Below, in pieces: positions 1-64,000 of a DNA stretch of 64,000 nucleotides (within the stretch, counting starts at the first letter, position 1; the number at the start of each line of letters is the position of its first letter). The notes under the pieces were generated by a model. That model searched no databases. It was given only the letters and a program-made list of their open reading frames with translations, and had not been told where the DNA came from. The stretch comes from a virus: IMG/VR virus record IMGVR_UViG_3300037088_000559, positions 1 to 64,000 of that record, one strand, 5' to 3'. Position numbers and translations under genes: made by a program.

Positions 1-153
1 GCGGGACTGTCACTCACAACCAGCTACTGCTATTCCGCCACCGAGCAGGATATCAATGGGAACATGGGGGCACCAGGAACAGGAACCATTACAACCCCGG
101 TGGCATGGCCCGTCAACCCCGGAGCCCCGGCGGTGACGGTCAAGATACAGTAA
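1..153 (+). CDS. 3' end of a late structural gene (partial)
   Basis: An open frame runs from the first base to TAA at 151-153 and gives about 50 residues rich in Thr, Gly, Pro and Val, ending VTVKIQ. Such composition suits the C-terminus of a beta-rich fibre or adhesin protein. It lies 10 bases before the next late gene on the same strand. It could be the other end of the beta-helix gene cut at the right edge of the window if the genome is circular, but that is only inference. No domain can be recognised in so short a piece. Confidence 0.55.
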   Translation, partial: AGLSLTTSYCYSATEQDINGNMGAPGTGTITTPVAWPVNPGAPAVTVKIQ

Positions 154-163
154 CGGCTTACTA

Positions 164-805
164 ATGGCGATTTCCTCTGTACCTACGGTCCACTTTATCC
201 GCCACGCGGAGACGGCGATGAACACCGGGCAGAAACTTGTGCGAGGGCAGAGCGATCCGCCGCTCGATGCCCACGGCCAGCAGGAGGTTCAGAAGCTCGC
301 CCAACAGTTCGCGGGCCAGCCTCTCCACTACATTATAACCTCGCCGCTGCAGCGTGCCTTGGCGACGGCCCAGGCGATAGCTCAGGCGACGGGGGCGAAG
401 TTGATCGTGGCCCCGACGCTCCTCCCCTGGCACACGGGGATACACACGGGAAAATCTGAGACGGAGGCGCAACCCGACTTAATGCACGCGATGACCCACC
501 CCGAGGAGCCCGTTGAAGGCGGCGCGCCCTATGGGGCTTATTACAAGCGCCGGTTGGCATTCACCCACGGGCTGCTCGATATGGTTAAACGTTATCCTCA
601 ATCGCAGATCGCCGTCGTCGATCACTCGCGGGGAATTGCCACGTTACCGTCGATCTTATCGAACGGCGAGGAGCCTATACGTTACGGATCGGCGGGATCG
701 CCCCCACCGGGGTCCGTTACCAAAGTCGCGCTTGGTCCCAATGGGCGCTGGGCGATTCAGGACCAGACACCGCCGGGGCCGCCCGGGGGAGTGCCTAATG
801 CCTAG
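164..805 (+). CDS. histidine phosphatase (phosphoglycerate mutase-like) family protein
   Basis: 213 residues. The RHAE motif at residues 13-16 matches the RHG phosphohistidine motif of the histidine phosphatase superfamily, and a second histidine in VVDHSRG near residue 154 matches the second catalytic histidine. Family members remove phosphate from sugars, nucleotides or proteins; the substrate here is unknown. The C-terminus is Pro/Gly-rich. The last bases overlap the ATG of the next gene, so it is cotranslated with virion genes, which is an unusual setting for a metabolic enzyme. It may act on the host or may be a virion component. Confidence 0.8.
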   Translation: MAISSVPTVHFIRHAETAMNTGQKLVRGQSDPPLDAHGQQEVQKLAQQFAGQPLHYIITSPLQRALATAQAIAQATGAKLIVAPTLLPWHTGIHTGKSETEAQPDLMHAMTHPEEPVEGGAPYGAYYKRRLAFTHGLLDMVKRYPQSQIAVVDHSRGIATLPSILSNGEEPIRYGSAGSPPPGSVTKVALGPNGRWAIQDQTPPGPPGGVPNA

Positions 806-1259
806 TATGTCGTTTCCCGAGTTGGAGGGAATCCGTCAGCGTGATCCGCTCCTCGCCGAAGCGATGCAGAAACTCGTGAGCTTGGTAGCGCCGGCCGCCG
901 TGAACACTTCAGGTAAGGGGAATCCCAATGGGGTGATCCGCGGTACGGTAAATACGATCTTCGTTCAAACCGACGATACCACGGGCGCGCCGCAGTGGGT
1001 TAAAACAGGACAAAGTGGAACAAACCTCGGGTGGGTTAAGCTATCAACGGCATCGAACCAACGGAGCAACGTAACACCCACATCCACGGCCTCCCCTCTG
1101 ATTTTCGCGCTACCCGATACGCCGGTCGCCAATACGGTGCAGGTTTATATCGCCGGGGTGCGCGTCAGCGGCTACACGATCTCAGGAAAGAAGATCACCT
1201 TTATGGCCCCGCCCGTCGGCGCGATTCTCGTCGATTACGTGAAGGTCGCGGCACAATGA
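798..1259 (+). CDS. phage structural protein, unknown function
   Basis: 153 residues. I start it at ATG 798, which overlaps the end of the phosphatase gene. The frame is open upstream as far as about 513, but that stretch is antisense-like to the phosphatase. The middle contains a TGAPQWVKTG...LGWVKLS stretch resembling short beta-rich repeats of tail-fibre or base-plate proteins, and the C-terminal 60 residues also look beta-rich (VYIAGVRVSGYTISGKKITF). It ends in an ATGA overlap with the next gene. I do not recognise a named family. Confidence 0.7.
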   Translation: MPSMSFPELEGIRQRDPLLAEAMQKLVSLVAPAAVNTSGKGNPNGVIRGTVNTIFVQTDDTTGAPQWVKTGQSGTNLGWVKLSTASNQRSNVTPTSTASPLIFALPDTPVANTVQVYIAGVRVSGYTISGKKITFMAPPVGAILVDYVKVAAQ

Positions 1260-1723
1260 TCCTACGCCCGTACCAACCCAGCGACGCCGATCAGATCCTC
1301 CAGATCGCCAAGGAACAAGGTTTGCCCGTGTACGTCCCCTTACCCGATCGTGATCCTTGCGTGATCTCCGCGCTCGTCGGTGTTGAGGGTGATCGTATCG
1401 TTCTGGCGATCATCGGGAGGTTAAGCGTCGAGGCGCATTGCGTGATCCGCCCCGACGAGCCCAACGGCGCCCGCAAGGTCAAGCGCGCCCAGGAGTCATC
1501 GGAGGGTTATATCCTCGCGGTATCGGAGCGTATGCAGCGTTTCGGTTTCCCCGCGGTAACCGACGCCCAAGCGTACGTTCCCGCCTGGATGACGAAGTTT
1601 CGGCGGGTTATGGAGCGTTTCTTAGGCTGGCTGCCAGAACCCGAGGGTTATGCGGTATACTATAAGCGGCTGGGCGCGGGGAGTGAGGAGGCTTCTGACG
1701 CCCGGAAGAGGAGCGTTACATGA
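1256..1723 (+). CDS. GNAT-like acetyltransferase-related protein
   Basis: 155 residues. The N-terminus MILRPYQPSDADQILQIAKE is the classical start of a GNAT fold, followed by two beta strands (VGVEGDRIVLAIIGRLSVEAH). The usual acetyl-CoA loop (Q/RxxGxG/A) is not clear, so it may be a divergent or inactive member. It is joined to both neighbours by ATGA overlaps (1256-1259 and 1720-1723), so four genes are translationally coupled. Small GNAT-like proteins do occur among phage internal-virion genes; the role here is unknown. Confidence 0.6.
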   Translation: MILRPYQPSDADQILQIAKEQGLPVYVPLPDRDPCVISALVGVEGDRIVLAIIGRLSVEAHCVIRPDEPNGARKVKRAQESSEGYILAVSERMQRFGFPAVTDAQAYVPAWMTKFRRVMERFLGWLPEPEGYAVYYKRLGAGSEEASDARKRSVT

Positions 1724-2313
1724 GTCGAGCGGCCCAGAATCAGCTACAACAAATACAGTTGCAAGCGCTTCCCTTAAATCAGCAGCTTCAGCGTGGTACG
1801 AGCAATATCGAAGCGATAGCTCAGAATCTACCGAGCGATTTAACTCCCGCGCAGAAAGCCGCCGCTGTTGCTCAGCAAACATCGGGCGCGGCGGCGACGT
1901 TCGGCCAAGGGCGGCAGCGCTCACGTGATACCTTGGCGCGAACGGGATCGCTTGCAGGCGAGCAGGAAACCAATGCGAATTTAACGCGCGGCCAAGCAGA
2001 ACAAAACGCCACAAACATGCAGAAGCTTCAGTCTTATTTTGCCAACGTACCCTTCCAGTTCGGCCAAGCAAAGGCGAATATTTTTGGCCAAGGTATGCAA
2101 CCCACGGAATCAGCGCTCGGGGCAAATACCCAACTGCAAAGCTCATTGATTCCACAGGCATACGCTCCGGGGTTATTCAGCCAAGTCCTGAACGGTGTCG
2201 TTCAAGGCGTAGGTGGGGCGATACCCAAAGCAATGATGGGCGGGGCGGGCGGAGGGGGAGGCGGCCCCAATCCCTACATCGATATGAGCGGTATGGAACC
2301 CATCGCGGGCTAA
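1720..2313 (+). CDS. probable internal virion / ejection protein (Gln/Ala-rich)
   Basis: 197 residues, rich in Gln, Ala and Asn with long predicted helices, then a glycine-rich hinge (GGAGGGGGGP) near residue 175. Its position after tail genes and just before a coiled-coil protein and a 1482-residue protein resembles the small, middle and giant internal proteins (gp14, gp15, gp16) that T7-like podoviruses eject with DNA. That assignment rests on order and composition, not on sequence motifs. Confidence 0.5.
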   Translation: MSRAAQNQLQQIQLQALPLNQQLQRGTSNIEAIAQNLPSDLTPAQKAAAVAQQTSGAAATFGQGRQRSRDTLARTGSLAGEQETNANLTRGQAEQNATNMQKLQSYFANVPFQFGQAKANIFGQGMQPTESALGANTQLQSSLIPQAYAPGLFSQVLNGVVQGVGGAIPKAMMGGAGGGGGGPNPYIDMSGMEPIAG

Positions 2314-2329
2314 GACGGAGGCTAATCTA

Positions 2330-3526
2330 ATGGGTGGCGCACTACAGAACGTTCCCAACGACCAAGATATCTGGATGCAGCTTGCTCGATACGGTACACC
2401 CGGACCCGCGAGCCCGTTTAGCGCGGTTCCTCCGCCGGGTCAATCTCCAACTCCGGCGGTCGCCTCCGTACCCACTGCGAGTCCGTTCAATCCAAGTGAC
2501 ACGTATCTCAAAGCGTTGCAGACAGAACAAGCGAATGTTCCCCAAGAGGGACCGATTAGTACGAAGCGTCGATTACTTGGCGTGTTACTCGGCGGGTTAG
2601 CAGGAGGCTCGCAATATGGCAATCGCCAGCCGGGCGCGGCGCGGGAGGTTGGTAGTGAAGCGACCGATGCGTATCTCCACGGCCCCTACGAACGTGCTAT
2701 GGCCGCGCACGATAAGCGTCTTGGTGAGCTAGGCCAACAGGAGCAAATTGAAGAGAAGCGTAACGTCTTCGGTATGGGGCAGCAACGGGAAACCGAAGAG
2801 CAGGCGTATCGGACGTCGCAGCTAGGGCTCGAAGGACAACGCGTAGGGTTCGAGAAGACCCGTGCGGAAGCGGAGGAGGCAAGAGCGCGGGCGGAAGAAG
2901 CGCGGGCAGAGCGGGAGATACCTGGGAAGATCCCGACGAAAGAACAAGCCGAGACTGATTTCCTACTCGGTAACCTACCCGTCGGCGTCTCCCCCGATGC
3001 TTTCCTATCGCGCGCCAAACTTCTACAGAGAGCTACGGCGCGCCCCGAGGCGTCGGGTACGAACTCCTTAATCTGGCTGAATACCGGCGGCGGCGTGCCT
3101 ACGCCGATGGTCTGGAATAACAAGCTTGGGAGAATGGTCCCGGCGCGGGACGTTCCCCCCGGCGCCCAACCTATCGCCGAAGCCCGCACCGACGAAGCGA
3201 ACGTCATGCAGCGTATGAACAGCGCTCGATCGGAGGTTGAGAAGTTTTTCAGTGAGAGTTACGCCGACCCCCTACACTTAACCGACGAAGAGAAGCAGAA
3301 GGTTGGGGCTATCTACGGTAAATATAACCTACAGGCAGACGCGCAAGGGAACGTCGCGCCGATAGCCCAGCAGCAGGCGGTTACGCCGGGGCAGGGTCAA
3401 GGCGGGCCGCCGCAAGCCGCTGGGCCGCAAATTACGCAATTCGCGCGTAACGCTCAAGGACAGCGTGTCGGCTGGAACGGGCAGCAATGGATACCCGTAG
3501 ACGCGCAGGGGAATCCCGTAAAGTGA
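2330..3526 (+). CDS. probable internal virion protein, coiled coil
   Basis: 398 residues; ATG 2330 follows a GGAGG site. Residues about 85-205 form a highly charged coiled coil (RAEAEEARARAEEARAERE) preceded by a glycine-rich turn. The C-terminus is Gln/Gly/Pro-rich and ends in a short WNGQQWIPVDAQG beta segment. Position between a small helical protein and a giant protein suggests it belongs to the DNA-ejection set. There is no catalytic motif, and function is inferred from neighbourhood only. Confidence 0.5.
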   Translation: MGGALQNVPNDQDIWMQLARYGTPGPASPFSAVPPPGQSPTPAVASVPTASPFNPSDTYLKALQTEQANVPQEGPISTKRRLLGVLLGGLAGGSQYGNRQPGAAREVGSEATDAYLHGPYERAMAAHDKRLGELGQQEQIEEKRNVFGMGQQRETEEQAYRTSQLGLEGQRVGFEKTRAEAEEARARAEEARAEREIPGKIPTKEQAETDFLLGNLPVGVSPDAFLSRAKLLQRATARPEASGTNSLIWLNTGGGVPTPMVWNNKLGRMVPARDVPPGAQPIAEARTDEANVMQRMNSARSEVEKFFSESYADPLHLTDEEKQKVGAIYGKYNLQADAQGNVAPIAQQQAVTPGQGQGGPPQAAGPQITQFARNAQGQRVGWNGQQWIPVDAQGNPVK

Positions 3527-3527
3527 T

Positions 3528-6500
3528 ATGGGAAACACGTTTAATACTACGCCTCCTCCGCCCCCTCCTGGCTTCGCTTTAGAGCCTTCTGTGCAGCAGT
3601 TCGCCCCGCCTCCTCCACCCCCGGGTTTTACCCCGGAACCAGCGAAGCAGCGCGTGCAAATGGCCGATGGGACGGCGTACCACGTCGCGACGGATCAACC
3701 TCCCGCCGCAGCACCAGCTATCGGCCCCCGCGGTACGTCTTTCGTCGAGCGGCTTGAAGACGCCAAGAACAAACTTCTGTATGAAGGCGTTCCCTCGATA
3801 GGAATGCCGCCGTTGACATCGGGTGTGAGCCAGCGTACCGCCGAGGCAATGGGTTCGCCTGTACTCGGGCCTATCGAAACGGCAAGTGGCGTAACGCGTC
3901 TTCTCGGGTCGAAAGCTCCCACCGATATTCGTCCCTACCGCCAACGTGCGGCGCAAGGTGGAGCGGAGGTTCTAGGCGGGGCCTTCCAAACCGCGCAGAT
4001 ACCCCTTGCTGCAACGACACCTGCGTTCATCCCCGCTGTAACTGCTATGGCCCCTGTACAAGCGGCTGCTGAAAAAGCGACTTCTTATCTACCCGTATCT
4101 CCCGAAACTAAGCAACTTCTTAATATCGCTGCGCCTGTTGCCGCGTTTGGCGTAGGTATGAGGGCGGCGGAACCCGGCGCCTTTAGCGCGAAATATTGGG
4201 GTAAGGAGAAACCGGCTATCATCCCACCGGAAGAAATAACAAAGCTCGCACAGGGAGCCCCTACGCAAGCGCCAGCGCCAACCACAGCGACTCCGACGCC
4301 TCCCCCGCCACCTCAACCCCTCCCCGTCGATATGGCGCGCGTACGGGCCGAGAACGCGGCGTTAGAGCAGCGTCCGGCGAGGCAGGCGGCGGGGCAACTC
4401 GCGGATCAAACTATAGCAAACGCACCAGTTAAGCGCCCTACTACGCCCGAGGTTAAGTGGGATGATCAGGGACCTCCTACACAAGCACAGTTACCAGGGC
4501 CGGCGCCGCGTACGGATACGGGCGGGCCGCCTCTAACCGTACAAGGCCCACCCGCGCCGATATCCTTTACGCCGGATATGCGTGAACAACTCTCGCGGCA
4601 ACTACAACTTAGTAATATGTTAGGGGAGGTGGAACGCGGGAAGGAGGCACAGGCTCCACAGCCCTCGCCATTTACAGTACGCGACTTGCGCCCCGTGCAA
4701 CCTAAGCCCGGAGAGCTAGACTTTCTAGGAAGGAACGAACCACCTACGCCGACGCCAACACCACCCGTCGTACCTCCGCCGCCTCCCGCTGAGCCGACGC
4801 TTCTCCAGAAGTTCGCCAAGGGGGAGGAGGGGTACCTCGATACTGATCGCCTACGGGAGCTGGCGGCGAAGGGGGCGGATTTAATCGTACGCTTAGGAGC
4901 CGACCGTAAAGTCTGGACCGCTTCGATGGTTCAACAGTTCGGTGAAGGGATACGCCCACATTTAGATCGTCTGTATACGGCCGCTCTCCAACAGTCTACG
5001 GGGAGGCGCTTGGAGGAGGCCGTTGCCGCGCATCCCGATTACGCGACCTATAAATCTCCCACCGCCGTAACCGACCCCTCCCCGCACGGCTGGCTCCATA
5101 CGAACGGCGAAGTCACGACTTTACCCTTTGATCGGACGCACAATAACGTCCACGAGGCATTTCCTCCCGACTTACATCAAGAAGCCGTACGTTCCAAGGG
5201 GCCGCTCGATTCACGGTTCTCCGACTACTTTATGGAGAAAACCGGCGCCGCACGTTTCCGAGTTACGCCGGGCCAGGGGTTAGACGTGTCATTCGATCCG
5301 CGCGCCCCGCGGGCGCTGGGCTTAATCGACTCATTAAAGCAAATGGCATCCAAGTATGGTAACGAAGGGATACGAATCGAGGATACGAAACGACCTAACA
5401 ATAACCCGGTGAATATCGGCCCTGACTTCATCGAGCGTTTCGGACCGGAGAATGCGGCGTTGCGGGCGGCGAACGAAACGCGGCGGATGATTCTAGGAAC
5501 GGAGCCGTCGGGTACGACGTTAGGTTCCGGCTTCGGTGCGTTACAACCTTTGTACGATAAGGTCGCTACTGGGGCAAAAGGGTTTAAGGATAGCCTCCTA
5601 CCTGAGATTAGTGATCGCTGGCAGCATATCCGCGGGTACGATCCCGCGTTCGCCAACGCCGCCCGCGTATGGGCCAACGCTGTCCCGAACCTCGCGGAGA
5701 ACGGCAAGGGGATAGCCGCGGATATCACGCGGGGGTTGTCGCCCGACCAAAGCCGCCTACTCTCGCTGTGGGCCGATAGCGAATCGCGCGAGAATCTACG
5801 TATCAACCACCCCGAGGAATATGCCCAAGCCCGGAGTGATCCGGCGATCCAGCAGGCGATGGTTAAGTACAAGCCTCACATGGATGCGATTACACAAATA
5901 CGCGTGGCGAACGGCGGGGAAGTCCTACCCGACGATTATCTAATGCGCGTGTTCGATCAGCAGCCTTGGCTGCGGTCGCGTACTTCCATCGACGATTTTA
6001 TAACGCGCCGCAACGAGCGCAACGTGGATCGCGTGGCGACGGCGGAGCAACATTACCAGATCGGCGATCACGATTTCGCCAAGGCGTTCACCAAGAAATA
6101 CGTTACGGAGAATCTGATAAGCGCCAAGAATCGCCTCTTCGATACGTTCGCCAATAACATCGACGCCGATCAGCACCTTATCGCGCCCGGCGATCCGATG
6201 CCGCCGTTCATCGATTATAAAGGGAAGCGATTCTTTAGCCCGGAGACGATGCGCCAAGCGCGGGGATACGTGGACGCGCAAGGAACACACCCCGCCGATA
6301 CGAAGCTCGCCCAGGCACTAGGAATCGATAAAACGGCGGAGGCGTACGGCGTATACGATCCCAACGCCGCACGGTCATTCGGCAAAGCCTCCCCGCAACT
6401 GCGCCCTGAGCTTAAGGAGAGTTCCGGTTACAGGTTAATCGGGCCGCGTTCCGTAGTAGATGTCCTTAATGGAATGGACGCGCGCGATCCGTATCGGATG

Positions 6501-7976
6501 GACCCGTTCGCGCGTTGGTATCGGTCACAGATTTTAGGTGTGGGCTTCCCCATCCATGTCGAGAATATCTTAAGGCGCGTGGGCCAGGAAGCGGGTGGCC
6601 CAATGTGGACCTTTAATCCTAAAGCCTGGACCACGATGTATCGTACGCTAATGAACCCCGAGTTAATGAAGCGTGCGCAAGACCCGCTCGATCCGGCAGC
6701 GATGGCGTTGCGTGAGCAGGGATCGTATCCCTCGTCGAATGCGAATATGGGCGCGATCCGCGACTACTGGGGAGGGAACGCGAATCCGGCGAATTGGCTC
6801 GTCAAAGCGAATCGCTTCGGCCATAAGATGCTATTCGATCCTAATTTTTTAGGGGGGCTCGGGGGAATCGACCAACGTGCGCGTATCGAGTTGCACGATA
6901 TGCTTCTCGACCGCTACCCGGATAAGAACGCGACGCAGATCGCTTCGGCGGTCGATGACGTCCTCGCCCAGTACAACCAAACAAACTGGACCGACTTCAA
7001 GCGGCGGCTGGCCCCGTATCTCGTATTTCCGGGGTGGGACGCTTCCTCGATGCGTTACGTTCTCCAGCACCCGTTTAAGACCACCGTACCCTCGGCGTTG
7101 ATGGTGCTCCTCGCGAACCAAGCCTCGTATCGACTGGGGCAAGCGACGCGCCAGGACGCCTACGACCCGTTTAACGTCCATATCGCGGGTAGGTCGATGG
7201 GGATGGGGCTGGTACGCGAGCCTTTGGGGAACGCGTTAGTACGGGCGCCGTATAACGCGCTTAGTGCCGCCGCCCAGGGGGAGAACGTCGCGGGGATCGA
7301 GTCGGCGGCGGCTCGCGGGCTACAGTCATCAGCGCGGCAAGCGGCGGGGATGTTACACCCGGCGATATCGGCGGTGACCGAACTGGGACTCGGGGCGAAG
7401 GATCTATTCGGGGGCGATATCGCGAATCGTGAATCGCGCGCTACGGGTGAAGCGTTACCGAACTTCGCCAAGGCGGTGGGCGCCCACGCTTTCCCGCTAA
7501 CCTCGCGCTTTATGGACGAGGGCGGGGGGCTAGACTGGTTATCGGGGGTGGGATCGTCGCTCGGCGTACCGAATTACGCCGCTGGCCCCGATGTAGCGCT
7601 TAAACGTGAACTATCGCGGGCGTCCGGGGTAAAACAGGCGTTGGAGGACTTCGGTAAAACCGATCCTGCACGAGCGCGTGAGTTTAAGGCGGATAACGTT
7701 AACCGTTTATACCTACGCGCTTACCCGCAGTTACGTGATGCGGTAAAAGCGCTGGATGAAATTGACGATGCGAAGAAACGGGCGCAGACAACGCTCAAAG
7801 GCGAGACACTCGATACGCGTCTTAAGTTCCTCGACGTTAAACGGGACCGGGCGCTACAGAACGCCGCGAAGCTTACGGGCAGGTTATTCGATCTTAAGTC
7901 GCAGGGAGCATCTAAGCCCGCACCTGCTGTATCGCCCGTTTCGCCGAACGCGTTTCTGTCATCTCCCTCAATGTGA
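3528..7976 (+). CDS. giant internal virion protein, candidate DNA-ejection protein
   Basis: 1482 residues, the largest gene in the window. It begins with proline-rich tracts (PPPPPPGF repeated twice in the first 35 residues) and has more Pro-rich linkers at about 255-275 and 400-425. A long, mostly helical C-terminal half contains short hydrophobic stretches (VPSALMVLLANQASYRL and others) that could insert in a membrane. Size, gene order and architecture resemble the giant ejection proteins (gp16-like) and phage large polyvalent proteins. I do not see a transglycosylase active site with confidence. The Shine-Dalgarno site is weak and coupling to the upstream gene is likely. Confidence 0.6.
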   Translation: MGNTFNTTPPPPPPGFALEPSVQQFAPPPPPPGFTPEPAKQRVQMADGTAYHVATDQPPAAAPAIGPRGTSFVERLEDAKNKLLYEGVPSIGMPPLTSGVSQRTAEAMGSPVLGPIETASGVTRLLGSKAPTDIRPYRQRAAQGGAEVLGGAFQTAQIPLAATTPAFIPAVTAMAPVQAAAEKATSYLPVSPETKQLLNIAAPVAAFGVGMRAAEPGAFSAKYWGKEKPAIIPPEEITKLAQGAPTQAPAPTTATPTPPPPPQPLPVDMARVRAENAALEQRPARQAAGQLADQTIANAPVKRPTTPEVKWDDQGPPTQAQLPGPAPRTDTGGPPLTVQGPPAPISFTPDMREQLSRQLQLSNMLGEVERGKEAQAPQPSPFTVRDLRPVQPKPGELDFLGRNEPPTPTPTPPVVPPPPPAEPTLLQKFAKGEEGYLDTDRLRELAAKGADLIVRLGADRKVWTASMVQQFGEGIRPHLDRLYTAALQQSTGRRLEEAVAAHPDYATYKSPTAVTDPSPHGWLHTNGEVTTLPFDRTHNNVHEAFPPDLHQEAVRSKGPLDSRFSDYFMEKTGAARFRVTPGQGLDVSFDPRAPRALGLIDSLKQMASKYGNEGIRIEDTKRPNNNPVNIGPDFIERFGPENAALRAANETRRMILGTEPSGTTLGSGFGALQPLYDKVATGAKGFKDSLLPEISDRWQHIRGYDPAFANAARVWANAVPNLAENGKGIAADITRGLSPDQSRLLSLWADSESRENLRINHPEEYAQARSDPAIQQAMVKYKPHMDAITQIRVANGGEVLPDDYLMRVFDQQPWLRSRTSIDDFITRRNERNVDRVATAEQHYQIGDHDFAKAFTKKYVTENLISAKNRLFDTFANNIDADQHLIAPGDPMPPFIDYKGKRFFSPETMRQARGYVDAQGTHPADTKLAQALGIDKTAEAYGVYDPNAARSFGKASPQLRPELKESSGYRLIGPRSVVDVLNGMDARDPYRMDPFARWYRSQILGVGFPIHVENILRRVGQEAGGPMWTFNPKAWTTMYRTLMNPELMKRAQDPLDPAAMALREQGSYPSSNANMGAIRDYWGGNANPANWLVKANRFGHKMLFDPNFLGGLGGIDQRARIELHDMLLDRYPDKNATQIASAVDDVLAQYNQTNWTDFKRRLAPYLVFPGWDASSMRYVLQHPFKTTVPSALMVLLANQASYRLGQATRQDAYDPFNVHIAGRSMGMGLVREPLGNALVRAPYNALSAAAQGENVAGIESAAARGLQSSARQAAGMLHPAISAVTELGLGAKDLFGGDIANRESRATGEALPNFAKAVGAHAFPLTSRFMDEGGGLDWLSGVGSSLGVPNYAAGPDVALKRELSRASGVKQALEDFGKTDPARAREFKADNVNRLYLRAYPQLRDAVKALDEIDDAKKRAQTTLKGETLDTRLKFLDVKRDRALQNAAKLTGRLFDLKSQGASKPAPAVSPVSPNAFLSSPSM

Positions 7977-7987
7977 GGTTTACCCTT

Positions 7988-8332
7988 ATGGCTCTCGATC
8001 CGGCGATCAGTATTGGCATTGGAATAGCAGCGACGTTAGTCAGCCAGCAGGCCTATCGGGTTATCGGGAGTTGGCTGGGGGTAGAGGGCGGGACAAACGG
8101 AAAAATCACGCTGGAACGCGTGCGGGCGCTTATTAAGGAGACGCATATGGAATTCGCGACATCGACAGGCCAGCGGGAGATTCTCACGTCGATAGAATCG
8201 GCGAAGGAGCGGGAGATCGCGGCGCTCATACGGATCGAAACGACGAACGCGCAGATTCGTGACGCGTGCATAGGGATAAAGAGTACGGCGGAGACGACGC
8301 TAAAGACACTGATTGATTTGCTGGCGCGGTGA
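7988..8332 (+). CDS. small protein with one N-terminal membrane segment and coiled coil
   Basis: 114 residues from ATG 7988, preceded by a GAGG site inside the overlap with the giant protein gene (a GTG at 7973 is the alternative). A hydrophobic segment (IGIGIAATLVSQQAYRVIG) is followed by helical charged sequence with heptad spacing. This membrane anchor plus coiled coil resembles inner-membrane spanins or small holin-associated proteins, but no specific family is recognised. It is the second-to-last rightward gene before the convergent junction. Confidence 0.65.
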   Translation: MALDPAISIGIGIAATLVSQQAYRVIGSWLGVEGGTNGKITLERVRALIKETHMEFATSTGQREILTSIESAKEREIAALIRIETTNAQIRDACIGIKSTAETTLKTLIDLLAR

Positions 8333-8348
8333 TAGGATAGGTCGGAGA

Positions 8349-8495
8349 ATGGAAACGCGCTACGTTATCGTAAAGACGAAAGCGTGGTGCGTGGAGGAGC
8401 ACCGCGAGCGTAACGTGATTCTAACCTATGAAGTTACGTCGCTACGTGCGGGTTGGGAGAGGTGGTTTTTGGTGAGGCAGGATTGGGCAAATTAG
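8349..8495 (+). CDS. small hypothetical protein
   Basis: 48 residues from ATG 8349 just after GGAGA. The sequence METRYVIVKTKAWCVEEH then RNVILTYEVT reads like a small alternating beta protein. It ends at TAG 8493-8495, immediately before the convergent leftward cluster. Codon choice matches neighbours, but the length makes the call tentative. Confidence 0.45.
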   Translation: METRYVIVKTKAWCVEEHRERNVILTYEVTSLRAGWERWFLVRQDWAN

Positions 8496-8733
8496 GGGAC
8501 CTATATAGTTGACTTCCTCAACTTCAATTTACTGGCTATTCTTCCAAGCTGCGTATTCACCTGCGCGCTGTTGGGCGTCCGGTCCTGAGAAAATCACAAC
8601 AAAACAATCCCCAGATGAGAGGTCCATCGCTTCTGCCCGATAGTCTTCCCGGAAATTGCGGTCTTGAACTACTTCATATTTCGATTTCATGCTCTTTTCC
8701 TTCCGAGGAAGTCAACTATATAAATCCCCAAAT
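8491..8733. repeat. long inverted repeat flanking a 53-residue gene
   Basis: The 18-base core TATATAGTTGACTTCCTC at 8502-8519 occurs in exact inverted form at 8705-8722. Similarity extends outward to about 30 bases per arm with a few mismatches (AAATTAGGGGA against the complement of TCCCCAAATTA). Between the arms lies the 53-residue leftward gene. The right arm is inside the coding sequence of the upstream zinc-finger gene and the left arm lies between convergent transcription units. It may be a mobile mini-element, a recombination target, or a long-range mRNA pairing. Confidence 0.8.
8529..8690 (-). CDS. 53-residue hypothetical protein inside inverted repeats
   Basis: The reading frame runs from ATG 8688-8690 to TAA 8529-8531, with a GGAAGGAAAAGAG Shine-Dalgarno region. 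The protein begins MKSKYEVVQDRNFREDYRAE and ends AGEYAAWKNSQ; it is hydrophilic with no membrane segment. It overlaps the upstream gene by ATGA, so it is probably translated by coupling. No family recognised. Confidence 0.6.
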   Translation of the reverse strand: MKSKYEVVQDRNFREDYRAEAMDLSSGDCFVVIFSGPDAQQRAGEYAAWKNSQ

Positions 8734-8839
8734 TAGCAACTTGGCCCGTCCCCCGGCATTGGGGGCAGGGAATCGCCTGATATTTCCCCGCTGTCCACTT
8801 CGCCCACTTGCCTGTACCGTTACAGCCGGGGCAGGTCAT
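8687..8839 (-). CDS. 50-residue zinc-finger protein, DnaJ central-domain type
   Basis: ATG 8837-8839 with a GAGGG site upstream; stop TGA 8687-8689 overlaps the next ATG. The protein starts MTCPGCNGTGKW and has a second CPQCRGTGQ box, so two CxxCxGTG modules are present as in the DnaJ cysteine-rich zinc domain. Two modules would bind one zinc ion. Such mini-DnaJ zinc proteins are common in phages but their role is generally unknown. The last residues (IYIVDFLG) are encoded by the right arm of the inverted repeat. Confidence 0.75.
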   Translation of the reverse strand: MTCPGCNGTGKWAKWTAGKYQAIPCPQCRGTGQVANLGIYIVDFLGRKRA

Positions 8840-8848
8840 ACACCCTCG

Positions 8849-9094
8849 CTACTTTTTATCGTCGGTAGTGGCCTTTTGGACTTCGGCGATAGTCGAATGT
8901 GTCGAGGAATCCTTCGCCACCATCAAACCCGCGCCCCCGGCCGCAATCGCCACCGCAACTAAAACCGACCGCCAGTCAACGGGTTGGTGATTGCCCCAGG
9001 CCTGGATCGCTGCCACGAAGGCAGGAACGCTTAACAGGAACGTTACGATCCCCGCCAACGTTGTCTTCCAATTTGCTAAGATCGCTTTCCACAT
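8849..9094 (-). CDS. holin-like small membrane protein
   Basis: 81 residues, start preceded by AAGGGGGCAAT. Two hydrophobic segments (TTLAGIVTFLLSVPAFVAAI and SVLVAVAIAAGGAGLMVA) are separated by a short loop, with a charged C-terminal tail (EVQKATTDDKK). Size, two-segment topology and charged tail fit a class II holin or a phage holin-like protein, which would permeabilise the inner membrane. It sits in a cluster of other small membrane proteins next to a lipoprotein. Function is inferred from topology. Confidence 0.65.
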   Translation of the reverse strand: MWKAILANWKTTLAGIVTFLLSVPAFVAAIQAWGNHQPVDWRSVLVAVAIAAGGAGLMVAKDSSTHSTIAEVQKATTDDKK

Positions 9095-9103
9095 ATTGCC
9101 CCC

Positions 9104-9259
9104 TTACCGCGGTAGATGCAGACCACCGAACAGGTAGAGTAGAACGATGACGAGCAGAACGAAACCCAAGCCGCCGCCGCCCCAAGCTGGGCCGCCCCGG
9201 TAGTACCCGAACGTGGGAAGGCCGAACAACAGGATCAAAATAATAATCAAGAGAAGCAT
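9104..9259 (-). CDS. DUF3309-like small membrane protein
   Basis: 51 residues: start ATG 9257-9259 after AAGGAAAA, stop TAA 9104-9106. The protein has MLLLIIILILLFGLPTFGYY, then a glycine-rich loop (GGPAWGGGGLG), then a second hydrophobic segment (FVLLVIVLLYLFGG). This arrangement matches the DUF3309 pattern of two membrane segments around a YYRGGP...WGGG loop. The function of the family is unknown. It starts 4 bases after the upstream stop and its stop overlaps the Shine-Dalgarno of the holin-like gene. Confidence 0.75.
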   Translation of the reverse strand: MLLLIIILILLFGLPTFGYYRGGPAWGGGGLGFVLLVIVLLYLFGGLHLPR

Positions 9260-9262
9260 GGG

Positions 9263-9550
9263 TTATTTTCCTTTCTCTATTCTCGTTACGAGATCATCCA
9301 GAGTCAACCCTGTCTCGCCGGGGGCGACTACCGCCGCCAAGCGATTGATGGCCTGCTGGAGGTGGTCGCCGGTTTTCTCGATGCCCAACTCGGCCAGGCC
9401 GCTCTTGTGCTCGGACCACTTGATGGCTTCCCAGAAAAACTCTCCGGCTATCGTTTTGTCATCGGCATAAAAATGAGTCGCTTTGAACTTCTTCCACAGC
9501 CACTTGAAATACTGTTCGGTATTGATCGGATTGGGGCGAGGCCCGCTCAT
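9263..9550 (-). CDS. hypothetical protein in candidate lysis block
   Basis: 95 residues, soluble, with aromatic-rich helices (YFKWLWKKFKATHFY) and an acidic C-terminal helix (LTLDDLVTRIEKGK). It overlaps the upstream 34-residue gene by ATGA. I recognise no catalytic motif; it is too short for a typical lysozyme and lacks an obvious E-D-T triad or zinc peptidase motif. Confidence 0.6.
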   Translation of the reverse strand: MSGPRPNPINTEQYFKWLWKKFKATHFYADDKTIAGEFFWEAIKWSEHKSGLAELGIEKTGDHLQQAINRLAAVVAPGETGLTLDDLVTRIEKGK

Positions 9551-9651
9551 TTCTTCCCCTTAAACAGCCCCTTGAGCCAATAGTAAGGCGTGGTGACGAT
9601 GATAATAATCGCCGCCACCACGCCCGATCCCGCTTCTTGTTGGTCAGCCAT
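9547..9651 (-). CDS. 34-residue single-membrane-span peptide
   Basis: ATG 9649-9651 with GAGG upstream and TGA 9547-9549 overlapping the next start. The peptide begins MADQQEAGSGVVAAIIIIVT and ends WLKGLFKGKK: an acidic N-terminus, a hydrophobic segment and a basic tail, the usual layout for a tiny N-out phage membrane protein such as an antiholin or pinholin-like peptide. Too short for a family call. Confidence 0.6.
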   Translation of the reverse strand: MADQQEAGSGVVAAIIIIVTTPYYWLKGLFKGKK

Positions 9652-9659
9652 TGTGAACC

Positions 9660-10310
9660 TCACACGCGAACCGGCCCGATGTGATGGGCCAGTTTATGGT
9701 TAACGTGATCCTGTCCGGCTTTGATAGACACCGAGTCCAAACCGCTATCGGCGAGGGCGGCGGTGTAATCGGCCCGTAACTTACTCGCGAGCCCTTTGAG
9801 CTGATCGTCGAGATTCTTCGCCGGTACGTCGTTACCCACGATGTGAGCTTCCAGAGCGGCGGGTACGTTGGGGAGAATCGCCGTCGCCACTTCCTCCAAA
9901 ACCGTCCCGATCAGTGATACGACTTTCAGAATAAGTGATTGCAGCGAGGCGTTGTCGATGTGAGCGGCCGCTTCGAGCTGAGTAAGAGTCTGCTTGACGG
10001 CGGTTACAGCCGCCTGCAACGCGGCGAGTAGCCCCGTGCCTGCCTTGTCCTTCACGTAGTTGTCGTAGGCGGTCTTTAATGCGTTCACGGCGCCTTGAAC
10101 GATATCATCGGCGATCTCTATCGCCGCAACGATCGAGGTGGGGAACTGGGTTTGGATCGTCGCCAGAACCACGTTGACCGATCCCAGTATCGCTAGGATC
10201 GTTTGGGCGAGGGAGTCGAACCCCGAACAGGCGGTTACAGATAAAGCGAGGAGACATATACCAATGAGTAGAAAGGGGATACGGGTAAGTCGATTCTTCG
10301 ATTCGGTCAT
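9660..10310 (-). CDS. phage-encoded lipoprotein
   Basis: 216 residues from ATG 10310, chosen because an AAAGGAGGG site lies just upstream (the frame stays open to 10346). The N-terminus has a basic start, a hydrophobic segment (FLLIGICLLALSVTACSG) and a lipobox SVTAC, so the mature protein should carry lipid on cysteine. The rest is helical and Ala-rich (LLAALQAAVTAVKQTLTQLE) without clear catalytic motifs. It may act at the outer membrane as a superinfection-exclusion lipoprotein or as part of lysis; both are inference. A consensus-like promoter lies directly upstream. Confidence 0.75.
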   Translation of the reverse strand: MTESKNRLTRIPFLLIGICLLALSVTACSGFDSLAQTILAILGSVNVVLATIQTQFPTSIVAAIEIADDIVQGAVNALKTAYDNYVKDKAGTGLLAALQAAVTAVKQTLTQLEAAAHIDNASLQSLILKVVSLIGTVLEEVATAILPNVPAALEAHIVGNDVPAKNLDDQLKGLASKLRADYTAALADSGLDSVSIKAGQDHVNHKLAHHIGPVRV

Positions 10311-10372
10311 AACGATAACCCTCCTTTGTGTGTCTTTGGTTTTCATCAGAACGTTCAGTTCCAGCAGCTACT

Positions 10373-10401
10373 AATATAGCACCGTCCCGCGTGCCGGTCA
10401 A
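10373..10401 (-). promoter_or_regulatory. sigma70-like promoter for lipoprotein/lysis cluster
   Basis: Reading leftward, TTGACC (10396-10401) and TATATT (10373-10378) are separated by exactly 17 bases. The predicted start of transcription is near 10366, about 55 bases before the lipoprotein ATG. The -35 box overlaps the end of the upstream membrane-protein gene, so the lysis block can be expressed apart from the replication genes. Confidence 0.7.
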
Positions 10402-10589
10402 GCGGGTTTTAGCGGGTCGGTGATCCACAACCACAGCACGAGGACCATCCCCGCGGCGAGTAATCCCCACCCGGGGCTCGCTTTGCTACAGGCATAATAC
10501 GCGGCGAATGCGGCGATAACACCGGCGAAGGTAACGAAGAACGGGCGCAAACGATGGAAGAGACGATCAAAACGGGCTCGTACGCTCAT
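10398..10589 (-). CDS. small membrane protein, two segments
   Basis: 63 residues from ATG 10589, set by the AAGGAGG site 9 bases upstream. A basic N-terminus (MSVRARFDRLFHRLRP) is followed by two hydrophobic segments (FFVTFAGVIAAFAAYYA and GWGLLAAGMVLVLWLWI). Possibly a holin or antiholin partner of the cluster to its left. It starts just after the stop of the nucleotidase gene. Confidence 0.65.
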   Translation of the reverse strand: MSVRARFDRLFHRLRPFFVTFAGVIAAFAAYYACSKASPGWGLLAAGMVLVLWLWITDPLKPA

Positions 10590-10593
10590 AGGC

Positions 10594-11193
10594 TTAACCT
10601 CCTTCACGCTTTAGGAACCCGCGTAGGGACGGGACGCGGTAATCCTCGAAGTCGGTCGTAACGCGGTTCCACGGCTGATCGAGGAGATAGGCGTTAACTC
10701 CGGCGTTCCGTAGATCATAAACCGTCTCCAAGTTATCGTCGATGATCGCCGAGAACTTCAGCGTTACGGCGATCAGAGTCTTATCCTCCATACGATCCAC
10801 GACGATCACATTCGCGTTCGGTATCCCCTGGCCACGCAGCCATGCGCACGTTTGATATTGCGCCGATTCTCCGCCGGTTGCGAAACGCGAGGTTAGAAAG
10901 TAAACCTCGCGGCTCCAGGGGGCGGACGACTTCGTGAGATATTCGCGTAAATCCAAGACGTTATCGCGGTAGGCGTCCAATCGTAACCAGAACGATGGCG
11001 TATCGCGTACCTTGCCCCACGCGCCGCGATACTCATCGGGGGTAACATCGAGGCTCTCTTCAACGAACGCGTTCCAACTTGACGGCTGGTAGCCGAGGGG
11101 GATCGCGCCGGGGTGGATATCGTTAAGAATACGCGCGAAGCCTTCGACGAATCGCGCGAGGATACCGTCAATGTCGATTGCCAGGCGCACCAT
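10594..11193 (-). CDS. HAD-superfamily 5'-nucleotidase-like hydrolase
   Basis: 199 residues from ATG 11193, chosen for the GGGAGG site 9 bases upstream. HAD motif I is LAIDIDG (Asp7 and Asp9), motif II is FLTSR in the middle and the acidic motif IV is AIIDDN, in the expected order. The closest well-known type is the 5'(3')-deoxyribonucleotidase group, which removes phosphate from deoxynucleoside monophosphates. This would fit a phage nucleotide-pool role beside a MazG-like gene, but polynucleotide phosphatase activity is another possibility. Confidence 0.7.
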   Translation of the reverse strand: MVRLAIDIDGILARFVEGFARILNDIHPGAIPLGYQPSSWNAFVEESLDVTPDEYRGAWGKVRDTPSFWLRLDAYRDNVLDLREYLTKSSAPWSREVYFLTSRFATGGESAQYQTCAWLRGQGIPNANVIVVDRMEDKTLIAVTLKFSAIIDDNLETVYDLRNAGVNAYLLDQPWNRVTTDFEDYRVPSLRGFLKREGG

Positions 11194-11422
11194 ATTTGAA
11201 TCCTCCCTCAAGCAAAGCATTCCGCGCCGTCATCAGATACACGAGCTGATCCACGGCCTCTTTACTCCCCTCCTCAATCAGAGCAAGGGGCGACAACTCA
11301 AACAGGTTCCCGCCATGCTCCTCTTGCTCGTGGCGGTACTTCGCGTCCATGATTGCGCCGGTTTCCTTGATGAGTTGGTGCAGATGTGCCTCTTGCGCGT
11401 TGGTCATTGTTGATGTAGCCAT
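11168..11422 (-). CDS. MazG-like nucleotide pyrophosphohydrolase-related protein
   Basis: 84 residues, start supported by AAAGGAGGCG. The central part (KYRHEQEEHGGNLFELSPL then EEGSKEAVDQLVYLMT) resembles small phage MazG-like proteins in which an EExxxEAxD helix binds magnesium. If active, it would hydrolyse nucleoside triphosphates and clean the pool. Its first 125 bases overlap the previous gene in another frame, and its end overlaps the HAD gene start. Confidence 0.6.
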   Translation of the reverse strand: MATSTMTNAQEAHLHQLIKETGAIMDAKYRHEQEEHGGNLFELSPLALIEEGSKEAVDQLVYLMTARNALLEGGFKYGAPGNRH

Positions 11423-11690
11423 GAATCGCCTCCTTTACGTTGTCGGTCGCCAACCCGGCGAGCGTGCAAACCTCGTCGAGCCGCTCGTCATCCTCGTCCC
11501 CGGTGAGCCAGTCCAAAGCGTGGGCTTTGATCGCCCGGGCCTCGCGGGCGCTGCCATGCCCACGGAGATCTTTACCGAGGACATCGTATACAGCACGTAG
11601 GAGAGTAGCCCGCGCCAGATTCGTATGGGCGTCTTCGCTGGGGACGCTTAGAAACTGTCCGAGGCGCGCGAGGGTCCATAAGGTAGGCAC
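11298..11690 (-). CDS. hypothetical protein, long overlap with next gene
   Basis: About 130 residues if started at GTG 11690, which follows an AAGGAG site and a predicted promoter; an in-frame ATG at 11729 lies upstream of the predicted transcription start. The N-terminal 90 residues look real (helical, acidic DEDDERLDEVCTLAG), whereas the last 40 residues (Arg/Gly/Pro-rich) lie in the shadow of the MazG-like gene. The real end may be affected by a frameshift, or the two genes truly overlap by 125 bases. Confidence 0.5.
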   Translation of the reverse strand: MPTLWTLARLGQFLSVPSEDAHTNLARATLLRAVYDVLGKDLRGHGSAREARAIKAHALDWLTGDEDDERLDEVCTLAGLATDNVKEAIHGYINNDQRARGTSAPTHQGNRRNHGREVPPRARGAWREPV

Positions 11691-11719
11691 GTTTGGATAG
11701 GGCTCCTTTAAGTGGTGGT

Positions 11720-11748
11720 AGAGTAACATAACGGGGCGGAGAGGTCAA
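11720..11748 (-). promoter_or_regulatory. sigma70-like promoter upstream of nucleotide-metabolism genes
   Basis: Leftward TTGACC (11743-11748), 17-base spacer, TACTCT (11720-11725). The sequence after it (CACTTAAAGGAG) is nearly the same as the stretch downstream of the promoter at 37156-37184, so both seem to belong to one phage promoter family. It makes ATG 11729 an unlikely start for the gene below. Confidence 0.6.
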
Positions 11749-11755
11749 GAGTGAT

Positions 11756-12238
11756 CTAACCGCGCATGTCCCATACAATCCCGTCGATACTGCTGGCAAT
11801 AAGGATATTCACGTTCGCGCCTCCAAAGGCCACAAGGATCGAATCCGCGACATTCCCTGCGACGGGTTTCCGGGTTTCGGGATGGATAAAAGCGATCCGG
11901 CCTTTCACAAATAGAATCCCCGCGCAATGGGCAAGAACAATCTCGTGAAACCATTTCGAGCCTAGACGCGGGATGATTAACGCGATGCCATTTCCGTGCT
12001 CAGCGAGGCGTTTTAGCCAGAGAAGCGCCTGCGTCCCGTAAGGCGGATTTAACCATACGCGCCCTCTCCATTCACGCGATAGACCGTTTTCGCAATAGCC
12101 AACTTTTGCGCAACGGGTCGGATACTTCCGGCTGGCGGCAGGATCGAGGTCAAATAGGCCAAGCGCGTCAAGAATTGACTTTGGTGTTTCCCAATCATCG
12201 CGGGTAATCGCACCACGAGAATTGAATTGTTGGCTCAT
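11756..12238 (-). CDS. phage N6-adenine DNA methyltransferase (Dam-like)
   Basis: 160 residues from ATG 12238, which overlaps the polymerase stop (ATGA). The motifs DDWETPKSILDAL, FDLDPAA and WLNPPYG (NPPY at about residues 64-67) are those of the phage DNA N-6-adenine-methyltransferase family (PF05869). The enzyme transfers methyl from S-adenosylmethionine to adenine in DNA. Placement directly after DNA polymerase suggests methylation soon after replication, to evade restriction. Length is normal for this compact family. Confidence 0.85.
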   Translation of the reverse strand: MSQQFNSRGAITRDDWETPKSILDALGLFDLDPAASRKYPTRCAKVGYCENGLSREWRGRVWLNPPYGTQALLWLKRLAEHGNGIALIIPRLGSKWFHEIVLAHCAGILFVKGRIAFIHPETRKPVAGNVADSILVAFGGANVNILIASSIDGIVWDMRG

Positions 12239-14211
12239 CGTAACCATTTACCTCCCTTATACACCGTCTCGATCTCCCCCAGGTTCTTCCCCGACCAGGC
12301 GATCTCCACCGGACAGTGGAAACCCGGCATCTCGGGCATGTCGATATCCTCCTGATATTCGCGGACCCACGCACAAGCGCGTTTCACCGGGATCGAACGC
12401 GGGACGTTATACAAGATCAGATCGTGAACCTGCAGCGTCACCAGTACCTTCGCGTGCTGGCGGGCGCGTAGCATCGCGAGCTTCGTAAGGTGGGCGACTG
12501 GCTGCTGGCCGTAGCACGCCGCGGCGATCTTCAGGCGATCCGTCGGCTCACCGAAGCTCAACCCATAGTAGCCGTTGGGTGGGCGGAAAGCCCCGTCGTT
12601 CTCGATCTGGCGCGTGATTCGCCGGTGGACCTTATGTACCCCCGGATAAGCGTCGAAGTAAGCCCGTTGCATCGCCAACACCGCCGCGCGATTCTCCAAC
12701 GTCGCTTTGCCGAACAGCCGCTGGGCCAAGTTAATCGCCGTAAACGTCACGATCTGACCCTCGAAGGTCCAATCACGGTAAACGATCCGCGCCCCCGCAT
12801 CGATCTCCTGGCGTATCTTCCAGCTTTGTAACTGGCTTGGGTCGATGAGCGACAGGCCTTCAAGATTGTTGGCCCCGTGAGTTACGCTCTTAGCCGCCTC
12901 GCGCGCGTTCCCCCTTTGGATCGCGAGCCTATCGGTATCTTTAATCCCCATGCGCTCGGCTGTAGCCTTGTGGAAATCACCGATAGGAAGCGGGTGGCCC
13001 CCCTGATAGAGGTAATTGTTCCCCTCGGCATTACTATAATCGGCCGCGACTAGGTAATGGCCGGGGTAGGGGACGATGCACTTGGGGACGTCCTTTGCCC
13101 CCCAGCCGCGCGTGGCCTTCGTCCCGGCGTCGTCCACGCGGCGCTTCATAAGATTCTGGAGGTTGGGAGACGTACATTGTAAGCGGGCGGTTGAGGTAAA
13201 CGGCCCGAGGCGCGGGTGTACGTAATCGCCGCCATCAACGTACCCGTCGTACTCACCCGTCTTGTCATTCCAAACACGATCCGCGAACCACGAGTCTATC
13301 CCCTTGCCAAGATCCTTGCATTCGAGGGCGCGGTGGAGATCGGGATCGTCGTATGTACCGCACGCCTCCCGTACGGTCTCCTCCTGCCAGTCGTCGAGGT
13401 GGATACCACGCGCATGAAAGTAAGCTAACGCCGCCTTGGGCGATCTGACGTTGAACGGCGACTTTTCCTCCAGCGCCGTTTTCTCCCGCGCGAAGGTTGT
13501 ACGCATTTCGCTGATACGTTTACGATCTACGTGTACCCCACGAGTCTGGATCTCGTATAAGAAGTCCATAAGCTCGACGTGCAGGGGGTACAAGTGAGAA
13601 ACGCGGCGCGTCTCCATATGGCGGTGCAGACCAGGCAAAGCGAACAAAGTCTCGAACGCGTCGAGGCCGTTGTACCAGTAAGGAGCGTGCTCGGGACAGG
13701 GGCGGTTTACACACCACGTTTTACCGGGGCAAACTTTGTGGTCGGGGAACGAGGTGTATAAGCTCAACATCGTCCACATATTCATAAACCCGCGGCCCTT
13801 GTAATCCGAATCGGAATCGGAGATCTTACCTTCACTCTTACAAGCCCACATATTCGTGAGCCAGTATAAAAGAATCGTATCGTCGATCTTCTCGTACGGT
13901 AATGCGATCCTTAACTTATCGAGGATAGGCTTCTCCGCCTGGGTGAGGTTATGCCCGCAGATACGCCCCGGTCGCTCAATAAACTCACGGAGATACGGGG
14001 CGCCTGCGTCGAACGGCGCGGATACGGCGATTTGGGGGGACGCGAATCCTATGATCGTGGGCTCGCCTGTCTTGACGTTCCACTCGAAGTCAAGTCCGCG
14101 TTGAGGCGAGGCGAACGTCTTGGGGATATCCGCGGGGTTCGTCGAGACAGGCGGGTAGGCGCGTAGGGGGCGGAACGTCGGGCGCGCGGCTTGGGCGAGG
14201 ACGTTAGCCAT
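12235..14211 (-). CDS. family A DNA polymerase
   Basis: 658 residues from ATG 14211 (GGAGTTGAAA site). Residues about 38-180 hold a 3'-5' exonuclease-like domain: LDFEW (exo I) and YNGLDAFETL (exo III) are clear, exo II (GHNLTQAEKP) is atypical. The polymerase domain has motif A ADYSNAEG (Asp about 391), motif B REAAKSVTHGANNLEG (His where Phe or Tyr is usual) and motif C QVHDLIL (Asp about 597), where the usual VHDE glutamate is Leu. Both metal-binding aspartates are present, so activity is expected. There is no 5'-nuclease domain, as in T7-type enzymes. It is surrounded by methyltransferase and helicase genes. Confidence 0.9.
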   Translation of the reverse strand: MANVLAQAARPTFRPLRAYPPVSTNPADIPKTFASPQRGLDFEWNVKTGEPTIIGFASPQIAVSAPFDAGAPYLREFIERPGRICGHNLTQAEKPILDKLRIALPYEKIDDTILLYWLTNMWACKSEGKISDSDSDYKGRGFMNMWTMLSLYTSFPDHKVCPGKTWCVNRPCPEHAPYWYNGLDAFETLFALPGLHRHMETRRVSHLYPLHVELMDFLYEIQTRGVHVDRKRISEMRTTFAREKTALEEKSPFNVRSPKAALAYFHARGIHLDDWQEETVREACGTYDDPDLHRALECKDLGKGIDSWFADRVWNDKTGEYDGYVDGGDYVHPRLGPFTSTARLQCTSPNLQNLMKRRVDDAGTKATRGWGAKDVPKCIVPYPGHYLVAADYSNAEGNNYLYQGGHPLPIGDFHKATAERMGIKDTDRLAIQRGNAREAAKSVTHGANNLEGLSLIDPSQLQSWKIRQEIDAGARIVYRDWTFEGQIVTFTAINLAQRLFGKATLENRAAVLAMQRAYFDAYPGVHKVHRRITRQIENDGAFRPPNGYYGLSFGEPTDRLKIAAACYGQQPVAHLTKLAMLRARQHAKVLVTLQVHDLILYNVPRSIPVKRACAWVREYQEDIDMPEMPGFHCPVEIAWSGKNLGEIETVYKGGKWLR

Positions 14212-14572
14212 TTTCAACTCCATCGTGCGCATCAAGGATAATCTGGCGGGCAGAGATCCAGGCGGCGATTCCGTAAGAGGGCTCCATAGAGGACACGCGA
14301 TTATAAACATTGAGCAGAAAAGAGCGGGCTACCTTTTTCTCTGCCCATTTCTGTAGAATCGTCCTCTCCTCGCACGGGCCTAGGTCACGGATCGCCTCGT
14401 GTAAGGTAAAGATCGCGTAGGGAGTCCGTATCGAAGTATCCGATGGATTCCCCCGGCAGGGGATAATCTGTCCGGGTTTGGACTTGGCGATAGCAAGGGG
14501 ATCAATCCGCGTCGCATCCACCAGGAGAAGGCGCCCCTGCCACTCGATTTGTACCCAATCGTCAGTTGCCAT
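14204..14572 (-). CDS. hypothetical protein upstream of DNA polymerase
   Basis: 122 residues from ATG 14572, set by an AAGGAGATT site; the frame is open further upstream but there overlaps the methyltransferase fusion. It begins MATDDWVQIEWQGRLLLVDA, looks mixed alpha/beta, and has no recognised motif. Its stop overlaps the polymerase start by 8 bases, so the pair is likely cotranslated; a polymerase accessory role is possible but unproven. Confidence 0.65.
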   Translation of the reverse strand: MATDDWVQIEWQGRLLLVDATRIDPLAIAKSKPGQIIPCRGNPSDTSIRTPYAIFTLHEAIRDLGPCEERTILQKWAEKKVARSFLLNVYNRVSSMEPSYGIAAWISARQIILDAHDGVENG

Positions 14573-15782
14573 TGGGGGGAATCTCCTTCTGCGTTGCCAC
14601 GCCGGGAACCTGCCCGCGCACGGACCTCTCGTATTCCTGCGCCAGCACCGTCGAGAGTAATGTTGTCCCTTTGCAGACCTGGCACGTCTCGCCCTCACGC
14701 ATCACTTTACCCGCGCACACCGGGCACACCGCTAACTCGCCGTTTTGCAGTTTCTCCATTACGAACGCCAGACGCGATAAGTAGTTGGCGAATGAAGCGA
14801 CGGTCATCGATAATGATAGACCTTCACCCTTGACGAATTCACCGAGCTTCTCCTGTACTCGGCGCGTCTCCTTATCGAATCCCTCGGGGGTACGGTGCTC
14901 GACTTCGTATAGGACGGCCCCCTCGACGTGCCGACGTAGGCGCGCCCAGGTACGGTCCTGCTCGGCGCGGGCTTTGGCGATACGCTTACGTTCGGCGGCT
15001 TTAAGGCGCCCCGCTTGCTGGCGCAGCTCCTTACGGGATAGCGGGCGCTTATTTACTTCTTCAAGATTGATCTTAGGTGCCTTTTCTGTGTTCATCGTGA
15101 ACCTCCTCAAACATAAACAGGCGTTCGATTCTCGGGTCCTTGTTTCCAGTGGCGTCCCCATATCCGTTCGTGTGGGGAACTCTGCGATTAAAACTGCATC
15201 AACCGGAGCCTTGTACTCGGAGACGACTACGGTATTCATCCGCGACCATTGCCGAACGATACTCCAGAATGTCTCGTTATCGAATTGGTGTGTATATCCC
15301 GTGGCTCCGGCATACGGCGGATCACAGTAGACAAAGCACCCGCGTAGTTTGATCGTTCGATAATCAGCGCAGCGAAAGTGAACATTCCGCAGATAGCGGA
15401 TTTTCTTTAGCAGCGAGTTTCGGGCATTGCTCGTGTAGTTTCTATCACTCTTTGGGTCTCGCGCATATCCTCCAAAGAACTTCCCACTGAATGAACACCC
15501 AAAACCAATGAAACCACGCAGCGCAGAGGGAGGCTCCGTCCGTATCCGTGCGTATTCTTCCTCGGAAACAACTTCTGGAGGAACCCACCCGCGCTGCAAC
15601 GCCTGCCACAGCATAATTAAATCGGGGTGAACATCAGAAGCGTAACGTGGGTCGTCCATACGCTGGGTAATCCAGCACGCCCCGCAGAAAGGCTCGACGA
15701 AGATCTGCCCGGGCTTACGGAGGCGCGAGAGAACCTCGCTGATTCGCGCCGCCGTTCTAGCTTTTCCTCCGAGATAGTGCAT
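14562..15782 (-). CDS. D12-class adenine methyltransferase fused in frame to a zinc-finger protein
   Basis: 406 residues from ATG 15782 (AAGGAG site; a TTG 15 bases upstream is possible). Residues 1-230 are a D12 (Dam-like) N6-adenine methyltransferase: YLGGK at 3-7, VEPFCGA at 29-35 and catalytic DPPY at 154-157. Residues 230-406 are helical and charged with a CPVCAGKV...CQVCKG four-cysteine zinc site near the end. The junction contains GAGGAGG eight bases before an in-frame ATG at 15095, so the C-terminal 177 residues may also be made alone. Either a true fusion or two genes that lost the stop between them. Confidence 0.8.
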   Translation of the reverse strand: MHYLGGKARTAARISEVLSRLRKPGQIFVEPFCGACWITQRMDDPRYASDVHPDLIMLWQALQRGWVPPEVVSEEEYARIRTEPPSALRGFIGFGCSFSGKFFGGYARDPKSDRNYTSNARNSLLKKIRYLRNVHFRCADYRTIKLRGCFVYCDPPYAGATGYTHQFDNETFWSIVRQWSRMNTVVVSEYKAPVDAVLIAEFPTRTDMGTPLETRTRESNACLCLRRFTMNTEKAPKINLEEVNKRPLSRKELRQQAGRLKAAERKRIAKARAEQDRTWARLRRHVEGAVLYEVEHRTPEGFDKETRRVQEKLGEFVKGEGLSLSMTVASFANYLSRLAFVMEKLQNGELAVCPVCAGKVMREGETCQVCKGTTLLSTVLAQEYERSVRGQVPGVATQKEIPPNGN

Positions 15783-15993
15783 CCCGCTCCTTATCAATCA
15801 CCGCACACAGCCTCTCGAATCGTCCGATATGTAGATCGCGTAACCGTGTCAACATCTCCACCGTCACCCGCCGAACACTCTCCGAGCAGGGTGGCGATAC
15901 CCCCGGCCGCTGCCACTCGGCGTCCAGAAGAAGATCGTCGAGCCAGTGGGCCAGCCGCCGACGAAGATCGTTTCGATTTAGCCATCGTAGCAT
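15757..15993 (-). CDS. small basic helical protein overlapping the UDG-like gene
   Basis: 78 residues: MLRWLNRNDLRRRLAHWLDD onward, helical and charged with a normal composition. GAGG lies 8 bases before the ATG. It overlaps the C-terminal 200 bases of the UDG-like gene in another frame and runs past the start of the methyltransferase gene. Because the other frame here is low-complexity Ser/Ala/Arg/Gly, I think this frame is the one under protein selection. Confidence 0.55.
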   Translation of the reverse strand: MLRWLNRNDLRRRLAHWLDDLLLDAEWQRPGVSPPCSESVRRVTVEMLTRLRDLHIGRFERLCAVIDKERDALSRRKS

Positions 15994-16699
15994 CGCGCAA
16001 CCTCGTGAGCGTCGCGTTATACCAGTCGCGTGTTAACCAGGCGTAGTGACCCTGGAAACGCGTAACCGAATCGAAGTACCCCAACCAGAGCTTCACCGAT
16101 TTGCCCCCGCAGAGCAGCGCCGCACGTATCCCCTGCGCCCCGCAGTCACGTAACTTCTCACAGGAGCGGATCAGGAGTGGCAAGGGGGTAATCGAGCGGG
16201 TTAACGCCGCGGGGTGTATCGTCAAAATCACGAGTTTTGGGTTGTACGCTTTGAGCGCGGCGTCGTATTGTCTGCATATCGCCTCGGCCTTCTTACGGTC
16301 GTCGCCTGTAGGATACGGCTCGCCAGCTTTAGATTTGCTCGGGCAGCAGCGTAAAACGTTGAATATTAGTAAATCGTCGCGTTTGATCCCCAGCCGCCGG
16401 AAGCACCATTGCGCCATGATCCCCCACGATTTACCGACCAACGCCATCCCCTTGCGGCGGAACTCGTCGGGTAGCTGCGGGTATAGTTTCCTACGGCGCG
16501 TTAGTTCTGCCGTGTTGTATCGGTCCCTATCGGGATCGTGGTAGGCGGGGGCCGTGAGCCTATAAGCGATCTCGTCTTTGCCCGCCGCCTCCAAACCGAT
16601 TGCGTACTTGGCGCGCAGAGGATCGCCGCAGTCTAAGGCGAACCCGAAAGACTTGGCGAATAACGGGCACGGGGCGCATTGGGGGGGCTTATCGCCCAT
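15794..16699 (-). CDS. uracil-DNA glycosylase-like Fe-S protein
   Basis: 301 residues from ATG 16699 (GGAGG site). The N-terminus carries CAPCPLFAKSFGF, like the first cysteine pair of family 4 uracil-DNA glycosylases, then LVGKSWGIMAQWCFRRLGI and IFNVLRCCPSK, matching the conserved GxaGx...N-x3-C-x-P block with another Fe-S cysteine. These enzymes remove uracil from DNA; in phages related proteins may also serve modification or binding roles. The last about 65 residues are low complexity and overlap a convincing 78-residue gene, so the true end is uncertain. Confidence 0.7.
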   Translation of the reverse strand: MGDKPPQCAPCPLFAKSFGFALDCGDPLRAKYAIGLEAAGKDEIAYRLTAPAYHDPDRDRYNTAELTRRRKLYPQLPDEFRRKGMALVGKSWGIMAQWCFRRLGIKRDDLLIFNVLRCCPSKSKAGEPYPTGDDRKKAEAICRQYDAALKAYNPKLVILTIHPAALTRSITPLPLLIRSCEKLRDCGAQGIRAALLCGGKSVKLWLGYFDSVTRFQGHYAWLTRDWYNATLTRLRDATMAKSKRSSSAAGPLARRSSSGRRVAAAGGIATLLGECSAGDGGDVDTVTRSTYRTIREAVCGD

Positions 16700-16988
16700 C
16701 GTCACCCGCCTCCAACGGATACACCGCCAGCTTCGACCATCGTTCGATGGGCTTTACCGGCGGCCCGTCCGCGACTTTCCCGTAGACTCTGCGCGCCCCG
16801 CAGGTGAGGCAGCGATAGACAGTTAACGGGCCGCTGAACCCCTCGGTGAAGTAGCCCTCCAGCTCGTGGCGTTGGGTAATCGTTACTAACGCGATCTTGT
16901 CCATGTTACAGCCTTTCAGCGCCAGGAGATCGCGCGTGTCTTGCGTCTCGGCGAAGCACGTGATTAGTGGGTGATATTCGGCGGTCAT
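16689..16988 (-). CDS. hypothetical protein with CxxC knuckle
   Basis: 99 residues; start at 16988 supported by GGAGGTGAGGT. The C-terminal half reads TVYRCLTCGARRVYGKVADG, a single zinc-knuckle-like CxxC in a beta hairpin, preceded by histidines that might complete a site. It overlaps the next gene by 11 bases. No family recognised. Confidence 0.6.
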   Translation of the reverse strand: MTAEYHPLITCFAETQDTRDLLALKGCNMDKIALVTITQRHELEGYFTEGFSGPLTVYRCLTCGARRVYGKVADGPPVKPIERWSKLAVYPLEAGDDGR

Positions 16989-16991
16989 ACC

Positions 16992-17861
16992 TCACCTCCC
17001 AAGGATAGAATCTAGGACTCGACGACCCTCTTGATACGGGAGCTGGAACCCGGCAGCGTTCTTATGCCCACCTCCGCCGTACGTTTTGGCGATGGCGCTG
17101 ACATCGATCTCGCCGATGGAACGCAGCGAGAATTGGATTTGTGAATCGCCGCGCTCGAACCACCCCACGCCAACGCCGCCCCAAGTCTCGCATAACTTGT
17201 TACAGACGTCGGAGATATTCGGGTACGCCGCGCACACCACTCGCACCGAATATCCCCCAATCTCACCGCGTTGGACTTGGGCCGTGACCTTCTCGATATA
17301 GTGATCGATGTGAAGGCGAATCGCTTTCCCCAACTCGCGGGCGTCGGCGGACATCATATCCCGTAGCCGATCCCACGCTTCGATCGTGTGGGGTAGGGCC
17401 ATCAGATACGCGTTGATCTCGCGGGAATCGGGTAGCGCGAAACACCAAAGATCGCGATCTTGGACATAATCGACGTACCAGGGACGACTCGTCACAGGCC
17501 AATCGGGATCCTCCTGTGGGTGTAACTCATCCCACGTAATCGCCGCGCCCGACCTCTCCATATCGAAGACGATCCGCGTCCCGAGCGCCGGATGCTCCAC
17601 GAAGTTCTTAAGTTCTTCCTGGGCGGTTTTGTGATGGTCAAATACCGTAAGGGAACGCGTAACTTGGCAAAGTGCGAAAGTCGTGGCGCGGGGGTAGGAG
17701 AAGTCAACCATCAGCACGTCTTTGCCCGTAACCCCGCTCACGTTAATCGGGGGCCCGCCGTAAGTCGCGCCGATGAGCCGGGCCTCGGGGTAGCGTTTGG
17801 AAGCGATGTACGCCGAACACCAGCCGTCGGGACAATCTCTATGGTAGATAACTATATCCAT
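16992..17861 (-). CDS. DHH-family phosphoesterase (DHH-DHHA1)
   Basis: 289 residues. Motif I is YHRDCPDG (residues 6-13), motif II DFSYP, motif III FDHHKTA, and the C-terminal DHHA1 domain ends with YGGGGHKNAAGF, so all hallmarks of NrnA/RecJ-like phosphoesterases are present. Such enzymes use manganese to cleave nanoRNA, cyclic dinucleotides or single-stranded DNA ends. Next to helicase and polymerase genes, a role in DNA or nanoRNA turnover is plausible; cleavage of cyclic-dinucleotide defence signals is another possibility. A 42-base stretch of this gene recurs inverted at 23980-24021. Confidence 0.85.
   Translation of the reverse strand: MDIVIYHRDCPDGWCSAYIASKRYPEARLIGATYGGPPINVSGVTGKDVLMVDFSYPRATTFALCQVTRSLTVFDHHKTAQEELKNFVEHPALGTRIVFDMERSGAAITWDELHPQEDPDWPVTSRPWYVDYVQDRDLWCFALPDSREINAYLMALPHTIEAWDRLRDMMSADARELGKAIRLHIDHYIEKVTAQVQRGEIGGYSVRVVCAAYPNISDVCNKLCETWGGVGVGWFERGDSQIQFSLRSIGEIDVSAIAKTYGGGGHKNAAGFQLPYQEGRRVLDSILGR
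17473..17514. repeat. 42-bp exact repeat, copy 1 (within DHH gene)
   Basis: This stretch encodes part of the DHH protein (the EDPDWPVTSRPWYV region). Its exact reverse complement is found at 23980-24021 in the disordered linker of another leftward gene. In the DHH gene the sequence looks native, since the reading frame is ordinary globular protein here, so this is probably the source copy. Confidence 0.9.
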
Positions 17862-19123
17862 CGTATAACCTCCGGATGAACGTTGATCCGCATCGGCAGC
17901 AACTCGGGGCCACCGACGATTCTCAAACCTTGGGGCGTTCGTACCCGCGACAACGACACGTAGGTCATGTTGGGAGCCTGCATAAAATGCCCCCGGATAT
18001 CGACCTGGCAGCGGTCGAGGGTCAACCCCTGCGACTTGTGTACGGTCGAGGCGTACGCGAGGCGCAGGGGGATATACTTTATACCGCCCATCACGTACCT
18101 CTCCTTAATCTCGTCCCAGGCGGGCACGAACGCGGGCGTCGTATAACGGTCGAATTCGCCGGGGGTAGGCTCCTCGCGCTGTAGGAACAGCCGCCGGCAC
18201 CAACCTACCTCCACCGTTTGGACGTTGCGTACGAGCTTAACGTGGAAACGCGGGGCGCCTTTATCGCTGTTCTCGAAGTCTACGATATGCCCGCAGTCTC
18301 CGTTGGCGTACTTGAACTCCCCATAGTCCGTATCGTTGCTCAACAACATCACGTACGCGCCCTTCTTGGCGACGAACTCCTGCGGGATCTGCCGCCATTC
18401 ACCGCGCTGCTTACCCCAGCGGGCGTTCGCCACCTTGATCTCGGGTCCGGGGAGATCCATCAGGGCTAGAGCGTTATGACGATCAACTTCGTCGTTCTTA
18501 CCCACGATCGTCGTACCGTCGAATTTACGGGCCAGTAAAGGCGCCCAGGTTACGCCCGCGCACGCCTTTAACGCGTCTCTACACGCCGCTCCGTCACCTC
18601 GTCGGGCCAGTGACAACGCCTCCAGGAACAAAGGATTCGTTTGCCTCCATATCTTATCGAGGCGGGTCATGTTGGCGGCGAACTCGGGCCAGGCAGGTGA
18701 TTGGAATGCGTACGTGTCCTTGACGGGCGAGAGTTGGCAGAAGTCTCCGGTTAGGACCAGCCTGAACGCCTGCTTCACCGAGGCGTACTTGTTAACCTCG
18801 TTTACAGCGCGGTGGAGAAGCGTTAACTGATCCGCGGGCATCATCGATACCTCGTCAATCGCCAAGTTGCGATACTGGCGGGCGAGATCCGCGAGCTTCG
18901 ACGTAAGCTTCCCCTTGAGGTACAGGCCACGTAACGAATCCGTATCGAAGTATCCGAGAACGCTATTGATCGTGGTCGTACCCAGGTTAACAGCGCTGAT
19001 CCCCGTGGTCGAGCAGAGTTGGGCGTACTTGGGATCGTCGATGATGCGCTGCTTGAGCCGATACGTCTTCCCTGAGCCCGCCGGCCCCGAGATGTAGGAG
19101 AACATCGGTTCGTTTTGGGCCAT
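17852..19123 (-). CDS. SF1B DNA helicase, Pif1/RecD2/Dda-like
   Basis: 423 residues. Walker A GPAGSGKT (13-20), Walker B IDEVSM near residue 90, motif III LTGDFCQLSPV, a late ASTVHKSQGLTLD (motif V) and YVSLSRVRT (motif VI). This order and the compact size match phage Dda-like 5'-3' helicases that load at forks or remodel recombination intermediates. It overlaps the DHH gene by 10 bases. With no DnaB-type helicase recognised in the window, this and the RepA-like ATPase are the candidate replicative helicases. Confidence 0.88.
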   Translation of the reverse strand: MAQNEPMFSYISGPAGSGKTYRLKQRIIDDPKYAQLCSTTGISAVNLGTTTINSVLGYFDTDSLRGLYLKGKLTSKLADLARQYRNLAIDEVSMMPADQLTLLHRAVNEVNKYASVKQAFRLVLTGDFCQLSPVKDTYAFQSPAWPEFAANMTRLDKIWRQTNPLFLEALSLARRGDGAACRDALKACAGVTWAPLLARKFDGTTIVGKNDEVDRHNALALMDLPGPEIKVANARWGKQRGEWRQIPQEFVAKKGAYVMLLSNDTDYGEFKYANGDCGHIVDFENSDKGAPRFHVKLVRNVQTVEVGWCRRLFLQREEPTPGEFDRYTTPAFVPAWDEIKERYVMGGIKYIPLRLAYASTVHKSQGLTLDRCQVDIRGHFMQAPNMTYVSLSRVRTPQGLRIVGGPELLPMRINVHPEVIRWI

Positions 19124-19146
19124 GAAGAATATCCTCCCTAGTATCG

Positions 19147-19374
19147 CTAGGAATCTTTCTTATCGGAACTAGCAATGTAGAAATTAGATTTCTGACCATC
19201 CGTCGAGAAGGTTCGCCTCTCCTCGCGCTCTTTATCCGCCAGCCGCCAGGAGGCGCGCTGTAACACATTAACCGCCTCGGCGATCTTTGACGCGAGCCAA
19301 GGAAGTGCGTAGATCACAACACCTACGATCACCACCCAGTTGATGAATGTCTGCATAAGGCCATCGGTTACCAT
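19147..19374 (-). CDS. small single-span membrane protein
   Basis: 75 residues from ATG 19374 (AAAGGAG site inside a 13-base palindromic AAGGAGNCTCCTT, which may hide the site in a hairpin). One hydrophobic segment (FINWVVIVGVVIYALPWLA) is followed by a charged helix (EAVNVLQRASWRLADKE). The frame remains open upstream to 19512 but that part overlaps the next gene. Function unknown. Confidence 0.6.
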   Translation of the reverse strand: MVTDGLMQTFINWVVIVGVVIYALPWLASKIAEAVNVLQRASWRLADKEREERRTFSTDGQKSNFYIASSDKKDS

Positions 19375-19459
19375 AAGGAGTCTCCTTTGAATCGCCAACC
19401 GGGACTTGACGGTTAGGACTTGAGCGCCTTCCAGATCGCGATAACTGCTGATCGTCTGG

Positions 19460-20263
19460 TCATGGCTTCGGCTCCCTCCACTTCGCCTCTTCCAGCCGCA
19501 CCTTGCGCTCAATCTCCGCGACTATCCTGGCTGCACCCTCATCAAGATTGTTGTTTTTGAAACCAATACCCATCCCCAAATGCCCGACGGCTTTCCCCAG
19601 GGCAATCGCCCAGTCGCCATCACGCTGGATTCGAGTCATCTGGTCGTGCTTCTCCAGGGCGATGGTGGGTCCGAGCAGTCTGATTCGTTCTGCTGATTCT
19701 GCGACAGATTCATCGACGTATTCCCTGACACGCCCGCCTTCTCCTTCAGCAATGTAATCCAGGCAAATCTTTCCGTACCTCTCCCTCTCCGCCGCCGCGA
19801 CGGCCTCAATCTTCTGACACCCAATACATTTCTCATTACCGGCGTACTCAGGAGTGCCATACTGTGAGTCACGAAAATCCCCCCGCGAGTGCCCGCAGGA
19901 CATTAACTCGTGCGCAGCTTCAAAGCCAATATTCTCAATTCGTAAGGCTTCCATATAGATAGGGTCGGGAGGGTCGTTTTGAGCGGCGCAAAAACCCCAC
20001 TCGCCATATGAGCGGAGTTGATTGACTGTCTTGACCTGGACGGCCATCGCGACCTCCTCACGCTCCTGGCAGCGGAGACAAATAATTGGGCAAGCACAAG
20101 GAGCAGAACGCCCCTTGAACGAACAGGTGAGTTCATGTTCTCTCTTGCAGGTCGCCATCGTGTGACCCTCGGCCCCGCAAGGGCTGGGCTTGTCGCACCC
20201 GGCTGCGGCTTCCGCAAGGGCGGCGTCAAAAAACTCCTCAAACGTCTTGTCTTGTTCGCTCAT
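19460..20263 (-). CDS. cysteine-rich hypothetical protein with internal start
   Basis: 267 residues from ATG 20263 (AAAGGAGGACGGC site; ATGA overlap with the methyltransferase gene). The first 70 residues hold a cysteine-rich region (CDKPSPCGAEGH, CPIICLRCQ) suggesting zinc binding; a second CIGCQ lies near residue 160 with CGH before it. An in-frame ATG at 20047 has GAGGAGG six bases upstream, so a 195-residue product may also be made. It is the left-most gene of a block whose base use differs from its neighbours. Confidence 0.6.
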   Translation of the reverse strand: MSEQDKTFEEFFDAALAEAAAGCDKPSPCGAEGHTMATCKREHELTCSFKGRSAPCACPIICLRCQEREEVAMAVQVKTVNQLRSYGEWGFCAAQNDPPDPIYMEALRIENIGFEAAHELMSCGHSRGDFRDSQYGTPEYAGNEKCIGCQKIEAVAAAERERYGKICLDYIAEGEGGRVREYVDESVAESAERIRLLGPTIALEKHDQMTRIQRDGDWAIALGKAVGHLGMGIGFKNNNLDEGAARIVAEIERKVRLEEAKWREPKP

Positions 20264-20862
20264 GCCGTCCTCCTTTCTCTCAGACATTTGCAACCCAATG
20301 TTCCCCATTGTGCAGCCATGGCGTCAGCGATTCCCTGATAGGTCCGGCTCCGATTCTTCCAACGGCCAGGAGAGGGAGGTTCTCTCCACATCCTGCCGTT
20401 CCGGCCTTCCACGATGTTGGTCGGTTCCAGATTGGAAAGGTTTTTGAGCCAGAGACACGTTGCCTTTGTCTCGCCATGTCCGAACATCCACGGTTGGATT
20501 ATCTGGTCGGGTTTGCGCCAACGAGTAGACATGATGCCAATCGGATTTTCAATCGCAATGCGCCCAATCGTCGAGCAGGCAATCTCCAAAAAGAATTTAA
20601 CAGCGGCATCCTGGTATTTGATTCTATCCTCTGACCTTTTGAACCATCTCGCCCCCGACACAGCAAGATAGGTACAAGGAGGAAACGCAATCATCAGGTC
20701 AAATGCCGGTTTGTGTAATACCAGTAAATCGCGGCAGTCGCCTTCAATGTGTGGGCCTTCACGCTCGCTTGGAAGCAAGTCACACGACCAAGCATCATGC
20801 CCGAGCGCCCGGAAAGCCTCACGGACTATTCCTGAGAATTCACACGCGATTAAAACTCTCAC
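20260..20862 (-). CDS. phage DNA cytosine-5 methyltransferase-like protein
   Basis: 200 residues, GTG start after GGGAGGACT. It opens MRVLIACEFSGIVREAFRAL, a SAM-binding motif, then AFPPCTYLAVSG with the catalytic PPC (61-63) and AIENPIG near residue 105, as in C5 methyltransferases. It is much shorter than bacterial Dcm because the target-recognition region is reduced, a type seen in several phages. It would methylate cytosine in phage DNA. Directly upstream is a 35-base repeat that also precedes the gene at 21701. Confidence 0.8.
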   Translation of the reverse strand: MRVLIACEFSGIVREAFRALGHDAWSCDLLPSEREGPHIEGDCRDLLVLHKPAFDLMIAFPPCTYLAVSGARWFKRSEDRIKYQDAAVKFFLEIACSTIGRIAIENPIGIMSTRWRKPDQIIQPWMFGHGETKATCLWLKNLSNLEPTNIVEGRNGRMWREPPSPGRWKNRSRTYQGIADAMAAQWGTLGCKCLRERRTA

Positions 20863-20863
20863 A

Positions 20864-20898
20864 GTCCTCCCTGAATCAACCTGGCCGCGGTGGCCGGA
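20864..20898. repeat. repeat A, copy 1 (35 bp)
   Basis: This 35-base sequence is identical to 21705-21739. In leftward reading it contains a GC-rich part with GGCC...GGCC symmetry, then TTGATTCAGGGAGGAC, which supplies the ribosome binding site of the following gene. It includes the last codons of the 65-residue gene upstream. Confidence 0.9.
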
Positions 20899-21073
20899 CT
20901 TGTTGAAGTTGGTCGATTATCTCCGGCCATCCTTCCCGTACAACCAACCATTTAGCCCCACCAAATATGCTATATCCGCGAATTAAAATTCGGCAATGCT
21001 CGAACATGATAATGTTCTCGATTAGAACGATTACTTTGGCGGCATTTGGTTTGGTAAGAGTTATCGTTTTCAT
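20876..21073 (-). CDS. 65-residue hypothetical protein between repeats B and A
   Basis: ATG 21073 follows AAAGGACAAC. The protein (MKTITLTKPNAAKVIVLIEN onward) is mixed alpha/beta with a C-terminal QVRPPRPG encoded by repeat A. It lies exactly between repeat B copy 1 and repeat A copy 1, like a cassette. No family recognised. Confidence 0.6.
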   Translation of the reverse strand: MKTITLTKPNAAKVIVLIENIIMFEHCRILIRGYSIFGGAKWLVVREGWPEIIDQLQQVRPPRPG

Positions 21074-21083
21074 GTTGTCCTTT

Positions 21084-21125
21084 CACGCCGCACCGCAGCC
21101 AGCCTGGCTCAAGCTCCTTCCGCGT
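21084..21125. repeat. repeat B, copy 1
   Basis: CACGCCGCACCGCAGCCAG is shared exactly with 21794-21812, and the following 22 bases are clearly related in both copies (ctcaag, tcctt and cgcg conserved). In leftward reading it ends shortly before the Shine-Dalgarno of the 65-residue gene. Confidence 0.85.
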
Positions 21126-21165
21126 GCGCTTCTCTACTCCGCAAGCTTTGTGGAATGCTCATGCT

Positions 21166-21384
21166 TCACAAGTTGGCAGCACGCACTTTACAAAATAGAG
21201 GAAGTGCTTTTCTAACGTGCCGCCAATCAATACGCATACAGTGCACACGCGAAAGATGCTGAGCAATTCCCCTAATTGTTGAGAATCTGCGGAGGCAGGA
21301 ATCCGAGTTTGCATATCTGTAAAGCGGGCAAATCCTTGCTTGCACAACTGATTCACTATCTCTCGGTCGCAATAACTTTGACAT
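21166..21384 (-). CDS. small C2H2-like zinc-finger protein
   Basis: 72 residues. I prefer this frame to the overlapping one starting at 21392 because GGGAG lies 8 bases before ATG 21384. The middle reads ARICPLYRY...CLRRFSTIRGIAQHLSRVH, resembling a C2H2 finger with paired histidines, although the first CxxC pair is degraded (C-P-L-Y). If real, it could bind DNA. The competing frame also stays open, so confidence is moderate. Confidence 0.5.
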   Translation of the reverse strand: MSKLLRPRDSESVVQARICPLYRYANSDSCLRRFSTIRGIAQHLSRVHCMRIDWRHVRKALPLFCKVRAANL

Positions 21385-21407
21385 AATCCCATCTCCCTTC
21401 GATTGAA

Positions 21408-21701
21408 TCAGGAAAACTTTGCCGCAATGAGTTCGTCAGCCTGTTTCTTAATGCGAGGGTCATCTATAGGCACTCCTAGTTTTCTCCAACCGTTCTTCTC
21501 GAACTCGACCAACTCTTCGCGGACTTCTTTGGCGTTCAAAGTAAGGAAGAGTTTTAAGAGGTCCACGGCCAGAGACTCGTATAGGGCCTGAAAATACTCC
21601 TGATGGATGGATGGGGGTACAATCTTTCCGGTAGCATCCTGCCATTCTGAGTACGCTCCTTCTCTGTCAACCATTCTTGCTATTTTCTCGACTATATTCA
21701 T
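21408..21701 (-). CDS. hypothetical helical protein
   Basis: 97 residues, ATG 21701 after GGGAGGACGGC supplied by repeat A copy 2. Mostly helical and acidic (MNIVEKIARMVDREGAYSEW, later EVREELVEFEKNGWRKLG). No motif recognised. A 23-codon leader frame ends in the ATGA that contains its start. Confidence 0.65.
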   Translation of the reverse strand: MNIVEKIARMVDREGAYSEWQDATGKIVPPSIHQEYFQALYESLAVDLLKLFLTLNAKEVREELVEFEKNGWRKLGVPIDDPRIKKQADELIAAKFS

Positions 21702-21769
21702 GCCGTCCTCCCTGAATCAACCTGGCCGCGGTGGCCGGATTCCCCACTCGGCTTCCCCCTAATGGACAT
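21698..21769 (-). CDS. 23-residue leader peptide (possible)
   Basis: ATG 21767-21769 has GGAGGTGGGAG immediately upstream; the stop TGA 21698-21700 overlaps the ATG of the 97-residue gene. The peptide (MSIRGKPSGESGHRGQ...) is hydrophilic and is largely encoded by repeat A copy 2. Probably serves translational coupling, or is the remnant of a deleted gene between repeats B and A. Confidence 0.35.
   Translation of the reverse strand: MSIRGKPSGESGHRGQVDSGRTA
21705..21739. repeat. repeat A, copy 2 (35 bp)
   Basis: Identical over 35 bases to 20864-20898. It again lies directly upstream of a leftward gene and includes its Shine-Dalgarno sequence. The distance to repeat B is only about 55 bases here, against about 185 in copy 1. 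Confidence 0.9.
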
Positions 21770-21793
21770 CTCCCACCTCCAACCCGGCGATGC

Positions 21794-21834
21794 CACGCCG
21801 CACCGCAGCCAGATTGACTCAAGATCCTTTCGCG
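21794..21834. repeat. repeat B, copy 2
   Basis: Shares CACGCCGCACCGCAGCCAG with 21084-21102 and a diverged 22-base extension. It lies just after the end of the 89-residue gene, so B marks the junction between genes in both places. Confidence 0.85.
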
Positions 21835-21837
21835 GAC

Positions 21838-22107
21838 TTAGACTTCTCCGCCCTCACCTTCTGCAGCCGGAATAAATAAGTGTGCCATGGCTCGTTCTCC
21901 CGTAGCCACGGCAGCAAGTAACGGTGCATCGTCGTCTCCTTCCACGTGCTGCCAGAACTGGTGGGCTTGGTTGGGGGCCGGGATTGATTCCGGCTTTGGT
22001 TCGACCCACCAACCTAGTGTGCCTGCCAGGGCCTGAGCCTTATGTTCTTTCCGGCACACGATCAGGCGTATCCTTCTACGCCGCACCCAACCTTGCCCAT
22101 ATCTCAA
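21838..22107 (-). CDS. hypothetical protein, TTG start
   Basis: 89 residues. The only available start is TTG 22107, which overlaps the stop of the upstream gene (TTGA). It has a basic start (GWVRRRRIRLIVCRKEH), Trp-rich middle and acidic end. Without a strong Shine-Dalgarno, coupling from the upstream gene would be needed. No family recognised. Confidence 0.45.
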   Translation of the reverse strand: MRYGQGWVRRRRIRLIVCRKEHKAQALAGTLGWWVEPKPESIPAPNQAHQFWQHVEGDDDAPLLAAVATGERAMAHLFIPAAEGEGGEV

Positions 22108-22442
22108 TCCTGCTTCACTTCCTTGGCCTTCTCGTAGGAAGTTACGGCTTGTCGAAGGCCCTCAACGTAAATTTCTGTTCGCTCGGGATCGGGTTCTCCG
22201 CAACGCGCTAATTCAGTCAGGATGTTTTCAGCAGTATCTTTCAGCCTATCGGCCGCCTCCAGCCTCTCGGTCATCGCGGCAAGGACAGTGTTCAGGTGAT
22301 CGATTTCGGCACGGAGGATTTCTTTCCCTGCTTTGAACGCCTCATAGGCCGTCTTTGCTGTCCGATACCTCGGCTTCGCGTCCATTCCGGCTATGAGGAA
22401 ATTCTCTGACCACCATTTGTCGAACTCAGGACAATCGCTCAC
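22104..22442 (-). CDS. hypothetical coiled-coil protein
   Basis: 112 residues, GTG 22442 after GAGGGAAG. The middle (LRAEIDHLNTVLAAMTERLE, then ADRLKDTAENILTELA) has heptad spacing typical of a coiled coil. First gene, in transcription order, of the compositionally different block. Confidence 0.6.
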   Translation of the reverse strand: MSDCPEFDKWWSENFLIAGMDAKPRYRTAKTAYEAFKAGKEILRAEIDHLNTVLAAMTERLEAADRLKDTAENILTELARCGEPDPERTEIYVEGLRQAVTSYEKAKEVKQD

Positions 22443-22468
22443 GCTTGGCTTCCCTCTACTCCGCCGAC

Positions 22469-23167
22469 TCAGGTATAAATCGCCGCCTCGGGCTCCTCCC
22501 AGATCGTTAAGCCTTTAATCTGGCGTATCCCCGCTTTCACCACGCGTCGTATCTTGGCTTCGTCGAGCATCAGGTACTCGGGATCAACATCGTCGATTTT
22601 GGCGGCAAGCTTGAACTTCGGGACCATACGGGTAGCAGCGGCGGCCGATTCGGTTTGTACGCCCGCTTGGTAGGAAACGGCCCCGGGTTCGGGCGGGGGG
22701 ACGAAGGCGTTTCCGGTTTTGGCCGCTTTCTGCTCAGCCTTGGCGAATTGGTGTTCGTACGCTTCCGCATCGATACGGACCCTCTCGTCGGCTCGGCGCT
22801 TCTCTTCCCGCAGGTACGTGTTGAGTTTGGTACGGCCTGCGTCCTCCGCTTCTTGCGCTGGCCCGGTGATCTTCTTGAAGAACGAGTTGATGAATTTAAC
22901 GTGTTCGTTGAGCGGATCAACGAAGCGTTTACGGATCGCTTCGGTCGTTTTGAAGACCCGTATACACTGGGCGATCAAATCGGTCATCGCCTCGGACGAC
23001 TTCTGATCGGTGACCGCAAGCGAATCGATCTTGCGGCGAATCGGCGGGGTCCCGGACGACGCGGCTAAAACTGCGGGATCGCGTTTGATAATCGCCAGAT
23101 CCGAGGTCAAGGCGGGAACTTCAACCGCGGCTTTGGCGCCAGACGGCTTGGTTGCGACGGTTTTCAT
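22469..23167 (-). CDS. coiled-coil phage protein, recombination-module type
   Basis: 232 residues; AAAAGGAGGCTCAT precedes the ATG. Residues 45-150 form a long charged helical region (FVDPLNEHVKFINSFFKKIT..., EEKRRADERVRIDAEAYEHQ), then a Pro-rich hinge and a short C-terminal domain (KAGIRQIKGLTIWEEPEAAI). Proteins of this shape commonly sit beside single-strand annealing, SSB and Cas4-like genes in phages; their activity is not established. A hairpin lies in its leader and a 23-base repeat shared with the capsid gene leader lies further upstream. Confidence 0.65.
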   Translation of the reverse strand: MKTVATKPSGAKAAVEVPALTSDLAIIKRDPAVLAASSGTPPIRRKIDSLAVTDQKSSEAMTDLIAQCIRVFKTTEAIRKRFVDPLNEHVKFINSFFKKITGPAQEAEDAGRTKLNTYLREEKRRADERVRIDAEAYEHQFAKAEQKAAKTGNAFVPPPEPGAVSYQAGVQTESAAAATRMVPKFKLAAKIDDVDPEYLMLDEAKIRRVVKAGIRQIKGLTIWEEPEAAIYT

Positions 23168-23205
23168 TATGAGCCTCCTTTTAAGGCGTTGGTGGGCCAG
23201 GGTTA

Positions 23206-23244
23206 AGGAAGCCCCGGCAACCCGACGTTAACGCGGGGCTTCCT
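23206..23244 (-). terminator. strong hairpin in the leader of the coiled-coil gene
   Basis: AGGAAGCCCCG at 23206-23216 pairs perfectly with CGGGGCTTCCT at 23234-23244 (11 bp, 17-base loop). Leftward it is followed by TTAACCC, not a U-tract, so it may be an attenuator or an mRNA processing or stabilising structure rather than a classical terminator. Confidence 0.55.
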
Positions 23245-23278
23245 ACACATGAGAAGCGGGGCAGAGCCAACACGTCCT

Positions 23279-23301
23279 AAATTGCGGTTAACCTCCACAA
23301 C
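23279..23301 (-). repeat. 23-bp repeat shared with the capsid gene leader, copy 1
   Basis: Read leftward, 23 bases containing TTGTGGAGGTTAACCGC are identical to 47995-48017, which is in the leader of the major capsid gene. Both copies lie in 5' untranslated positions on the coding strand, suggesting a shared regulatory or processing site. Confidence 0.85.
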
Positions 23302-23319
23302 CTCGGTCGAGGGGTTAGC

Positions 23320-24237
23320 TTACGCCTCCCACGCGAACACGTATCCCGACTTCCCGTTGAACGGCTTCAACATCTTCTGCCTGGGGTCGTCGAGGACCGA
23401 CGGAGCGAGTACCCCCTGGACGCGCAAGTTATTCGCGAACGCCGGGTCTTGCGGGTTGCGGTCTTTCCGGCATAAAGCGATCACCCGCACACCGACGAGA
23501 ATCGCGTTGGTGATCTCGAACCACGAGTCAACGCTATCCGGGGCCGCGTCGATACCGAGTTGTTTACGCGTGTGACCCTGCTCCGTACCGATCGCCATCA
23601 ACTTCTGCATCACCGCCGTCTTGTCCCCCGAGGCGACATTGCGGAGGTATTGGTTGAGCTGCATATTCCCCTTGACCGGGGGCGTCGCGTCCCGATCACC
23701 CTCCTCGTTGGGCAGCGTACCCTCGGGGCCCGCCACGACCTCCATGAAGTTGGTCACGAACAGCGGAGGGAGCCAAATCGTGAAGTTGTCCTCGCGGTCG
23801 TTATCCTCGAATCGAAGCTTGAGGATCGCGGCGACGGCGCCGGAATCGAAATCCCTGCGCTCGAAGCCCTCGACTTGGGCGAGGTGGGCGGTGGGGTTGG
23901 GCGGGGGGAGCTTGACGGCGGGGGTGGGGATAAGATCGTCCGATTCGTCAACGGGCACATTCCCGGTGGAATCGGGCTCGGAGGATCCCGATTGGCCTGT
24001 GACGAGTCGTCCCTGGTACGTGGAATCGGGCTGGTCCTGCGGCGTCTCCTCATATACGATCTCGCCCTCGACAGGCTCGGGATCGGGGAGAGGCGGGGCG
24101 GGGGTGGGGGCGACGGGCTTGCGGAATACGGCGGGCGCCAGCGCGGGTTTGACGGGTTTGGTTACGGCGGGCCTGGCAGGGGGCGCAGGGGCCGGTTTGG
24201 TTACGATAGGTGATGCTTTCTTGACCAGCTTGGGCAT
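23320..24237 (-). CDS. conserved-type phage protein with Pro-rich disordered N-terminus
   Basis: 305 residues from ATG 24237 (AAAGGAG site). Residues 1-110 are a Pro/Ala/Lys then acidic disordered tail (PAPAPPARPAVTKPVKPA); residues 120-305 are globular with FTIWLPPLFVTNFMEVVAG and a C-terminal LKPFNGKSGYVFAWEA. Position between a coiled-coil protein and a Sak4-like ATPase suggests the recombination or replication module, and a role in binding single-stranded DNA is conceivable. I do not recognise an OB-fold signature. It contains the in-frame inverted 42-base copy from the DHH gene. Confidence 0.65.
   Translation of the reverse strand: MPKLVKKASPIVTKPAPAPPARPAVTKPVKPALAPAVFRKPVAPTPAPPLPDPEPVEGEIVYEETPQDQPDSTYQGRLVTGQSGSSEPDSTGNVPVDESDDLIPTPAVKLPPPNPTAHLAQVEGFERRDFDSGAVAAILKLRFEDNDREDNFTIWLPPLFVTNFMEVVAGPEGTLPNEEGDRDATPPVKGNMQLNQYLRNVASGDKTAVMQKLMAIGTEQGHTRKQLGIDAAPDSVDSWFEITNAILVGVRVIALCRKDRNPQDPAFANNLRVQGVLAPSVLDDPRQKMLKPFNGKSGYVFAWEA
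23966..24032. repeat. 42-bp inverted copy flanked by 13-bp direct repeats
   Basis: Positions 23980-24021 are the exact reverse complement of 17473-17514. The copy is bracketed by GTGGAATCGGGCT at 23966-23978 and again at 24020-24032, a 13-base direct repeat that resembles a target duplication. The period from one direct repeat to the next is 54 bases (18 codons), so the reading frame is kept; the protein shows PDST on both sides of the inserted TYQGRLVTGQSGSSE. Confidence 0.9.
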
Positions 24238-24283
24238 ATGCCACACTCCTTTGAGTTATAGAGTTACGTACGTTGGTACATCG

Positions 24284-24499
24284 TTAACGAAACTTACGGT
24301 TGCGCATTAAATACGCGCTTACAGCAGTCATAGGGCCTATTCCCGGCGTCGCCGTATGTTTCTCTCGCCAATGTTTCTTCCATTCACGTTCGTCCTTCGT
24401 CGAGAACAGACAAGCCGGACAGGCGAAGATATGCCGCTTTTTCCATTGGTAGCGGCTCTTGTGTTGATGCAAAGTCGCGCCCTTAAAAGCGTGCTGCAT
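24284..24499 (-). CDS. small C2H2 zinc-finger protein
   Basis: 71 residues, GGAGGAATAGT before the ATG. The centre reads FACPACLFSTKDEREWKKHW then REKH: CxxC, a 12-14-residue helix region, and HxxxxH, a clear C2H2-type finger. The ends are basic, so nucleic-acid binding is likely. It starts immediately after the Sak4-like gene. Confidence 0.7.
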   Translation of the reverse strand: MQHAFKGATLHQHKSRYQWKKRHIFACPACLFSTKDEREWKKHWREKHTATPGIGPMTAVSAYLMRNRKFR

Positions 24500-24500
24500 A

Positions 24501-25487
24501 CTATTCCTCCGTTGTGCGAACCTTCTCCCAGAACGCGCGTAGATCCAAAGGCTCGCGTAACGCCAGCAAAGGTTGCTTCCCCTTCTCCACCTTACAGTAT
24601 TGCAGGGGGAGTTTATGCTTGGCGAATATACGGCGCATTTTCGTCGCCTCTTTGCCGGTTTTGGGGTCTTGGTATCGGAAGGGTATCTCGATCTCCGTGG
24701 TCACGAGCTTGTAATGATCGTCGATGTAAAGCACAAACTCAAAGTCTGTATCGACCATATTGCCCATCTTGGGGGGCAAATCCGGCCAGATTCGCTCGTT
24801 ACCGTCGATCTGCGAGGGGAAGCTAACCGCCATCGCCACGCACCCGAAGTGCATGGGCTTATCGAGGACGCCACGTATGATATCCTTCATCGCGTCTTTG
24901 GCGGCTCGATGTATCTGCCGGAGATCCTTAACCTCGCGCTCGTTCCCCGCCGCGTCCACGGTCGTCTCGCTATCCTCCAGGATCATATCCTTAAGCTGGG
25001 TGAGATCATCGAGCATCAGGTAACGGTCGGTCAACTTCGCCCACTCGGGCCACAGAGCCTCGGGATGCAGTAACGCCTCCTGGGCCTTATCGAGTGTCGG
25101 ACAGTGAGCGATCTCCTTATATCCCAAATCGCGTAGGGGCAGCATCTGCTCTTTACGGCGCAGGAGGACTATACGCGTGTGATCAGGATCGGAGAATAAC
25201 GCCGCCGTCGTCGTCTTGTAGCGCGACGTCTCGGCGTACAAGACGAAGCGGAAGTAACTCTGGGTTAGAGACGAAGCATCGAATAACTCGATCTTGGAGC
25301 GTAGGGACGTGGCGACGGGGCGTACGGCGGTTGCGGCGTTGACTTGCCGGCGGAGCAACGTTCCCGTTGATATCAGGGGCTTGGCCGTACCCAACTTGGG
25401 AACGTTCGTACCCGGAGCGGGGACAGCGCGACCGACGATTAACGGCTGGGGCGCGATCTTACGCAAGGGTAGGGGAATGGTAGACAT
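24501..25487 (-). CDS. Sak4-like RecA-fold ATPase with degenerate P-loop
   Basis: 328 residues. After a Pro-rich 60-residue tail, residues 80-260 look like the phage nucleotide-binding AAA/RecA-fold (Sak4-type) recombination ATPase: FRFVLYAETSRYKTTT takes the Walker A position (Lys91-Thr92) and RYLMLDDL is the Walker B strand near residue 153. The usual glycines of GxxGxGKT are missing (AETSRYKT), so nucleotide binding may be altered. Sak4 proteins work with SSB in single-strand annealing. Neighbours (zinc finger, PD-(D/E)XK nuclease) fit a recombination module. Confidence 0.65.
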   Translation of the reverse strand: MSTIPLPLRKIAPQPLIVGRAVPAPGTNVPKLGTAKPLISTGTLLRRQVNAATAVRPVATSLRSKIELFDASSLTQSYFRFVLYAETSRYKTTTAALFSDPDHTRIVLLRRKEQMLPLRDLGYKEIAHCPTLDKAQEALLHPEALWPEWAKLTDRYLMLDDLTQLKDMILEDSETTVDAAGNEREVKDLRQIHRAAKDAMKDIIRGVLDKPMHFGCVAMAVSFPSQIDGNERIWPDLPPKMGNMVDTDFEFVLYIDDHYKLVTTEIEIPFRYQDPKTGKEATKMRRIFAKHKLPLQYCKVEKGKQPLLALREPLDLRAFWEKVRTTEE

Positions 25488-25501
25488 CGTGAGATCCTCC
25501 T

Positions 25502-25819
25502 CTATTTCCAGTTGGCGAATATCTTACGCGCTTCCTCGACGCTGATCTCTCCGCAGGCTAGTCTTTCCAGAACTGCGGCCTTGCCGAGAATCTCCTCTTC
25601 GGTGATAGGCGGAGGCGTTTCTAGGCAAAGCTTCACGGACAACGCGTCAGCAACGAGCGAAGACGGAGCCACGAGAAAGGCAAGCCGTACTTCCGGTAGC
25701 TCTGGGCAACTTGCAACAACAATCTCTTGGTTGGGGCGGCGAAGGAATTTAACGTGGGATGGAAACTGCGCCTCAATCATACCTAGTGTATCTATAGTTA
25801 ATTCGATAATTGAGGACAT
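25502..25819 (-). CDS. hypothetical protein at head of recombination operon
   Basis: 105 residues. Beta-rich N-terminal half (IELTIDTLGMIEAQFPSHVK, EVRLAFLVAPSS) and a helical C-terminal half (EEEILGKAAVLERLACGEIS) resembling a short SHOCT-like helix, ISVEEARKIF. It is the first gene after a predicted promoter at 25878-25906. Function unknown. Confidence 0.65.
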   Translation of the reverse strand: MSSIIELTIDTLGMIEAQFPSHVKFLRRPNQEIVVASCPELPEVRLAFLVAPSSLVADALSVKLCLETPPPITEEEILGKAAVLERLACGEISVEEARKIFANWK

Positions 25820-25873
25820 CCCTTAGCTACCCCTTTCCGCTGTGGAATCGCGCGCATAGTGACGATCAATACG

Positions 25874-26029
25874 TTAAAGTGTACGCTTTGTGGCGAGCGA
25901 AGTCAAGTAAATTCCCGCCGTTTGCGCCAGAGCCTCCGCCACGCGCCAGAGCACGCAGGCGAAGATTACCAGGAACGGCGTCCAGAGGAGCACGACGAAG
26001 ACGATAAGGAACAGGTTAAAACGGGTCAT
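25874..26029 (-). CDS. 51-residue membrane protein
   Basis: ATG 26027-26029 overlaps the stop of the upstream gene (ATGA), stop TAA 25874-25876. The sequence MTRFNLFLIVFVVLLWTPFL continues to VIFACVLWRVAEALAQ: one long or two short hydrophobic segments after a basic N-terminus. Its 3' end contains the predicted promoter of the next operon. No family recognised. Confidence 0.65.
   Translation of the reverse strand: MTRFNLFLIVFVVLLWTPFLVIFACVLWRVAEALAQTAGIYLTSLATKRTL
25878..25906 (-). promoter_or_regulatory. sigma70-like promoter for recombination operon
   Basis: Leftward TTGACT (25901-25906), 17-base spacer, TACACT (25878-25883). It lies inside the 3' end of the 51-residue gene, about 60 bases before the next ATG at 25819. 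Same spacer length as the other promoters in the window. Confidence 0.6.
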
Positions 26030-26307
26030 TTGTTACGCTCCTTTTCTTCCACGGCACGTAAGGCCGCCCATAGTAAATCGCGCGTATCCATCGCCTCAAC
26101 GAGCGCCATCAGCCACTCCCGCGTACGTTGATAGATCGCATCCCGCTCCGGGTCGGCGTGGAAGGGAACGGGGCCGCAACTTTTGATCGCGCCGGCGAGC
26201 AGCGTTTCAGCTTCTTCGTAGGCTTTCCGCAGCACGGTAACGCGCTCAGACGCTTTTTGGTAAGCCGTATATGCTTTCATCCAGCGCTCACGGCGATTAT
26301 TCGGCAT
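26026..26307 (-). CDS. coiled-coil hypothetical protein
   Basis: 93 residues, helical throughout (KASERVTVLRKAYEEAETLL, then ALVEAMDTRDLLWAALRAVE). It follows the nuclease gene directly and overlaps the next gene by ATGA, so the three form one operon. Function unknown; possibly a partner of the nuclease. Confidence 0.65.
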   Translation of the reverse strand: MPNNRRERWMKAYTAYQKASERVTVLRKAYEEAETLLAGAIKSCGPVPFHADPERDAIYQRTREWLMALVEAMDTRDLLWAALRAVEEKERNK

Positions 26308-27330
26308 TTACTTACCCTCCTTCATAATACGGTAGAATTCAGCGAGCCCGCTGTGCGTACTACCGCCGATCTGAAGCGCCAAGTCGTTAGTCTCCTCACG
26401 TCGGCCGAGCCCTTTGGTGATACGCCACTTCTCATGGCACGTGGCCCAAGTCTTATAGGAAGACGCGGAGAGGATCACGGTACGGGCATCACGCTTTAGC
26501 CGCGCCAGGCCAAACTTCTCCAGGTAATCGAACTCGTCGGAATCGGGATCGTAAACGCGGTACGGACCAGTAAAGTATGCGTGTGTGCGGCAAGTTTCGA
26601 GGAAAGAACAATCGTGCCCGTATTGATGGAAGCATTGGCCGCCCGTATGCTGCCACGGGAGACCCGTGTCCTTCGCACGTAACGCACGGATGACACGCGC
26701 GGCGTTAAGATAGGCGATTCTCGCGGCTTCGATATCTCCGGCGTCGTATTCATACAAACCTGCCTCCGTTTTCGCGTACTCGTTCTCGCCGGGCCAGAAA
26801 TCGGGGGGAGACTTCTTAACCGCGGCGCGTACCCGGACCCGCACGCTGGAGAGTCTCGCCGCATCTTTGATCATGAACGGGGCGAGACCGCGCTTAAGCG
26901 CGAGCCGACCGTATTTGGCGGCTAAGGCGTACGTCGGTAACTGTATCCCCGAGGTGATCTCACTCAGCCACTTACGCTCGCCCCAAGCCCACGGCCCTGG
27001 GCGATCCGACTCTGCCCGCGCCGTCTTCCACTCGTTCACCACGTATACGCCGTCGTCGGGATCGTAGCTAATACGGTCGATTACGCCAACGGCGAACGTG
27101 TAAGAATCGAGTTGAACGTTGAACGCCGCCTCTACCGCCATCGTGCGCTCCTGGCGATCGTGGTCCTCGAAGCGGTCGATCCAGCAGCCAACGAGTTCAG
27201 CGGCGGTTTCGACGGCGGAGGGAGAAGCGCCGGGGTGCGATTCGATAGCGCGCTGGATACGGGTCAGGGCGGCGCGGTTGGTACGGATCGAGGTGTGGGG
27301 GATTGACGGTTGCATTCGTCGATTTGACAT
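26308..27330 (-). CDS. PD-(D/E)XK (Cas4/RecB-like) nuclease, apparently permuted
   Basis: 340 residues. The nuclease core is AVGVIDRI (Asp85) and VVNEWKT (Glu100-x-Lys102), followed by a QxxxY helix (IQLPTYALAAK) and a cysteine cluster CFHQYGHDCSFLETC near residue 235 that could bind Fe-S. A motif normally at the N-terminus of this family (S-x-YxxW..C...then GxxxH) appears at the C-terminus instead (SASSYKTWATCHEKW, then GGSTHSGLAEFY). Expected role: 5' or 3' end resection in recombination. It is the first gene of a leftward operon with a promoter whose start point falls on its ATG. Confidence 0.75.
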   Translation of the reverse strand: MSNRRMQPSIPHTSIRTNRAALTRIQRAIESHPGASPSAVETAAELVGCWIDRFEDHDRQERTMAVEAAFNVQLDSYTFAVGVIDRISYDPDDGVYVVNEWKTARAESDRPGPWAWGERKWLSEITSGIQLPTYALAAKYGRLALKRGLAPFMIKDAARLSSVRVRVRAAVKKSPPDFWPGENEYAKTEAGLYEYDAGDIEAARIAYLNAARVIRALRAKDTGLPWQHTGGQCFHQYGHDCSFLETCRTHAYFTGPYRVYDPDSDEFDYLEKFGLARLKRDARTVILSASSYKTWATCHEKWRITKGLGRREETNDLALQIGGSTHSGLAEFYRIMKEGK

Positions 27331-27339
27331 GCGTATAAT
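27310..27339 (+). promoter_or_regulatory. rightward promoter for HTH and RepA-like genes
   Basis: TTGCAT (27310-27315), 18-base spacer, perfect TATAAT (27334-27339). Predicted transcription start about 27346, about 53 bases before the HTH gene. Its -10 box overlaps the -10 box of the leftward promoter, so the two should exclude each other. Confidence 0.6.
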
Positions 27340-27365
27340 ATACTCGCGTTACAAAACGCTGTCAA
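27337..27365 (-). promoter_or_regulatory. leftward early promoter with operator-like dyad
   Basis: Leftward TTGACA (27360-27365), 17-base spacer, TATATT (27337-27342). The spacer contains the dyad GCGTT-TTGT-AACGC, a plausible operator. The expected start of transcription, 7 bases after the -10 box, is at 27330, the A of the nuclease ATG, which predicts a leaderless message. Confidence 0.7.
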
Positions 27366-27398
27366 GTTTTATTTTGGCCGCCAAAAAGGAGCCCGCCA

Positions 27399-27605
27399 AT
27401 GATCGTCAAGGAGCCGGAGATCAATCCCAAGTTACGCGAGACGCTGCTCGATACCAACGAACTTGCCCTAGAGCTGAACGTCGGTCCGTCTACGGTGCGC
27501 GTGTGGGTCAGCCGTAAGCTCGTCCCGTATGTCCAATGGGGAAAGCGGATATACTTCGTGCGGGAACACCTTCCCTTAATCAAGATGCGTATGTTGATGC
27601 GTTGA
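27399..27605 (+). CDS. excisionase/MerR-type helix-turn-helix DNA-binding protein
   Basis: 68 residues; AAAAAGGAGCCC site before ATG. The core LLDTNELALELNVGPSTVRVW then WGKRIYFVREHL is the winged HTH_17 (excisionase-type) pattern: a helix-turn-helix, then a beta wing with GKR. Such proteins bind DNA as regulators or recombination-directionality factors. No integrase is present, so I favour regulator of the adjacent divergent promoter or binder of the origin region. It precedes the RepA-like gene in the same transcript. Confidence 0.75.
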   Translation: MIVKEPEINPKLRETLLDTNELALELNVGPSTVRVWVSRKLVPYVQWGKRIYFVREHLPLIKMRMLMR

Positions 27606-27633
27606 ACCGAATCACCGATTAAGGAGCCCGTCG

Positions 27634-28782
27634 ATGCCCGATACGCCCGTTAAACCGAAGCTGCCTTCAGATCGTTACGTCAAGTCTCTCAAGCCGTTTA
27701 TCTTCGATCCCACGGCCCCGCGTCTACCCTCGGATTTTATCTATGAATACTTCCTCAAGCCAAGCGCGACCATAGTATGGCTGGGTCGGGAGAAGCACCG
27801 CAAGACAAACCTCGTTCTACAACTTGCGATGTGCGTGGCGCTGGGGCGTGATTTCCTATGGATGAAGTACCGCCGGGAGAAGCCCATTCGCGCCGTGTTC
27901 TTTGATTACGAGTCGAGTACCGAGGGTCTGCAAATGCGCTATGACGCGCTATGTCAAGCAATGAAGTTATCCGATGAGGAACGTATTACTTTAAGGACTA
28001 ACCTTAAGATTATCGCGTTGCACCGGGTAAGCGAAGAAGGCAACGAGATACCCCACTTCCCCGCAAAGGAAAGCGCCGTCGAAATTGAACTTGGCTGGTG
28101 GCGCCAACAGATCGCGGATAACCCGGCCGAGATGTACATTATCGATCCATTGCGGTCCTTCCATATGTCCGACGAGAACGACTCGACGATTAGTAACCTC
28201 CTCACGAAGATCCGCCGGCTGTTCCGTAAGTCGCTCGTGGTTGTTACTCACCATATGCGAAAAGACAACTTCGCGCGGGAGACGGCGGTTACACTCGCCG
28301 ACGACATGCGGGCTTGGTCGGATGGCGCCAGGGGATCGAGCGCGATTAAAGCCGCCGCGGATATCATCGTTTGCCAGGAGCGAGTCAGCGACGACGGGAA
28401 CGAGGTCGTGTGGCTGGGGGCGTATATGAAGGACGGCCCGGAGATTATGCCGACTCCGTTAGAGGAAACCGACGCTGTATCGTTCTACTGGCAAATGGCC
28501 TCGTCAATGCCAGGACACTTACGGTCAACCGTTGAACTCCTCAAGCGCCAAGGAACATTCAAGGCATACAGTGACGCGCGGAAACTTCTCGTGACTCTCG
28601 GAATGAAACGGGCCACGGCGTACCTACACCTGGAGGAGCTAAAGCAGAAAGGCTTCTTCATTCAAGGGGCGTCGGGTGCGTGGGTACTACGCGGGATTGC
28701 GGTTCCAGCGCCTACCGCAGCACAAGCGAGGTCGATCTGCCGGAGTCTCCTCGGTGAGTTCGACGAGCCCGTAGTCCTGTAG
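27634..28782 (+). CDS. RepA-like (AAA_25) replication ATPase
   Basis: 382 residues; AAGGAG before ATG. The RecA/KaiC fold is indicated by TIVWLGREKHRKTNLVLQLA (P-loop position 51-58), FFDYESS (a D-x-E acidic strand), MYIIDPLRSF (Walker B) and VVVTHHMRK (a Walker-B-following motif with His), as in plasmid RepA hexameric helicases of the RSF1010 type. The P-loop has Arg in place of the last Gly. Residues 295-355 look like a winged helix. It probably unwinds DNA at the phage origin, which I place just downstream. Confidence 0.75.
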   Translation: MPDTPVKPKLPSDRYVKSLKPFIFDPTAPRLPSDFIYEYFLKPSATIVWLGREKHRKTNLVLQLAMCVALGRDFLWMKYRREKPIRAVFFDYESSTEGLQMRYDALCQAMKLSDEERITLRTNLKIIALHRVSEEGNEIPHFPAKESAVEIELGWWRQQIADNPAEMYIIDPLRSFHMSDENDSTISNLLTKIRRLFRKSLVVVTHHMRKDNFARETAVTLADDMRAWSDGARGSSAIKAAADIIVCQERVSDDGNEVVWLGAYMKDGPEIMPTPLEETDAVSFYWQMASSMPGHLRSTVELLKRQGTFKAYSDARKLLVTLGMKRATAYLHLEELKQKGFFIQGASGAWVLRGIAVPAPTAAQARSICRSLLGEFDEPVVL

Positions 28783-29113
28783 CTCAAGGTTTTAACTTTC
28801 TCCGACCCGGATATGTTGGACGGTACGTTAGAATCGAGGCTATCTTATGTGGACTCAGTTAGTTAACCCGTCCAACTGTCTAATTGGACGCTGGACAGAC
28901 GGGGTTGGATGGTTCGACAGTGAGACCGTCCAAGTCGTCCAAGTCCGTCTAAGCCTCGTCTACCTTAAAGTCTAAGTAGTAAGTATATATAATAATATAT
29001 ACTTACCTTATCTGTCCAACTAGAACCGGAGTTTTAGGGAAAGTCCCTTACACTCGCCCCCTCGATCACATCATCGCCGCTATTCATGCGCCTTTCGTAC
29101 AGTTTTAGGGGGC
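28783..29113. other. candidate replication origin: iterons and AT-rich palindrome
   Basis: Gene-free stretch. A motif close to CCGTCCAAG recurs: tandem at 28926-28934, 28935-28943 and 28945-28953 (9-10 base period); also 28868-28876 and 29012-29020, and inverted (TTGGACG) at 28816-28822 and 28884-28890, with a weaker copy near 28905. Next to them GTAAGTATATA (28979-28989) and TATATACTTAC (28996-29006) form a perfect 11-base AT palindrome around TAATAA. Iterons, an AT-rich unwinding element and a RepA-like gene side by side are the classical layout of an origin. The rest, 29030-29113, shows only a weak TAGGGA/TCCCTTA hairpin. Confidence 0.65.
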
Positions 29114-29335
29114 TTAATCGTTCGTCTCCCCCGTCAGCATCGACCACCCGCGGCGTAATCTCGAACCATAGCGCCGGGGGGCTGTGTAGGCGGTGACGCT
29201 CATTAGGTCCAATGTATCGCGTTTTAACGAGGAGCGTAAGGCGAGCGGTGTTAGTGGCGGGGCATCGGGTGCTGTGAATCGCGTATCGAGCGTCGCATCC
29301 GTATCGCGATCATCGTCCGGGGTGATTCGATCCAT
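29114..29335 (-). CDS. small hypothetical protein
   Basis: 73 residues after AAAGGAGGGTTAACG. The first half is acidic and Thr/Pro-rich (MDRITPDDDRDTDATLDTRF), the second basic (APRRYGSRLRRGWSMLTGET). No motif recognised. Last gene of the leftward accessory block. Confidence 0.55.
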   Translation of the reverse strand: MDRITPDDDRDTDATLDTRFTAPDAPPLTPLALRSSLKRDTLDLMSVTAYTAPRRYGSRLRRGWSMLTGETND

Positions 29336-29356
29336 CGTTAACCCTCCTTTATTCGT

Positions 29357-29509
29357 TTAGTGATTATCGTGCCGCGCATCGCGCGCGTGATTCGTCGTGA
29401 CCATCGGGCGGCGCGAACGCGCGGCGAGGTAATAGACAATACTCCCGAGTATCGGTACGCCCAGGGCGACGGTGATCAACGTTAAGATAAACGCGAGTAT
29501 CGGATTCAT
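29357..29509 (-). CDS. small single-span membrane protein
   Basis: 50 residues from ATG 29509 (AAGGAAGGGGGAATAT site; ATGA overlap with the upstream gene). MNPILAFILTLITVALGVPI followed by LGSIVYYLAARSRRP: a long hydrophobic N-terminus and a basic, His-rich tail. Unknown function. Confidence 0.6.
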   Translation of the reverse strand: MNPILAFILTLITVALGVPILGSIVYYLAARSRRPMVTTNHARDARHDNH

Positions 29510-29715
29510 ATATTCCCCCTTCCTTCCCGCTCCTCGATGTACCGACAGCACTCCTCGAACGTCGCAGCGTTGAATACCGGCGGGGCGCTTTCGTCGGCTT
29601 TGTCAAAGACGATCCAGCGGCCGGGGGTAGAGACGAGCCGCTTTCGTCCCGATTTGCGAACGTGGGCGACCCCGGCCGCGCGAGGATCGAAGGTGATCTT
29701 GAGCCACGGGGTCAT
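29506..29715 (-). CDS. hypothetical protein
   Basis: 69 residues, small alpha/beta (MTPWLKITFDPRAAGVAHVR then GRWIVFDKADES and FEECCRYIEEREGRG). Shine-Dalgarno AGGAG is 12 bases upstream, rather far. Overlaps the following membrane-protein start by ATGA. No family recognised. Confidence 0.6.
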   Translation of the reverse strand: MTPWLKITFDPRAAGVAHVRKSGRKRLVSTPGRWIVFDKADESAPPVFNAATFEECCRYIEEREGRGNI

Positions 29716-29766
29716 GCGACACCGCCGTCTCCTAGGGTGATTGTCTGGCGCATATATGTTACCTCC

Positions 29767-30147
29767 TCAGACAGGTTTTAGATTCATCTGTACGCTTATG
29801 TCCTTACCTTCCAAATGGGCGTACAACGCGAACGATACGGTATCGAGTAAAGCCGCGGTCACCTTCGTAACCGCCAGTAACTCCGCCTGGCGATCCAGCG
29901 CCTCTTTGTGGGCGCGGATCAGGACCAGTAAATTCGCGTTATTATGCTCCTGATAGGCGAGGAGACGCGCGGTTAACACGTCGAGATCCGTGCGAAGAGG
30001 ATCGGTGGGGGCGGCGGTTGCCGTAAGAAGATCGTTTTGGGCCAGAAGATCGCCGTTGCGGGCGGCGCGGAGAAGCGCCCATACCATGATCAGTGTGATG
30101 CCAGCCAGCAAGGCGAAGCCTATGAGGATCGGATGTGATAACAGCAT
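29767..30147 (-). CDS. membrane-anchored coiled-coil protein
   Basis: 126 residues, GGAGGTACAACCCG before ATG. N-terminal membrane segment (ILIGFALLAGITLIMVWALL) then a long helix with heptads (LRTDLDVLTARLLAYQEHNN, ALDRQAELLAVTKVTAALLD). This layout resembles inner-membrane spanins (Rz type). It overlaps the 3' part of the upstream gene by about 200 bases in another frame, also reminiscent of nested spanin genes, but order is not the classical one. Confidence 0.6.
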   Translation of the reverse strand: MLLSHPILIGFALLAGITLIMVWALLRAARNGDLLAQNDLLTATAAPTDPLRTDLDVLTARLLAYQEHNNANLLVLIRAHKEALDRQAELLAVTKVTAALLDTVSFALYAHLEGKDISVQMNLKPV

Positions 30148-30370
30148 CGGGTTGTACCTCCGGGGTGTGGTGGGTGCCTTGATGCGCCTCCAGGATTAGG
30201 ATACGCCATTCGAGCCGGTGAGCGCGCTTTGTGAGAGCTTCAACGGCGCGATATTGTAATGTCGTGAGCGTCGTAAGATCGTGCATCGAATCGTTATAGC
30301 GCGTCTCGGTGTAAGCGAGATTCACGCACGCAGTGAAGATTAAAACGGCGCAGGTATAGCGAGTCGTCAT
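29942..30370 (-). CDS. MTTRYT-family protein with N-terminal export or lipobox-like signal
   Basis: 142 residues, start after AAGGAGCCGAATT. The N-terminus MTTRYTCAVLIFTACVNLAY is a signal-like hydrophobic segment with Cys at a near-lipobox (IFTAC), followed by a helical part to about residue 90. The last 70 residues lie over the next gene and are Arg/Ser/His-rich, so the true selected end may be shorter. The start matches the 25-residue peptide at 31003-31080, a duplicated gene. Confidence 0.5.
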   Translation of the reverse strand: MTTRYTCAVLIFTACVNLAYTETRYNDSMHDLTTLTTLQYRAVEALTKRAHRLEWRILILEAHQGTHHTPEVQPDAVITSDPHRLRLAGWHHTDHGMGASPRRPQRRSSGPKRSSYGNRRPHRSSSHGSRRVNRASPRLSGA

Positions 30371-30381
30371 AATTCGGCTCC

Positions 30382-30990
30382 TTAGCTCGGGATCGTAAGC
30401 ATCCGGCGAATAATCGCCGCCATTTCGAGATGGGCTTTAGTATAGGCGGCGTCAGCGTCGGGGGTGGCGTCGGGGGCACGGGCGGCGTAGGCGGCGGCGG
30501 CGGCGGCGCGGGTGAAGGCATAGACGGCGTTGGCGGCGGCGTTGGCGGCGGCGTAGGCGTCGTCGGTGGCGGCGTAGGCGGCGGCGTAGATGGCGGCGTA
30601 AGCGGCGTAGGCGGCGGCGTAGATGGCGGCGTCGATATCGTAGGCGGCGTAGGCGTAGGCGTAGGCGGCGCGGGCGGCGCCTCGAACCTCTTGTAACGTT
30701 GCTTCCCCCCGTGCCCACTTCCGTGCCATTTCCAACGCTTTTGCCGGACGCTTTTCTTCCGGGGGTACATATTGCAACGCGGTTTCGGCGCACGCGCACG
30801 CCGCAAGCACCAGTTGTCGGCGAGTCGGCCACCCCTTTACACCGATCTGTCTCGCGCACAGCCAAAGCAGCCCGTCGGCGCGGGGACACGTCTCCCAGGC
30901 TTCGGTTAGGGTCTGGCTCGCGACAAAGCCCCGCGCTTCTGAACAAGCGCTGAATTCGCGGAGTAATCGTACTAATGCTCGATTCGTCAT
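30382..30990 (-). CDS. Ala/Tyr-repeat protein, copy B of duplicated unit
   Basis: 202 residues, AGGAGG before ATG 30990. Residues 1-105 are a globular domain with many Cys and Trp (LVLAACACAETALQYVPPEE, then ALEMARKWARGEATLQEVRG). Residues 106-185 are a repeat of AAYAA-type pentads (AYAAYAAIYAAAYAA), and a cap HLEMAAIIRRMLTIPS closes the protein. The globular part and cap are nearly the same as in the gene at 31093-31740, while repeat number and content differ. Function unknown; a long Ala-rich helix is expected. Confidence 0.75.
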   Translation of the reverse strand: MTNRALVRLLREFSACSEARGFVASQTLTEAWETCPRADGLLWLCARQIGVKGWPTRRQLVLAACACAETALQYVPPEEKRPAKALEMARKWARGEATLQEVRGAARAAYAYAYAAYDIDAAIYAAAYAAYAAIYAAAYAATDDAYAAANAAANAVYAFTRAAAAAAYAARAPDATPDADAAYTKAHLEMAAIIRRMLTIPS

Positions 30991-31002
30991 GGTGAAATCC
31001 TC

Positions 31003-31080
31003 CTAATGGCGCGCCTCGGTGTAGGCGAGGTTTAGTACTGTGGCGAGGGTAAGGGTAACATAGGTGTAGCGAGCGGACAT
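31003..31080 (-). CDS. 25-residue hydrophobic peptide, truncated paralogue of MTTRYT protein
   Basis: ATG 31078-31080 with AAGGAGCTTCACGT, TAG 31003-31005. Sequence MSARYTYVTLTLATVLNLAY then TEARH; compare MTTRYTCAVLIFTACVNLAY then TETRY in the gene at 30370. The shared frame, start and ribosome site show duplication of the two-gene unit. It stops right after the hydrophobic segment. Confidence 0.6.
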   Translation of the reverse strand: MSARYTYVTLTLATVLNLAYTEARH

Positions 31081-31092
31081 ACGTGAAGCTCC

Positions 31093-31740
31093 TTAGCTCG
31101 GGATCGTAAGCATCCGGCGAATAATCGCCGCCATTTCGAGATGGGCGGCGGCGGCGGCGTAGGCGGTGTGGGCGGCGGCGGCGGCGTAGGCGGTGTGGGC
31201 GGCGGCGTCGGCGATGGCGTCGGTGTAGGCGACGGCGGTGTGGGCGGCGTCGGTGTGGGCGGCGGCGGCGTAGGCGGCGGCGTCGGCGATGGCGTCGGTG
31301 TAGGCGACGGCGTAGGCGGCGGCGGTGGTGCAGGCGGCGGCGGCGGCGGCGTAGGCGGCGTTGGCGGCGTTGGTGGCGTTGGTGGCGGTGTGGGCGGCGT
31401 AGGCGTAGGCGTAGGCGGCGCGGGCGGCGCCTCGAACCTCTTGTAACGTTGCTTCCCCCCGTGCCCACTTCCGTGCCATTTCCAACGCTTTTGCCGGACG
31501 CTTTTCTTCCGGGGGAATGTACTGCAACGTGGTTTCGGCGCACGCGCACGCCGCAAGCACCACCTGCTGATGCGTCGGCCACCCTTTTACGCCCAGCTGT
31601 TTCGTGCATAGCCATAACATCCAGTCGGCGCGGGGACACGTCTCCCAGGCTTCGGTTAGGGTCTGGCTCGCGACAAAGGCGCACGCTTCTGAGCAGGCGC
31701 CGAGTTTACGGAGCAATCGTAACAATGTTGGATTCGTCAT
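31093..31740 (-). CDS. Ala/Tyr-repeat protein, copy A of duplicated unit
   Basis: 215 residues from ATG 31740 (AGGAGGATTTCACC; the open frame runs further upstream but without a site). The first 105 residues closely match the paralogue at 30382-30990, then a longer repeat region with AAYAAAAAHTA, AYTDAIADAAA units and the same HLEMAAIIRRMLTIPS cap. The DNA of the repeat is a GGCGGCGTAGGCGGC-type satellite, prone to slippage, so copy number probably varies between relatives. Confidence 0.75.
   Translation of the reverse strand: MTNPTLLRLLRKLGACSEACAFVASQTLTEAWETCPRADWMLWLCTKQLGVKGWPTHQQVVLAACACAETTLQYIPPEEKRPAKALEMARKWARGEATLQEVRGAARAAYAYAYAAHTATNATNAANAAYAAAAAACTTAAAYAVAYTDAIADAAAYAAAAHTDAAHTAVAYTDAIADAAAHTAYAAAAAHTAYAAAAAHLEMAAIIRRMLTIPS
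31141..31415. repeat. GGCGGCGTAGGC-type coding satellite (also 30449-30680 and 32214-32492)
   Basis: Three arrays of short imperfect repeats built from GGCGGCGTAGGCGGC-like units, in three different leftward genes. They encode Ala runs broken by Tyr, Thr, Asn, His or Asp. Array lengths are all multiples of three with no stop, showing selection for the frame. The opposite strand is therefore also open and gives long false Gly-rich or Arg-rich frames. Confidence 0.9.
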
Positions 31741-31774
31741 GGTGAAATCCTCCTGTTTGATGTGTCGTACTGGG

Positions 31775-32143
31775 TTATAAATCCCGCACTGTCCAGCGCT
31801 TGGTGCGGGATTTGGCGGTGTGGTCAACACATTTAATCACCTGTCCCACGTTGCCGACCGCCGCCAGAGTCACGGGTTCGTAGCGGTTATACGCCGGGGT
31901 GAGATCGCGAATGGCGTGATCGGTTTGGTAAATCATCCACTTGCGGTCGCGGGTGGCAATATAGTGCTGCGTATCGCTCACCAGATGCCCATCACGCACC
32001 ATGGGTATCTTGATCCAATCGAGCCCGCTAACCGTGCGGAGTTTGCATTTAAGCCTATAGAGAAGCTGGGAATCGCGTGAGACACGCGGCTCGCCTTTGT
32101 CGCGCTGGATCGTGAGGGTACTGGCGTCGGTGGTGATCGTCAT
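31775..32143 (-). CDS. hypothetical beta-rich protein
   Basis: 122 residues, GGAGGTCTAACCC before ATG. Alternating pattern (MTITTDASTLTIQRDKGEPR, KCKLRTVSGLDWIKIPMVRD, RKWMIYQTDHAIRDL) suggests a beta-sandwich-like small protein. It lies between two Ala/Tyr-repeat genes. No family recognised. Confidence 0.65.
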   Translation of the reverse strand: MTITTDASTLTIQRDKGEPRVSRDSQLLYRLKCKLRTVSGLDWIKIPMVRDGHLVSDTQHYIATRDRKWMIYQTDHAIRDLTPAYNRYEPVTLAAVGNVGQVIKCVDHTAKSRTKRWTVRDL

Positions 32144-32146
32144 GGG

Positions 32147-32920
32147 TTAGACCTCCGTAGCTAAGACCTCTTGTAAAAGGTGAGTTAAATCGTAAGAAAA
32201 TTTCTCAAGGACGTTGGCGGCGGCGGCGGCGGCGTAGGCGGCGGTGTAGGCGGCGTCGGCTTTGGCGGCGGCGGCGGCGTAGGCGGCGGTGTAGGCGGCG
32301 TCGGCTTTGGCGGCGGCGGCGGCGGCGGCGTAGGCGGCGGCGTAGGCGGCGTCGGCTTTGGCGGCGGCGGCGGCGTAGGCGGCGTTGGCGGCGTTGGCGT
32401 TGGCGGCGTTGGCGGCGGCGGTGTAGGCGGCGGTGTAGGCGGCGGCGTTGGCGTTGGCGGCGTTGGCGTTGGCGGCGTAGGCGGCGTCGTAAGTTCGATC
32501 TTTCCCGCTTTTCCAATCTTCGGCCCATTTCGTAAACACCTCTTTTCCTGGCCAGTCTCCGGTTAGTTCTAAAGCGATCCGCAAAGCAGCGAGGATTCGT
32601 TGATGTTTAGTGAATTGCGGGAGCGCGAACCGTTCGCGCAAGGTAAGGGTCTTAACACCAATTTTAGTGCCGCTGTTGGCCACGACTTCCGGGGTTTCGG
32701 CGGCGTAGAGGTGTGGGTGATCGAATGCGGCGTGTATAGGATTCATAAACGCCGTAATTTCGGGCGAGAGATAGGCGTGGATAATTTCGGAGGTGCATAG
32801 CGCCGTCCCGTCACCCGCAACGGTTACGGTTTCGCCAATACGCCAGTGCGTCTCGCCATCTTGACCTCGGCGGGTGTAGCCGTCGGAATCGGTGAGTTTA
32901 TACACGGTGATCATCGTCAT
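32147..32920 (-). CDS. DUF7666-like domain protein with Ala/Tyr repeats
   Basis: 257 residues, GGAG before ATG. Residues 1-95 match the phage DUF7666 type (MITVYKLTDSDGYTRRGQDG, WRIGETVTVAGDG, LCTSEIIHAYLSPEITAFMN): a short domain of unknown function, usually at protein N-termini. Residues 105-140 are helical with ALELTGDWPGKEVFTKWAED, then about 95 residues of AAYAANANAANA- and AAKADAAYTAAY-type repeats, then the cap VLEKFSYDLTHLLQEVLATE. A third, unrelated N-domain on the same repeat type. Confidence 0.75.
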   Translation of the reverse strand: MTMITVYKLTDSDGYTRRGQDGETHWRIGETVTVAGDGTALCTSEIIHAYLSPEITAFMNPIHAAFDHPHLYAAETPEVVANSGTKIGVKTLTLRERFALPQFTKHQRILAALRIALELTGDWPGKEVFTKWAEDWKSGKDRTYDAAYAANANAANANAAAYTAAYTAAANAANANAANAAYAAAAAKADAAYAAAYAAAAAAAKADAAYTAAYAAAAAKADAAYTAAYAAAAAANVLEKFSYDLTHLLQEVLATEV

Positions 32921-32977
32921 GGGTTATAACGCTCCTTTTTGGACGGACGTTAATCGTGGTAAGCACGCGAGGGGCCG

Positions 32978-33388
32978 TTAGATTCCCCAACCGTCCTCTT
33001 GACCTCCCCGAGTGTTAAATGAGCCATCGGGGAAGTGTATCTTGACGGCGTACCCACGGGGATCGTGATTGCGCATATGCTTAAGGCCGTACGATTCGAG
33101 TATTCGCGTTACCTCGGCGTTGAGGCGTACGTTACGGGCCTGCTCGCGGTTTGATACTTCGCGGTTGCAGAATGCTTCGTCAAGCCGACTAATCGCGCGT
33201 GCGAGGCTCTTAAGCTTGGCGGCGTGAAAGCAGACGAGGCGAGCGTGGAAAGCCTCGCGTATCGTTGGTTCATAGTGGCGATATTCTTGAACAATGCGAG
33301 GAACGGCGGAATTGGCCATAGGATCGTAATAACGGATAACTTGATAAAGCTTCAGAGCAAGTAGACATTCTTCGTTGATTTTAGGCAT
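32978..33388 (-). CDS. hypothetical helical protein
   Basis: 136 residues from ATG 33388 (AAGGTGG site). Helical with basic and aromatic residues (CLLALKLYQVIRYYDPMANS, LVCFHAAKLKSLARAISRLD), and a C-terminal beta hairpin YAVKIHFPDGSFNTRGGQED. No motif recognised. Confidence 0.65.
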   Translation of the reverse strand: MPKINEECLLALKLYQVIRYYDPMANSAVPRIVQEYRHYEPTIREAFHARLVCFHAAKLKSLARAISRLDEAFCNREVSNREQARNVRLNAEVTRILESYGLKHMRNHDPRGYAVKIHFPDGSFNTRGGQEDGWGI

Positions 33389-33492
33389 TGTAACCACCTT
33401 CTGAGCGTATCTGCGGCGCTCCCCGGTTTTGCGCGGTGGGTTATATCCCCCCGCTGCGTGAGGTGAGTAGCATGTAAGGGGCCGTACGTACG

Positions 33493-33822
33493 CTAATCCT
33501 CCGACGGGTACATACAGTCAGCATACGTTAGCTCGCTGTCTTCGCTGACCCAAGGAATCTCGCGTTTACCGCATACCGCGCGAAAGTCGGTGATCACTTG
33601 GAAGTCACCGGCATTCGTTGCTAACCACCGATCAACGTTGCGGCGGGTGAAGGCGCCGATATTCGCGAGGTCATAATTGCGCAGCTCGTAACGGTACGCG
33701 CACGTTGTAGCGGGCATCCATATGGTTCCGATAACCTCAACGTAGGCGATACGTACCCGAGCGCGAATATACGGATTGGGATGAAGCTGTTTCGGAACTG
33801 CGGGAATTTGTGAGGTTGACAT
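33493..33822 (-). CDS. hypothetical protein
   Basis: 109 residues, AAGGAGCTTACAACG before ATG. Beta-rich middle (RVRIAYVEVIGTIWMPATTC, YRYELRNYDLANIG) and acidic C-terminus (SEDSELTYADCMYPSED). Appears to be one of many early accessory proteins; unknown function. Confidence 0.65.
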   Translation of the reverse strand: MSTSQIPAVPKQLHPNPYIRARVRIAYVEVIGTIWMPATTCAYRYELRNYDLANIGAFTRRNVDRWLATNAGDFQVITDFRAVCGKREIPWVSEDSELTYADCMYPSED

Positions 33823-33866
33823 CGTTGTAAGCTCCTTCGTATCGTGAGTGATCTAACTGTGATGTG

Positions 33867-34226
33867 CTACCCGCCGAACCGCCGGTAAACCTCGAAGCTT
33901 AGATACTCTGCGTGCTGGGCGCAATAGTCGCGTTGGATTTTGGTGTACCGCGCGAAATACTCCGCATCGGTATCGCCTGGGCGCAAGGTGAGAAACGTCA
34001 TCAGCGATTTAATGCAATCGTCGGAATCTTGCGCGTGTAAAGGGGAACATCGGAAGTCTTCACCCTCGAATAGCAAGGTCGTAACGCGGTGTTCCTTCAT
34101 GGTGAGCTTGTATCCCAGGTGGTTATCCGACTGCCCGAGGGAATAAAGCTTGAGAGTGAAGATCGGCCCCTCACCCTTGCGGTAGGGGAAGAATCGAACC
34201 GTACGCATACAATCTGAGGTGTTCAT
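33867..34226 (-). CDS. hypothetical protein
   Basis: 119 residues, AGAGGACAACGCTA before ATG. Mixed alpha/beta (RFFPYRKGEGPIFTLKLYSL, RVTTLLFEGEDFRCSPLHAQ) with a helical end (YTKIQRDYCAQHAEYLSFEV). Each gene in this block has its own ribosome site and an untranslated gap. No motif recognised. Confidence 0.65.
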   Translation of the reverse strand: MNTSDCMRTVRFFPYRKGEGPIFTLKLYSLGQSDNHLGYKLTMKEHRVTTLLFEGEDFRCSPLHAQDSDDCIKSLMTFLTLRPGDTDAEYFARYTKIQRDYCAQHAEYLSFEVYRRFGG

Positions 34227-34245
34227 TAGCGTTGTCCTCTTAGGC

Positions 34246-34515
34246 TCACGTTTCTGCCTGATCCGACTGTCGAGCTGTCACTACTCGGCAGCGGGGCCAA
34301 GTGGTCGTGAAAAGTTTTTCAGGCGCAATCTCACCATCTTGCATTGGGCGATACTGGCCGCGCGAAGTTGTGCGATAGATACAGCCATCGACTCCAAGTG
34401 CCCACATCTTTTGAAACCTCCCATCGTGATTGTGGGTGAGGTGAAGACCCTGGTTCACCTTCTTTAGAATTTCTACCTGCTTGCGTATGCCGTGTTCGCT
34501 TATCGTGATTGTCAT
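34246..34515 (-). CDS. hypothetical protein, first gene after regulatory region
   Basis: 89 residues from ATG 34515 (AGGAGGG, 8 bases; ATG 34521 is an alternative). Begins MTITISEHGIRKQVEILKKV and contains VDGCIYRTTSRGQYRP, a small beta structure. It heads the leftward accessory operon downstream of the operator-like region at 34.58-34.80 kb. Confidence 0.6.
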   Translation of the reverse strand: MTITISEHGIRKQVEILKKVNQGLHLTHNHDGRFQKMWALGVDGCIYRTTSRGQYRPMQDGEIAPEKLFTTTWPRCRVVTARQSDQAET

Positions 34516-34578
34516 CTTCATTCCCTCCTGCCCTATTTCACGACCCTGGGGGATTTGACTCCGTACGTTAGAGGATAG

Positions 34579-34804
34579 AGCACGTTGCTCGCCATTGGGC
34601 GGCAGTAAATAACTACCGACCGGACGGTGGGTAAACGTCGTAATTTCTAAGGTGTGTCTATTAAACCACAAAGTGTGGTAAATTAACCACAGTCGAGTTT
34701 TAACTCGTTTGTTATCATATACTTACAGAGACCGAAGTCGGCGCGTGAGTAGGTTAACGTTAGGTGATATTAGCTAACGTATAGCTTAACTAGATAACGT
34801 TAAC
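34579..34804. promoter_or_regulatory. gene-free region rich in dyads, probable operator/promoter region
   Basis: Contains TGTGGT-AAATTA-ACCACA (34674-34691), CGAGTT-TT-AACTCG (34694-34707), and GTTAACGTTA (34753-34762) with its exact inverse TAACGTTAAC (34795-34804). At 34579-34595 AGCACGTTGCTCGCCAT is repeated exactly at 36240-36256. The region is more AT-rich than its surroundings. I could not find a convincing -35/-10 pair, so phage or host regulators binding the dyads are likely but unproven. Confidence 0.5.
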
Positions 34805-34888
34805 GGGGAGGCGATACGGACGCGGGGGTGAGGATAGGCGCGGGAATCGCGGGGACGGTAGGAATCGTGGGGAAGATGCCAGGTAGGG

Positions 34889-34932
34889 GGAAAAGAAAAC
34901 GCGCACCAGGTGATACGGGCTGGTGCGCGTTT
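34889..34932 (-). terminator. intrinsic terminator, leftward
   Basis: Perfect 13-bp stem AAACGCGCACCAG (34897-34909) with CTGGTGCGCGTTT (34920-34932), 10-base loop, followed leftward by TTTTCTTTT. A textbook rho-independent terminator that ends the operon of 34948-36215 before the regulatory region of the next one. Confidence 0.85.
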
Positions 34933-34947
34933 AGCGGTGGAGGCTGG

Positions 34948-35166
34948 TCAGCGTTCTTCGCGGAAGTTAGCGCGGGCGATTTTCGCGCGTTTCGTTCGCA
35001 GCGTTTCGCGATCACGCCAGCCGTCGTAACGGTCAACGGTGGCAGGCTCAAGCTTATCGAAGCACGTGAAGCATACGTAGCGTGGACGTGGCTCGCGTGT
35101 GGCGTAGAGGCCGTTATGGGCGGTGGTATGGCACTGGGCGCAAGGGTCCATTAGACAATCCCCCAT
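34948..35166 (-). CDS. small zinc-binding protein (two CxxC)
   Basis: 72 residues. CAQCHTTAHNG near the N-terminus and RPRYVCFTCFDKLEP in the middle give a four-cysteine treble-clef or ribbon-like zinc site; the C-terminus is basic (RTKRAKIARANFREER), so nucleic-acid binding is plausible. It overlaps the upstream gene by 16 bases and is followed by a terminator. Confidence 0.65.
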   Translation of the reverse strand: MGDCLMDPCAQCHTTAHNGLYATREPRPRYVCFTCFDKLEPATVDRYDGWRDRETLRTKRAKIARANFREER

Positions 35167-35624
35167 ATCTCGCGCATCGTACCGTATCGCGGTTTATAGT
35201 ACAGCGTAAGGTTACCGTGGTCGGAAAAATGGAGGACTTCGCCGACATAGCGCGCGGGAACTTCTGAGGTATCACTAACCTTTAGGCCGTTGAAGTCCTC
35301 CTCGAAAGTCTCGCTGAGCCATACGCCATAATCGGCACCATCGCCAGTATGCGAGCCGAAGTACATATAAGGTGGGCAGTGGTTATTGAGGATATCGAAT
35401 AACGCCTCTAGGTCGTATCCGACGCCTACGCTCTGCCAGTATTCAGCATCCTCGTTAACGTCCGAGGCTTTCCGAATCGCGTTGACTTGTTTACGTTCGT
35501 CCTGTGTTGGCGCCAGGTGCTGGGCTTCCCATAGGAAGCTTGGTATAAGATCCTCGGTTCGCATCGTACCCGAGCTTACCGAGCCGATTGAAAGGGTATC
35601 GTTCTTACGTCGTTTAGTGGCCAT
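35151..35624 (-). CDS. hypothetical acidic protein
   Basis: 157 residues, AGAGGAGC before ATG. A basic start (MATKRRKND) is followed by an acidic helical section and a C-terminal beta-rich part (PPYMYFGSHTGDGADYGVWL, LHFSDHGNLTLYYKPRYGTM). Acidic, DNA-mimic-like composition in the C-terminal half could suit an anti-host protein, but this is speculative. Confidence 0.65.
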   Translation of the reverse strand: MATKRRKNDTLSIGSVSSGTMRTEDLIPSFLWEAQHLAPTQDERKQVNAIRKASDVNEDAEYWQSVGVGYDLEALFDILNNHCPPYMYFGSHTGDGADYGVWLSETFEEDFNGLKVSDTSEVPARYVGEVLHFSDHGNLTLYYKPRYGTMREIWGIV

Positions 35625-35694
35625 TGTAGCCTTGCTCCTCTCGTTTTAGCAATAGTTAAACCAATTCGCGGCTGTGGGTACATCTCGCGTCGGT

Positions 35695-36000
35695 TTAGCC
35701 GGCTTGCGTGCTTGTGTCATCACACCAGAGTTGGTACTTTTGAATCCAGCTTTCGTTCGGATTGTGCTTGAAGCTATAGAGGTTCAGTTTGCGAGCCTGA
35801 AGACGCAGGAGTGTCAGCTTCACGAAGTCATCCTTGATTGTTTGTTTGGGAGTGGTGGCGCAAAGGGAATTTTCAAAGCGTTCAAGTTTACCGCAGAGAG
35901 CGGACCATTCGGGCTCGAAAGACTTCCCGATATAGCGGGTATCGAATCTTACCGTGTCTCTGAGTTCCTGAACGGCCTTAAAAAGTTCTTTTCGTGTCAT
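35695..36000 (-). CDS. hypothetical helical protein
   Basis: 101 residues, AAGGGTAGACCG before ATG. Helical and basic (MTRKELFKAVQELRDTVRFD, FVKLTLLRLQARKLNLYSFK). No motif recognised. Confidence 0.6.
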   Translation of the reverse strand: MTRKELFKAVQELRDTVRFDTRYIGKSFEPEWSALCGKLERFENSLCATTPKQTIKDDFVKLTLLRLQARKLNLYSFKHNPNESWIQKYQLWCDDTSTQAG

Positions 36001-36068
36001 CGGTCTACCCTTAGGGTTAAACTCCTCACCTTAGCGCCTGGTGGGGGATTAGGCGCTAACGTCGGAAG

Positions 36069-36215
36069 CTAGTACGCCAAGGCCCAACCGATAACCTGTT
36101 CGGGCGTCATATGAAGATTACGCCAGTACCACAATGTGTCAGCATTCGGCAGTAGAACCAAATGCGCTGCGGCTGCCCGCTCTTTCAATTCTTTTAACCA
36201 AGTATCATAGTCCAT
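36069..36215 (-). CDS. 48-residue hypothetical protein
   Basis: ATG 36213-36215 after GAGGTGAGCGAA, stop TAG 36069-36071. The protein MDYDTWLKELKERAAAAHLV then LLPNADTLWYWRNLHMTPEQ reads like two helices; the last part, MTPEQVIGWALAY, has the TPEQ helix start often seen in small HTH-like phage proteins. First gene of its leftward operon. Confidence 0.6.
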   Translation of the reverse strand: MDYDTWLKELKERAAAAHLVLLPNADTLWYWRNLHMTPEQVIGWALAY

Positions 36216-36518
36216 TTCGCTCACCTCACCTTACTCCGTAGCACGTTGCTCGCCATCACGTAACGTACCACGGCCGCGTTATATCCCGCGCCCGTGATAC
36301 TGGTACGTGACGCTTGGGACCCGGGACCCATAGTCGTGAGCATCGTAACTCTGCCGGCCAGCGCGCCCACGGGTAGGCGTGCACCCCCACCCTATCACCG
36401 GCGGTACCCCCCATAGGGGCGCGCGGGCCGTCGCCCGCAAAATTTCCAGGATATACGGCCTGAAAACTATTATCTATTCTATCAACGTTTCTACTCTACG
36501 TAATATGCGATTAAAATG
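36216..36518. other. gene-free divergent intergenic region
   Basis: About 300 bases between leftward accessory genes and rightward late genes. It holds AGCACGTTGCTCGCCAT (36240-36256, repeated at 34579-34595), a short dyad ACGTACCA...TGGTACGT, a tandem GGGACCC pair and a GCGGGC-CGTC-GCCCGC hairpin followed by AAAATTT. The right part (36450-36515) is AT-rich, as an UP element might be, directly upstream of the late promoter. I see no open frame in it. Confidence 0.5.
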
Positions 36519-36547
36519 TTGATTTCGCCTGGCACCTATGCTACGAT
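36519..36547 (+). promoter_or_regulatory. late promoter P1
   Basis: TTGATT (36519-36524), 17-base spacer ending TGC, TACGAT (36542-36547); TGC before the box makes it an extended -10. The sequence onward (CGGGCACTAAAAGGAG) recurs almost unchanged at the second late promoter. Drives the Mom-like gene and probably the whole late region. Confidence 0.7.
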
Positions 36548-36571
36548 ACCGGGCACTAAAAGGAGCCGTAC

Positions 36572-37159
36572 ATGGAACCGGCGTTTTCCTGTTGGCGTGT
36601 TCAACTCGCGAGCCGTTCCGCTATTGATCCATTCATTAAGAAGCACTATCTGCGCCGCTGGCCCGGAGTTGTAACACTGAACCTCGGTTTATTCGACGGG
36701 CAGAGGAATATCGGTTGTGCCGTGTTCGCTTTGCCTCCACGCGAGACGATGAAGCGTTACGGTGTCCCGCTCGTTTGGGAACTCGCGCGGTTGTACATCG
36801 AAGACACGACACCGGCCAATGCTGAGACTTGGTTCGTGGCGCGGGCGATTCGCTGGATTCAACGGGACTATCCAGACGTTACATGTCTGGTCTCATACGC
36901 CGATCCTTCGGCCGGGCATCGCGGGACGATCTATCAAGCCGGAAGTTGGATTGCCGACGGGCGTACTGACCAGGAACGGAAGACCCCGCGCTTCGATTAT
37001 CGTAACCCCATAACCAAGAAGATGTACTCCCGGCGTTCGCACGTTCCTGATGATGTCGTTCCCGAGCGCGTCCCGCGTATCTCAAAACTCCGGTATGTTT
37101 ATTGGTTGGATGGCTCGCACGAGAAACGTAGACAAGTCCAACGATTAAGTTTACGTTGA
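36572..37159 (+). CDS. Mom-like adenine-modification protein
   Basis: 195 residues, AAAAGGAGCCGTAC before ATG. The motifs KKHYLRRWPG, VWELARLYIEDTTPANAETW, and VSYADPSAGHRGTIYQAGSW (Tyr109 region) match the Mom family of phage Mu-type proteins, GNAT-related enzymes that convert adenine in DNA to a methylcarbamoyl-type modified base and so block restriction. Length is close to the family norm. It is placed between the late promoter and the terminase genes, so modification would occur just before packaging. Confidence 0.78.
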   Translation: MEPAFSCWRVQLASRSAIDPFIKKHYLRRWPGVVTLNLGLFDGQRNIGCAVFALPPRETMKRYGVPLVWELARLYIEDTTPANAETWFVARAIRWIQRDYPDVTCLVSYADPSAGHRGTIYQAGSWIADGRTDQERKTPRFDYRNPITKKMYSRRSHVPDDVVPERVPRISKLRYVYWLDGSHEKRRQVQRLSLR

Positions 37160-37184
37160 TTTCTCCGGGTTAACATGCTACGCT
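37156..37184 (+). promoter_or_regulatory. late promoter P2
   Basis: TTGATT (37156-37161), 17-base spacer ending TGC, TACGCT (37179-37184), followed by ATCGGGCACTTAAAGGAG, nearly the same as at P1. It starts on the stop codon of the Mom-like gene and serves TerS and the structural genes. Confidence 0.7.
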
Positions 37185-37212
37185 ATCGGGCACTTAAAGG
37201 AGACCTCGCATA

Positions 37213-37959
37213 ATGCGCCGCGTCGATAAACGATTCAAGTCCAACAAAGGCAACAAGGTAACGCCCCCAACAGCAAAGCTTCCGTCACCAAATCGCCGGT
37301 CTATTCGTGACAAGATCCGCGCGATGTTGGCCGCTAAACCTCAGCCTTTGCCGCCAACTCCCGAGGTTCCGTCAACGTCCGGGTCAAGTAAAGTGTCGGA
37401 AAAACTCGACAAGCTTCGGACAGAGCGTAACCAGCCCGGCCGTCCCGCGCGCCCCTTACGCTACGTTACGGTCCCCGGCCCCGATGGTCCGATCCGCCTC
37501 ACTTCTGAGCAGTTGGTATTCGTCAAAGCGTACACCGACCCCGCGGCGTCCACGTATATGAAGGCGAACGAATCATATCGGCTCGCGTATCCCAACATAC
37601 AGGGCAATCCGCCGGGGATCAAAGAGACTGCAAGAAAGTCCCCGAATTTATCCCGCGCGATAGAATTCGCTTTGGAGAAAGCGGGTGTTACCGATGATCT
37701 CCTCGCGACGAAGCTCCGCGAGGGGCTCGACGCGATGAAGACCGAACTCGTCACGTTCCAGGGGGCGGTTACCGATCAAGTTGATATGATCGCGTGGGAC
37801 TCGCGGCATCGCTATCTCGATACGGCGCTCAAAGTTAAAGGTCACTTTCCGAAAGAGGATGTCAACGTGCAGACGGCGCTGATACTCAAGATCCCCCCGC
37901 GTACGGGCGCCGAGGAATTCGAGAAGGAGTTCGCCACAACGGTAGACGCGAAACCGTAA
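37213..37959 (+). CDS. terS: terminase small subunit
   Basis: 248 residues. A basic disordered N-terminus (first 75 residues) is followed by a helical DNA-binding domain (LTSEQLVFVKAYTDP, NESYRLAYPNIQGNP, ETARKSPNLSRAIEFALEKA) of the Terminase_2 type, then GVTDDLLATKLREGLDA and a C-terminal VQTALILKIPP segment seen in several small terminases. It would recognise the packaging site and load TerL. Directly precedes TerL. Confidence 0.75.
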   Translation: MRRVDKRFKSNKGNKVTPPTAKLPSPNRRSIRDKIRAMLAAKPQPLPPTPEVPSTSGSSKVSEKLDKLRTERNQPGRPARPLRYVTVPGPDGPIRLTSEQLVFVKAYTDPAASTYMKANESYRLAYPNIQGNPPGIKETARKSPNLSRAIEFALEKAGVTDDLLATKLREGLDAMKTELVTFQGAVTDQVDMIAWDSRHRYLDTALKVKGHFPKEDVNVQTALILKIPPRTGAEEFEKEFATTVDAKP

Positions 37960-37964
37960 CGTTT

Positions 37965-39614
37965 ATGCCCCTTCCCACGATTCAAGAACTCGCTCGACGC
38001 GCCGAGACTCTCCGCAAGTGGGAGCCCCAGCCCGGCCCCCAGTCCGCGCTATTCAAATGCCCCGCACAAGTGATCCTCTACGGCGGGGCGGCTGGCGGGG
38101 GCAAATCGGACGGCGCGATCGTCTGGGCGGCCCAAGACTACGATAAGCCGGGATATCGCGCCGTGATCTTCCGGCGTTCCTATCCCGAGTTGAATCGCCA
38201 TATTATCCCCCGCACGCGCACGTTATTCAAAGACGTCGGCCGTTACCGCGAGACCGACCACACGTGGACGTTCCGTACCGACGGCGGCGGTGAGTCCACG
38301 CTGGAGCTGGCGTTCCTCGAATCAGCGGGCGACGTCTACAATCACCAGGGCGTTCCCAATGCCCGCTTCGCCTTCGACGAGTCCACGCGTTATCTCTCCG
38401 AGAATATGATGCGTTCGTTGCTGGCGTGGCAGCGTACCGAAGCCGAGGGTGTTAAATGTCAGATGGGTTTATTCACGAATCCCATCGGTCCGGGGTTCGC
38501 GTTTCATCACCATCTATTCATCAAGAAGCCCCATAAGGCGTTTCGTGTATACGGCGATGCAACGTGGTACGAGGATAAGAAGCCCCTCGGCAAAACCACG
38601 TGCTTTATTCCCTCACACTTCTACGATAACCAGATCAACCTCGCGCGTAACCCCGACTACGAGGCGAATCTCGACTCTCTCCCCGAGGCGTTGCGCCAAG
38701 CTCTTAAAATCGGCTCGTGGGAGCAAAACCTGGGGATCGCTTTGGACTTCGATCCCGATATCCATACGTGCGATCCCGTCGCGATTCCCGCGTACGCCCC
38801 GCGCTGGATGTCGATCGACTGGGGCAAGGACGATATCGCCTGCGCCCTGTGGTACGCGTATTACAACGGTCGGGTCTATATCTACCGCACCTTTAAGCGT
38901 CCGGGGCTACGGATCGTCCCCTACGCCTGGGAGTGCATGGAGCGCTCACAATCGCGCGACGACGAGGGGCTGATGAAGTGCGAGGCTATAATGTTCTGCG
39001 TTCTCTCCCACGAGTGCTTCGCCGACAAAGGGACGGAGAAGACCCAGGCGGATGACTTTATGAAGGTCTTCGGTAAGTATGATGTTCCCTTGGTCAAGTC
39101 GGATAAAGACGCGGAGGGCCGGACGATGCTGATTCGTGAGTATTTTAGAACCGTACAACTCTCGGGTGTCGAGATGCGCAAAGACTTGGACTATGGGTAC
39201 TGGGTCCAGCGTTTCCAGGCGCAGGGAGACGCGGCGTTCAAGGAGTATCGTGAATGTATGAATCGCGTGACGGACGGTCCTTTACCGAAGTGTCTGATCT
39301 TCCGTGATGACGGTTCTAACGGCAACATGTACCTAATCGATACCCTGCCGCACCTTGTTACGGACGACGAGCACGGCAAGAATAAGACCCTCGCGCCCAA
39401 GCAGGACGACCACGGGTGGGATTCGCTGGGTTACGGTTTGAGAGTCGCCCCGGTGGTCGCGTCCAGCGATGTGAACGATGTTTACCTGAAGCTGCTCGCC
39501 GGGCGTATCCCCGAGTCTACTGGAGACGTGGCTCGTACAATGGCCCAGGCGCAGGAGATCGCGGCGGAGTTCGAGGAGTTCAAGCCCGTAGACTGGAAAC
39601 GCGAGCGTTCATAG
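37965..39614 (+). CDS. terL: terminase large subunit
   Basis: 549 residues. ATPase: Walker A YGGAAGGGKS (about 39-48) and Walker B ARFAFDEST; nuclease: SIDWG in the first RNase H-like strand near residue 285 and a late DDHGWDSLGYGL with the final acidic residues. It packages DNA into the prohead with ATP energy and cuts the concatemer. The start is 6 bases after TerS without a clear Shine-Dalgarno, so coupled translation is likely. Confidence 0.92.
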   Translation: MPLPTIQELARRAETLRKWEPQPGPQSALFKCPAQVILYGGAAGGGKSDGAIVWAAQDYDKPGYRAVIFRRSYPELNRHIIPRTRTLFKDVGRYRETDHTWTFRTDGGGESTLELAFLESAGDVYNHQGVPNARFAFDESTRYLSENMMRSLLAWQRTEAEGVKCQMGLFTNPIGPGFAFHHHLFIKKPHKAFRVYGDATWYEDKKPLGKTTCFIPSHFYDNQINLARNPDYEANLDSLPEALRQALKIGSWEQNLGIALDFDPDIHTCDPVAIPAYAPRWMSIDWGKDDIACALWYAYYNGRVYIYRTFKRPGLRIVPYAWECMERSQSRDDEGLMKCEAIMFCVLSHECFADKGTEKTQADDFMKVFGKYDVPLVKSDKDAEGRTMLIREYFRTVQLSGVEMRKDLDYGYWVQRFQAQGDAAFKEYRECMNRVTDGPLPKCLIFRDDGSNGNMYLIDTLPHLVTDDEHGKNKTLAPKQDDHGWDSLGYGLRVAPVVASSDVNDVYLKLLAGRIPESTGDVARTMAQAQEIAAEFEEFKPVDWKRERS

Positions 39615-39685
39615 TTGGAATACTCCGCGTGAACGGCGTCCGAAAATGTACGTAGCTTTTTCCCCACGCTAAAGGAGGCGCGCTG

Positions 39686-40057
39686 GTGACTGTCTTAATC
39701 TGTGGCTCGCGTACGTGGTCTTCTTTCAAGTCGGTCCATGACAAGATTCTCGCGCTCGCTGATGAAGCGGGCGGCCTTGACGGGCTTCTTATTATTGAAG
39801 GTGAATGCCGAGGGGCCGATGCGATGGCCCGCCAGGTATGCCAGCGCGAGGAGATCGACTTTCACGCATATCCGGCGCGGTGGCGGCGCGAGGGTAAAAG
39901 CGCCGGGGCGCGCCGGAACAAACGTATGCTCGATCACGAACCACGCATAGAACGTATTGTCGCTTTCCACAAGGATATCGCTTCATCGGTGGGAACGAAG
40001 GACATGATCGAACGCGCCGCGTTTCGGAATATCCCCGTTGAAATTATCGCGTCTTGA
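39686..40057 (+). CDS. SLOG-family (DUF2493/YspA-like) protein
   Basis: 123 residues, GTG start after AAGGAGG. VLICGSRTW at residues 3-11, then LLIIEGECRGADAMARQVCQ and FHAYPARWRREGKSAGARRN match the DUF2493 SLOG fold, which is proposed to bind nucleotide-derived ligands. In phages such proteins are common near structural genes; whether they sense or degrade defence nucleotides is unknown. Strong family pattern, unknown function. Confidence 0.8.
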   Translation: MTVLICGSRTWSSFKSVHDKILALADEAGGLDGLLIIEGECRGADAMARQVCQREEIDFHAYPARWRREGKSAGARRNKRMLDHEPRIERIVAFHKDIASSVGTKDMIERAAFRNIPVEIIAS

Positions 40058-40156
40058 CACAGTGCGCGGTGGTTCGCCCCCACCTGTCGTGGTTGCATTC
40101 CCCTCCCCCTTTACGTTACCCTTATAGTTGCATAGTGAATGCCCCTCCCACAAGTT

Positions 40157-40207
40157 ACCGGGGTGGTGGTTTCCTCCTCCTTTTCCACCACCCCGGTTCT
40201 CATATGC
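40157..40207 (+). terminator. strong hairpin between terminase and head genes
   Basis: A 13-bp perfect stem: ACCGGGGTGGTGG (40157-40169) and CCACCACCCCGGT (40195-40207) around a pyrimidine-rich loop. The rightward tail is TTCTCAT, weak in U, so it may only attenuate transcription or protect mRNA. The surrounding 40058-40234 contains no gene. Confidence 0.6.
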
Positions 40208-40234
40208 GTGGGGGCCGCAGGAGGATCGTGATAT

Positions 40235-40567
40235 ATGGCGAAGAAGACAACGAATCCCGAGAACGATCAGCTCGCGATACTCGATGACGATGATGATCTT
40301 GAAAACGATCCTGATATGTGCCTCCGCCATATCGATACCCGCTCGGCGGAGAACGTTGACGGTAAGCCCGGGTTCGTGATCACCTGCCATTACCATCTCG
40401 ATCCCGACAAGATCGACAAAGATACGCCGTACGATCAGACGCACAAAGACGAGGAGTACATCGCCACCACCAAGGAGAAGGCACTCGCGTACTTTGAGGA
40501 GCAGTTGGATAAGCTGAGCGGCGAGGATTACGATAAAGACGCGATCACTGGTACGAGCCCTGCGTAA
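40235..40567 (+). CDS. small acidic structural-region protein
   Basis: 110 residues, GGAGGATCGTGATAT before ATG. Very acidic near the N-terminus (LDDDDDLENDPDM) with HIDTRSAENVDG and a central YHLDPDKIDKDTPYDQ section; helical C-terminus. It overlaps the next gene by one base. Function unknown; acidic head-region proteins may act in assembly. Confidence 0.65.
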   Translation: MAKKTTNPENDQLAILDDDDDLENDPDMCLRHIDTRSAENVDGKPGFVITCHYHLDPDKIDKDTPYDQTHKDEEYIATTKEKALAYFEEQLDKLSGEDYDKDAITGTSPA

Positions 40568-40833
40568 TGGCCTACAACAGCTTCGCCAATTCGATTCCAT
40601 TCAAATGGCCGTGGTCGGCGAACGATAACCAGCCCCAGGGCCAGGACGGCCAGACGGCGGGGACAACGGCTTCGTTCCGCTTCCCTTCCAACATGGCGCA
40701 GGCGGAGGAGGAGCCCCAGGCGGCGTTTAACCAGCCCGCGCAGGGACAACGCCGCGGGCCTCGTCAATACGCCCCGTCGTTCGGCGCATCGTCGGGTGGC
40801 GGATCACATTTCCGTAGTATGGGTGGTGGTTGA
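40567..40833 (+). CDS. small Gln/Gly-rich protein with FRFPS motif
   Basis: 88 residues, low complexity, hydrophilic (NDNQPQGQDGQTAG, FGASSGGGSHFRSMGGG). Carries ASFRFPSNMA near residue 38, one of five occurrences of an FxFPS-type motif in small proteins of this late region. Coupled to both neighbours (overlapping stop/start codons). Confidence 0.6.
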   Translation: MAYNSFANSIPFKWPWSANDNQPQGQDGQTAGTTASFRFPSNMAQAEEEPQAAFNQPAQGQRRGPRQYAPSFGASSGGGSHFRSMGGG

Positions 40834-41126
40834 TGGCGGCGGAGAGAAGCGTCAACGCGTATAACCTGATCCCCCCGCAGTCGCAGCAGACTTCCGACGC
40901 GATGTCGCCGTACGTTCTAGGGATGCAGCGCGAGGGTAACCCGTTAAGCGCTGGCTACCTCGGTTACTCAGGCGCGGGCCAGTCCCCCTTAACGTTCTCC
41001 TACGGCCCGTACGGGTTTGGATCGTACGGGTTCGATCCCGGCCAGGCTCAAATGGGCTTCTCGAATCCGATCCCCGCGAAGACGTTCGATACGGCACGGG
41101 GAGAGATATGGCAGCCGAAACAGTAA
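40833..41126 (+). CDS. Gly/Tyr/Ser-rich small virion-region protein
   Basis: 97 residues from ATG 40833 (overlaps the previous stop). The centre is YGPYGFGSYGFDPG-like, rich in Gly, Tyr, Pro and Ser, suggesting a flexible or decoration-like protein. It ends KTFDTARGEIWQPKQ. No family recognised. Confidence 0.6.
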   Translation: MAAERSVNAYNLIPPQSQQTSDAMSPYVLGMQREGNPLSAGYLGYSGAGQSPLTFSYGPYGFGSYGFDPGQAQMGFSNPIPAKTFDTARGEIWQPKQ

Positions 41127-41142
41127 ACGGAGGTTTATCGCA

Positions 41143-41475
41143 ATGGCACAGTTAGCGCTTCACATAGGGCCGCCCGCGACGACGATTATGGCGGGGACTA
41201 CGGGCACAGGGGCGGGCGCATCATACGCTGTCCCGCCGTTCCCCGGCGAAGGTAGGCGCGGCACGATCGTGTGGGAGGTGATCACCGCCTGTACGGCGTT
41301 AACCGCCGTCTTGCAGGGATCGCTCGATAATAGCCGCTGGTTTCCGCTCGACTCGTATATCACGGCGGCCGGCGGGAACGCCTTACAAGTGGCCGTCAAT
41401 AACCCCGTGAACTTCGTCCGGGCGAATGTAACGGCGACCGATGGCGGCGCCACGAGCGTTGCGGTACAATTATAA
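41143..41475 (+). CDS. probable capsid decoration / virion protein
   Basis: 110 residues from ATG 41143 (ACGGAGGTTTATCGCA). Beta-rich with a jelly-roll-like pattern: GRRGTIVWEVITACTALTAV, SLDNSRWFPLDSYITAAGG, NPVNFVRANVTATDGGATS. The pattern of a normalised value with noise-reducing phrases is like phage proteins that bind capsids or carry carbohydrate-binding folds. Followed by an intrinsic terminator. Confidence 0.6.
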   Translation: MAQLALHIGPPATTIMAGTTGTGAGASYAVPPFPGEGRRGTIVWEVITACTALTAVLQGSLDNSRWFPLDSYITAAGGNALQVAVNNPVNFVRANVTATDGGATSVAVQL

Positions 41476-41485
41476 CGTACGGCGA

Positions 41486-41508
41486 ATCCCCCGATAAAGG
41501 GGGTTTTG
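41486..41508 (+). terminator. intrinsic terminator, rightward
   Basis: CCCCC (41488-41492), GATAAA loop, GGGGG (41499-41503), then TTTTG. Compact stem with U-run right after the virion protein gene. It may set the high level of the upstream gene; partial readthrough must serve the genes beyond, as I see no promoter between. Confidence 0.75.
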
Positions 41509-41523
41509 TAACGGAGAATATCA

Positions 41524-41712
41524 ATGCCCGCAACTTCCGTAAAGCAGCGTAGGATGATGGCGATTGCCGAGCATCACCCGGAGAAGCTCAATAAGGAGAA
41601 TCGTGGCGTTTTGTCAATGTCGCACGGGCAGCTTCACGATTTCGCTTCCACCTCGGAGGGTAATCTGCCGAAGGAATCCAAGGGCTTTCGTTTCCCCAGC
41701 CGGAGGAATTAA
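41524..41712 (+). CDS. DUF3008-like small protein with C-terminal FRFPSR
   Basis: 62 residues, ACGGAGAATATCA before ATG. MPATSVKQRRMMAIAEHHPE, then SMSHGQLHDFASTSEGNLPK, matches the DUF3008 type of small phage proteins (MPAxSxxQxxxM, then DFASTxxxxLP). It ends KGFRFPSRRN. The family's function is unknown. Small basic proteins of this kind may coat DNA or act in the capsid. Confidence 0.75.
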   Translation: MPATSVKQRRMMAIAEHHPEKLNKENRGVLSMSHGQLHDFASTSEGNLPKESKGFRFPSRRN

Positions 41713-41922
41713 ATGGCGATGAGTTTACGTTCCAAGGGCAAGGCGTCGGGCGCGGCGGGTTCGATTCTCGGCAAGATGCACGATGAATACGGGAAGAAGA
41801 CGGGCCAACGCGTGTTCGCGATGCCGGAGAACGAACAGAATAAGAAGCAGCGTAAGACGCTATCGCCAACCCCGGGCGCGGCCTCGACCTCGCACGGCTT
41901 CAAGTTTCCCTCGCGGGGCTAA
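41713..41922 (+). CDS. small basic protein with C-terminal FKFPSR
   Basis: 69 residues, directly after the previous stop. Lysine- and glycine-rich, hydrophilic (SLRSKGKASGAAGSILGKMH, ENEQNKKQRKTLSPTPG) and ending TSHGFKFPSRG. The same terminal motif as its upstream neighbour, although the rest is unrelated. Unknown function. Confidence 0.65.
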   Translation: MAMSLRSKGKASGAAGSILGKMHDEYGKKTGQRVFAMPENEQNKKQRKTLSPTPGAASTSHGFKFPSRG

Positions 41923-41964
41923 CACGCGAGGCTGGATCGACAAATCACGTTAAGGAGCTTCACC

Positions 41965-43086
41965 ATGTCTAAAGTCAAGCGTTTCGTTCTGGCCTTGGTT
42001 GCGGCGGCCCTGTTCGCGGGGGCGTCGTTCGGCCAAGACCCTTCCAAGTTGTACAGTGTCAGCACGTATCACGGGCCGTTCAGTCCTAGTTACGGCTATA
42101 CCGCCTTACAGTATCTGGGGCCGTTCTTCGAGATGCCATTCGTGCTTCAGCCGACTGATGCGAACGCACCCACGGCAGGAGGCACGGCGGCGCTATCCGT
42201 CTCCTACACCTCGGGTAAGATCTTCGTTGGTGGGACAGCGGTGTACGTTACCGCTGGCACGCTCGGCTCGCTTACCGCCTCCGCCACAAGCTGCTCCGCT
42301 CCGACGTTCTCAAGCTGCGATATCGTCTACGCCAATAGTTCGGGAACCGTCGCCTTCACCCAGACGTTCGCTACGGCCTTGGGGAGCGCAAATTCGATCC
42401 TCGCGTTCGTAACGACCAGCGGCACAACGGTCACGGGCGTAACCTATCCCTACGAGGATACGACTCGTTACAGTCAAACCGCTGGACCTACCGCGATCAC
42501 CGGATCACTCACGGTATCGACGACTCTCGGCGTTACGGGGGCGTCAACCTTGACGGGAAACACCTCCGTCGGAGGGACGCTCGGCGTTACGGGGGCGGCA
42601 ACGCTGAATAGTACGCTCGATCAAAAAGGCGCAGCGACCTTTGAGAGTACGGTCGTGGGAGAGTTGCAGCCGGCGGTCGCCGTGGGAGCAACCTTATCCC
42701 CAACCTGCGCGCAATCTGGTTCGTTGATTCTCGTCGGAGCGGCCTCGGGTGAAGTCGTGACTCTTCCGGCTGCTGGCGCGGGAACCGTTGGTTGCTGGTT
42801 CGATTTCGTTATCACCGTTTCCAATACTTCCGCTGCCAACGAAATCGCGACCACCGGCTCCAATTACTTACTGGGTTCCGTCGCGCATTCCGCTACGGGT
42901 ATCGCCGCATTAACTTTCTGGGCGGACGGTTCCAGCATTAAAGCGCTTAAAATGGATGGCGCGCACCTGGGCGGCCTAATTGGCAGCACGCTCCGCGTCG
43001 TCGGTATTTCCGCGACGCAATGGGCGATCTCCGGTACGAATCTCTGTACGTCGCCTTGCACCACGGGATTCACCGCAACGCCGTAA
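41965..43086 (+). CDS. secreted-type fibre protein with signal peptide
   Basis: 373 residues, AAGGAGCTTCACC before ATG. MSKVKRFVLALVAAALFAGA then SFGQ gives a Sec signal with cleavage near residue 23. The rest is beta-rich and contains tandem fibre repeats (GSLTVSTTLGVTGASTLTGN, VGGTLGVTGAATLNSTLDQ), the type found in trimeric phage fibres, then a C-terminal domain with paired cysteines (CTSPCTTG). Placing a signal peptide on a virion-cluster protein is odd; see findings. Confidence 0.75.
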   Translation: MSKVKRFVLALVAAALFAGASFGQDPSKLYSVSTYHGPFSPSYGYTALQYLGPFFEMPFVLQPTDANAPTAGGTAALSVSYTSGKIFVGGTAVYVTAGTLGSLTASATSCSAPTFSSCDIVYANSSGTVAFTQTFATALGSANSILAFVTTSGTTVTGVTYPYEDTTRYSQTAGPTAITGSLTVSTTLGVTGASTLTGNTSVGGTLGVTGAATLNSTLDQKGAATFESTVVGELQPAVAVGATLSPTCAQSGSLILVGAASGEVVTLPAAGAGTVGCWFDFVITVSNTSAANEIATTGSNYLLGSVAHSATGIAALTFWADGSSIKALKMDGAHLGGLIGSTLRVVGISATQWAISGTNLCTSPCTTGFTATP

Positions 43087-43113
43087 GCGTGGTAACAGAG
43101 AGAGGTTCGTGCT

Positions 43114-43299
43114 ATGGTAACGCTCCTTCCGGCGTCGAGGGCGAGCGAGGATGATAAGGGTAGCAGCGCCAAGCCTGCCCGCCATATCCGTTTCGCCCTC
43201 GATGCGCCCCAAGACGCGAAAAAGGTCAAGGTAAAGGCGAAGTTTACGTTTCCCTCACGGAAAAAGGCGGATAACGATGAGCGCATGGGCGGCGGTTAA
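43114..43299 (+). CDS. small basic protein with FTFPSR motif
   Basis: 61 residues, AGAGAGGTTCGTGCT before ATG. Hydrophilic and lysine-rich, with VKVKAKFTFPSRKKADNDER close to the C-terminus. Overlaps the start of the next gene by 23 bases. Third member of the FxFPSR group by motif. Confidence 0.6.
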   Translation: MVTLLPASRASEDDKGSSAKPARHIRFALDAPQDAKKVKVKAKFTFPSRKKADNDERMGGG

Positions 43300-43615
43300 G
43301 CGTATCCTCTATCGGCTCGTTCCTCTTTTGGCGTACGTTGATCGCTTGGAGGACGAGGTTGCAGCGTTAAAATCCCAACGCGATACGTTGCAGGGGTACG
43401 TGCTGGAAATGACGAAACGCGCCTACTTCCCCGATTCGTCTCCTCTCTCCCCCGCGGAACCTGCGTCGATCCCAACCGACGATCTACGCACCTACGTCGA
43501 GCGGCGCGAACGCCAAACTTTGAACGCCCACCTTAAAGGGCTGGGTTTCGCCGACCTCGCCGAGTACGAGCGCTCGTTAACCGAGGAGCCTGCGCCTACT
43601 GAGGGAGCCCGTTAA
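43277..43615 (+). CDS. coiled-coil protein upstream of portal
   Basis: 112 residues. Amphipathic N-terminus (MSAWAAVKRILYRLVPLLAY) then a coiled coil (VDRLEDEVAALKSQRDTLQG) and a helical C-terminus. Overlaps the portal gene by one base. It might be a head-assembly or portal-associated factor; unproven. Confidence 0.6.
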   Translation: MSAWAAVKRILYRLVPLLAYVDRLEDEVAALKSQRDTLQGYVLEMTKRAYFPDSSPLSPAEPASIPTDDLRTYVERRERQTLNAHLKGLGFADLAEYERSLTEEPAPTEGAR

Positions 43616-46035
43616 TGGCAACCGCGATCATGGCCCGCCCGTCCGATAACAGCGCCGTAGCCGCGTCTTCCCCTCCCCAGCCCCAGCGTACAGAAGACGA
43701 TATCATCAACGAAGGTCTCGATGGGCCCGACGGTCAAGACGAGCTGATGCCCGGCGTAACCAAGGATTTAGAGGACGCCTTAATCTCGATTATCGTGGAC
43801 GAGTACGAGCGTGAGTCGTACCCAACGTGGCGTTTCCAGAACCGCGACGTGATGCAGGCGGAGGCTTTCTGGAAGGATCTCCAGTATAACTTTTACGATT
43901 GGGAGACCGATACCTACCGAATCCCCTCGTTAAAGGACGTGACTCATGGAGCCGACGATGGAGAGAAGACCAAGTACGTTACTAACCTCTATCGCGCGCT
44001 GGGCTGGACCGTCATTAGTATCCTGGGCCAGCGCGTCCCGTCTACTATCTTCCTACCCGTCGATTACACGAAGTCCGTTGACGTTCTTGCAGCAGCGGCG
44101 GCCTCAGACGTTGCCCCGATCATCGAGCGCAACAACCGCGTAAGTCTCCAGCATATCAAAGCGTGCTATTACCTGTTTACGGGGGGACTCTTCGGAGGGT
44201 ACGTCCGCTGGGTCGCCGATCCTGAGAAGTTCGGATATGAAGCGAACGATGAGGTTGGGCTCGCGAGCTTCGTACGCTGCCCCAACTGCGGCGAGATGAC
44301 TCCGCTGGAGAAGGCTCAGCAGGCACAGATGTGTGATTCTTGCGGGCAGCCTCTACCCCCCGATGCCCAGACGCAGACGATCCAAGTGCCGCGGATCACA
44401 GGGGCGCGCAAAACGGCGAAGGGACAGGAAACGATCACGTTGCACGGCCAGCTTGAGCTGCGCCTGCCGCCGTGGGTGCAGGAGACGGGTGATTGTCCCT
44501 ATATCGGGCTGGTGAATGAGGTTCATGTCTCCAAGTTACGCCAGCTTTATGGGAAGCGCGCGGAGAAGGTCCAAGGTGGGTACGGGACGTCGGGAGCGTA
44601 CGATATCGATGATCGATTCTACCGTTTATCGCTACTCGAACCGTCGATTATCTACAACTCCTTCGCCAACACGAACCTCGTAACATTCAAGCGCTACTGG
44701 ATCGAACCGTCGAGTTTCTATCTTCTACCCGACGACGATAAAAACGGCGCGACGGACGAAAACGGCGAACCCGTACGGTCCAAGCGCCAACGTTTACTCG
44801 ATCTCTTCCCCGACGGCGCATATGTCGCGTTCGTCGGCGGCCAGAATATCATCCTCGATCTGAAGAACGAATCGAAGCGCGAGCACTGGGATATCTGCCG
44901 GGGGATGGAGGGGCATGGGATGTTCACACCTGCCCTCGGCCGTTCCGCCGTGTCGATTCAGAAGCGTCTCAATGAGTTGATGAATTTCGTCATGGAATGG
45001 ATCGAGTATAGCGCGGCCGGCGCAGGGACGTTCGTGAACGTCGGGCTGATGAACGTCAACGCTTTAACGAAGCAGCGTAAGGCGCCGGGTAGGATATACC
45101 CCATACGCCTGCCAGGAGGCCAATCACTTGCCAACGCCGTCTACGAGTCCAAGCCCCCGTCGATGGCAGGAGAAGTGTTTAAGCATATCGACGATCTCAC
45201 AAGCTTCGGCCAGCAAGTTACCGGAGCAGTTCCCACCGTTTCCGGTGGCACCGATATGTCTCTCAAACCTACCACGTATCTTGCAGATCGTGAACAAGCT
45301 TTGGGAAAGTTGTTCGTCCCCTGGCAGCATCTCCGCGAATTCTGGGCGCGGATGCAATATCTCGCGGTGAAGTGCTTCGCTGATAACCGCACCGACGATG
45401 AGAAGTATAGCTTACCGTCGGCTGATGGCGGCCAGATCCAGGGTGTCGTAAGACTCAGTGATCTATCGGGGGAATTTACCGCTTATCCCGAGGTCAACGA
45501 TACGTTCCCACGTTTGTGGCACGATCAACAGGCACAATTTAAGGAGTTGATGAATAGCCAGGATCCGGTCGTACAGGCGTGGCTCGGCGATGCGGCGAAT
45601 ACGGGATATATCAAGTCGATGCTGGGCTCGCCGCAAATCTTTATCCCCGGCGCCGATGACGTGAAGAAGCAGAAGCTCGAAACGTCGCAGATGTTGATGG
45701 GTCAGCCCGCGATGTCAACCGACCCCGCCACGGGCCAGCAGCAGGTGATTCCGTCGGTGATACCCGATGAGTACGAGGATAGCCATCAGGAACATGAGCA
45801 GGAGGTTAAGCGCTGGGCGGTATCGAACGAGGGTACACGCGCCAAACGTGAGCAGCCGATGGGGTATATGAATGTGATCGCCCACGGTAAGATGCACCAC
45901 GAGATGGGTCTGATGCAGGCGGTTAAGGATCAGGCGACGGTTCAGTCGGCGCAGATGGCGATGGGCGGAGGGATGCCACAGCCGGGACAACCGGGGCAAG
46001 CGGGGCCGCCGCAAGCCGCCGGGCCGCCTAAATAA
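43615..46035 (+). CDS. portal protein with zinc-ribbon insertion
   Basis: 806 residues, P22-type long portal. DEYERESYPTWRFQNRDVMQ (N-terminal wing) and YVTNLYRALGWTVISILGQR begin the body; NELMNFVMEWIEYSAAGAGT and TYLADREQALGKLFVPWQHL belong to the stem/clip region; the Gln/Pro/Gly tail is disordered. Near residues 220-245, VRCPNCGEM and MCDSCGQPL form a four-cysteine zinc ribbon inserted in the wing, which is unusual for a portal. The portal forms the DNA entry ring at one capsid vertex. Confidence 0.85.
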   Translation: MATAIMARPSDNSAVAASSPPQPQRTEDDIINEGLDGPDGQDELMPGVTKDLEDALISIIVDEYERESYPTWRFQNRDVMQAEAFWKDLQYNFYDWETDTYRIPSLKDVTHGADDGEKTKYVTNLYRALGWTVISILGQRVPSTIFLPVDYTKSVDVLAAAAASDVAPIIERNNRVSLQHIKACYYLFTGGLFGGYVRWVADPEKFGYEANDEVGLASFVRCPNCGEMTPLEKAQQAQMCDSCGQPLPPDAQTQTIQVPRITGARKTAKGQETITLHGQLELRLPPWVQETGDCPYIGLVNEVHVSKLRQLYGKRAEKVQGGYGTSGAYDIDDRFYRLSLLEPSIIYNSFANTNLVTFKRYWIEPSSFYLLPDDDKNGATDENGEPVRSKRQRLLDLFPDGAYVAFVGGQNIILDLKNESKREHWDICRGMEGHGMFTPALGRSAVSIQKRLNELMNFVMEWIEYSAAGAGTFVNVGLMNVNALTKQRKAPGRIYPIRLPGGQSLANAVYESKPPSMAGEVFKHIDDLTSFGQQVTGAVPTVSGGTDMSLKPTTYLADREQALGKLFVPWQHLREFWARMQYLAVKCFADNRTDDEKYSLPSADGGQIQGVVRLSDLSGEFTAYPEVNDTFPRLWHDQQAQFKELMNSQDPVVQAWLGDAANTGYIKSMLGSPQIFIPGADDVKKQKLETSQMLMGQPAMSTDPATGQQQVIPSVIPDEYEDSHQEHEQEVKRWAVSNEGTRAKREQPMGYMNVIAHGKMHHEMGLMQAVKDQATVQSAQMAMGGGMPQPGQPGQAGPPQAAGPPK

Positions 46036-46086
46036 GTTCGCAGGAAGCAGCAACGTTGTTGTTGTATAAATCAAAAGGAGGTGCCT

Positions 46087-46365
46087 ATGGCACAGGTGAC
46101 GGAACAGGAGTTGGAACAAGCGAAGCGCGACGGCGCACAGAGAGAAGCGCGTTTGCAACAGGCGCGTGAGTATGGTGCGAGCCAAATTACGTATATTATG
46201 AACGAAAAAGCGCAACTTTACGCGCGTATCGCTGAACTCGATAAGCAACAGAACGAATTGCTTGGGGATTTTGGTGGTTTGCAAACTGGGAAACTTGAAG
46301 CGCAGAAGGCCTGGCAAGCGCAGACACGCCCTGATCATCTTCCCTGCCCGATGTGCGGCCGGTAA
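46087..46365 (+). CDS. small coiled-coil protein with C-terminal CxxC
   Basis: 92 residues from ATG 46087 (AAAAGGAGGTGCCT). Helical, Gln/Glu/Arg-rich (EQELEQAKRDGAQREARLQQ, AQLYARIAELDKQQNELLGD) ending LPCPMCGR. The CPMCG end may bind zinc in a dimer or attach to the zinc ribbon of the portal. Function unknown. Confidence 0.65.
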   Translation: MAQVTEQELEQAKRDGAQREARLQQAREYGASQITYIMNEKAQLYARIAELDKQQNELLGDFGGLQTGKLEAQKAWQAQTRPDHLPCPMCGR

Positions 46366-46454
46366 GAAAAAATAGGTTGGTTTTTCCAAATCGTCTTCCC
46401 GTAACAGTCGCGAGGAAGCGGCACGTACTCCAGGACTGCAAGGAGTAACATATT

Positions 46455-47954
46455 ATGGACAACGAAACACTCTTCGGTATAAGCACGCCTGTTTTAGACT
46501 TCACCCCTTTCGCGAAATATAACCACCTTACGTCGGGCGACGGCGGCGCGGCTCCCGGCGGAGGTGCTTCGGCGGACCCCGGAGCGGGCGCGGGAGGCGG
46601 TGGCGATGCGGGCGGAGGCGCTTCCGACGCAGGCGCGGGCGGCGGCGGGCAACCGGACGCGGAAGCGGCTTTTCTAAGCGATGCTTCAACCACGCAGGAA
46701 GGCGATACCACAACTGCGGCGGAGGAGGTTACGCCCGGCGAAGGTGAGACTGCGGAGACAACGGAGGAGATTGATCCGGCCACGGGCTTACCCAAGCCCA
46801 AAGCCGCTCCGCAGCTAACCCCCGAGCAGCAGGAACAACAACGGGTCGAGGATGAGACACTCAAAGACTTCTACGCCGCGACCCCGGCCCTAAAGGAGTT
46901 CCTTAAGACGAATCCGACCGCCCGTGCGCAGTTCTTCAAAGCCGCGCAGATGAATCAGATCTACTCGTCCGTGGACGATGCGCGTATGGCGGCTGAGTAC
47001 GCTTCCGAGTTATCGAATTTCGATAAGCTGTATGCGTCGGGGAAGCCCGAGGATACCAAAGCGTTCGTCGATTCACTCTGGACGAATTCGTTGCAGAACC
47101 CCGATCAGGCGTATCACCCGACGGCGAATCCCTCACGCGGGAACTTTGAACGCATTGCTACGGCGATGACCCAAGTTGGATTCCAGGGTGTACTCGGCAA
47201 CATCGAGAAGGCGGCCCAGGCGGTGGGTCTGCAACCTGCCCAGGCTCAGCGGGCGCTCGAATACGTCGCGTCGATGCTGGGGATAAGCGTTAAAGGGTTA
47301 AACGCGGTACGGGGCGGGGGAGCGGCGCCAGGCGGGCAACCGGGCGCGCCCAATCCTCAAGACGAAGCTTTAACCGCGCGCGAGCAGGCTATAATCGCCC
47401 GTGAACAAGCTGCATCTACCCGCGATCAGCAAGCGTTTGAATCGAGTGTCTCGACGGCGGTTAATACGCACGTCGCGGGCGAAGTCGATAAGCTGCTTAA
47501 GCCCGCGGCCGGGGCGCTTGCAAAACAGCCGAAATTCATTCAAGATAATATACGTCAGACGATTGTGTCCCGTACGGTGAACGCAATCGAGAACGACAAG
47601 CCTTTTCAGGTGCGGTTCAATACGGCGGAGCTTCGCGGGGATCGCAGTCCCGCGCACCAGACGGAGTTGGTTAGCCTCTGGAAGTCGCGCGTTAACGACG
47701 AGTTACCCCGGCAGGCTGCATCGGTGCTACAGGAAGCGGGCTTGAGTATTGTGACGGCGAATCAACAGAGGCTTAACGCCAAACTCGCTGCGGGAGGTAG
47801 GCGCGAAGTCCCGTCATCGTCGTCACCAGGACGTGTAACGGCACCCGGAGCAAGGCCAGGGGGACGCGGCACCCCACCCAACGCCGGCAAGGGCCAAAGC
47901 TGGGACGCACACGCGGATAAAGTGTTAGATCGATTCATCGAGACAGGTGAGTAA
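46455..47954 (+). CDS. probable scaffolding protein
   Basis: 499 residues between portal and major capsid protein, the usual place of a scaffold. The first 120 residues are Gly/Ala/Asp-rich and acidic (disordered), the centre is helical with DETLKDFYAATPALKEFLKT and a Gln-rich AREQAIIAREQAASTRDQQA helix, and the C-terminus is basic and Gly/Pro-rich. Scaffolds direct prohead assembly and then leave. Assignment is from position and composition. Confidence 0.65.
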   Translation: MDNETLFGISTPVLDFTPFAKYNHLTSGDGGAAPGGGASADPGAGAGGGGDAGGGASDAGAGGGGQPDAEAAFLSDASTTQEGDTTTAAEEVTPGEGETAETTEEIDPATGLPKPKAAPQLTPEQQEQQRVEDETLKDFYAATPALKEFLKTNPTARAQFFKAAQMNQIYSSVDDARMAAEYASELSNFDKLYASGKPEDTKAFVDSLWTNSLQNPDQAYHPTANPSRGNFERIATAMTQVGFQGVLGNIEKAAQAVGLQPAQAQRALEYVASMLGISVKGLNAVRGGGAAPGGQPGAPNPQDEALTAREQAIIAREQAASTRDQQAFESSVSTAVNTHVAGEVDKLLKPAAGALAKQPKFIQDNIRQTIVSRTVNAIENDKPFQVRFNTAELRGDRSPAHQTELVSLWKSRVNDELPRQAASVLQEAGLSIVTANQQRLNAKLAAGGRREVPSSSSPGRVTAPGARPGGRGTPPNAGKGQSWDAHADKVLDRFIETGE

Positions 47955-48034
47955 CAGGTACAAGGTAAAAGAGGAGTCAAAACTTACCACACGTGTTGTG
48001 GAGGTTAACCGCAATTTCGTACGAGGTTCTATCA
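47955..48034 (+). promoter_or_regulatory. major capsid gene leader with dyad and 23-bp repeat
   Basis: CCACA-CGTGT-TGTGG (47986-48000) can form a hairpin, and 47995-48017 is a 23-base sequence identical to the complement of 23279-23301. GAGG 8 bases before ATG 48035 is the ribosome site. A structure in the leader of the most expressed gene suggests control of mRNA stability or translation. Confidence 0.6.
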
Positions 48035-49306
48035 ATGGCCCAAGCAACAGCGGATGTCGTCGGCCTGCAACTCGAAAAGGTGCGCCGCAAGCTCCCCGAG
48101 TTGTTTGAATACGAAGACACCCTTTTCAGTACTATCCAGAACCGCCAGGACGTGGAGAAGGTCTCCAGCCGCGTGACCCGCGTCCCGCTGCAAGTACGTC
48201 CCGGTTCGCGTTTTGGTATCGTTAATCTTGCGGGTGGACCGCTCGGACGCGGCACCGGCACCCACTATGACTTCGCGTCTCTCGCACCTATTGCTTCCCG
48301 CATCGCGATCGAGATCAACGACGATGCTCTGGCGCAAACCGACGGTGAACCCAAAGCGATCCGTAAGCTTCTGGCACAGGAAATCAAGAACGGTATGCGC
48401 GAGTTTCGGCGCCAACTCAACGCCCAGCTTCAAACCGCGGGCGATTGCGTTCAGGCGACCGTCTCCGCCGCGACCGCTACCACCATCACCGTCAACAACG
48501 CGCCGTTCTACGCTCAGCTTCTCCGCGCGCAGCAGATCATCCAAGTGTATGATTCCACCATCACCACCAACAAGGGATCATGCACGATCCAGTACATCGA
48601 CTACCCCAACAACGTCCTCACTGTTGATGCCACGCCCACGGGCGGGGGTGGGGTGATCTCAACCGACGTGATCCTGCTTGAAGGTGTTTCCGGTGCCAAC
48701 CCCGTCGGGTACTTTGGCATTCCCTATCACATCTCACCCTCGGCGATCGGCACGTGGCTGAATATGAGCCGCGTAACGACTCCCGAGATCCGCGCCAGTA
48801 ACTTCGATGTCGGTGGAAACGCCCTCACTACGTTCCCGATACGCCTCTTGCTCACCAAGATCAGGCAGCGTATTGCGGGATCGGCGTCAGCGGGCGCGCT
48901 TAAGTCACTCCGCGCCCACCTCCACGATACCCAGGCGGCCGCGTACGAGGAGCTGGCCGTACTCGTCACCAAGATCGAGAAGGGCTCGGGGAACGAGTCG
49001 ATCGATATGCTGTTTGGCGATCAGCGTATGGCTGGAGTACCCCAGATGCGCGATATCCATGCGGCTCGCAATCGAATCGATTTCCTCCACCTCGATTCGT
49101 GGGGACGCGTTGAGTCTTTACCCGTGGACTTCATCAAGAAGCCCGACGGGACGTATATCGAGCGCCCGATTGATTCGGCCACGGGATCGCCGATTGCGGC
49201 GATTCTGTTCTGGATCGTGTGGTTCGGCCAGTTTTTCGTCGAGAACCCCGCAACGCAAGGAGATATCACAACCTTGGCAATCGCTGCCGGTTACGACGCG
49301 TTATAA
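48035..49306 (+). CDS. major capsid protein (HK97-type fold likely)
   Basis: 423 residues from ATG 48035. Position after scaffold, size, and pattern fit an HK97-fold capsid protein: an N-arm helix (LQLEKVRRKLPELFEYEDTL), E-loop-like FGIVNLAGGPLGRGTGTHYD, a long spine-like helix (EPKAIRKLLAQEIKNGMREF), and P-domain and A-domain strands to the end (AAILFWIVWFGQFFVENPAT). No insertion resembles P22's I-domain clearly, although residues 140-230 could be one. Most abundant virion protein by inference. Confidence 0.75.
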   Translation: MAQATADVVGLQLEKVRRKLPELFEYEDTLFSTIQNRQDVEKVSSRVTRVPLQVRPGSRFGIVNLAGGPLGRGTGTHYDFASLAPIASRIAIEINDDALAQTDGEPKAIRKLLAQEIKNGMREFRRQLNAQLQTAGDCVQATVSAATATTITVNNAPFYAQLLRAQQIIQVYDSTITTNKGSCTIQYIDYPNNVLTVDATPTGGGGVISTDVILLEGVSGANPVGYFGIPYHISPSAIGTWLNMSRVTTPEIRASNFDVGGNALTTFPIRLLLTKIRQRIAGSASAGALKSLRAHLHDTQAAAYEELAVLVTKIEKGSGNESIDMLFGDQRMAGVPQMRDIHAARNRIDFLHLDSWGRVESLPVDFIKKPDGTYIERPIDSATGSPIAAILFWIVWFGQFFVENPATQGDITTLAIAAGYDAL

Positions 49307-49331
49307 CCTTGACTAAAGGGAGAGGATTAGA

Positions 49332-50294
49332 ATGGTGCATAACTCTTACGTTCCTACGCTCCAGACTGATCCTCTCCCCCTGCACTTCAACCGTGATTCC
49401 TTCGCCGCCGCGAACGATGCAAACCTGCCGTTCCTGAACATCGACGGCGAACCGGACGACGATGGGGGCGAGATTTGCAAGCAACCCTCAGACGGGCTTG
49501 GCTCGCCCCCTGCGTCGGGTTTGATTACGATAGGCGTTAACGATGGGCGCCTGCGTAAATCCGAGATCGAGGCACTCAATACTTACCTCGCGCGCCACGG
49601 CGGCCAGTATGAGGGGCATCAACTCTTTCGGATCTCCTGGGCGGCGGAGGACAACTATGGGCTGCTTAAGGCGCATGAGTCTACGTGCCCGAAACGCGAC
49701 CCTGGTGATTTTGATTGTGGTTGTCCAATATCTACTGACGCTCGCATACCGATCTGCTTTCACCCGATACAAGGTTGTTACCATCTATTGTCTTGGCAGC
49801 CTCCTACGGGCGAAGAAGTCATTGCTGCGGGTATACTTGGCCCCGCCCACGTCGAGCAGGCCAAGCAAGAAGCTAAAGAAGGATCGTGGTCTTGTGTGAT
49901 GCACTTCTGTGATCCGCTGCCGCCGAATCTACCGTTCAATCCTACGGCGGCGATCTTGGAGACGATTGTTCCGATCATCAACGAGGAGGCGAAGCGGTAC
50001 AAAGCGGCGTTACACGGTGCGAATGCGGTTTTAATGCGCGAACGGGCGAAACGTGTCGAGCAGATCAAGCGGGAACGCGCCCGGCAGGAGACGGCATACG
50101 ATCAACGCGCTGATGATATTCTACGCGACGCGGAACCGGCGTTCGGCGGTGTCCCCTTCGCGGGCTCGGGAGAGAAGCATATGCAGGAATCCGACAAATC
50201 AGCGGGGGACGCGATACGGGACGGCGCCCAGAATCCCGCCCCCGAATTAGACGGCCCCGTACTGACGCTTGGGCGTATTAAACGCACCAAATAA
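49332..50294 (+). CDS. virion-region hypothetical protein with Cys motifs
   Basis: 320 residues. Acidic N-terminus (LNIDGEPDDDGGEICKQPSD), central CPKRDPGDFDCGC cysteine cluster, and a long basic coiled coil near residues 225-260 (ALHGANAVLMRERAKRVEQI, KRERARQETAYDQRADD). Unknown function; it may be a head-tail junction or minor head protein. Confidence 0.6.
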   Translation: MVHNSYVPTLQTDPLPLHFNRDSFAAANDANLPFLNIDGEPDDDGGEICKQPSDGLGSPPASGLITIGVNDGRLRKSEIEALNTYLARHGGQYEGHQLFRISWAAEDNYGLLKAHESTCPKRDPGDFDCGCPISTDARIPICFHPIQGCYHLLSWQPPTGEEVIAAGILGPAHVEQAKQEAKEGSWSCVMHFCDPLPPNLPFNPTAAILETIVPIINEEAKRYKAALHGANAVLMRERAKRVEQIKRERARQETAYDQRADDILRDAEPAFGGVPFAGSGEKHMQESDKSAGDAIRDGAQNPAPELDGPVLTLGRIKRTK

Positions 50295-50386
50295 AGTACG
50301 TTTGGCAACTGAAAGGGGAACGACGTACGGCATAATTAACTTGCCGGCGTACAGCAACAAACACTTGTATAAAGGAGGATACGGCG

Positions 50387-50953
50387 ATGGACAGACGCAA
50401 CTTTCTGAGAAATCTCGCTCTCCCTGCGACGATTACGGCGGCGGGTTTATTGGTTCCGTCTCTACGCCTGCGCTCCTACTTCTTTACTCGCGACTGGCGG
50501 TCGCGGGATCGAACGCCGGTAACCGCAACGTTCAAGATGCTCCCCGACGGCTCGTGGGAGTTTGTATCAGCGCAAGGGGCGAGGTTATCGGAGCACGGGA
50601 AACTAGTTCCGCCGTGGGGTTGGGATAGGCAGGAATGGCGGCTAGACGATTATGCGTTCTATCGTTCGCAGAATCTCGGCGGAGAACGTCGAGATGAAGT
50701 TCAGCTTATTTACGTCCCGCAAAACGAGGTGCATCACTACAGTGTTGTTCCCGCGAGTAAATACCATTATGTGAACGGCAGGCTACATGTTGCGCCGTTC
50801 GGCTCCGGGGCCAAATTCCCTAGCCGTGGCCCGAATCGCAAGAGCTGGGGGTCTGAGGTTTTCGCGGAGGATAATCCTGTTGCTCTCTGGCTATCCGGGG
50901 CAAACGATCTGGAAGAAGAGAAGAAATGGGTCGAGGAGGTTATCTCGATCTAA
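50387..50953 (+). CDS. Tat-signal-bearing protein in the virion cluster
   Basis: 188 residues; AAAGGAGGATACGGCG before ATG. MDRRNFLRNLALPATITAAG is a near-perfect twin-arginine signal (RRNFLR followed by a hydrophobic segment). The mature part is soluble and aromatic-rich (GSWEFVSAQGARLSEHGKLV, WGWDRQEWRLDDYAFYR) and contains GSGAKFPSRGPNRKSW, the FPSR motif again. Tat exports folded, often cofactor-bearing proteins. The role in a phage is unknown. Confidence 0.7.
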   Translation: MDRRNFLRNLALPATITAAGLLVPSLRLRSYFFTRDWRSRDRTPVTATFKMLPDGSWEFVSAQGARLSEHGKLVPPWGWDRQEWRLDDYAFYRSQNLGGERRDEVQLIYVPQNEVHHYSVVPASKYHYVNGRLHVAPFGSGAKFPSRGPNRKSWGSEVFAEDNPVALWLSGANDLEEEKKWVEEVISI

Positions 50954-50989
50954 GATACGGAAGCAAACTATCTAAAGGAGGCTTTACCC

Positions 50990-52081
50990 ATGGCACTTAC
51001 CGCCAAAATCGCAACCGTCAGTATGATCTCGGTCCACGAGGAGGACGATGGTGTGTTCTACGATGTCCCCAACGTCTTCCCAGGGAAGTTCTGGATTCCA
51101 CCGATAACCGCCCCGCAACAAACGTTGATCTTACGCTGTAAGACCGCCGTGCGAACGCTGGGCTCGACCGCTCCTGAGCGCTTCCAATATGCGCATATCA
51201 AGGTTACGACCGAGAACCCGCCGCGCAAGTATATCCTCCTCACGATCCCCGAGGCGACTACGTTCCGCTATGGGACGGAGAAGCAGCTCTTGGACGAGTA
51301 CAACCAGAAGATGTTCCCCGATATCGAGCGCGCTCCGTTGTACGTCAAGCCCGAGCACGTCGCCAACGATATCGAACGGGCGTTTGGGCGGATGGGGGTT
51401 ATTGCCATCGCCAGTTACGATGGTGAGGCGTCGGCGACCCAGAAGGAGCTAAAACGCTCCCGCGATTTGTACCAAACGTGGATGATCCGCCGCATCAACG
51501 AAACCAACAGAAACTACGCCCGGCACGGGTTCGCCGAGGTCACGAAGCAGACGCTTAACATCGTGAATAGATTATACCGTGACCATCTGATCCCCGCATT
51601 ACCCTCTTGGGCGTCGATCAACCCCGATATCGGCTCCTCATCGGGCCAACTCTCGTGCCCGAATTGCCACCAGGTTGTGCTGCCGGGGACTGCGCAGTGT
51701 AAGTGCGGGGTGGTGATTAACTGGGCTTTGGCGTTGGAATACGGGCTGAAAACCGAAGCGGAAGTCCCCAAGAACAAGCGCCAGGAGGCGGGTTTAGAGG
51801 GGCCGGTTACTACGCCGTCCACGGCAGTCCCCGTGCCGGTGGTCGGGACGCTGCCCGATAACGCCGTTGTCGCCATCGTCGAAAAGGGCGCGGGGATACG
51901 AACGATTTCAGCCTCCGACGTTCCCCTCGATATGTCCGAGCAGTCGTTCGGCGGCGAGCAGATCCGCGGGACAAACGCCGATCAGGATCAAGTCGTAGAG
52001 GAGATTGCGGAGATGGATGATACGCCAGAGCCCGTAAGCGCGGGACGCGGGCCTAAAGCTGTACGTCGAGGAGGCCGATGA
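50990..52081 (+). CDS. virion-region protein with zinc ribbon
   Basis: 363 residues, AAAGGAGGCTTTACCC before ATG. A beta-rich N-terminal domain (YDVPNVFPGKFWIPPITAPQ, ILRCKTAVRTLGS) then helical DLYQTWMIRRINETNRNYAR, a zinc ribbon LSCPNCHQVVLPGTAQCKCG near residues 220-240 and a disordered acidic tail. The second CxxC ribbon in a large late protein. Unknown function; possibly a neck or head-completion protein. Confidence 0.6.
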   Translation: MALTAKIATVSMISVHEEDDGVFYDVPNVFPGKFWIPPITAPQQTLILRCKTAVRTLGSTAPERFQYAHIKVTTENPPRKYILLTIPEATTFRYGTEKQLLDEYNQKMFPDIERAPLYVKPEHVANDIERAFGRMGVIAIASYDGEASATQKELKRSRDLYQTWMIRRINETNRNYARHGFAEVTKQTLNIVNRLYRDHLIPALPSWASINPDIGSSSGQLSCPNCHQVVLPGTAQCKCGVVINWALALEYGLKTEAEVPKNKRQEAGLEGPVTTPSTAVPVPVVGTLPDNAVVAIVEKGAGIRTISASDVPLDMSEQSFGGEQIRGTNADQDQVVEEIAEMDDTPEPVSAGRGPKAVRRGGR

Positions 52082-52413
52082 TGGTAACAATATCCAGATT
52101 CGAGCATAAAGTATCGCCCGCCGTAAACGACTTCGGCACGGGACAGATGCACTCGTTCGCTTTCACGCTTGCGCCGCATCTACCCCGGGAGCATGAGAAG
52201 CTTCTACGGGTCTTCGATGCGGATGACGCGTCGGCGATTTTACGCGTCGTAGGCGGAGAGTTTCTGCTTCTCGTGGATGCGTATGTCTTCGATACGCCGG
52301 TAGTACCGGAGCCGCCGCCCACGCCCACACCCGGGGGAGAGACGGAGCCGCTACCGGGACCGGAACCCGCTCCAGAGTTGCAGTCAGAGCCGGAGTCAGA
52401 GCGAGGCGCGTAA
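52081..52413 (+). CDS. hypothetical protein with Pro-rich tail
   Basis: 110 residues (ATG 52078 is 3 bases upstream and also possible; GGAGG fits 52081 better). The first 70 residues are alpha/beta (SRFEHKVSPAVNDFGTGQMH, LRVFDADDASAILRVVGGEF); the remainder is Pro/Glu-rich. It overlaps the next gene by one base. Unknown. Confidence 0.6.
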   Translation: MVTISRFEHKVSPAVNDFGTGQMHSFAFTLAPHLPREHEKLLRVFDADDASAILRVVGGEFLLLVDAYVFDTPVVPEPPPTPTPGGETEPLPGPEPAPELQSEPESERGA

Positions 52414-53135
52414 TGCCTGCCGTAACCGTCCATGATGTCGGCGACGTGATCGAAAGCGCCGCTGCGAAACTCAACGATACCCAGCAAGCGATCTGGACCG
52501 ACGCGCGTCTAATGCCCCACGTTAAGGCGGCCGTAAACTGGCTCGCGTCCCAAATCGCCAACATCTCGACGCAGTACTTCGAAAAGGTGGCGGGCCAGCC
52601 TTATTCGAGTGATATCGTCTACGCCGGTGGTACGGTCGATCTTACCTTGTCTTTACCCGCCGACCTCTACGAGCCCGAGTCTCTCGAATATCGCCTCACT
52701 GCCGCCGAGGAGTGGTCGCCGATGGAGCGTACGTCGGCGTTACCGTCACAGGTGACATCACAGCCTGGCGTGCTCACTACATGGGAATGGTCGGGGAGGA
52801 CGTTGCGCGTCAACCCCTGCACGGCGAACGCGCTGATACGTCTGCGGTATCTCGCGTTGATGCCCGATGTCGATGATGTGGGTAACCCGATCCCCATCGA
52901 CAACTGCGTCCAAGCGTTAGCCTTCGCTACGGCCGCGAACGCTTATGCGGCACGTGGCCAGGCGACCCAGGCGGCGGCGATGTGGGGCAAGGAAGGCGAC
53001 CCGCCGTCGGGCGCGTGTATGTATCTGGGGCTGGTTCTTGGTATAATTGTAAAGAACGAGCAGTTACTACCGAGGCGGGCGGCCCCGTTCTCGTCGGGTA
53101 CGTTCGGATCGCAATACGGCTGGCCCCGGCCTTAA
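52413..53135 (+). CDS. head-to-tail adaptor (tail tubular A-like)
   Basis: 240 residues. Helical N-terminus (DVGDVIESAAAKLNDTQQAI WTD in sequence), an insertion of beta strands (ADLYEPESLEYRLTAAEEWS, TWEWSGRTLRVNPC) and a helical C-terminus rich in Ala (CVQALAFATAANAYAARGQA). Shape and place directly before the nozzle gene fit podovirus adaptor proteins (gp11/P22 gp4 type) that bind under the portal. The family call is structural inference. Confidence 0.6.
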   Translation: MPAVTVHDVGDVIESAAAKLNDTQQAIWTDARLMPHVKAAVNWLASQIANISTQYFEKVAGQPYSSDIVYAGGTVDLTLSLPADLYEPESLEYRLTAAEEWSPMERTSALPSQVTSQPGVLTTWEWSGRTLRVNPCTANALIRLRYLALMPDVDDVGNPIPIDNCVQALAFATAANAYAARGQATQAAAMWGKEGDPPSGACMYLGLVLGIIVKNEQLLPRRAAPFSSGTFGSQYGWPRP

Positions 53136-53155
53136 CGCGGGCGAGGAGATGAACT

Positions 53156-53557
53156 ATGGCAGCTTTGAAGATCACGCTTCTACCCACGCTTATCGTCGAG
53201 GAAGGGAATATGCTCCTCGTGAAGGGCGAGGTCCGTTTTGATAATGGGGATTACGCCGCGGGTGGAATCAAGGCCCAGTGGGATTACACCACCACACCCA
53301 GTACCCACTTCGCCGTGTTCCGGCAGACGGGTTTGATCCACGCGTCCTTACCGGCGCTGGCGATGGATTTCCGCAGCGGCGACTCGGCGTATGCTTTGTA
53401 CGGGCGGGTTTCCGTGGTTACGCCGTTGGCTACGCCGCGGGTCATGGTTACGACCGTCGCTACGGGCGTGGAGGTTGGTGCGGGCGCGTTAGCAGCGGGG
53501 ATGCAATCGCCCACGGCGCCGCACGAATTCGCGCTTCGGTTCGCGAAGAATATCTAA
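53156..53557 (+). CDS. small beta-rich structural protein
   Basis: 133 residues, GAGGAGATGAACT before ATG. Beta strands throughout (ALKITLLPTLIVEEGNMLLV, RFDNGDYAAGGIKAQWDYTT, YALYGRVSVVTPLATPRVMV). Likely a tail or neck component between adaptor and nozzle. No family recognised. Confidence 0.6.
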   Translation: MAALKITLLPTLIVEEGNMLLVKGEVRFDNGDYAAGGIKAQWDYTTTPSTHFAVFRQTGLIHASLPALAMDFRSGDSAYALYGRVSVVTPLATPRVMVTTVATGVEVGAGALAAGMQSPTAPHEFALRFAKNI

Positions 53558-53622
53558 CGGTAAAGGGCCGTGCGCGAGTCCAAGGTGTACGGCCCCTATC
53601 TCCCCGTAAGCGAGGCTTGCGT

Positions 53623-56600
53623 GTGTTTGTCGGTTTCAAAGCAACGAACTTCGAGAAGCTCGGTGGCTTATTCTCCTTCCTTTTCACCGAGGATGTTCCC
53701 GACGGGTTTAGCCCCGCTCTCTCCAATATACGCTTCAAACCCGGCGCCGTGGAGTCGCGCCCTGGGCTAGGCTCTGGTGCCTGGTCCAAACCCGCCCATA
53801 CGTTCTACGGTTTAAGCCAATTCCTCGATAATTTGGGAACGCAGCATAACCTTACGCTCGACGAGTCGGGGAACATCGACCAGCAGCTCGGGATGGGCGT
53901 AACGTCGGTAGCTTTGGGTGTATGCCTGCCGGGATCGCGTTTATCCACCACCAGTCTCAATAACCGCCACTATATGGCGTTCTACCAGCCGGAGGTGCTG
54001 CCGGGGGGTTCGGTCGTGGCGCTCGATTCGCTCGGGAACCTCGATCCCGTCGCTCCCCTCGGCCCCGCGACTAAAGATCACCTCGGATCGACGGGTTATA
54101 TCACCGCAGGCTCGCCTACGATCACGAACGTCACCCAGATCCAAACGTGGTGCCTCGGCGACTTAATCGGCGACTCCCAGAACGCGATTGTGGGAACGAC
54201 GAACCCTACAACGCTCGCGTACGTCATCGCCGTCGATTACGTCAACAACACCCTCACCGTCTCGCAAAACGCCGTGAACGCGTCGAATCGCGGGCCGGAT
54301 TTCCTCAGTGCGACTTTATTCTACCCGTTGCTCTACGTCCAAGACGATGTTCTACCGGGGCAGATTATCGCTGCGGCGCTCGTTAATCCCGGGACGCTCT
54401 ATCACGCGGGCGATGTTTTAATGCCCACCGCCTTGGCGTTAGGCCCGATCTCGCTGTACGCGATCAACGCGCCCGGGACGGCGTATGCTATCAGTGACAC
54501 ATTCCTTCTGAATAATCCCTTGTATCCGGCTTCGGTTCTGGCCCAGGGGACTGTCACCTCCGTAGACTCATCGGGAGTAGTTCTCGCGTTCTATCTAACG
54601 ACGTTTGGTACGTTGTACTCCGTGGCGACGGGGTATGTGGCGGGTACGACTTTCGGCGCGGGGCACGGTTTAACCATCGACGTCACGGCGATTGGTACGG
54701 GCGGGGCGGGGACGGGCGGGACGATTACGATCAATACCGTAGACGCCATCACCGGGGCGATCCTCACCTACACCGCTAACTTCGCCGGATCGTACAACTG
54801 GTATCCGGGGGCGAGTTTCGCGCTCGCGGGGGGCCACGGGATAGGCGCGACTCTGACGATCACGCAAGTCGCCGATAGCACGTACGTCTCGGGGGAGATA
54901 TCGGCGGGTTTGCATGGGATTGCCGTATCGTTCCGCACACGGTCGGGGGCGTATACCGAACCGTGCGCGTTGTGCTTCTGGGAGGCGGCGGGTAACAGAA
55001 AGGTCGTGGTGAGTTATGCCAACGCGCAGTTTGATCTACTCAATACGTACGATCCCACATATACGGCGCTGACGTTCTTCTTCACCCAGGCCGATGATCT
55101 CCACATCTATCAAATCCCAGCGTCGATTGTGGGCGCTTCCAATTTGCTGACCGTAATCTTCGATTTCTACGATACGGACCTTACGGGTGGTGATTTGCAG
55201 GATAACCTCTACGACAACGAACGTCTCAGCGACCAGGCGGGTTTAACTCAATACAACTCGCGTTTAGTAACGTGGGGCGGCCTCGCAACACTTGATCTCG
55301 CCGGTATGGATCTCCTCGGGATCCTTGAACCGGGCTCGCACGCTTTCAAGGTTCCCTACGGGTGGGCGCCGGGGACTAATAATCACGCGGCTTTGTACTG
55401 GGAGGATAGTGTCGCAGGGCAGAACCCCGGCGCGCGTCCGGGGGTTATAATTCTCGCCGATGGAGCGACGGCAACGGTCGGAGAAATATGGCAATCGGAG
55501 GCGGCTTCCGTTATGCGCCCCTTAACCTCGTACACCGTACGCTTATGGCTCAAGCAGATGGGCGGGATGAACGCCGGGGCACTGGCGATTAACCTCATCG
55601 GGACGAATATCGGCGGGGGAACAGGCGCGACGGCCGGCTTCGTTATCCCCTACACGTCGCTTACAACCTCTTGGCAGCAGTTCGAAGGGGCGATCTGCAC
55701 GGCGTCGGATATACCCGTGGGCACCGTGAACAATCAAGTCGCCGTAGATCTACGCTTGCGGATCGCGCTCACAGGGACCGCCGGACCCTTCGGTACGGGC
55801 GTGATCATATCGCGTTTGCAGATCTATCCGACGGCGGCGCCGTACGACGCATCCGTTATCCGATTCTCCGATCCTTATAACGCCGACCGCTTCGACGGGA
55901 TCAGCGGGTTTCAACAGGTTACCAAAGACGACGGCGAGCGCGTAACCTCGTGCCGCACTCTACGCTGGTATTTCTACATTCATAAGGAACGGTCGATGCA
56001 CGTGACATTCGACGATGGGCAGAATCCCCCGTCGTTGTGGACTTCTAATCTTGTGGATTCGTCGGCGGGAGCGGCTTCGCCAAACGCAACGCTGGCGACG
56101 GAATCGTTCATTATATCGGCGGCGCGTCCTGGCGCATATGTGTTCTTCGGTGGCAAGCCCACGAAACTCTCGCAGGAGATTCAGACCACGTGGGATCGGA
56201 TCAACTGGACGTATGCGTCGGTGATACATATCGCTCTGGACCCTCGCCTGCACATCGTTTATATGCTCGTGCCGCTCGATGCCGAGACCATACCGAGCGC
56301 GGCTTTGATCCTCGATTATACGGAGGGTTTTGGGCAGGAGGATGAGCCGGGCGGGCGTAAGTGGGGATTCGATCAGTATCCCAGGAACGTAGGGCACACC
56401 GGCGTTGAGTTCGTGACACCCCACGCGCCGGTGTTGCCCCATACGATCAACGTCCTGTCGATTCTAATCGGCGAATCCCCCACCCACACTCAAAGCACGT
56501 GGTTCGCAGGTACGTCGATCGCTTCCCCGGGGACGGCGAAAGTTTACCTATTGGGTGCCCAGGGTGATCTCGACGACGGTCTCGCCGTCGATTCGTTTTA

Positions 56601-56943
56601 CGAGACCTCGTATGCGCGCGCCACCCCTAACGGTACGTCGCTGTTCGGCGGAATCGCGTATACGCTGGCGGGATCGGGAACGTTGCTCAACTCACTGTTA
56701 CCGCTGGGATCGCAAGCGGGTGATTCGCGCGAGGCTATTCTCCAGCCGCAGACTATGGACCTGCCGTTAACGCGCGATTTGGAAGTTTACGCCGATCTGG
56801 AGACGGAGCGGGCGCGCGCGCGCTTCGAGACGAATCATCTACAACCCGCCGTGGAACAGAATCCCCCAACTGCGTGCGATTACTTTCAGGTGAGGCGGGT
56901 GGGGATATACGCCGCGCCGTGGGCTCCCCAGAGGGTGCATTAA
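53623..56943 (+). CDS. large tail protein, nozzle (tail tubular B-like) candidate
   Basis: 1106 residues if started at GTG 53623 (GAGG 7 bases upstream). The frame is open to 53278, but that upstream part is an antisense-like translation of the previous gene. The N-terminus (FVGFKATNFEKLGGLFSFLF, SNIRFKPGAVESRPGLG) has the RPG-x-E/V-x-x-RPG pattern typical of podovirus tail nozzle proteins, followed by about 900 residues of beta-sheet. The C-terminal part (YADLETERARARFETNHLQP) is helical. It should form the tail tube tip. Confidence 0.65.
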   Translation: MFVGFKATNFEKLGGLFSFLFTEDVPDGFSPALSNIRFKPGAVESRPGLGSGAWSKPAHTFYGLSQFLDNLGTQHNLTLDESGNIDQQLGMGVTSVALGVCLPGSRLSTTSLNNRHYMAFYQPEVLPGGSVVALDSLGNLDPVAPLGPATKDHLGSTGYITAGSPTITNVTQIQTWCLGDLIGDSQNAIVGTTNPTTLAYVIAVDYVNNTLTVSQNAVNASNRGPDFLSATLFYPLLYVQDDVLPGQIIAAALVNPGTLYHAGDVLMPTALALGPISLYAINAPGTAYAISDTFLLNNPLYPASVLAQGTVTSVDSSGVVLAFYLTTFGTLYSVATGYVAGTTFGAGHGLTIDVTAIGTGGAGTGGTITINTVDAITGAILTYTANFAGSYNWYPGASFALAGGHGIGATLTITQVADSTYVSGEISAGLHGIAVSFRTRSGAYTEPCALCFWEAAGNRKVVVSYANAQFDLLNTYDPTYTALTFFFTQADDLHIYQIPASIVGASNLLTVIFDFYDTDLTGGDLQDNLYDNERLSDQAGLTQYNSRLVTWGGLATLDLAGMDLLGILEPGSHAFKVPYGWAPGTNNHAALYWEDSVAGQNPGARPGVIILADGATATVGEIWQSEAASVMRPLTSYTVRLWLKQMGGMNAGALAINLIGTNIGGGTGATAGFVIPYTSLTTSWQQFEGAICTASDIPVGTVNNQVAVDLRLRIALTGTAGPFGTGVIISRLQIYPTAAPYDASVIRFSDPYNADRFDGISGFQQVTKDDGERVTSCRTLRWYFYIHKERSMHVTFDDGQNPPSLWTSNLVDSSAGAASPNATLATESFIISAARPGAYVFFGGKPTKLSQEIQTTWDRINWTYASVIHIALDPRLHIVYMLVPLDAETIPSAALILDYTEGFGQEDEPGGRKWGFDQYPRNVGHTGVEFVTPHAPVLPHTINVLSILIGESPTHTQSTWFAGTSIASPGTAKVYLLGAQGDLDDGLAVDSFYETSYARATPNGTSLFGGIAYTLAGSGTLLNSLLPLGSQAGDSREAILQPQTMDLPLTRDLEVYADLETERARARFETNHLQPAVEQNPPTACDYFQVRRVGIYAAPWAPQRVH

Positions 56944-56944
56944 A

Positions 56945-59449
56945 ATGACAACGTTAAAACGCTTGCTTACGATCCTCGCATGGTTTGCGCTTGCGGTGCC
57001 GTTATTCGCCACGCAGATTACCCTCAACGCTAATCTCGCGGATATCACGGGTACGGCGGTGACTTCCAAGGCGTACATGACCTTCACGCTTCAGAACACC
57101 GTGACGCAGATCCCGGTGGTCACGGGAGGCGGGGCGGTTATAGTACCTGCCGGTCCTCAATATCCCGATAACACGGGCCTCGTAAGCGTCTCGCTGACCG
57201 CCAACGACACGATCACGCCGATCGCGACGTATTATAGGATATGTGTCTTCCAGAATGGTTTACAGTATCGCTGCAACGATTATCTGATCTCGACCGTTCA
57301 CGGGCTAACCCAAGTTCTATCGACGCTTACGCCGCTCAATCCTCCGCCCGCCCCCGCGCCGCCGCTCGCGACCGTACCCCCCAACGAGGGAGGCACGGGC
57401 GCAACATCAAATCCCCCGGTGCACGGTGTCGCTGTTGCCGAGGGTGCGTTGCCATTCAACTTTATACCGCCGACGGGTTTGAATCAGTGTTTTATCGGCA
57501 GCGCCGGGAGCGATCCGTTGTGGGGATCGTGTTCCGGGTTACCATCGTCCCCGCAGATTGGGAACGGCGTGACGATGCTGGACGCCGCATCGTTCGCGGG
57601 GGGTTCGTCCACGGGTGGGATACAGGAGGCGATTAACGCCGTAACATCACCGGGTGAGGTGTACGTTTCGGCGCTGGTTAACGCGACGGCTGCGATCACG
57701 ATGAAAGCGGGTGTAAATGTCCGGTGTCTTGGGGATAACGTCGGCGTGACCTTCACGGGGGCGACGGATGGGTTCGTTTGGCCCAGCACGGCGGGACAAG
57801 CGCGTTTATACGGGTGCCGGGTTATCGCCGGAAACGCCTCGAACGGCAAGGCGCTGGATATCGAGGACGCGATACTGGCGGCGGGGAACGTGGTGGTAGA
57901 AGACGTGCGGGTTACGTCCGACAACCCCCCGACGCACGTATGGGCTTACGGGACGTTCCTTGAGAACGCGCTTCTGGAGCGGTTTGTCCGGGTCTTTTTT
58001 GAATCGGCGACGGTTCATATCCATACCGAGGGGGTATCGAATAGCGTAGACTTCGATTCGATCAACCTTACGTCGAATATCGCCGGAGTGACCTACGTGG
58101 ATATCCAAGGAGGCGAACCTATAACCTTTTTGGGTGGGGAGATCGAGGGAAACGCGTCGGGTGAGCTGGTAAAGGTCACGCAGCCGGGGGCGGCGGCGAC
58201 GTTGGTGCGCTTCATCGGAACGGCCTTCGAGAACGCCAACGCCGCGGGGATAGGGATACACGCGAACGGCGCGGAGGTTGACTGTACGAGTTGTCAGATT
58301 CATGCGGCGACGCAGTTAGGATTCGTGATCGGCGATGTGTCGGTGACGCACCATTGTAAGGTTGTTGGTGGAGGGATATCGTCGTGGACACTGGGGGCGA
58401 ACGCTTCCGAGAACACGATCCAGGGGTACGATTACACAGGGTCAGATCCGGTGGATAGCAGCACGGGATTCAACGTACTCCTCAATAATAACCGCGTCAC
58501 GGATCTTGCCTTCTACCCTACGCAGTCTTTACTTGTGGGGCCGGGCGGGTTTAAGTTCGTACCGCAGTCCACGGCCTCGACCCCGGTTCAATTCTTGCAG
58601 GCGACTGGAAGCACCCACGACCTCACGCAATGGCTCGATTCCGGCAGCGTGGTGCAGGCGGGGGTTACCAACGCGCTTCAAATATACTCGAATGCCGGAT
58701 TCACCGTGGGCGCCAATACGATCACCAACGGCGGAGGGAGCCTTACGTTCGCCAGTCTCCTCCCCATCTTCTCGCAGAATAACGCGAACGTAGGGACACT
58801 GATCCCTATCCATCGTTTCCTTGCTCCTAATGCGCCCCTAGCGACGGCGGGTTTAGGTCCGTATATCAACATCGGAATCGCCAGCTCGACGGACAACTCC
58901 GGCGCGGTGGGGTTCGCGAATCTGGGCGTGGGCACTACCGCTAATTATATGTGGCTGGGGATATACGGGCGTACTCCCGCGCTTTCCATATTTGGCTCGG
59001 GTGTGGGTATCGGAACGGGAGCAACCGCCCCACCGGCCGGTGGGTTGGGGGTCTCGGGGAATATGCTGGCGGGCGGAATAGTGGATGGTTTAACCTTTGT
59101 AGGTGTTACGACGGGGCCGGCGATTACCTTGGGCGCGACGTATAAGTCCGAGGATGTGTTCAACCAAGACCCCACGCCTGCGGAAGCGGTTACTTTTGCC
59201 TTGCCTCCTGCCGAGAAAGGGCGGAAGGAGTGCGTGGCAAATAGCGATGTAGCAGGTACGCCCGACACAGGTGTGCTTCGAGTTGACGCCGACGGCGCGG
59301 GTCAGTATATCCACTACAATGGCGCCCGGAGTTTAACGGGAGGATACATTATCTCGAACGGCGCTGCCGGAGATAAGGGTTGTTTTATAGCCACCAGCGC
59401 TACGGACTGGGAATTCTATCCGCAGCTCGGGACGTGGACACTGCACTAA
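56945..59449 (+). CDS. tailspike with signal-like N-terminus and pectate-lyase-type beta-helix
   Basis: 834 residues. MTTLKRLLTILAWFALAVPL then FATQ looks like a Sec signal peptide. After an N-terminal beta domain (residues 25-130, with LQYRCNDYLIS) and a Pro linker (PPPAPAPPLATVPPNEGGTG), residues about 195-510 have right-handed beta-helix rungs (VTMLDAASFAGGSSTGGIQ, LYGCRVIAGNASNGKALDIE, VTYVDIQGGEPITFLGGEIE). Such spikes bind and may cut surface polysaccharide. The C-terminal 300 residues look like fibre and trimerisation domains. Confidence 0.78.
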   Translation: MTTLKRLLTILAWFALAVPLFATQITLNANLADITGTAVTSKAYMTFTLQNTVTQIPVVTGGGAVIVPAGPQYPDNTGLVSVSLTANDTITPIATYYRICVFQNGLQYRCNDYLISTVHGLTQVLSTLTPLNPPPAPAPPLATVPPNEGGTGATSNPPVHGVAVAEGALPFNFIPPTGLNQCFIGSAGSDPLWGSCSGLPSSPQIGNGVTMLDAASFAGGSSTGGIQEAINAVTSPGEVYVSALVNATAAITMKAGVNVRCLGDNVGVTFTGATDGFVWPSTAGQARLYGCRVIAGNASNGKALDIEDAILAAGNVVVEDVRVTSDNPPTHVWAYGTFLENALLERFVRVFFESATVHIHTEGVSNSVDFDSINLTSNIAGVTYVDIQGGEPITFLGGEIEGNASGELVKVTQPGAAATLVRFIGTAFENANAAGIGIHANGAEVDCTSCQIHAATQLGFVIGDVSVTHHCKVVGGGISSWTLGANASENTIQGYDYTGSDPVDSSTGFNVLLNNNRVTDLAFYPTQSLLVGPGGFKFVPQSTASTPVQFLQATGSTHDLTQWLDSGSVVQAGVTNALQIYSNAGFTVGANTITNGGGSLTFASLLPIFSQNNANVGTLIPIHRFLAPNAPLATAGLGPYINIGIASSTDNSGAVGFANLGVGTTANYMWLGIYGRTPALSIFGSGVGIGTGATAPPAGGLGVSGNMLAGGIVDGLTFVGVTTGPAITLGATYKSEDVFNQDPTPAEAVTFALPPAEKGRKECVANSDVAGTPDTGVLRVDADGAGQYIHYNGARSLTGGYIISNGAAGDKGCFIATSATDWEFYPQLGTWTLH

Positions 59450-59510
59450 ACGGGTGACAACGCACTCAATCCCTATGTTAAAATGTTACTGTATCGAAGC
59501 GAGGCTCACA

Positions 59511-62500
59511 ATGAACAAACGGCGTAATCGACTTATTGGCTTGGGAACGTTGGCGATCCTGCTCCTCGCTTCGTTGAGCTTCGGCCAGAACCTGCCCGTT
59601 GCAGGCAATCAAACCGATCGTATCCAACCCCACACGATCCCTCTACCAACGGGGCGTTTAGTAGGGACGGTTTACACGACAACGAACGCCGCCTCGGCGA
59701 CCGATTGCACCGCGGGAGGCGGTTCAACGGTGCATATGTGCCTGTGGAACGGTGCGGCGTGGGTAACGGCGAGTGGGAGTGGCGGCGGCGTCGGGACGGT
59801 TACGAGCGTCGGTCTGGCGGGAACGCCGAGTCAAGTCACGGTCACAGGAGCGTCGCCCATTACCGGATCGGGAAGCTGGACGCTGAGCCTTCCGAGCACA
59901 ATCAATGTGAACGCGCAGACGGCAACAGCGCTGGCGGCTGCCGGTACGGACTGTGGACCGAATCAATATCAATACGGCTCGGATGCCAGCGGGAACGCTC
60001 TTTGCACAACTTTGCCTACACAAACAGGCTCTCAGTATATCGCCCCGCAGCCTGTCACCGGATGCGGAGTTGAATGGACAGGGCTGCTTACATTCACCGT
60101 GGGGGCCTGCACTTACACGATTGGAGGAGTTACACAGACCAGCGCGGTGACGGCCTTGACGCTCACCGCCGCGAATGGCAGCAATCCTAGAATCGAGCTT
60201 ATCTACATCGATGGGGCCACAAACACCGTAACTTTCGATGCGGGAACTCCCGCGCCAAGTCCTGCCGTCCCGACTGAAGACCCCAGCACTACTCTGGAAT
60301 TGACTTCGGTTTACGTGGACACCAGCGCCACGGTGCCCACCAACGCCACGAAGTACGACATCTATCACTCGGACAGCGCCGATTGGACGGCCACCACAGG
60401 GGGAACGAACAGCGCTCGCGTTAACACGAATTCAACCAGCAACCCTTACACGGGCGATCCAGTGGAAGTCCTGCACGACATTGAGTTCGGCACCAGCGGG
60501 GTCGTGAACAGTACCACCTACGCGCAATTGGCCTATTCCTCGGCAGTGGACATCAGCACGGTCAACAATCTGGTTTTCTATATCCGAAACAAGGCCCTAT
60601 GGGTCGCTACTCGTTCTATCACAATTCAGTGGCTCTCGACGGGCACCGCAAAGGGGCAAGCGGTCGTTCTGAGCAACGGAGCATTCGGCTTCAACGCCAC
60701 AACTAACTTCACGACCTACCAGCAGATTTCTATTCCGACTTCGATATTTGGAATCGCGGGGGTTGCGGTCAATGACTTGCGCTTCACGGTGAGCGGCACG
60801 GGCACAGCACTGACCGGCTTTTACATTGACGATGTGACCCTGCAAGGTGGCAACACTGGCCTTCCCCTCCCCGCCACGCTGATGAATTTCAAGGGAACGT
60901 GGAATTCCACGGCATCTTATCAAGCGAACGATACAGTGGTGAGCGCTGGCATCGGATATGTAGCTTTGGTCCCCAACGTCAACGTTGCGGTCACGACAAC
61001 GGCAACCTGGGCGGCGGTGGGCAAGGCTGGAACAGTTACTTCCGTCGCCGTGAGTTCGCCTCTCGGTGGTGGTCCAATTACAGGTTCAGGGACTTTAACT
61101 TGTGCCACTTGCGCAATCGGACCAGGAACCTCGACAGCTAATCACTTAGCAAAATTCTCTGGGGTTGATGGTTTAACCTTGGCTGATGGTGGAATAATCC
61201 CTGCTGGCAACCTTACCGCTACCACGCCGACGGCGAACGGCGTGATGACAGGCGCGGGAACCCAAGCCCTCAATGTAACCGCTGCTGGGAAAACGGGACA
61301 GGTTTTTACCTCGACGAATGCCGCGCAACCGGCCTTCGCGTCACCCGGCATCGGTAAGGGCAACGGAGGGGCAGATGTTACCGGGGCTTCTTATCTCCTT
61401 AAGTGTGACAGTAGCACGGCGATTCTTGACCGTGGAACCGAGGTGGTATTCGCCTCGGGTGCAAGTACGCCGGTTGTGCCTGATCCTACCGACACAGGTT
61501 GCGGCGCGAGCTACGCCGTCAAGGTTCTGGACAAAAATGCGGGTTCCCTTGTCTTCGGACGTGAGACGAGCGCTACGACGTTTGATGTGTACGGTGGAGC
61601 ATCTACACTGCTCGCGCAAACATCTTTTACTTTGACCAATAGCCAGTCGGCTGTCGTGGCTGCCGACAGCACGACCCATTACATCGTGACGGTTACGGGC
61701 GGAGCCAGCGGCCTCAGTAGCGTCGGCCTCACCACGCCCACTGACATCCTCACCACGACGGGCTCGCCATTGACCAGCAACGGCACGCTGGCGGTGACAA
61801 AGGCCATCCAATCACCTAACACTTTTTGGCGTGGCGGCACTTCGGCTTCAACTGGTAATATTGTTCAATCCAATACGGGATTTGCAAACGCCCCCAGTAC
61901 ATTGACGGTTAGTTTCAATAATCCCAATACAGCAGGGGACCTTTTGATTGTTGCGTCTGCCGCAGATGCTTATTCGCAGACAATTTCAAGTACCAACGAA
62001 GGAAGCTCCTGGACGGCCCTACCTCAGCAAGTAGCCGGGTTTAGTTTAATGGTTTGGTATACCTGCAACGCTGTAGGGGGGGCCAATTCTGTCACTGTTT
62101 CTGGACTCGGCGGGAATGCTACCGCTATTGCTATTGCTGAAATATCCGGGAATCCCACGTCAGCCTGTCTTGACCTAAGTGTTAAAGATGGCGGATACCC
62201 GCGTTCTACTTTAAGCGTCACAACCGCTGGTACTGCAGGACAAGCAACGGAGCAAGTAATTGCCTTCGGGAGTACCGCCAATGGCTTTTATTCTGGAGGA
62301 TTTCTCGCCTCACCCCCGCCTCTGTCTCCCGGACCTGGATATCTACTGGTAAACAGTGCCTTAGACATGAGCGACAATCCCGGCTTATATTTGCCTGTCT
62401 ATACTCTTTCGACGAATACCGGATTGAGTGGGACTCAAACAGCAGCGATAACCTGGAATCCGGCTTCCACAGGACATCTGGATAATACACAATCAGGTTT

Positions 62501-62945
62501 GTCGCTTTACCTTCTAACTTTCAAATTAAATACGTCTAACAGTAGTATTCCTCCAGTTTTCGGCCCTCTTGTTGCTGCGGATATGCCCGCGCATACTCCG
62601 ATAGCTGCTTTTGTGTCTACTTCTACGGCACAAACAACAGCCTTGACAGCATCATCAATGACGACAGTGGGTTCTGTGGCAGCCCTCTATGAATTCAAGG
62701 GTGAAATCAACTGCACCACGTCAAACGCCACGGCGACTGCAATTCTCACGGTCGGCTATACCGATACCTCAAACACAGCGCAAACCCCATCGGTAACAGC
62801 GGCATGTACAACGCTTGGCACGCTTTCCGTGGGAAATCTTGACCTGCTTATTCGGGCGAAAACGAATACGACAATCACTTACGGCGTGGCCGTCGCAAAC
62901 TCGCCCACTTACGATGTTGATGTTAGACTAGAACAATTACCTTAA
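59511..62945 (+). CDS. long fibre/adhesin with signal peptide
   Basis: 1144 residues from ATG 59511 (GAGG 6 bases upstream); an ATG at 59454 has no ribosome site. MNKRRNRLIGLGTLAILLLA then SLSFGQ is a signal peptide with cleavage near residue 25. The mature protein is Thr/Ser/Gly/Ala-rich beta-sheet, with a lamin-like or carbohydrate-binding section at about 300-450 (NLVFYIRNKALWVATRSITI) and a repeated GTVTSVGLAG / GTVTSVAVSS collagen-like spacer in two places. Likely a receptor-binding fibre. Confidence 0.7.
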   Translation: MNKRRNRLIGLGTLAILLLASLSFGQNLPVAGNQTDRIQPHTIPLPTGRLVGTVYTTTNAASATDCTAGGGSTVHMCLWNGAAWVTASGSGGGVGTVTSVGLAGTPSQVTVTGASPITGSGSWTLSLPSTINVNAQTATALAAAGTDCGPNQYQYGSDASGNALCTTLPTQTGSQYIAPQPVTGCGVEWTGLLTFTVGACTYTIGGVTQTSAVTALTLTAANGSNPRIELIYIDGATNTVTFDAGTPAPSPAVPTEDPSTTLELTSVYVDTSATVPTNATKYDIYHSDSADWTATTGGTNSARVNTNSTSNPYTGDPVEVLHDIEFGTSGVVNSTTYAQLAYSSAVDISTVNNLVFYIRNKALWVATRSITIQWLSTGTAKGQAVVLSNGAFGFNATTNFTTYQQISIPTSIFGIAGVAVNDLRFTVSGTGTALTGFYIDDVTLQGGNTGLPLPATLMNFKGTWNSTASYQANDTVVSAGIGYVALVPNVNVAVTTTATWAAVGKAGTVTSVAVSSPLGGGPITGSGTLTCATCAIGPGTSTANHLAKFSGVDGLTLADGGIIPAGNLTATTPTANGVMTGAGTQALNVTAAGKTGQVFTSTNAAQPAFASPGIGKGNGGADVTGASYLLKCDSSTAILDRGTEVVFASGASTPVVPDPTDTGCGASYAVKVLDKNAGSLVFGRETSATTFDVYGGASTLLAQTSFTLTNSQSAVVAADSTTHYIVTVTGGASGLSSVGLTTPTDILTTTGSPLTSNGTLAVTKAIQSPNTFWRGGTSASTGNIVQSNTGFANAPSTLTVSFNNPNTAGDLLIVASAADAYSQTISSTNEGSSWTALPQQVAGFSLMVWYTCNAVGGANSVTVSGLGGNATAIAIAEISGNPTSACLDLSVKDGGYPRSTLSVTTAGTAGQATEQVIAFGSTANGFYSGGFLASPPPLSPGPGYLLVNSALDMSDNPGLYLPVYTLSTNTGLSGTQTAAITWNPASTGHLDNTQSGLSLYLLTFKLNTSNSSIPPVFGPLVAADMPAHTPIAAFVSTSTAQTTALTASSMTTVGSVAALYEFKGEINCTTSNATATAILTVGYTDTSNTAQTPSVTAACTTLGTLSVGNLDLLIRAKTNTTITYGVAVANSPTYDVDVRLEQLP

Positions 62946-62956
62946 GGAGAATTCAT

Positions 62957-63286
62957 ATGTCAGCAATCACAGTCAACAAACTCGTTAACGATCAGCTTCT
63001 CATCAGCGACCTTATTGTGTTGGACAAAGATGGGAAGTCTGCGCAGGATGTCACAACCAAACTGAATATCGTTTCTGGACCTGCTGGAGGGCTTGGCCCG
63101 CTCATTATGACAATGAGCGGATTAGTTTCCGTCTGCACCGTTGCGGGGGCATATCAAATTACGCTGACATCGACCAATTCCGCAGGCTCGATCACCTCGG
63201 ACGCGGCGGGAGATACTGATGGGACGGTTGATGCAATCATTGTGGTTATTCCTGCTCCAGCTTCTCAGACCTTCAAACTCTCGTAA
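62957..63286 (+). CDS. small Ig-like beta-sandwich protein
   Basis: 109 residues, TAAGGAGAATTCAT before ATG. NDQLLISDLIVLDKDGKSAQ, GAYQITLTSTNSAGSITSDA and IIVVIPAPASQTFKLS show an Ig-like (PKD/BIG-type) beta-sandwich. Probably an accessory fibre or capsid-surface protein that helps attach to carbohydrates. Confidence 0.6.
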   Translation: MSAITVNKLVNDQLLISDLIVLDKDGKSAQDVTTKLNIVSGPAGGLGPLIMTMSGLVSVCTVAGAYQITLTSTNSAGSITSDAAGDTDGTVDAIIVVIPAPASQTFKLS

Positions 63287-63338
63287 GGTCAAGGCGCCAA
63301 AGAAGCAAAGCTGGCGGTACTCATAGGAGAGGTCTACT

Positions 63339-64000
63339 TTGAAGCGAACGATTCTCATTCTGGCGATGCTCTTGTGGGCGGGGACGCTGCACGCAACCCA
63401 ATACTTTATCGACTTCGCCACGGGTGCCGACACCAACAACGGCACCGCGAAGGGTACGCCGTGGAAGCGCGCGCCGGGGATGACAGGCTGCGCTAACAAC
63501 TGCGCCACCTATTCGCATTCGGCGGGCGACCAGTTCATCTTCAAGGGCGGGGTGACGTGGGATTCGACCATCGCGCAGTGGGCCATCTCGAACAGCGGGA
63601 CCAACGGCAATAATGACTACTATGGGGTGGACAAAACGTGGTACGCAGGCGGCTCTTGGGTGCAACCTATCTTCGATGGAGGAAGCAAGAACCCTCCCGA
63701 TGTGCAATATGGGTACTTTTTCATTGAAGGAAACTACATAACCCTCGACAACCTCAAGCTCCAGAACATCGGGACGGCAGGGGTGAGCCCCGGAAATTAC
63801 GCTGTCTGGATTGAAAATCATCATGACATCCTTATCGAGAATATGAGTTTTGCCACGGAAAGCTGGCTCAGCATTTATCTCAGCCAGCAGAACTCGGGAA
63901 CTATCTCCAACTTTGAATTCAAGAACAACGACTTTACGAAATGCTCCATGGGGGTCGCCGGGGCTGTGACTGTAACAGGAGCGGTCATCAGCAACCTTCT
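63339..64000 (+). CDS. beta-helix (pectate-lyase-like) protein with signal peptide, partial
   Basis: A TTG start at 63339 follows AGGAGAGGTCTAC and gives MKRTILILAMLLWAGTLHA, a clear signal peptide, then 200 residues of beta-helix type: NYITLDNLKLQNIGTAG, YAVWIENHHDILIENMSFAT, GTISNFEFKNNDFTKC. The frame is still open at the window edge. It resembles tailspike-like or secreted polysaccharide-degrading proteins. It may end at bases 1-153 if the genome is circular. Confidence 0.75.
   Translation, partial: MKRTILILAMLLWAGTLHATQYFIDFATGADTNNGTAKGTPWKRAPGMTGCANNCATYSHSAGDQFIFKGGVTWDSTIAQWAISNSGTNGNNDYYGVDKTWYAGGSWVQPIFDGGSKNPPDVQYGYFFIEGNYITLDNLKLQNIGTAGVSPGNYAVWIENHHDILIENMSFATESWLSIYLSQQNSGTISNFEFKNNDFTKCSMGVAGAVTVTGAVISNL

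Follow-up and report, generated by a model that had tools for sequence, protein, structure and literature searches.

We describe a 54-nt block within a phage gene of otherwise unrecognised family that is probably the scar of a single templated insertion in which, as phage DNA was being replicated or repaired, a short tract of a DHH phosphoesterase gene was copied in inverted orientation into the disordered linker of another protein. The analysed stretch, referred to as the window, covers 64 kb of a virus record totalling 65,369 bases (IMGVR_UViG_3300037088_000559), and all positions are given in its coordinates. Both copies, the flanking repeat and the reading frame are seen directly, as is the recipient structure, which is present in two assemblies.

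An inverted 42-nt copy bracketed by direct repeats

The features that make up the donor and recipient sites are as follows.

16992–17861, minus strand: DHH phosphoesterase, the donor gene (phrog_4771, DHHA1; PHROGs E 6e-78, Pfam DHHA1 2.3e-9)
17473–17514, plus strand: donor copy of the 42-mer, an exact match within the DHH gene, with the minus-strand reading (E)DPDWPVTSRPWYV
23320–24237, minus strand: recipient gene, encoding a 305-aa orphan protein with no PHROGs, Pfam or phage match
23966–23978, plus strand: first copy of the 13-nt direct repeat GTGGAATCGGGCT, read from the sequence
23979, no strand: junction base, either untemplated or a later substitution, read from the sequence
23980–24021, minus strand: inverted 42-nt insert with the in-frame reading TYQGRLVTGQSGSS, also present in an independent contig
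24020–24032, plus strand: second copy of GTGGAATCGGGCT, overlapping the 42-mer by GT, read from the sequence

Direct comparison across the 64-kb window gave 42 of 42 matching positions between 17473–17514 and the reverse complement of 23980–24021, and thus bore out, with exact coordinates, the perfect reverse complements reported in the first-pass annotation of this DNA. A repeat search extended the inverted pair to 45 nt at 98% identity and ranked it as the longest of its kind in the window. Chance is excluded as the explanation for a 42-nt inverted pair, given that the longest exact inverted repeat reached just 15–18 nt in ten composition-matched windows simulated with a first-order Markov model.

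The flanking 13-mer occurs twice in the window, at the two positions listed and nowhere else; Ala-rich repeats aside, the only other 13-mer recurrence at a spacing of 20–300 nt is one ordinary tandem pair at 42.5 kb. On the plus strand, the order of elements is the left 13-mer, a C at 23979 that is accounted for by neither this 13-mer nor the donor, the 42-mer, and the right 13-mer, which overlaps the 42-mer by 2 nt (GT, 24020–24021). The length added to the recipient is 54 nt, or 18 codons in frame, and the 42-mer starts, also in frame, at codon 73 of the recipient gene. The earlier description of a 13-bp bracket with a 54-base period, 18 codons and a preserved frame therefore holds, with GTGGAATCGGGCT starting at 23966 and 24020, and so does the view that this arrangement is unlike slippage. 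When 30 pieces of phage DNA of 7–64 kb were surveyed (626 kb including the window; a small sample that serves as a rough guide), this was the only dispersed exact repeat of at least 20 nt with a flanking direct repeat of at least 8 nt after exclusion of low-complexity sequence.

Repeats of other kinds are also present in the window. A gene-poor stretch contains two repeat pairs in the same order but with different spacing, namely 20864–20898 with 21705–21739 (35 nt, exact) and 21084–21124 with 21794–21834 (41 nt, 88%). Positions 8487–8519 and 8705–8737 form a 33-nt inverted repeat (88%) with an TATATAGTTGACTTCCTC core and about 185 nt between its arms, within which there is a possible small gene.

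The DHH gene as the probable donor

The 42-mer corresponds to residues 117–130 of the DHH protein. In an alignment with 15 relatives at 30–50% identity, this fragment takes in a loop whose length varies and then RPWYV, which leads into the conserved motif YV(E/Q)DRDLW. The RPWYV half of the donor is kept in distant DHH homologues, for example as RPWYVDYVEDRDLW in 2 relatives. Because RPWYV is conserved among the DHH relatives, the conserved half was in the DHH gene before it was in the linker, and this conservation points to the DHH gene as the source and the linker as the recipient, the direction that had previously been proposed as likely. The fragment comes from the middle of the gene, without element-like boundaries, and the DHH gene is intact; the copy elsewhere matches it at 42/42 positions.

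The window also encodes a protein matching the Mom family (36572–37159, plus strand; Pfam PF25680, 9.6e-31) and two methyltransferases, one Dam-like (11756–12247) and one of the D12 class (14562–15797), and from these matches the phage probably modifies its own DNA.

The recipient gene and its linker

A single-sequence AlphaFold2 model of the recipient protein predicts residues 1–120 to be unstructured and to be followed by a mixed alpha/beta domain; the model is of low confidence (mean pLDDT 44), and secondary structure is absent before residue 121. The disordered linker assigned to the insertion site in the first-pass annotation fits this low-confidence model. The insert appears to have been tolerated because it keeps the frame, introduces no stop codon and lies in the disordered linker.

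No Pfam or PHROGs family was found for the recipient protein, and searches for relatives in IMG/VR, GTDB genomes and GenBank phages yielded only a near-identical contig. No credible relative was obtained by tblastn of the protein against the records of the 15 DHH relatives (a 44-residue match in G006, E 0.005, was judged spurious), and the neighbouring genes, used as bait, recovered the same near-identical contig only. The recipient gene is flanked by an ORF without a family match (24501–25487) and, on the other side, by a weakly exonuclease-like gene; from this neighbourhood the protein may have a role in DNA metabolism, which is only a guess.

Exact 23-nt copies of GTTGTGGAGGTTAACCGCAATTT, containing the palindrome GGTTAACC, lie at 23279–23301 (minus strand) and 47995–48017 (plus strand), the 2 copies in the window. 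Both are upstream of genes, the exonuclease-like gene at 22469–23167 and a head-protein-like gene whose likely ATG lies near 48035, and may represent a shared regulatory or untranslated element.

A second assembly with the same recipient structure

A search of IMG/VR with the 42-mer matched a sole contig, IMGVR_UViG_3300037225_000247, from which the same recipient structure was recovered. Aligned to the window over about 11.8 kb, this contig shows 2 substitutions and an Ala-rich repeat whose length differs by 45 nt, and it ends at window position 23672, short of the DHH donor; it is almost the same phage, assembled a second time, and no outgroup. An artefact of one assembly is unlikely, given that the near-identical contig has the same recipient structure. 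An assembly or amplification chimera would fit the origin of the record in a metagenomic virus collection, and multiple-displacement chimeras typically have inverted junctions in which the microhomology is short; however, the junctions are identical in a contig that has differences of its own, both of them are present and in frame, and chimeras rarely rejoin the original template 13 nt back, making such an origin highly improbable.

The 45-nt difference maps to 32219–32263, indicating that close strains vary in repeat length. In the surrounding region (30377–32550), three adjacent genes, all leftward, contain long Ala-rich repeats with a 9-nt unit, and two of these genes share 300 nt at 91%.

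Proposed origin of the 54-nt block

In the templated insertion that we consider probable, the growing strand of the recipient gene, probably ending in ...AGCCCGATTCCAC, would leave its template and move 6.5 kb to the opposite strand of the DHH gene, where microhomology of about 2 nt would serve for priming. After copying about 40 nt of that gene, it would rejoin its first template at a point that precedes the departure by 13 nt. With the return placed there, those 13 nt would be copied twice. Break repair by templated copying leads to the same end product and is counted within this class. Removal of one 13-mer and the insert leaves the recipient frame uninterrupted, and the linker would then read ...DQPDSTGNVP.... 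This single-copy ancestral site is our reconstruction, as is the enzymatic path outlined above. No empty-site relative with a single 13-mer was found among IMG/VR, GTDB, GenBank phages and the 15 DHH-relative records, and a degenerate empty-site pattern (one that matches the right flank of the filled site as well) retrieved only the filled site when scanned through IMG/VR; with no empty-site relative found, we infer the insertion rather than observe it. It is probably recent.

Microhomology amounts to about 2 nt at each junction, with the GT overlap at one end and GG near the other, next to the odd base, and is thus near the level expected by chance. A 7-nt inverted match between CCCGATT in the 13-mer and AATCGGG in the insert was rejected as a primer, since its orientation is wrong for the observed copy; matches to the donor of this extent occur for 2.8% of the 13-mers in the window.

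The layout can be compared with that of known template switches. In the four-point model, the stretch from point 2 to point 3 is emitted in reverse-complemented form, and in many events point 4 precedes point 1 (PMC7954356). In such events the intervening sequence is duplicated, so that a target-like duplication of 13 bp needs no transposase. As in the model of Loytynoja and Goldman (PMC7954356), the tract found here is short and inverted at its new site and would be bounded by two switch points, and a return before departure would yield the flanking duplication; the model, however, deals with local events at one fork, whereas the donor here is distant by 6.5 kb and the setting is a phage. The perfect donor copy, together with a layout explained by the early return point, favours the template switching or repair scar suggested in the first-pass annotation.

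The same annotation had also raised a tiny mobile unit, with the 13-bp repeat as its sign. A 42-nt mobile element transposing with a 13-bp target-site duplication would leave an exact copy and a flanking direct repeat, both of which are present. However, the donor copy has no flanking repeats and contains conserved coding sequence, a third copy is absent from the record, IMG/VR gives the same recipient site only, and, by reading, neither end of the 42-mer is an inverted repeat of the other. No match to a reverse transcriptase (PF00078) was found in the record, and retrohoming was rejected; no transposase or integrase was found among the ORFs scanned with Pfam, which are a subset of all ORFs. 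With neither a further copy, terminal inverted repeats nor a reverse transcriptase found, and no transposase among the ORFs scanned, the mobile unit is not sustained and is extremely improbable; a switch that returns 13 nt early would be expected to leave the 13-bp repeat behind.

A closer competitor is end joining at a staggered break, in which fill-in of both 13-nt overhangs in the linker would accompany the capture of a free 42-nt fragment of phage DNA between them. Filled-in overhangs would leave a 13-nt duplication on either side of an insert, one junction base is unexplained, and exonuclease-like genes lie nearby. Nevertheless, 13 nt is a long stagger, the ORFs scanned (a subset of all ORFs) included no recognisable end-joining protein, and a template switch gives the same layout without a special nuclease; we therefore regard capture at a staggered break as possible but rather unlikely. 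Its product, too, is a repair scar, identical by sequence and differing in route alone.

A potential antisense site

The DHH and linker genes are both transcribed leftward, which makes 42 nt of their mRNAs complementary, with no mismatch; the computed duplex energy across all 42 nt is -93.9 kcal/mol. RNase III could act on an RNA duplex of this kind. The two mRNAs might thus pair and be cut or blocked, an antisense coupling maintained by selection that would be compatible with an origin by templated insertion and would draw on the shared orientation, the duplex energy and the absence of mismatches between the copies. A recent event, however, predicts zero mismatches equally, and the sole other contig is near-identical throughout; the flanking 13-mers mark a plain insertion, and a hairpin beyond the linker gene (about 23.20–23.24 kb) may end the transcript and separate the two genes. 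Selected coupling is accordingly judged very unlikely, and it is equally improbable that an error of copying supplied a 42-nt antisense site, ready for use, through which the expression or decay of the DHH and linker-gene mRNAs would now be coupled.

Discussion

The templated mutagenesis of phage T4 investigated by Ripley and by Schultz and Drake is said mostly to convert pre-existing imperfect repeats, with few bases changed. A later account credits Ripley (1982) with the first proposal of template switching for bacteriophages (PMC8604942). The T4 system resembles the origin proposed here in that an ectopic phage copy serves as the template for the polymerase (Ripley 1982; Schultz and Drake 2008; via PMC8604942). 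Distant templated insertions, mostly below 100 bp, arise at breaks in yeast flap-processing mutants (PMC11724301). As in distant templated insertions at double-strand breaks and MMBIR-type events of yeast and tumours, the copy described here is a short copy-paste fragment whose donor lies elsewhere in the genome and is intact; those events involve eukaryotic enzymes, whereas the phage case has a 13-nt flanking duplication (PMC11724301, PMC8421209). The class of mutation is already known; the unusual features are how far apart donor and recipient lie and the fixation in frame in a phage gene, rather than the mechanism.

A flanking direct repeat is by itself no proof of transposition. The locus is probably a clean case of templated insertion over a long range that has become fixed, in frame, in a phage protein gene; its donor, its recipient and the two junctions can all be read. 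Scars of this type show that disordered linkers can acquire new residues in one step.

Follow-up and report, generated by a model that had tools for sequence, protein, structure and literature searches.

A convergent, non-coding gap at positions 28783-29113 is probably the origin at which replication of this phage initiates, and would supply the cis-acting portion of a replicator cassette extending over 27399-29113. The window analysed covered 64,000 of the 65,369 bases of the virus record, the ends of which carry a 132-bp repeat (99% identity). Hence, the genome unit measures ~65,237 bp and is effectively complete; its G+C content is ~58%. An origin is the best reading of the gap because a singular repeat array lies against the most AT-rich spot of the genome, in a convergent position behind a replicative helicase gene. 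The cassette would unite a small HTH protein, a helicase, binding sites, and a melting site, and comprises the following features together with the downstream gene that bounds it.

27399-27605, plus strand: gene for a 68-aa HTH_17 protein, candidate repeat-binding initiator (Pfam HTH_17, 1.8e-6; PHROG excisionase/regulator, 1.8e-4; excisionase-type, 9.8e-3)
27634-28782, plus strand: gene for a 382-aa AAA_25 ATPase, by homology an RSF1010-RepA-type hexameric helicase (Pfam AAA_25, 3.4e-19; profile to 1g8y, 1.8e-12; Foldseek)
28783-29113: non-coding gap of 331 bp, candidate origin region (gene calls and coding scores)
28816-28821, minus strand: outlying inverted GTCCAA
28870-28883, plus strand: two direct copies, GTCCAA at 28870 and GTCTAA at 28878
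28884-28889, minus strand: inverted GTCCAA, which with the copy at 28878 makes a GTCTAA/TTGGAC inverted pair
28928-28975, plus strand: five direct copies read from the sequence, GTCCAA at 28928, GTCCAA at 28937, GTCTAA at 28947, GTCTAC at 28958 (one mismatch), and GTCTAA at 28970
28979-29006: perfect AT-rich hairpin with 12-bp arms and an AATA loop, candidate DNA unwinding element (longest hairpin, AT extreme, fold score)
28989-29018, minus strand: promoter-like TGGACA-18-TATTAT overlapping one repeat and the palindrome, which would fire leftward through the repeats (consensus match 10/12, weak evidence)
29014-29019, plus strand: GTCCAA to the right of the palindrome
29114-29335, minus strand: 73-aa gene, the right-hand boundary of the gap, whose orientation renders the gap convergent (coding score +7.8, strong Shine-Dalgarno)

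The gap is flanked by two 3' ends, that of the plus-strand helicase gene and that of the minus-strand 73-aa gene. Both genes scored positive for coding and had good Shine-Dalgarno sequences, while the small ORFs examined within the gap scored negative, in agreement with the initial annotation, which had described 28783-29020 as gene-free. An ORF running over the repeats (28847-28975) was ruled out as a gene by its coding score. Given the convergent arrangement, there is no gene start to regulate in the gap, which counts for an origin. No DnaA box was found across 26-31 kb, a point against the origin reading. Further long AT-rich non-coding stretches occur at 34604-34803 and 36440-36540, with TTAACG / CTAACG-like motifs repeated at 34.6-34.8 kb; these stretches are candidates for promoter regions or a second origin.

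Tandem copies of a 9-mer had been reported at 28926-28953, and these are present as CCGTCCAAG, TCGTCCAAG, and (T)CCGTCTAAG. With one mismatch allowed, the exact 9-mer CCGTCCAAG showed no genome-wide excess (19 occurrences vs 17.5 expected), and the six exact GTCCAA copies taken alone as a cluster were borderline only. The significance lies in the clustering of the degenerate core GTCYAA, which starts at 28870, 28878, 28928, 28937, 28947, 28970, and 29014 on the plus strand and at 28816 and 28884 on the minus strand. The gap thus holds 9 of the 49 GTCYAA sites of the genome, where 0.25 would be expected per 331 bp, and any other 331-bp window of the genome contains at most two. To correct for the choice of motif, we took every 6-mer containing a single two-fold position and scored the densest window of each, both in the phage genome and in 200 genomes simulated with a second-order Markov model; the GGC-rich repeat genes between 30 and 33 kb, being low-complexity coding repeats, were left out of the real-genome ranking. 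The corrected cluster score was 11.1 in the gap against a simulated maximum of 8.41, so that none of the 200 simulated genomes equalled the GTCYAA cluster even with the motif freely chosen. The feature is therefore real and non-random.

Successive members of the five-copy direct array are stepped by 9, 10, 11, and 12 bp (mean 10.5 bp). The steps sum to 42 bp, equal to four helical turns of 10.5 bp, and hence put all five copies on approximately the same side of the double helix, in a phased array that adjoins the palindrome. The repeats had been described as lying in both orientations around the palindrome. Both strands are indeed represented, but the two minus-strand copies are on the left, and the single copy on the right (29014) is in plus orientation.

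The palindrome reads GTAAGTATATAT-AATA-ATATATACTTAC and occupies the position first reported for it; its arms are 12 bp long around an AATA loop, which is equivalent to the 11 bp + TAATAA + 11 bp given initially. No perfect hairpin elsewhere in the 65-kb genome is as long, the runners-up having 9-bp arms, although arms of 12 bp were reached in 2 of 20 simulated genomes and length alone is only mildly unusual. The most AT-rich 30 bp and 60 bp of the genome coincide with it, and its DNA fold gave z = -2.8. Clustered repeats beyond chance in non-coding DNA, abutting an AT-rich element that is a candidate for unwinding, are two of the features that characterise an iteron origin, and the gap is a candidate for a site that works like one. 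Such an origin would further have a cognate initiator that binds the repeats, for which the HTH_17 protein is a candidate, and replication starting at the site.

The initial annotation had placed a RepA-like ATPase gene beside the gap. An ATPase gene is there, but Pfam, profile, and structure comparisons assign its product to the helicase type of RSF1010 RepA and not to the initiators. A profile of the 382-aa protein with two distant viral relatives matched RSF1010 RepA (1g8y) at 1.8e-12, and Foldseek found its predicted core to resemble DnaB, KaiC, and RSF1010 RepA; as a single sequence, the protein reached no solved structure. The relationship is distant, at <30% identity to RSF1010 RepA. 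RSF1010 RepA is a helicase, whereas the RepA of other plasmids is an iteron-binding initiator, and hence the name "RepA-like" invites the wrong mechanism. Judged by homology, the protein is kin of the former. Among the proteins scanned, no Rep_3 initiator was found and no primase was recognised. The likeness to an iteron plasmid origin that was first proposed accordingly holds in part: an origin is still the best reading, but the neighbouring protein is of the helicase type, no Rep_3 initiator was found, and sites of 6-9 bp are unlike iterons of 20-22 bp.

A better candidate for the initiator, by analogy, is the 68-aa HTH_17 protein, whose gene is adjacent to and co-oriented with the helicase gene across a 28-bp gap. 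Its matches to excisionase-type regulators were weak, and it had no sequence match to any solved structure. AlphaFold gave a poor model of this protein and, for the helicase, a confident core with a poor C-terminal region; no claim made here rests on these poorly modelled parts. BldC, likewise a protein of 68 residues, and Apl/Xis occupy direct repeats spaced by about one helical turn, binding cooperatively and head to tail (PMC5859096, PMC7498355), so the HTH_17 protein would fit the phased array. Both the spacing of the direct repeats and the size of the HTH protein resemble the Apl/Xis/BldC operator arrays. Unlike the gap, those arrays serve recombination or transcription; here there is neither an integrase nor a gene start downstream, and the HTH protein is a candidate binder only.

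Comparison with other known systems yielded partial likenesses. Like an IncQ / RSF1010-type oriV, the locus combines a RepA-type ring helicase, the latter by homology (profile to 1g8y and Foldseek), with repeats, an AT-rich segment, and an inverted repeat (PMC7557826). In the small IncQ-related Serratia plasmid pSMBC31-5K, which encodes a related helicase, a convergent gap immediately after the rep genes, on their 3' side, contains four iterons of 20-21 bp. These iterons (2905-2991) are unannotated in the plasmid, and the gene before them (end 2910), in the place expected for repC, is annotated as "ABC transporter ATPase". IncQ origins differ in having ~3-4 iterons of 20-21 bp in one orientation, where this phage has 6-9 bp sites in both orientations, and no tandem iterons of 20-22 bp are present. 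They also employ a RepC initiator and a RepB primase; the phage had no match to RepB primase (PF16793) in a search whose controls were only weakly positive, and none to RepC (PF06504) in a search without any positive control signal. By iteron length and RepB, the gap is not an IncQ origin. Typical plasmid iterons in general measure 20-22 bp, in contrast to the helically phased 6-9 bp sites in two orientations described here. Origins of the phage lambda type likewise have repeats and an AT-rich melting element near replication genes. Unlike in lambda, no O-like initiator was recognised, and the array lies outside a gene, after the helicase gene. The origin of the PLE satellite, a phage-related element, also has iterons in a non-coding region and relies on the phage polymerase, but uses a RepA_N initiator (PMC7145576), none of which was detected in the protein scans of this phage.

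Searches for relatives returned little beyond the virus itself. Those with the AAA protein, the PD-(D/E)XK nuclease, and the terminase each found contig 3300037225_000247 alone, which is the same virus in another assembly and has zero differences over the whole candidate region. Exact searching of IMG/VR for the palindrome arms found them in no other contig except the same virus. A search with the DNA polymerase found nothing, the DHH phosphoesterase led to 15 phages (in none of which a copy of this helicase could be detected), alignment-based searches reached distant RepA helicases only, and the helicase and HTH protein had no relative in the genome contigs searched. The gene order ATPase(-), PD-(D/E)XK nuclease(-), helicase(+), convergent gene(-) is common to the distant phages ctVRi840 and IMG/VR contig G017, although neither shares the GTCYAA motif. 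In ctVRi840, the helicase gene is flanked on its 5' side by both the top repeat cluster of the genome (10.9, vs at most 8.9 in simulation), which has a different motif, and the longest palindrome. The CGGAAA repeats of this phage, together with palindromes, are grouped in two places (28428-28568 and 34551-34681), one beside repA and a similar one ahead of the terminase gene. G017 showed neither a comparable cluster nor a comparable palindrome. These data suggest only weakly that repeat arrays recur beside this helicase gene. Conservation of the GTCYAA motif itself, which the initial annotation had named as a check, is not supported, the sole motif-bearing relative being the same virus.

GC skew, the other check proposed, neither backs nor opposes the origin reading. 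Raw cumulative skew had its minimum at 22.5 kb and its maximum at 60 kb, and these were dropped as origin pointers. A gene-strand-corrected fit placed the best origin at 26.5 kb (t = 2.8, ~90th percentile of permutations), with P 0.06 at 28.9 kb, and this signal vanished once the 30-33 kb GGC-repeat genes were removed. That region includes two minus-strand genes (30352-31004 and 31062-31754) that are tandem copies ~80% identical, with one GGC-rich repeat array each (30481-30679 and 31142-31429), and a further gene (32147-32920) that contains a GGC-rich tandem repeat array at 32212-32491. Contig 3300037225_000247 departs from this genome mainly in the last of these, and almost only there; the repeats differ in content and in copy number, suggesting that the gene encodes a repeat protein whose length varies within a live population.

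The phage encodes a replication set of its own, comprising polymerase A, a Dda-like helicase, a DHH phosphoesterase, and a weak Sak4-like match. A 45-bp sequence within the DHH phosphoesterase gene (17470-17514) recurs inverted, at 98% identity, within the gene for a 305-aa protein (23980-24024). Between these, a ~2 kb region (20048-22103) in which the codon-usage gene caller found almost nothing contains a strong DNA methyltransferase match (20260-20862; PHROG 757, 8.8e-67) and is accompanied by direct repeats of 35 bp (20864/21705) and 41 bp (21084/21794); it looks recently acquired. Several DNA methyltransferases (11756, 14562, and 20260), together with a Mom-like DNA modification protein (36572-37159; PHROG 1384, 1.2e-33), suggest that the phage DNA is modified.

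The main rival to an origin, which we consider unlikely, is a regulatory array, with a phage DNA-binding protein covering the repeats and controlling promoters inside the palindrome, for example for an RNA antisense to the helicase gene or for a small RNA. The model would be phage 186, where Apl reportedly covers sites located between early promoters. The promoter-like sequence overlapping a repeat and the palindrome is in keeping with this, as is the occurrence of transcription regulators in the HTH family; moreover, similar repeats in ctVRi840 also precede a terminase gene, hence such arrays need not be origins. Yet the gap adjoins the 3' ends of both neighbouring genes, the cluster occurs only once in the genome and is absent from divergent promoter regions, and the gap region had no RNA family match.

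Plasmid centromeres also have short repeats about one helical turn apart, a spacing that the array shares. However, the protein scans revealed no partition ATPase, and the ATPase encoded next to the gap belongs to the helicase type, so that a partition or incompatibility site of a plasmid-like prophage, with centromere-like iterons, is quite improbable. Still less probable is a bidirectional transcription terminator between the convergent genes with the repeats incidental. Its position would suit, and RNA from either strand of the palindrome folds into a hairpin (-13 to -14.5 kcal/mol, z about -3), but the AT stem has no U-run on either side, was not called as a terminator, and leaves the GTCYAA cluster unexplained. 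Least probable of all is a site-specific recombination site, in which 11 + 6 + 11 bp would be the core, the repeats arm-type sites, and the nearby HTH gene excisionase-like. Tyrosine-recombinase cores do have such dimensions and the HTH protein has an excisionase-type match, but no tyrosine or serine recombinase was found in the whole record, with positive controls, and integrase PF00589 had no match while its controls were detected in 14 of 14 cases. This reading is strongly disfavoured, as it would need a host-encoded recombinase, and attP was rejected.

If the gap is the origin, the HTH_17 protein would bind GTCYAA cooperatively, the five phased copies giving a short filament beside the palindrome. 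Bending or torsion may then open the AT-rich palindrome, onto which the RSF1010-RepA-type ring helicase of the neighbouring gene would be loaded, and the phage's own family-A polymerase would extend. We put forward only tentatively, and with considerable doubt, that a BldC/Xis-like 68-aa winged-helix protein takes the place of a dedicated Rep or O initiator, polymerising on helically phased repeats and melting the palindrome for the helicase encoded by the next gene.

To our knowledge, origins of uncultivated phages have rarely been mapped. Iteron-type origins are already known, and what would be unusual here is the candidate initiator type. Positions 27399-29113 offer a compact replicator candidate in a virus lineage without a close sequenced relative, and a specific hypothesis, namely that a small excisionase-type protein may act as the initiator for an RSF1010-RepA-type helicase.
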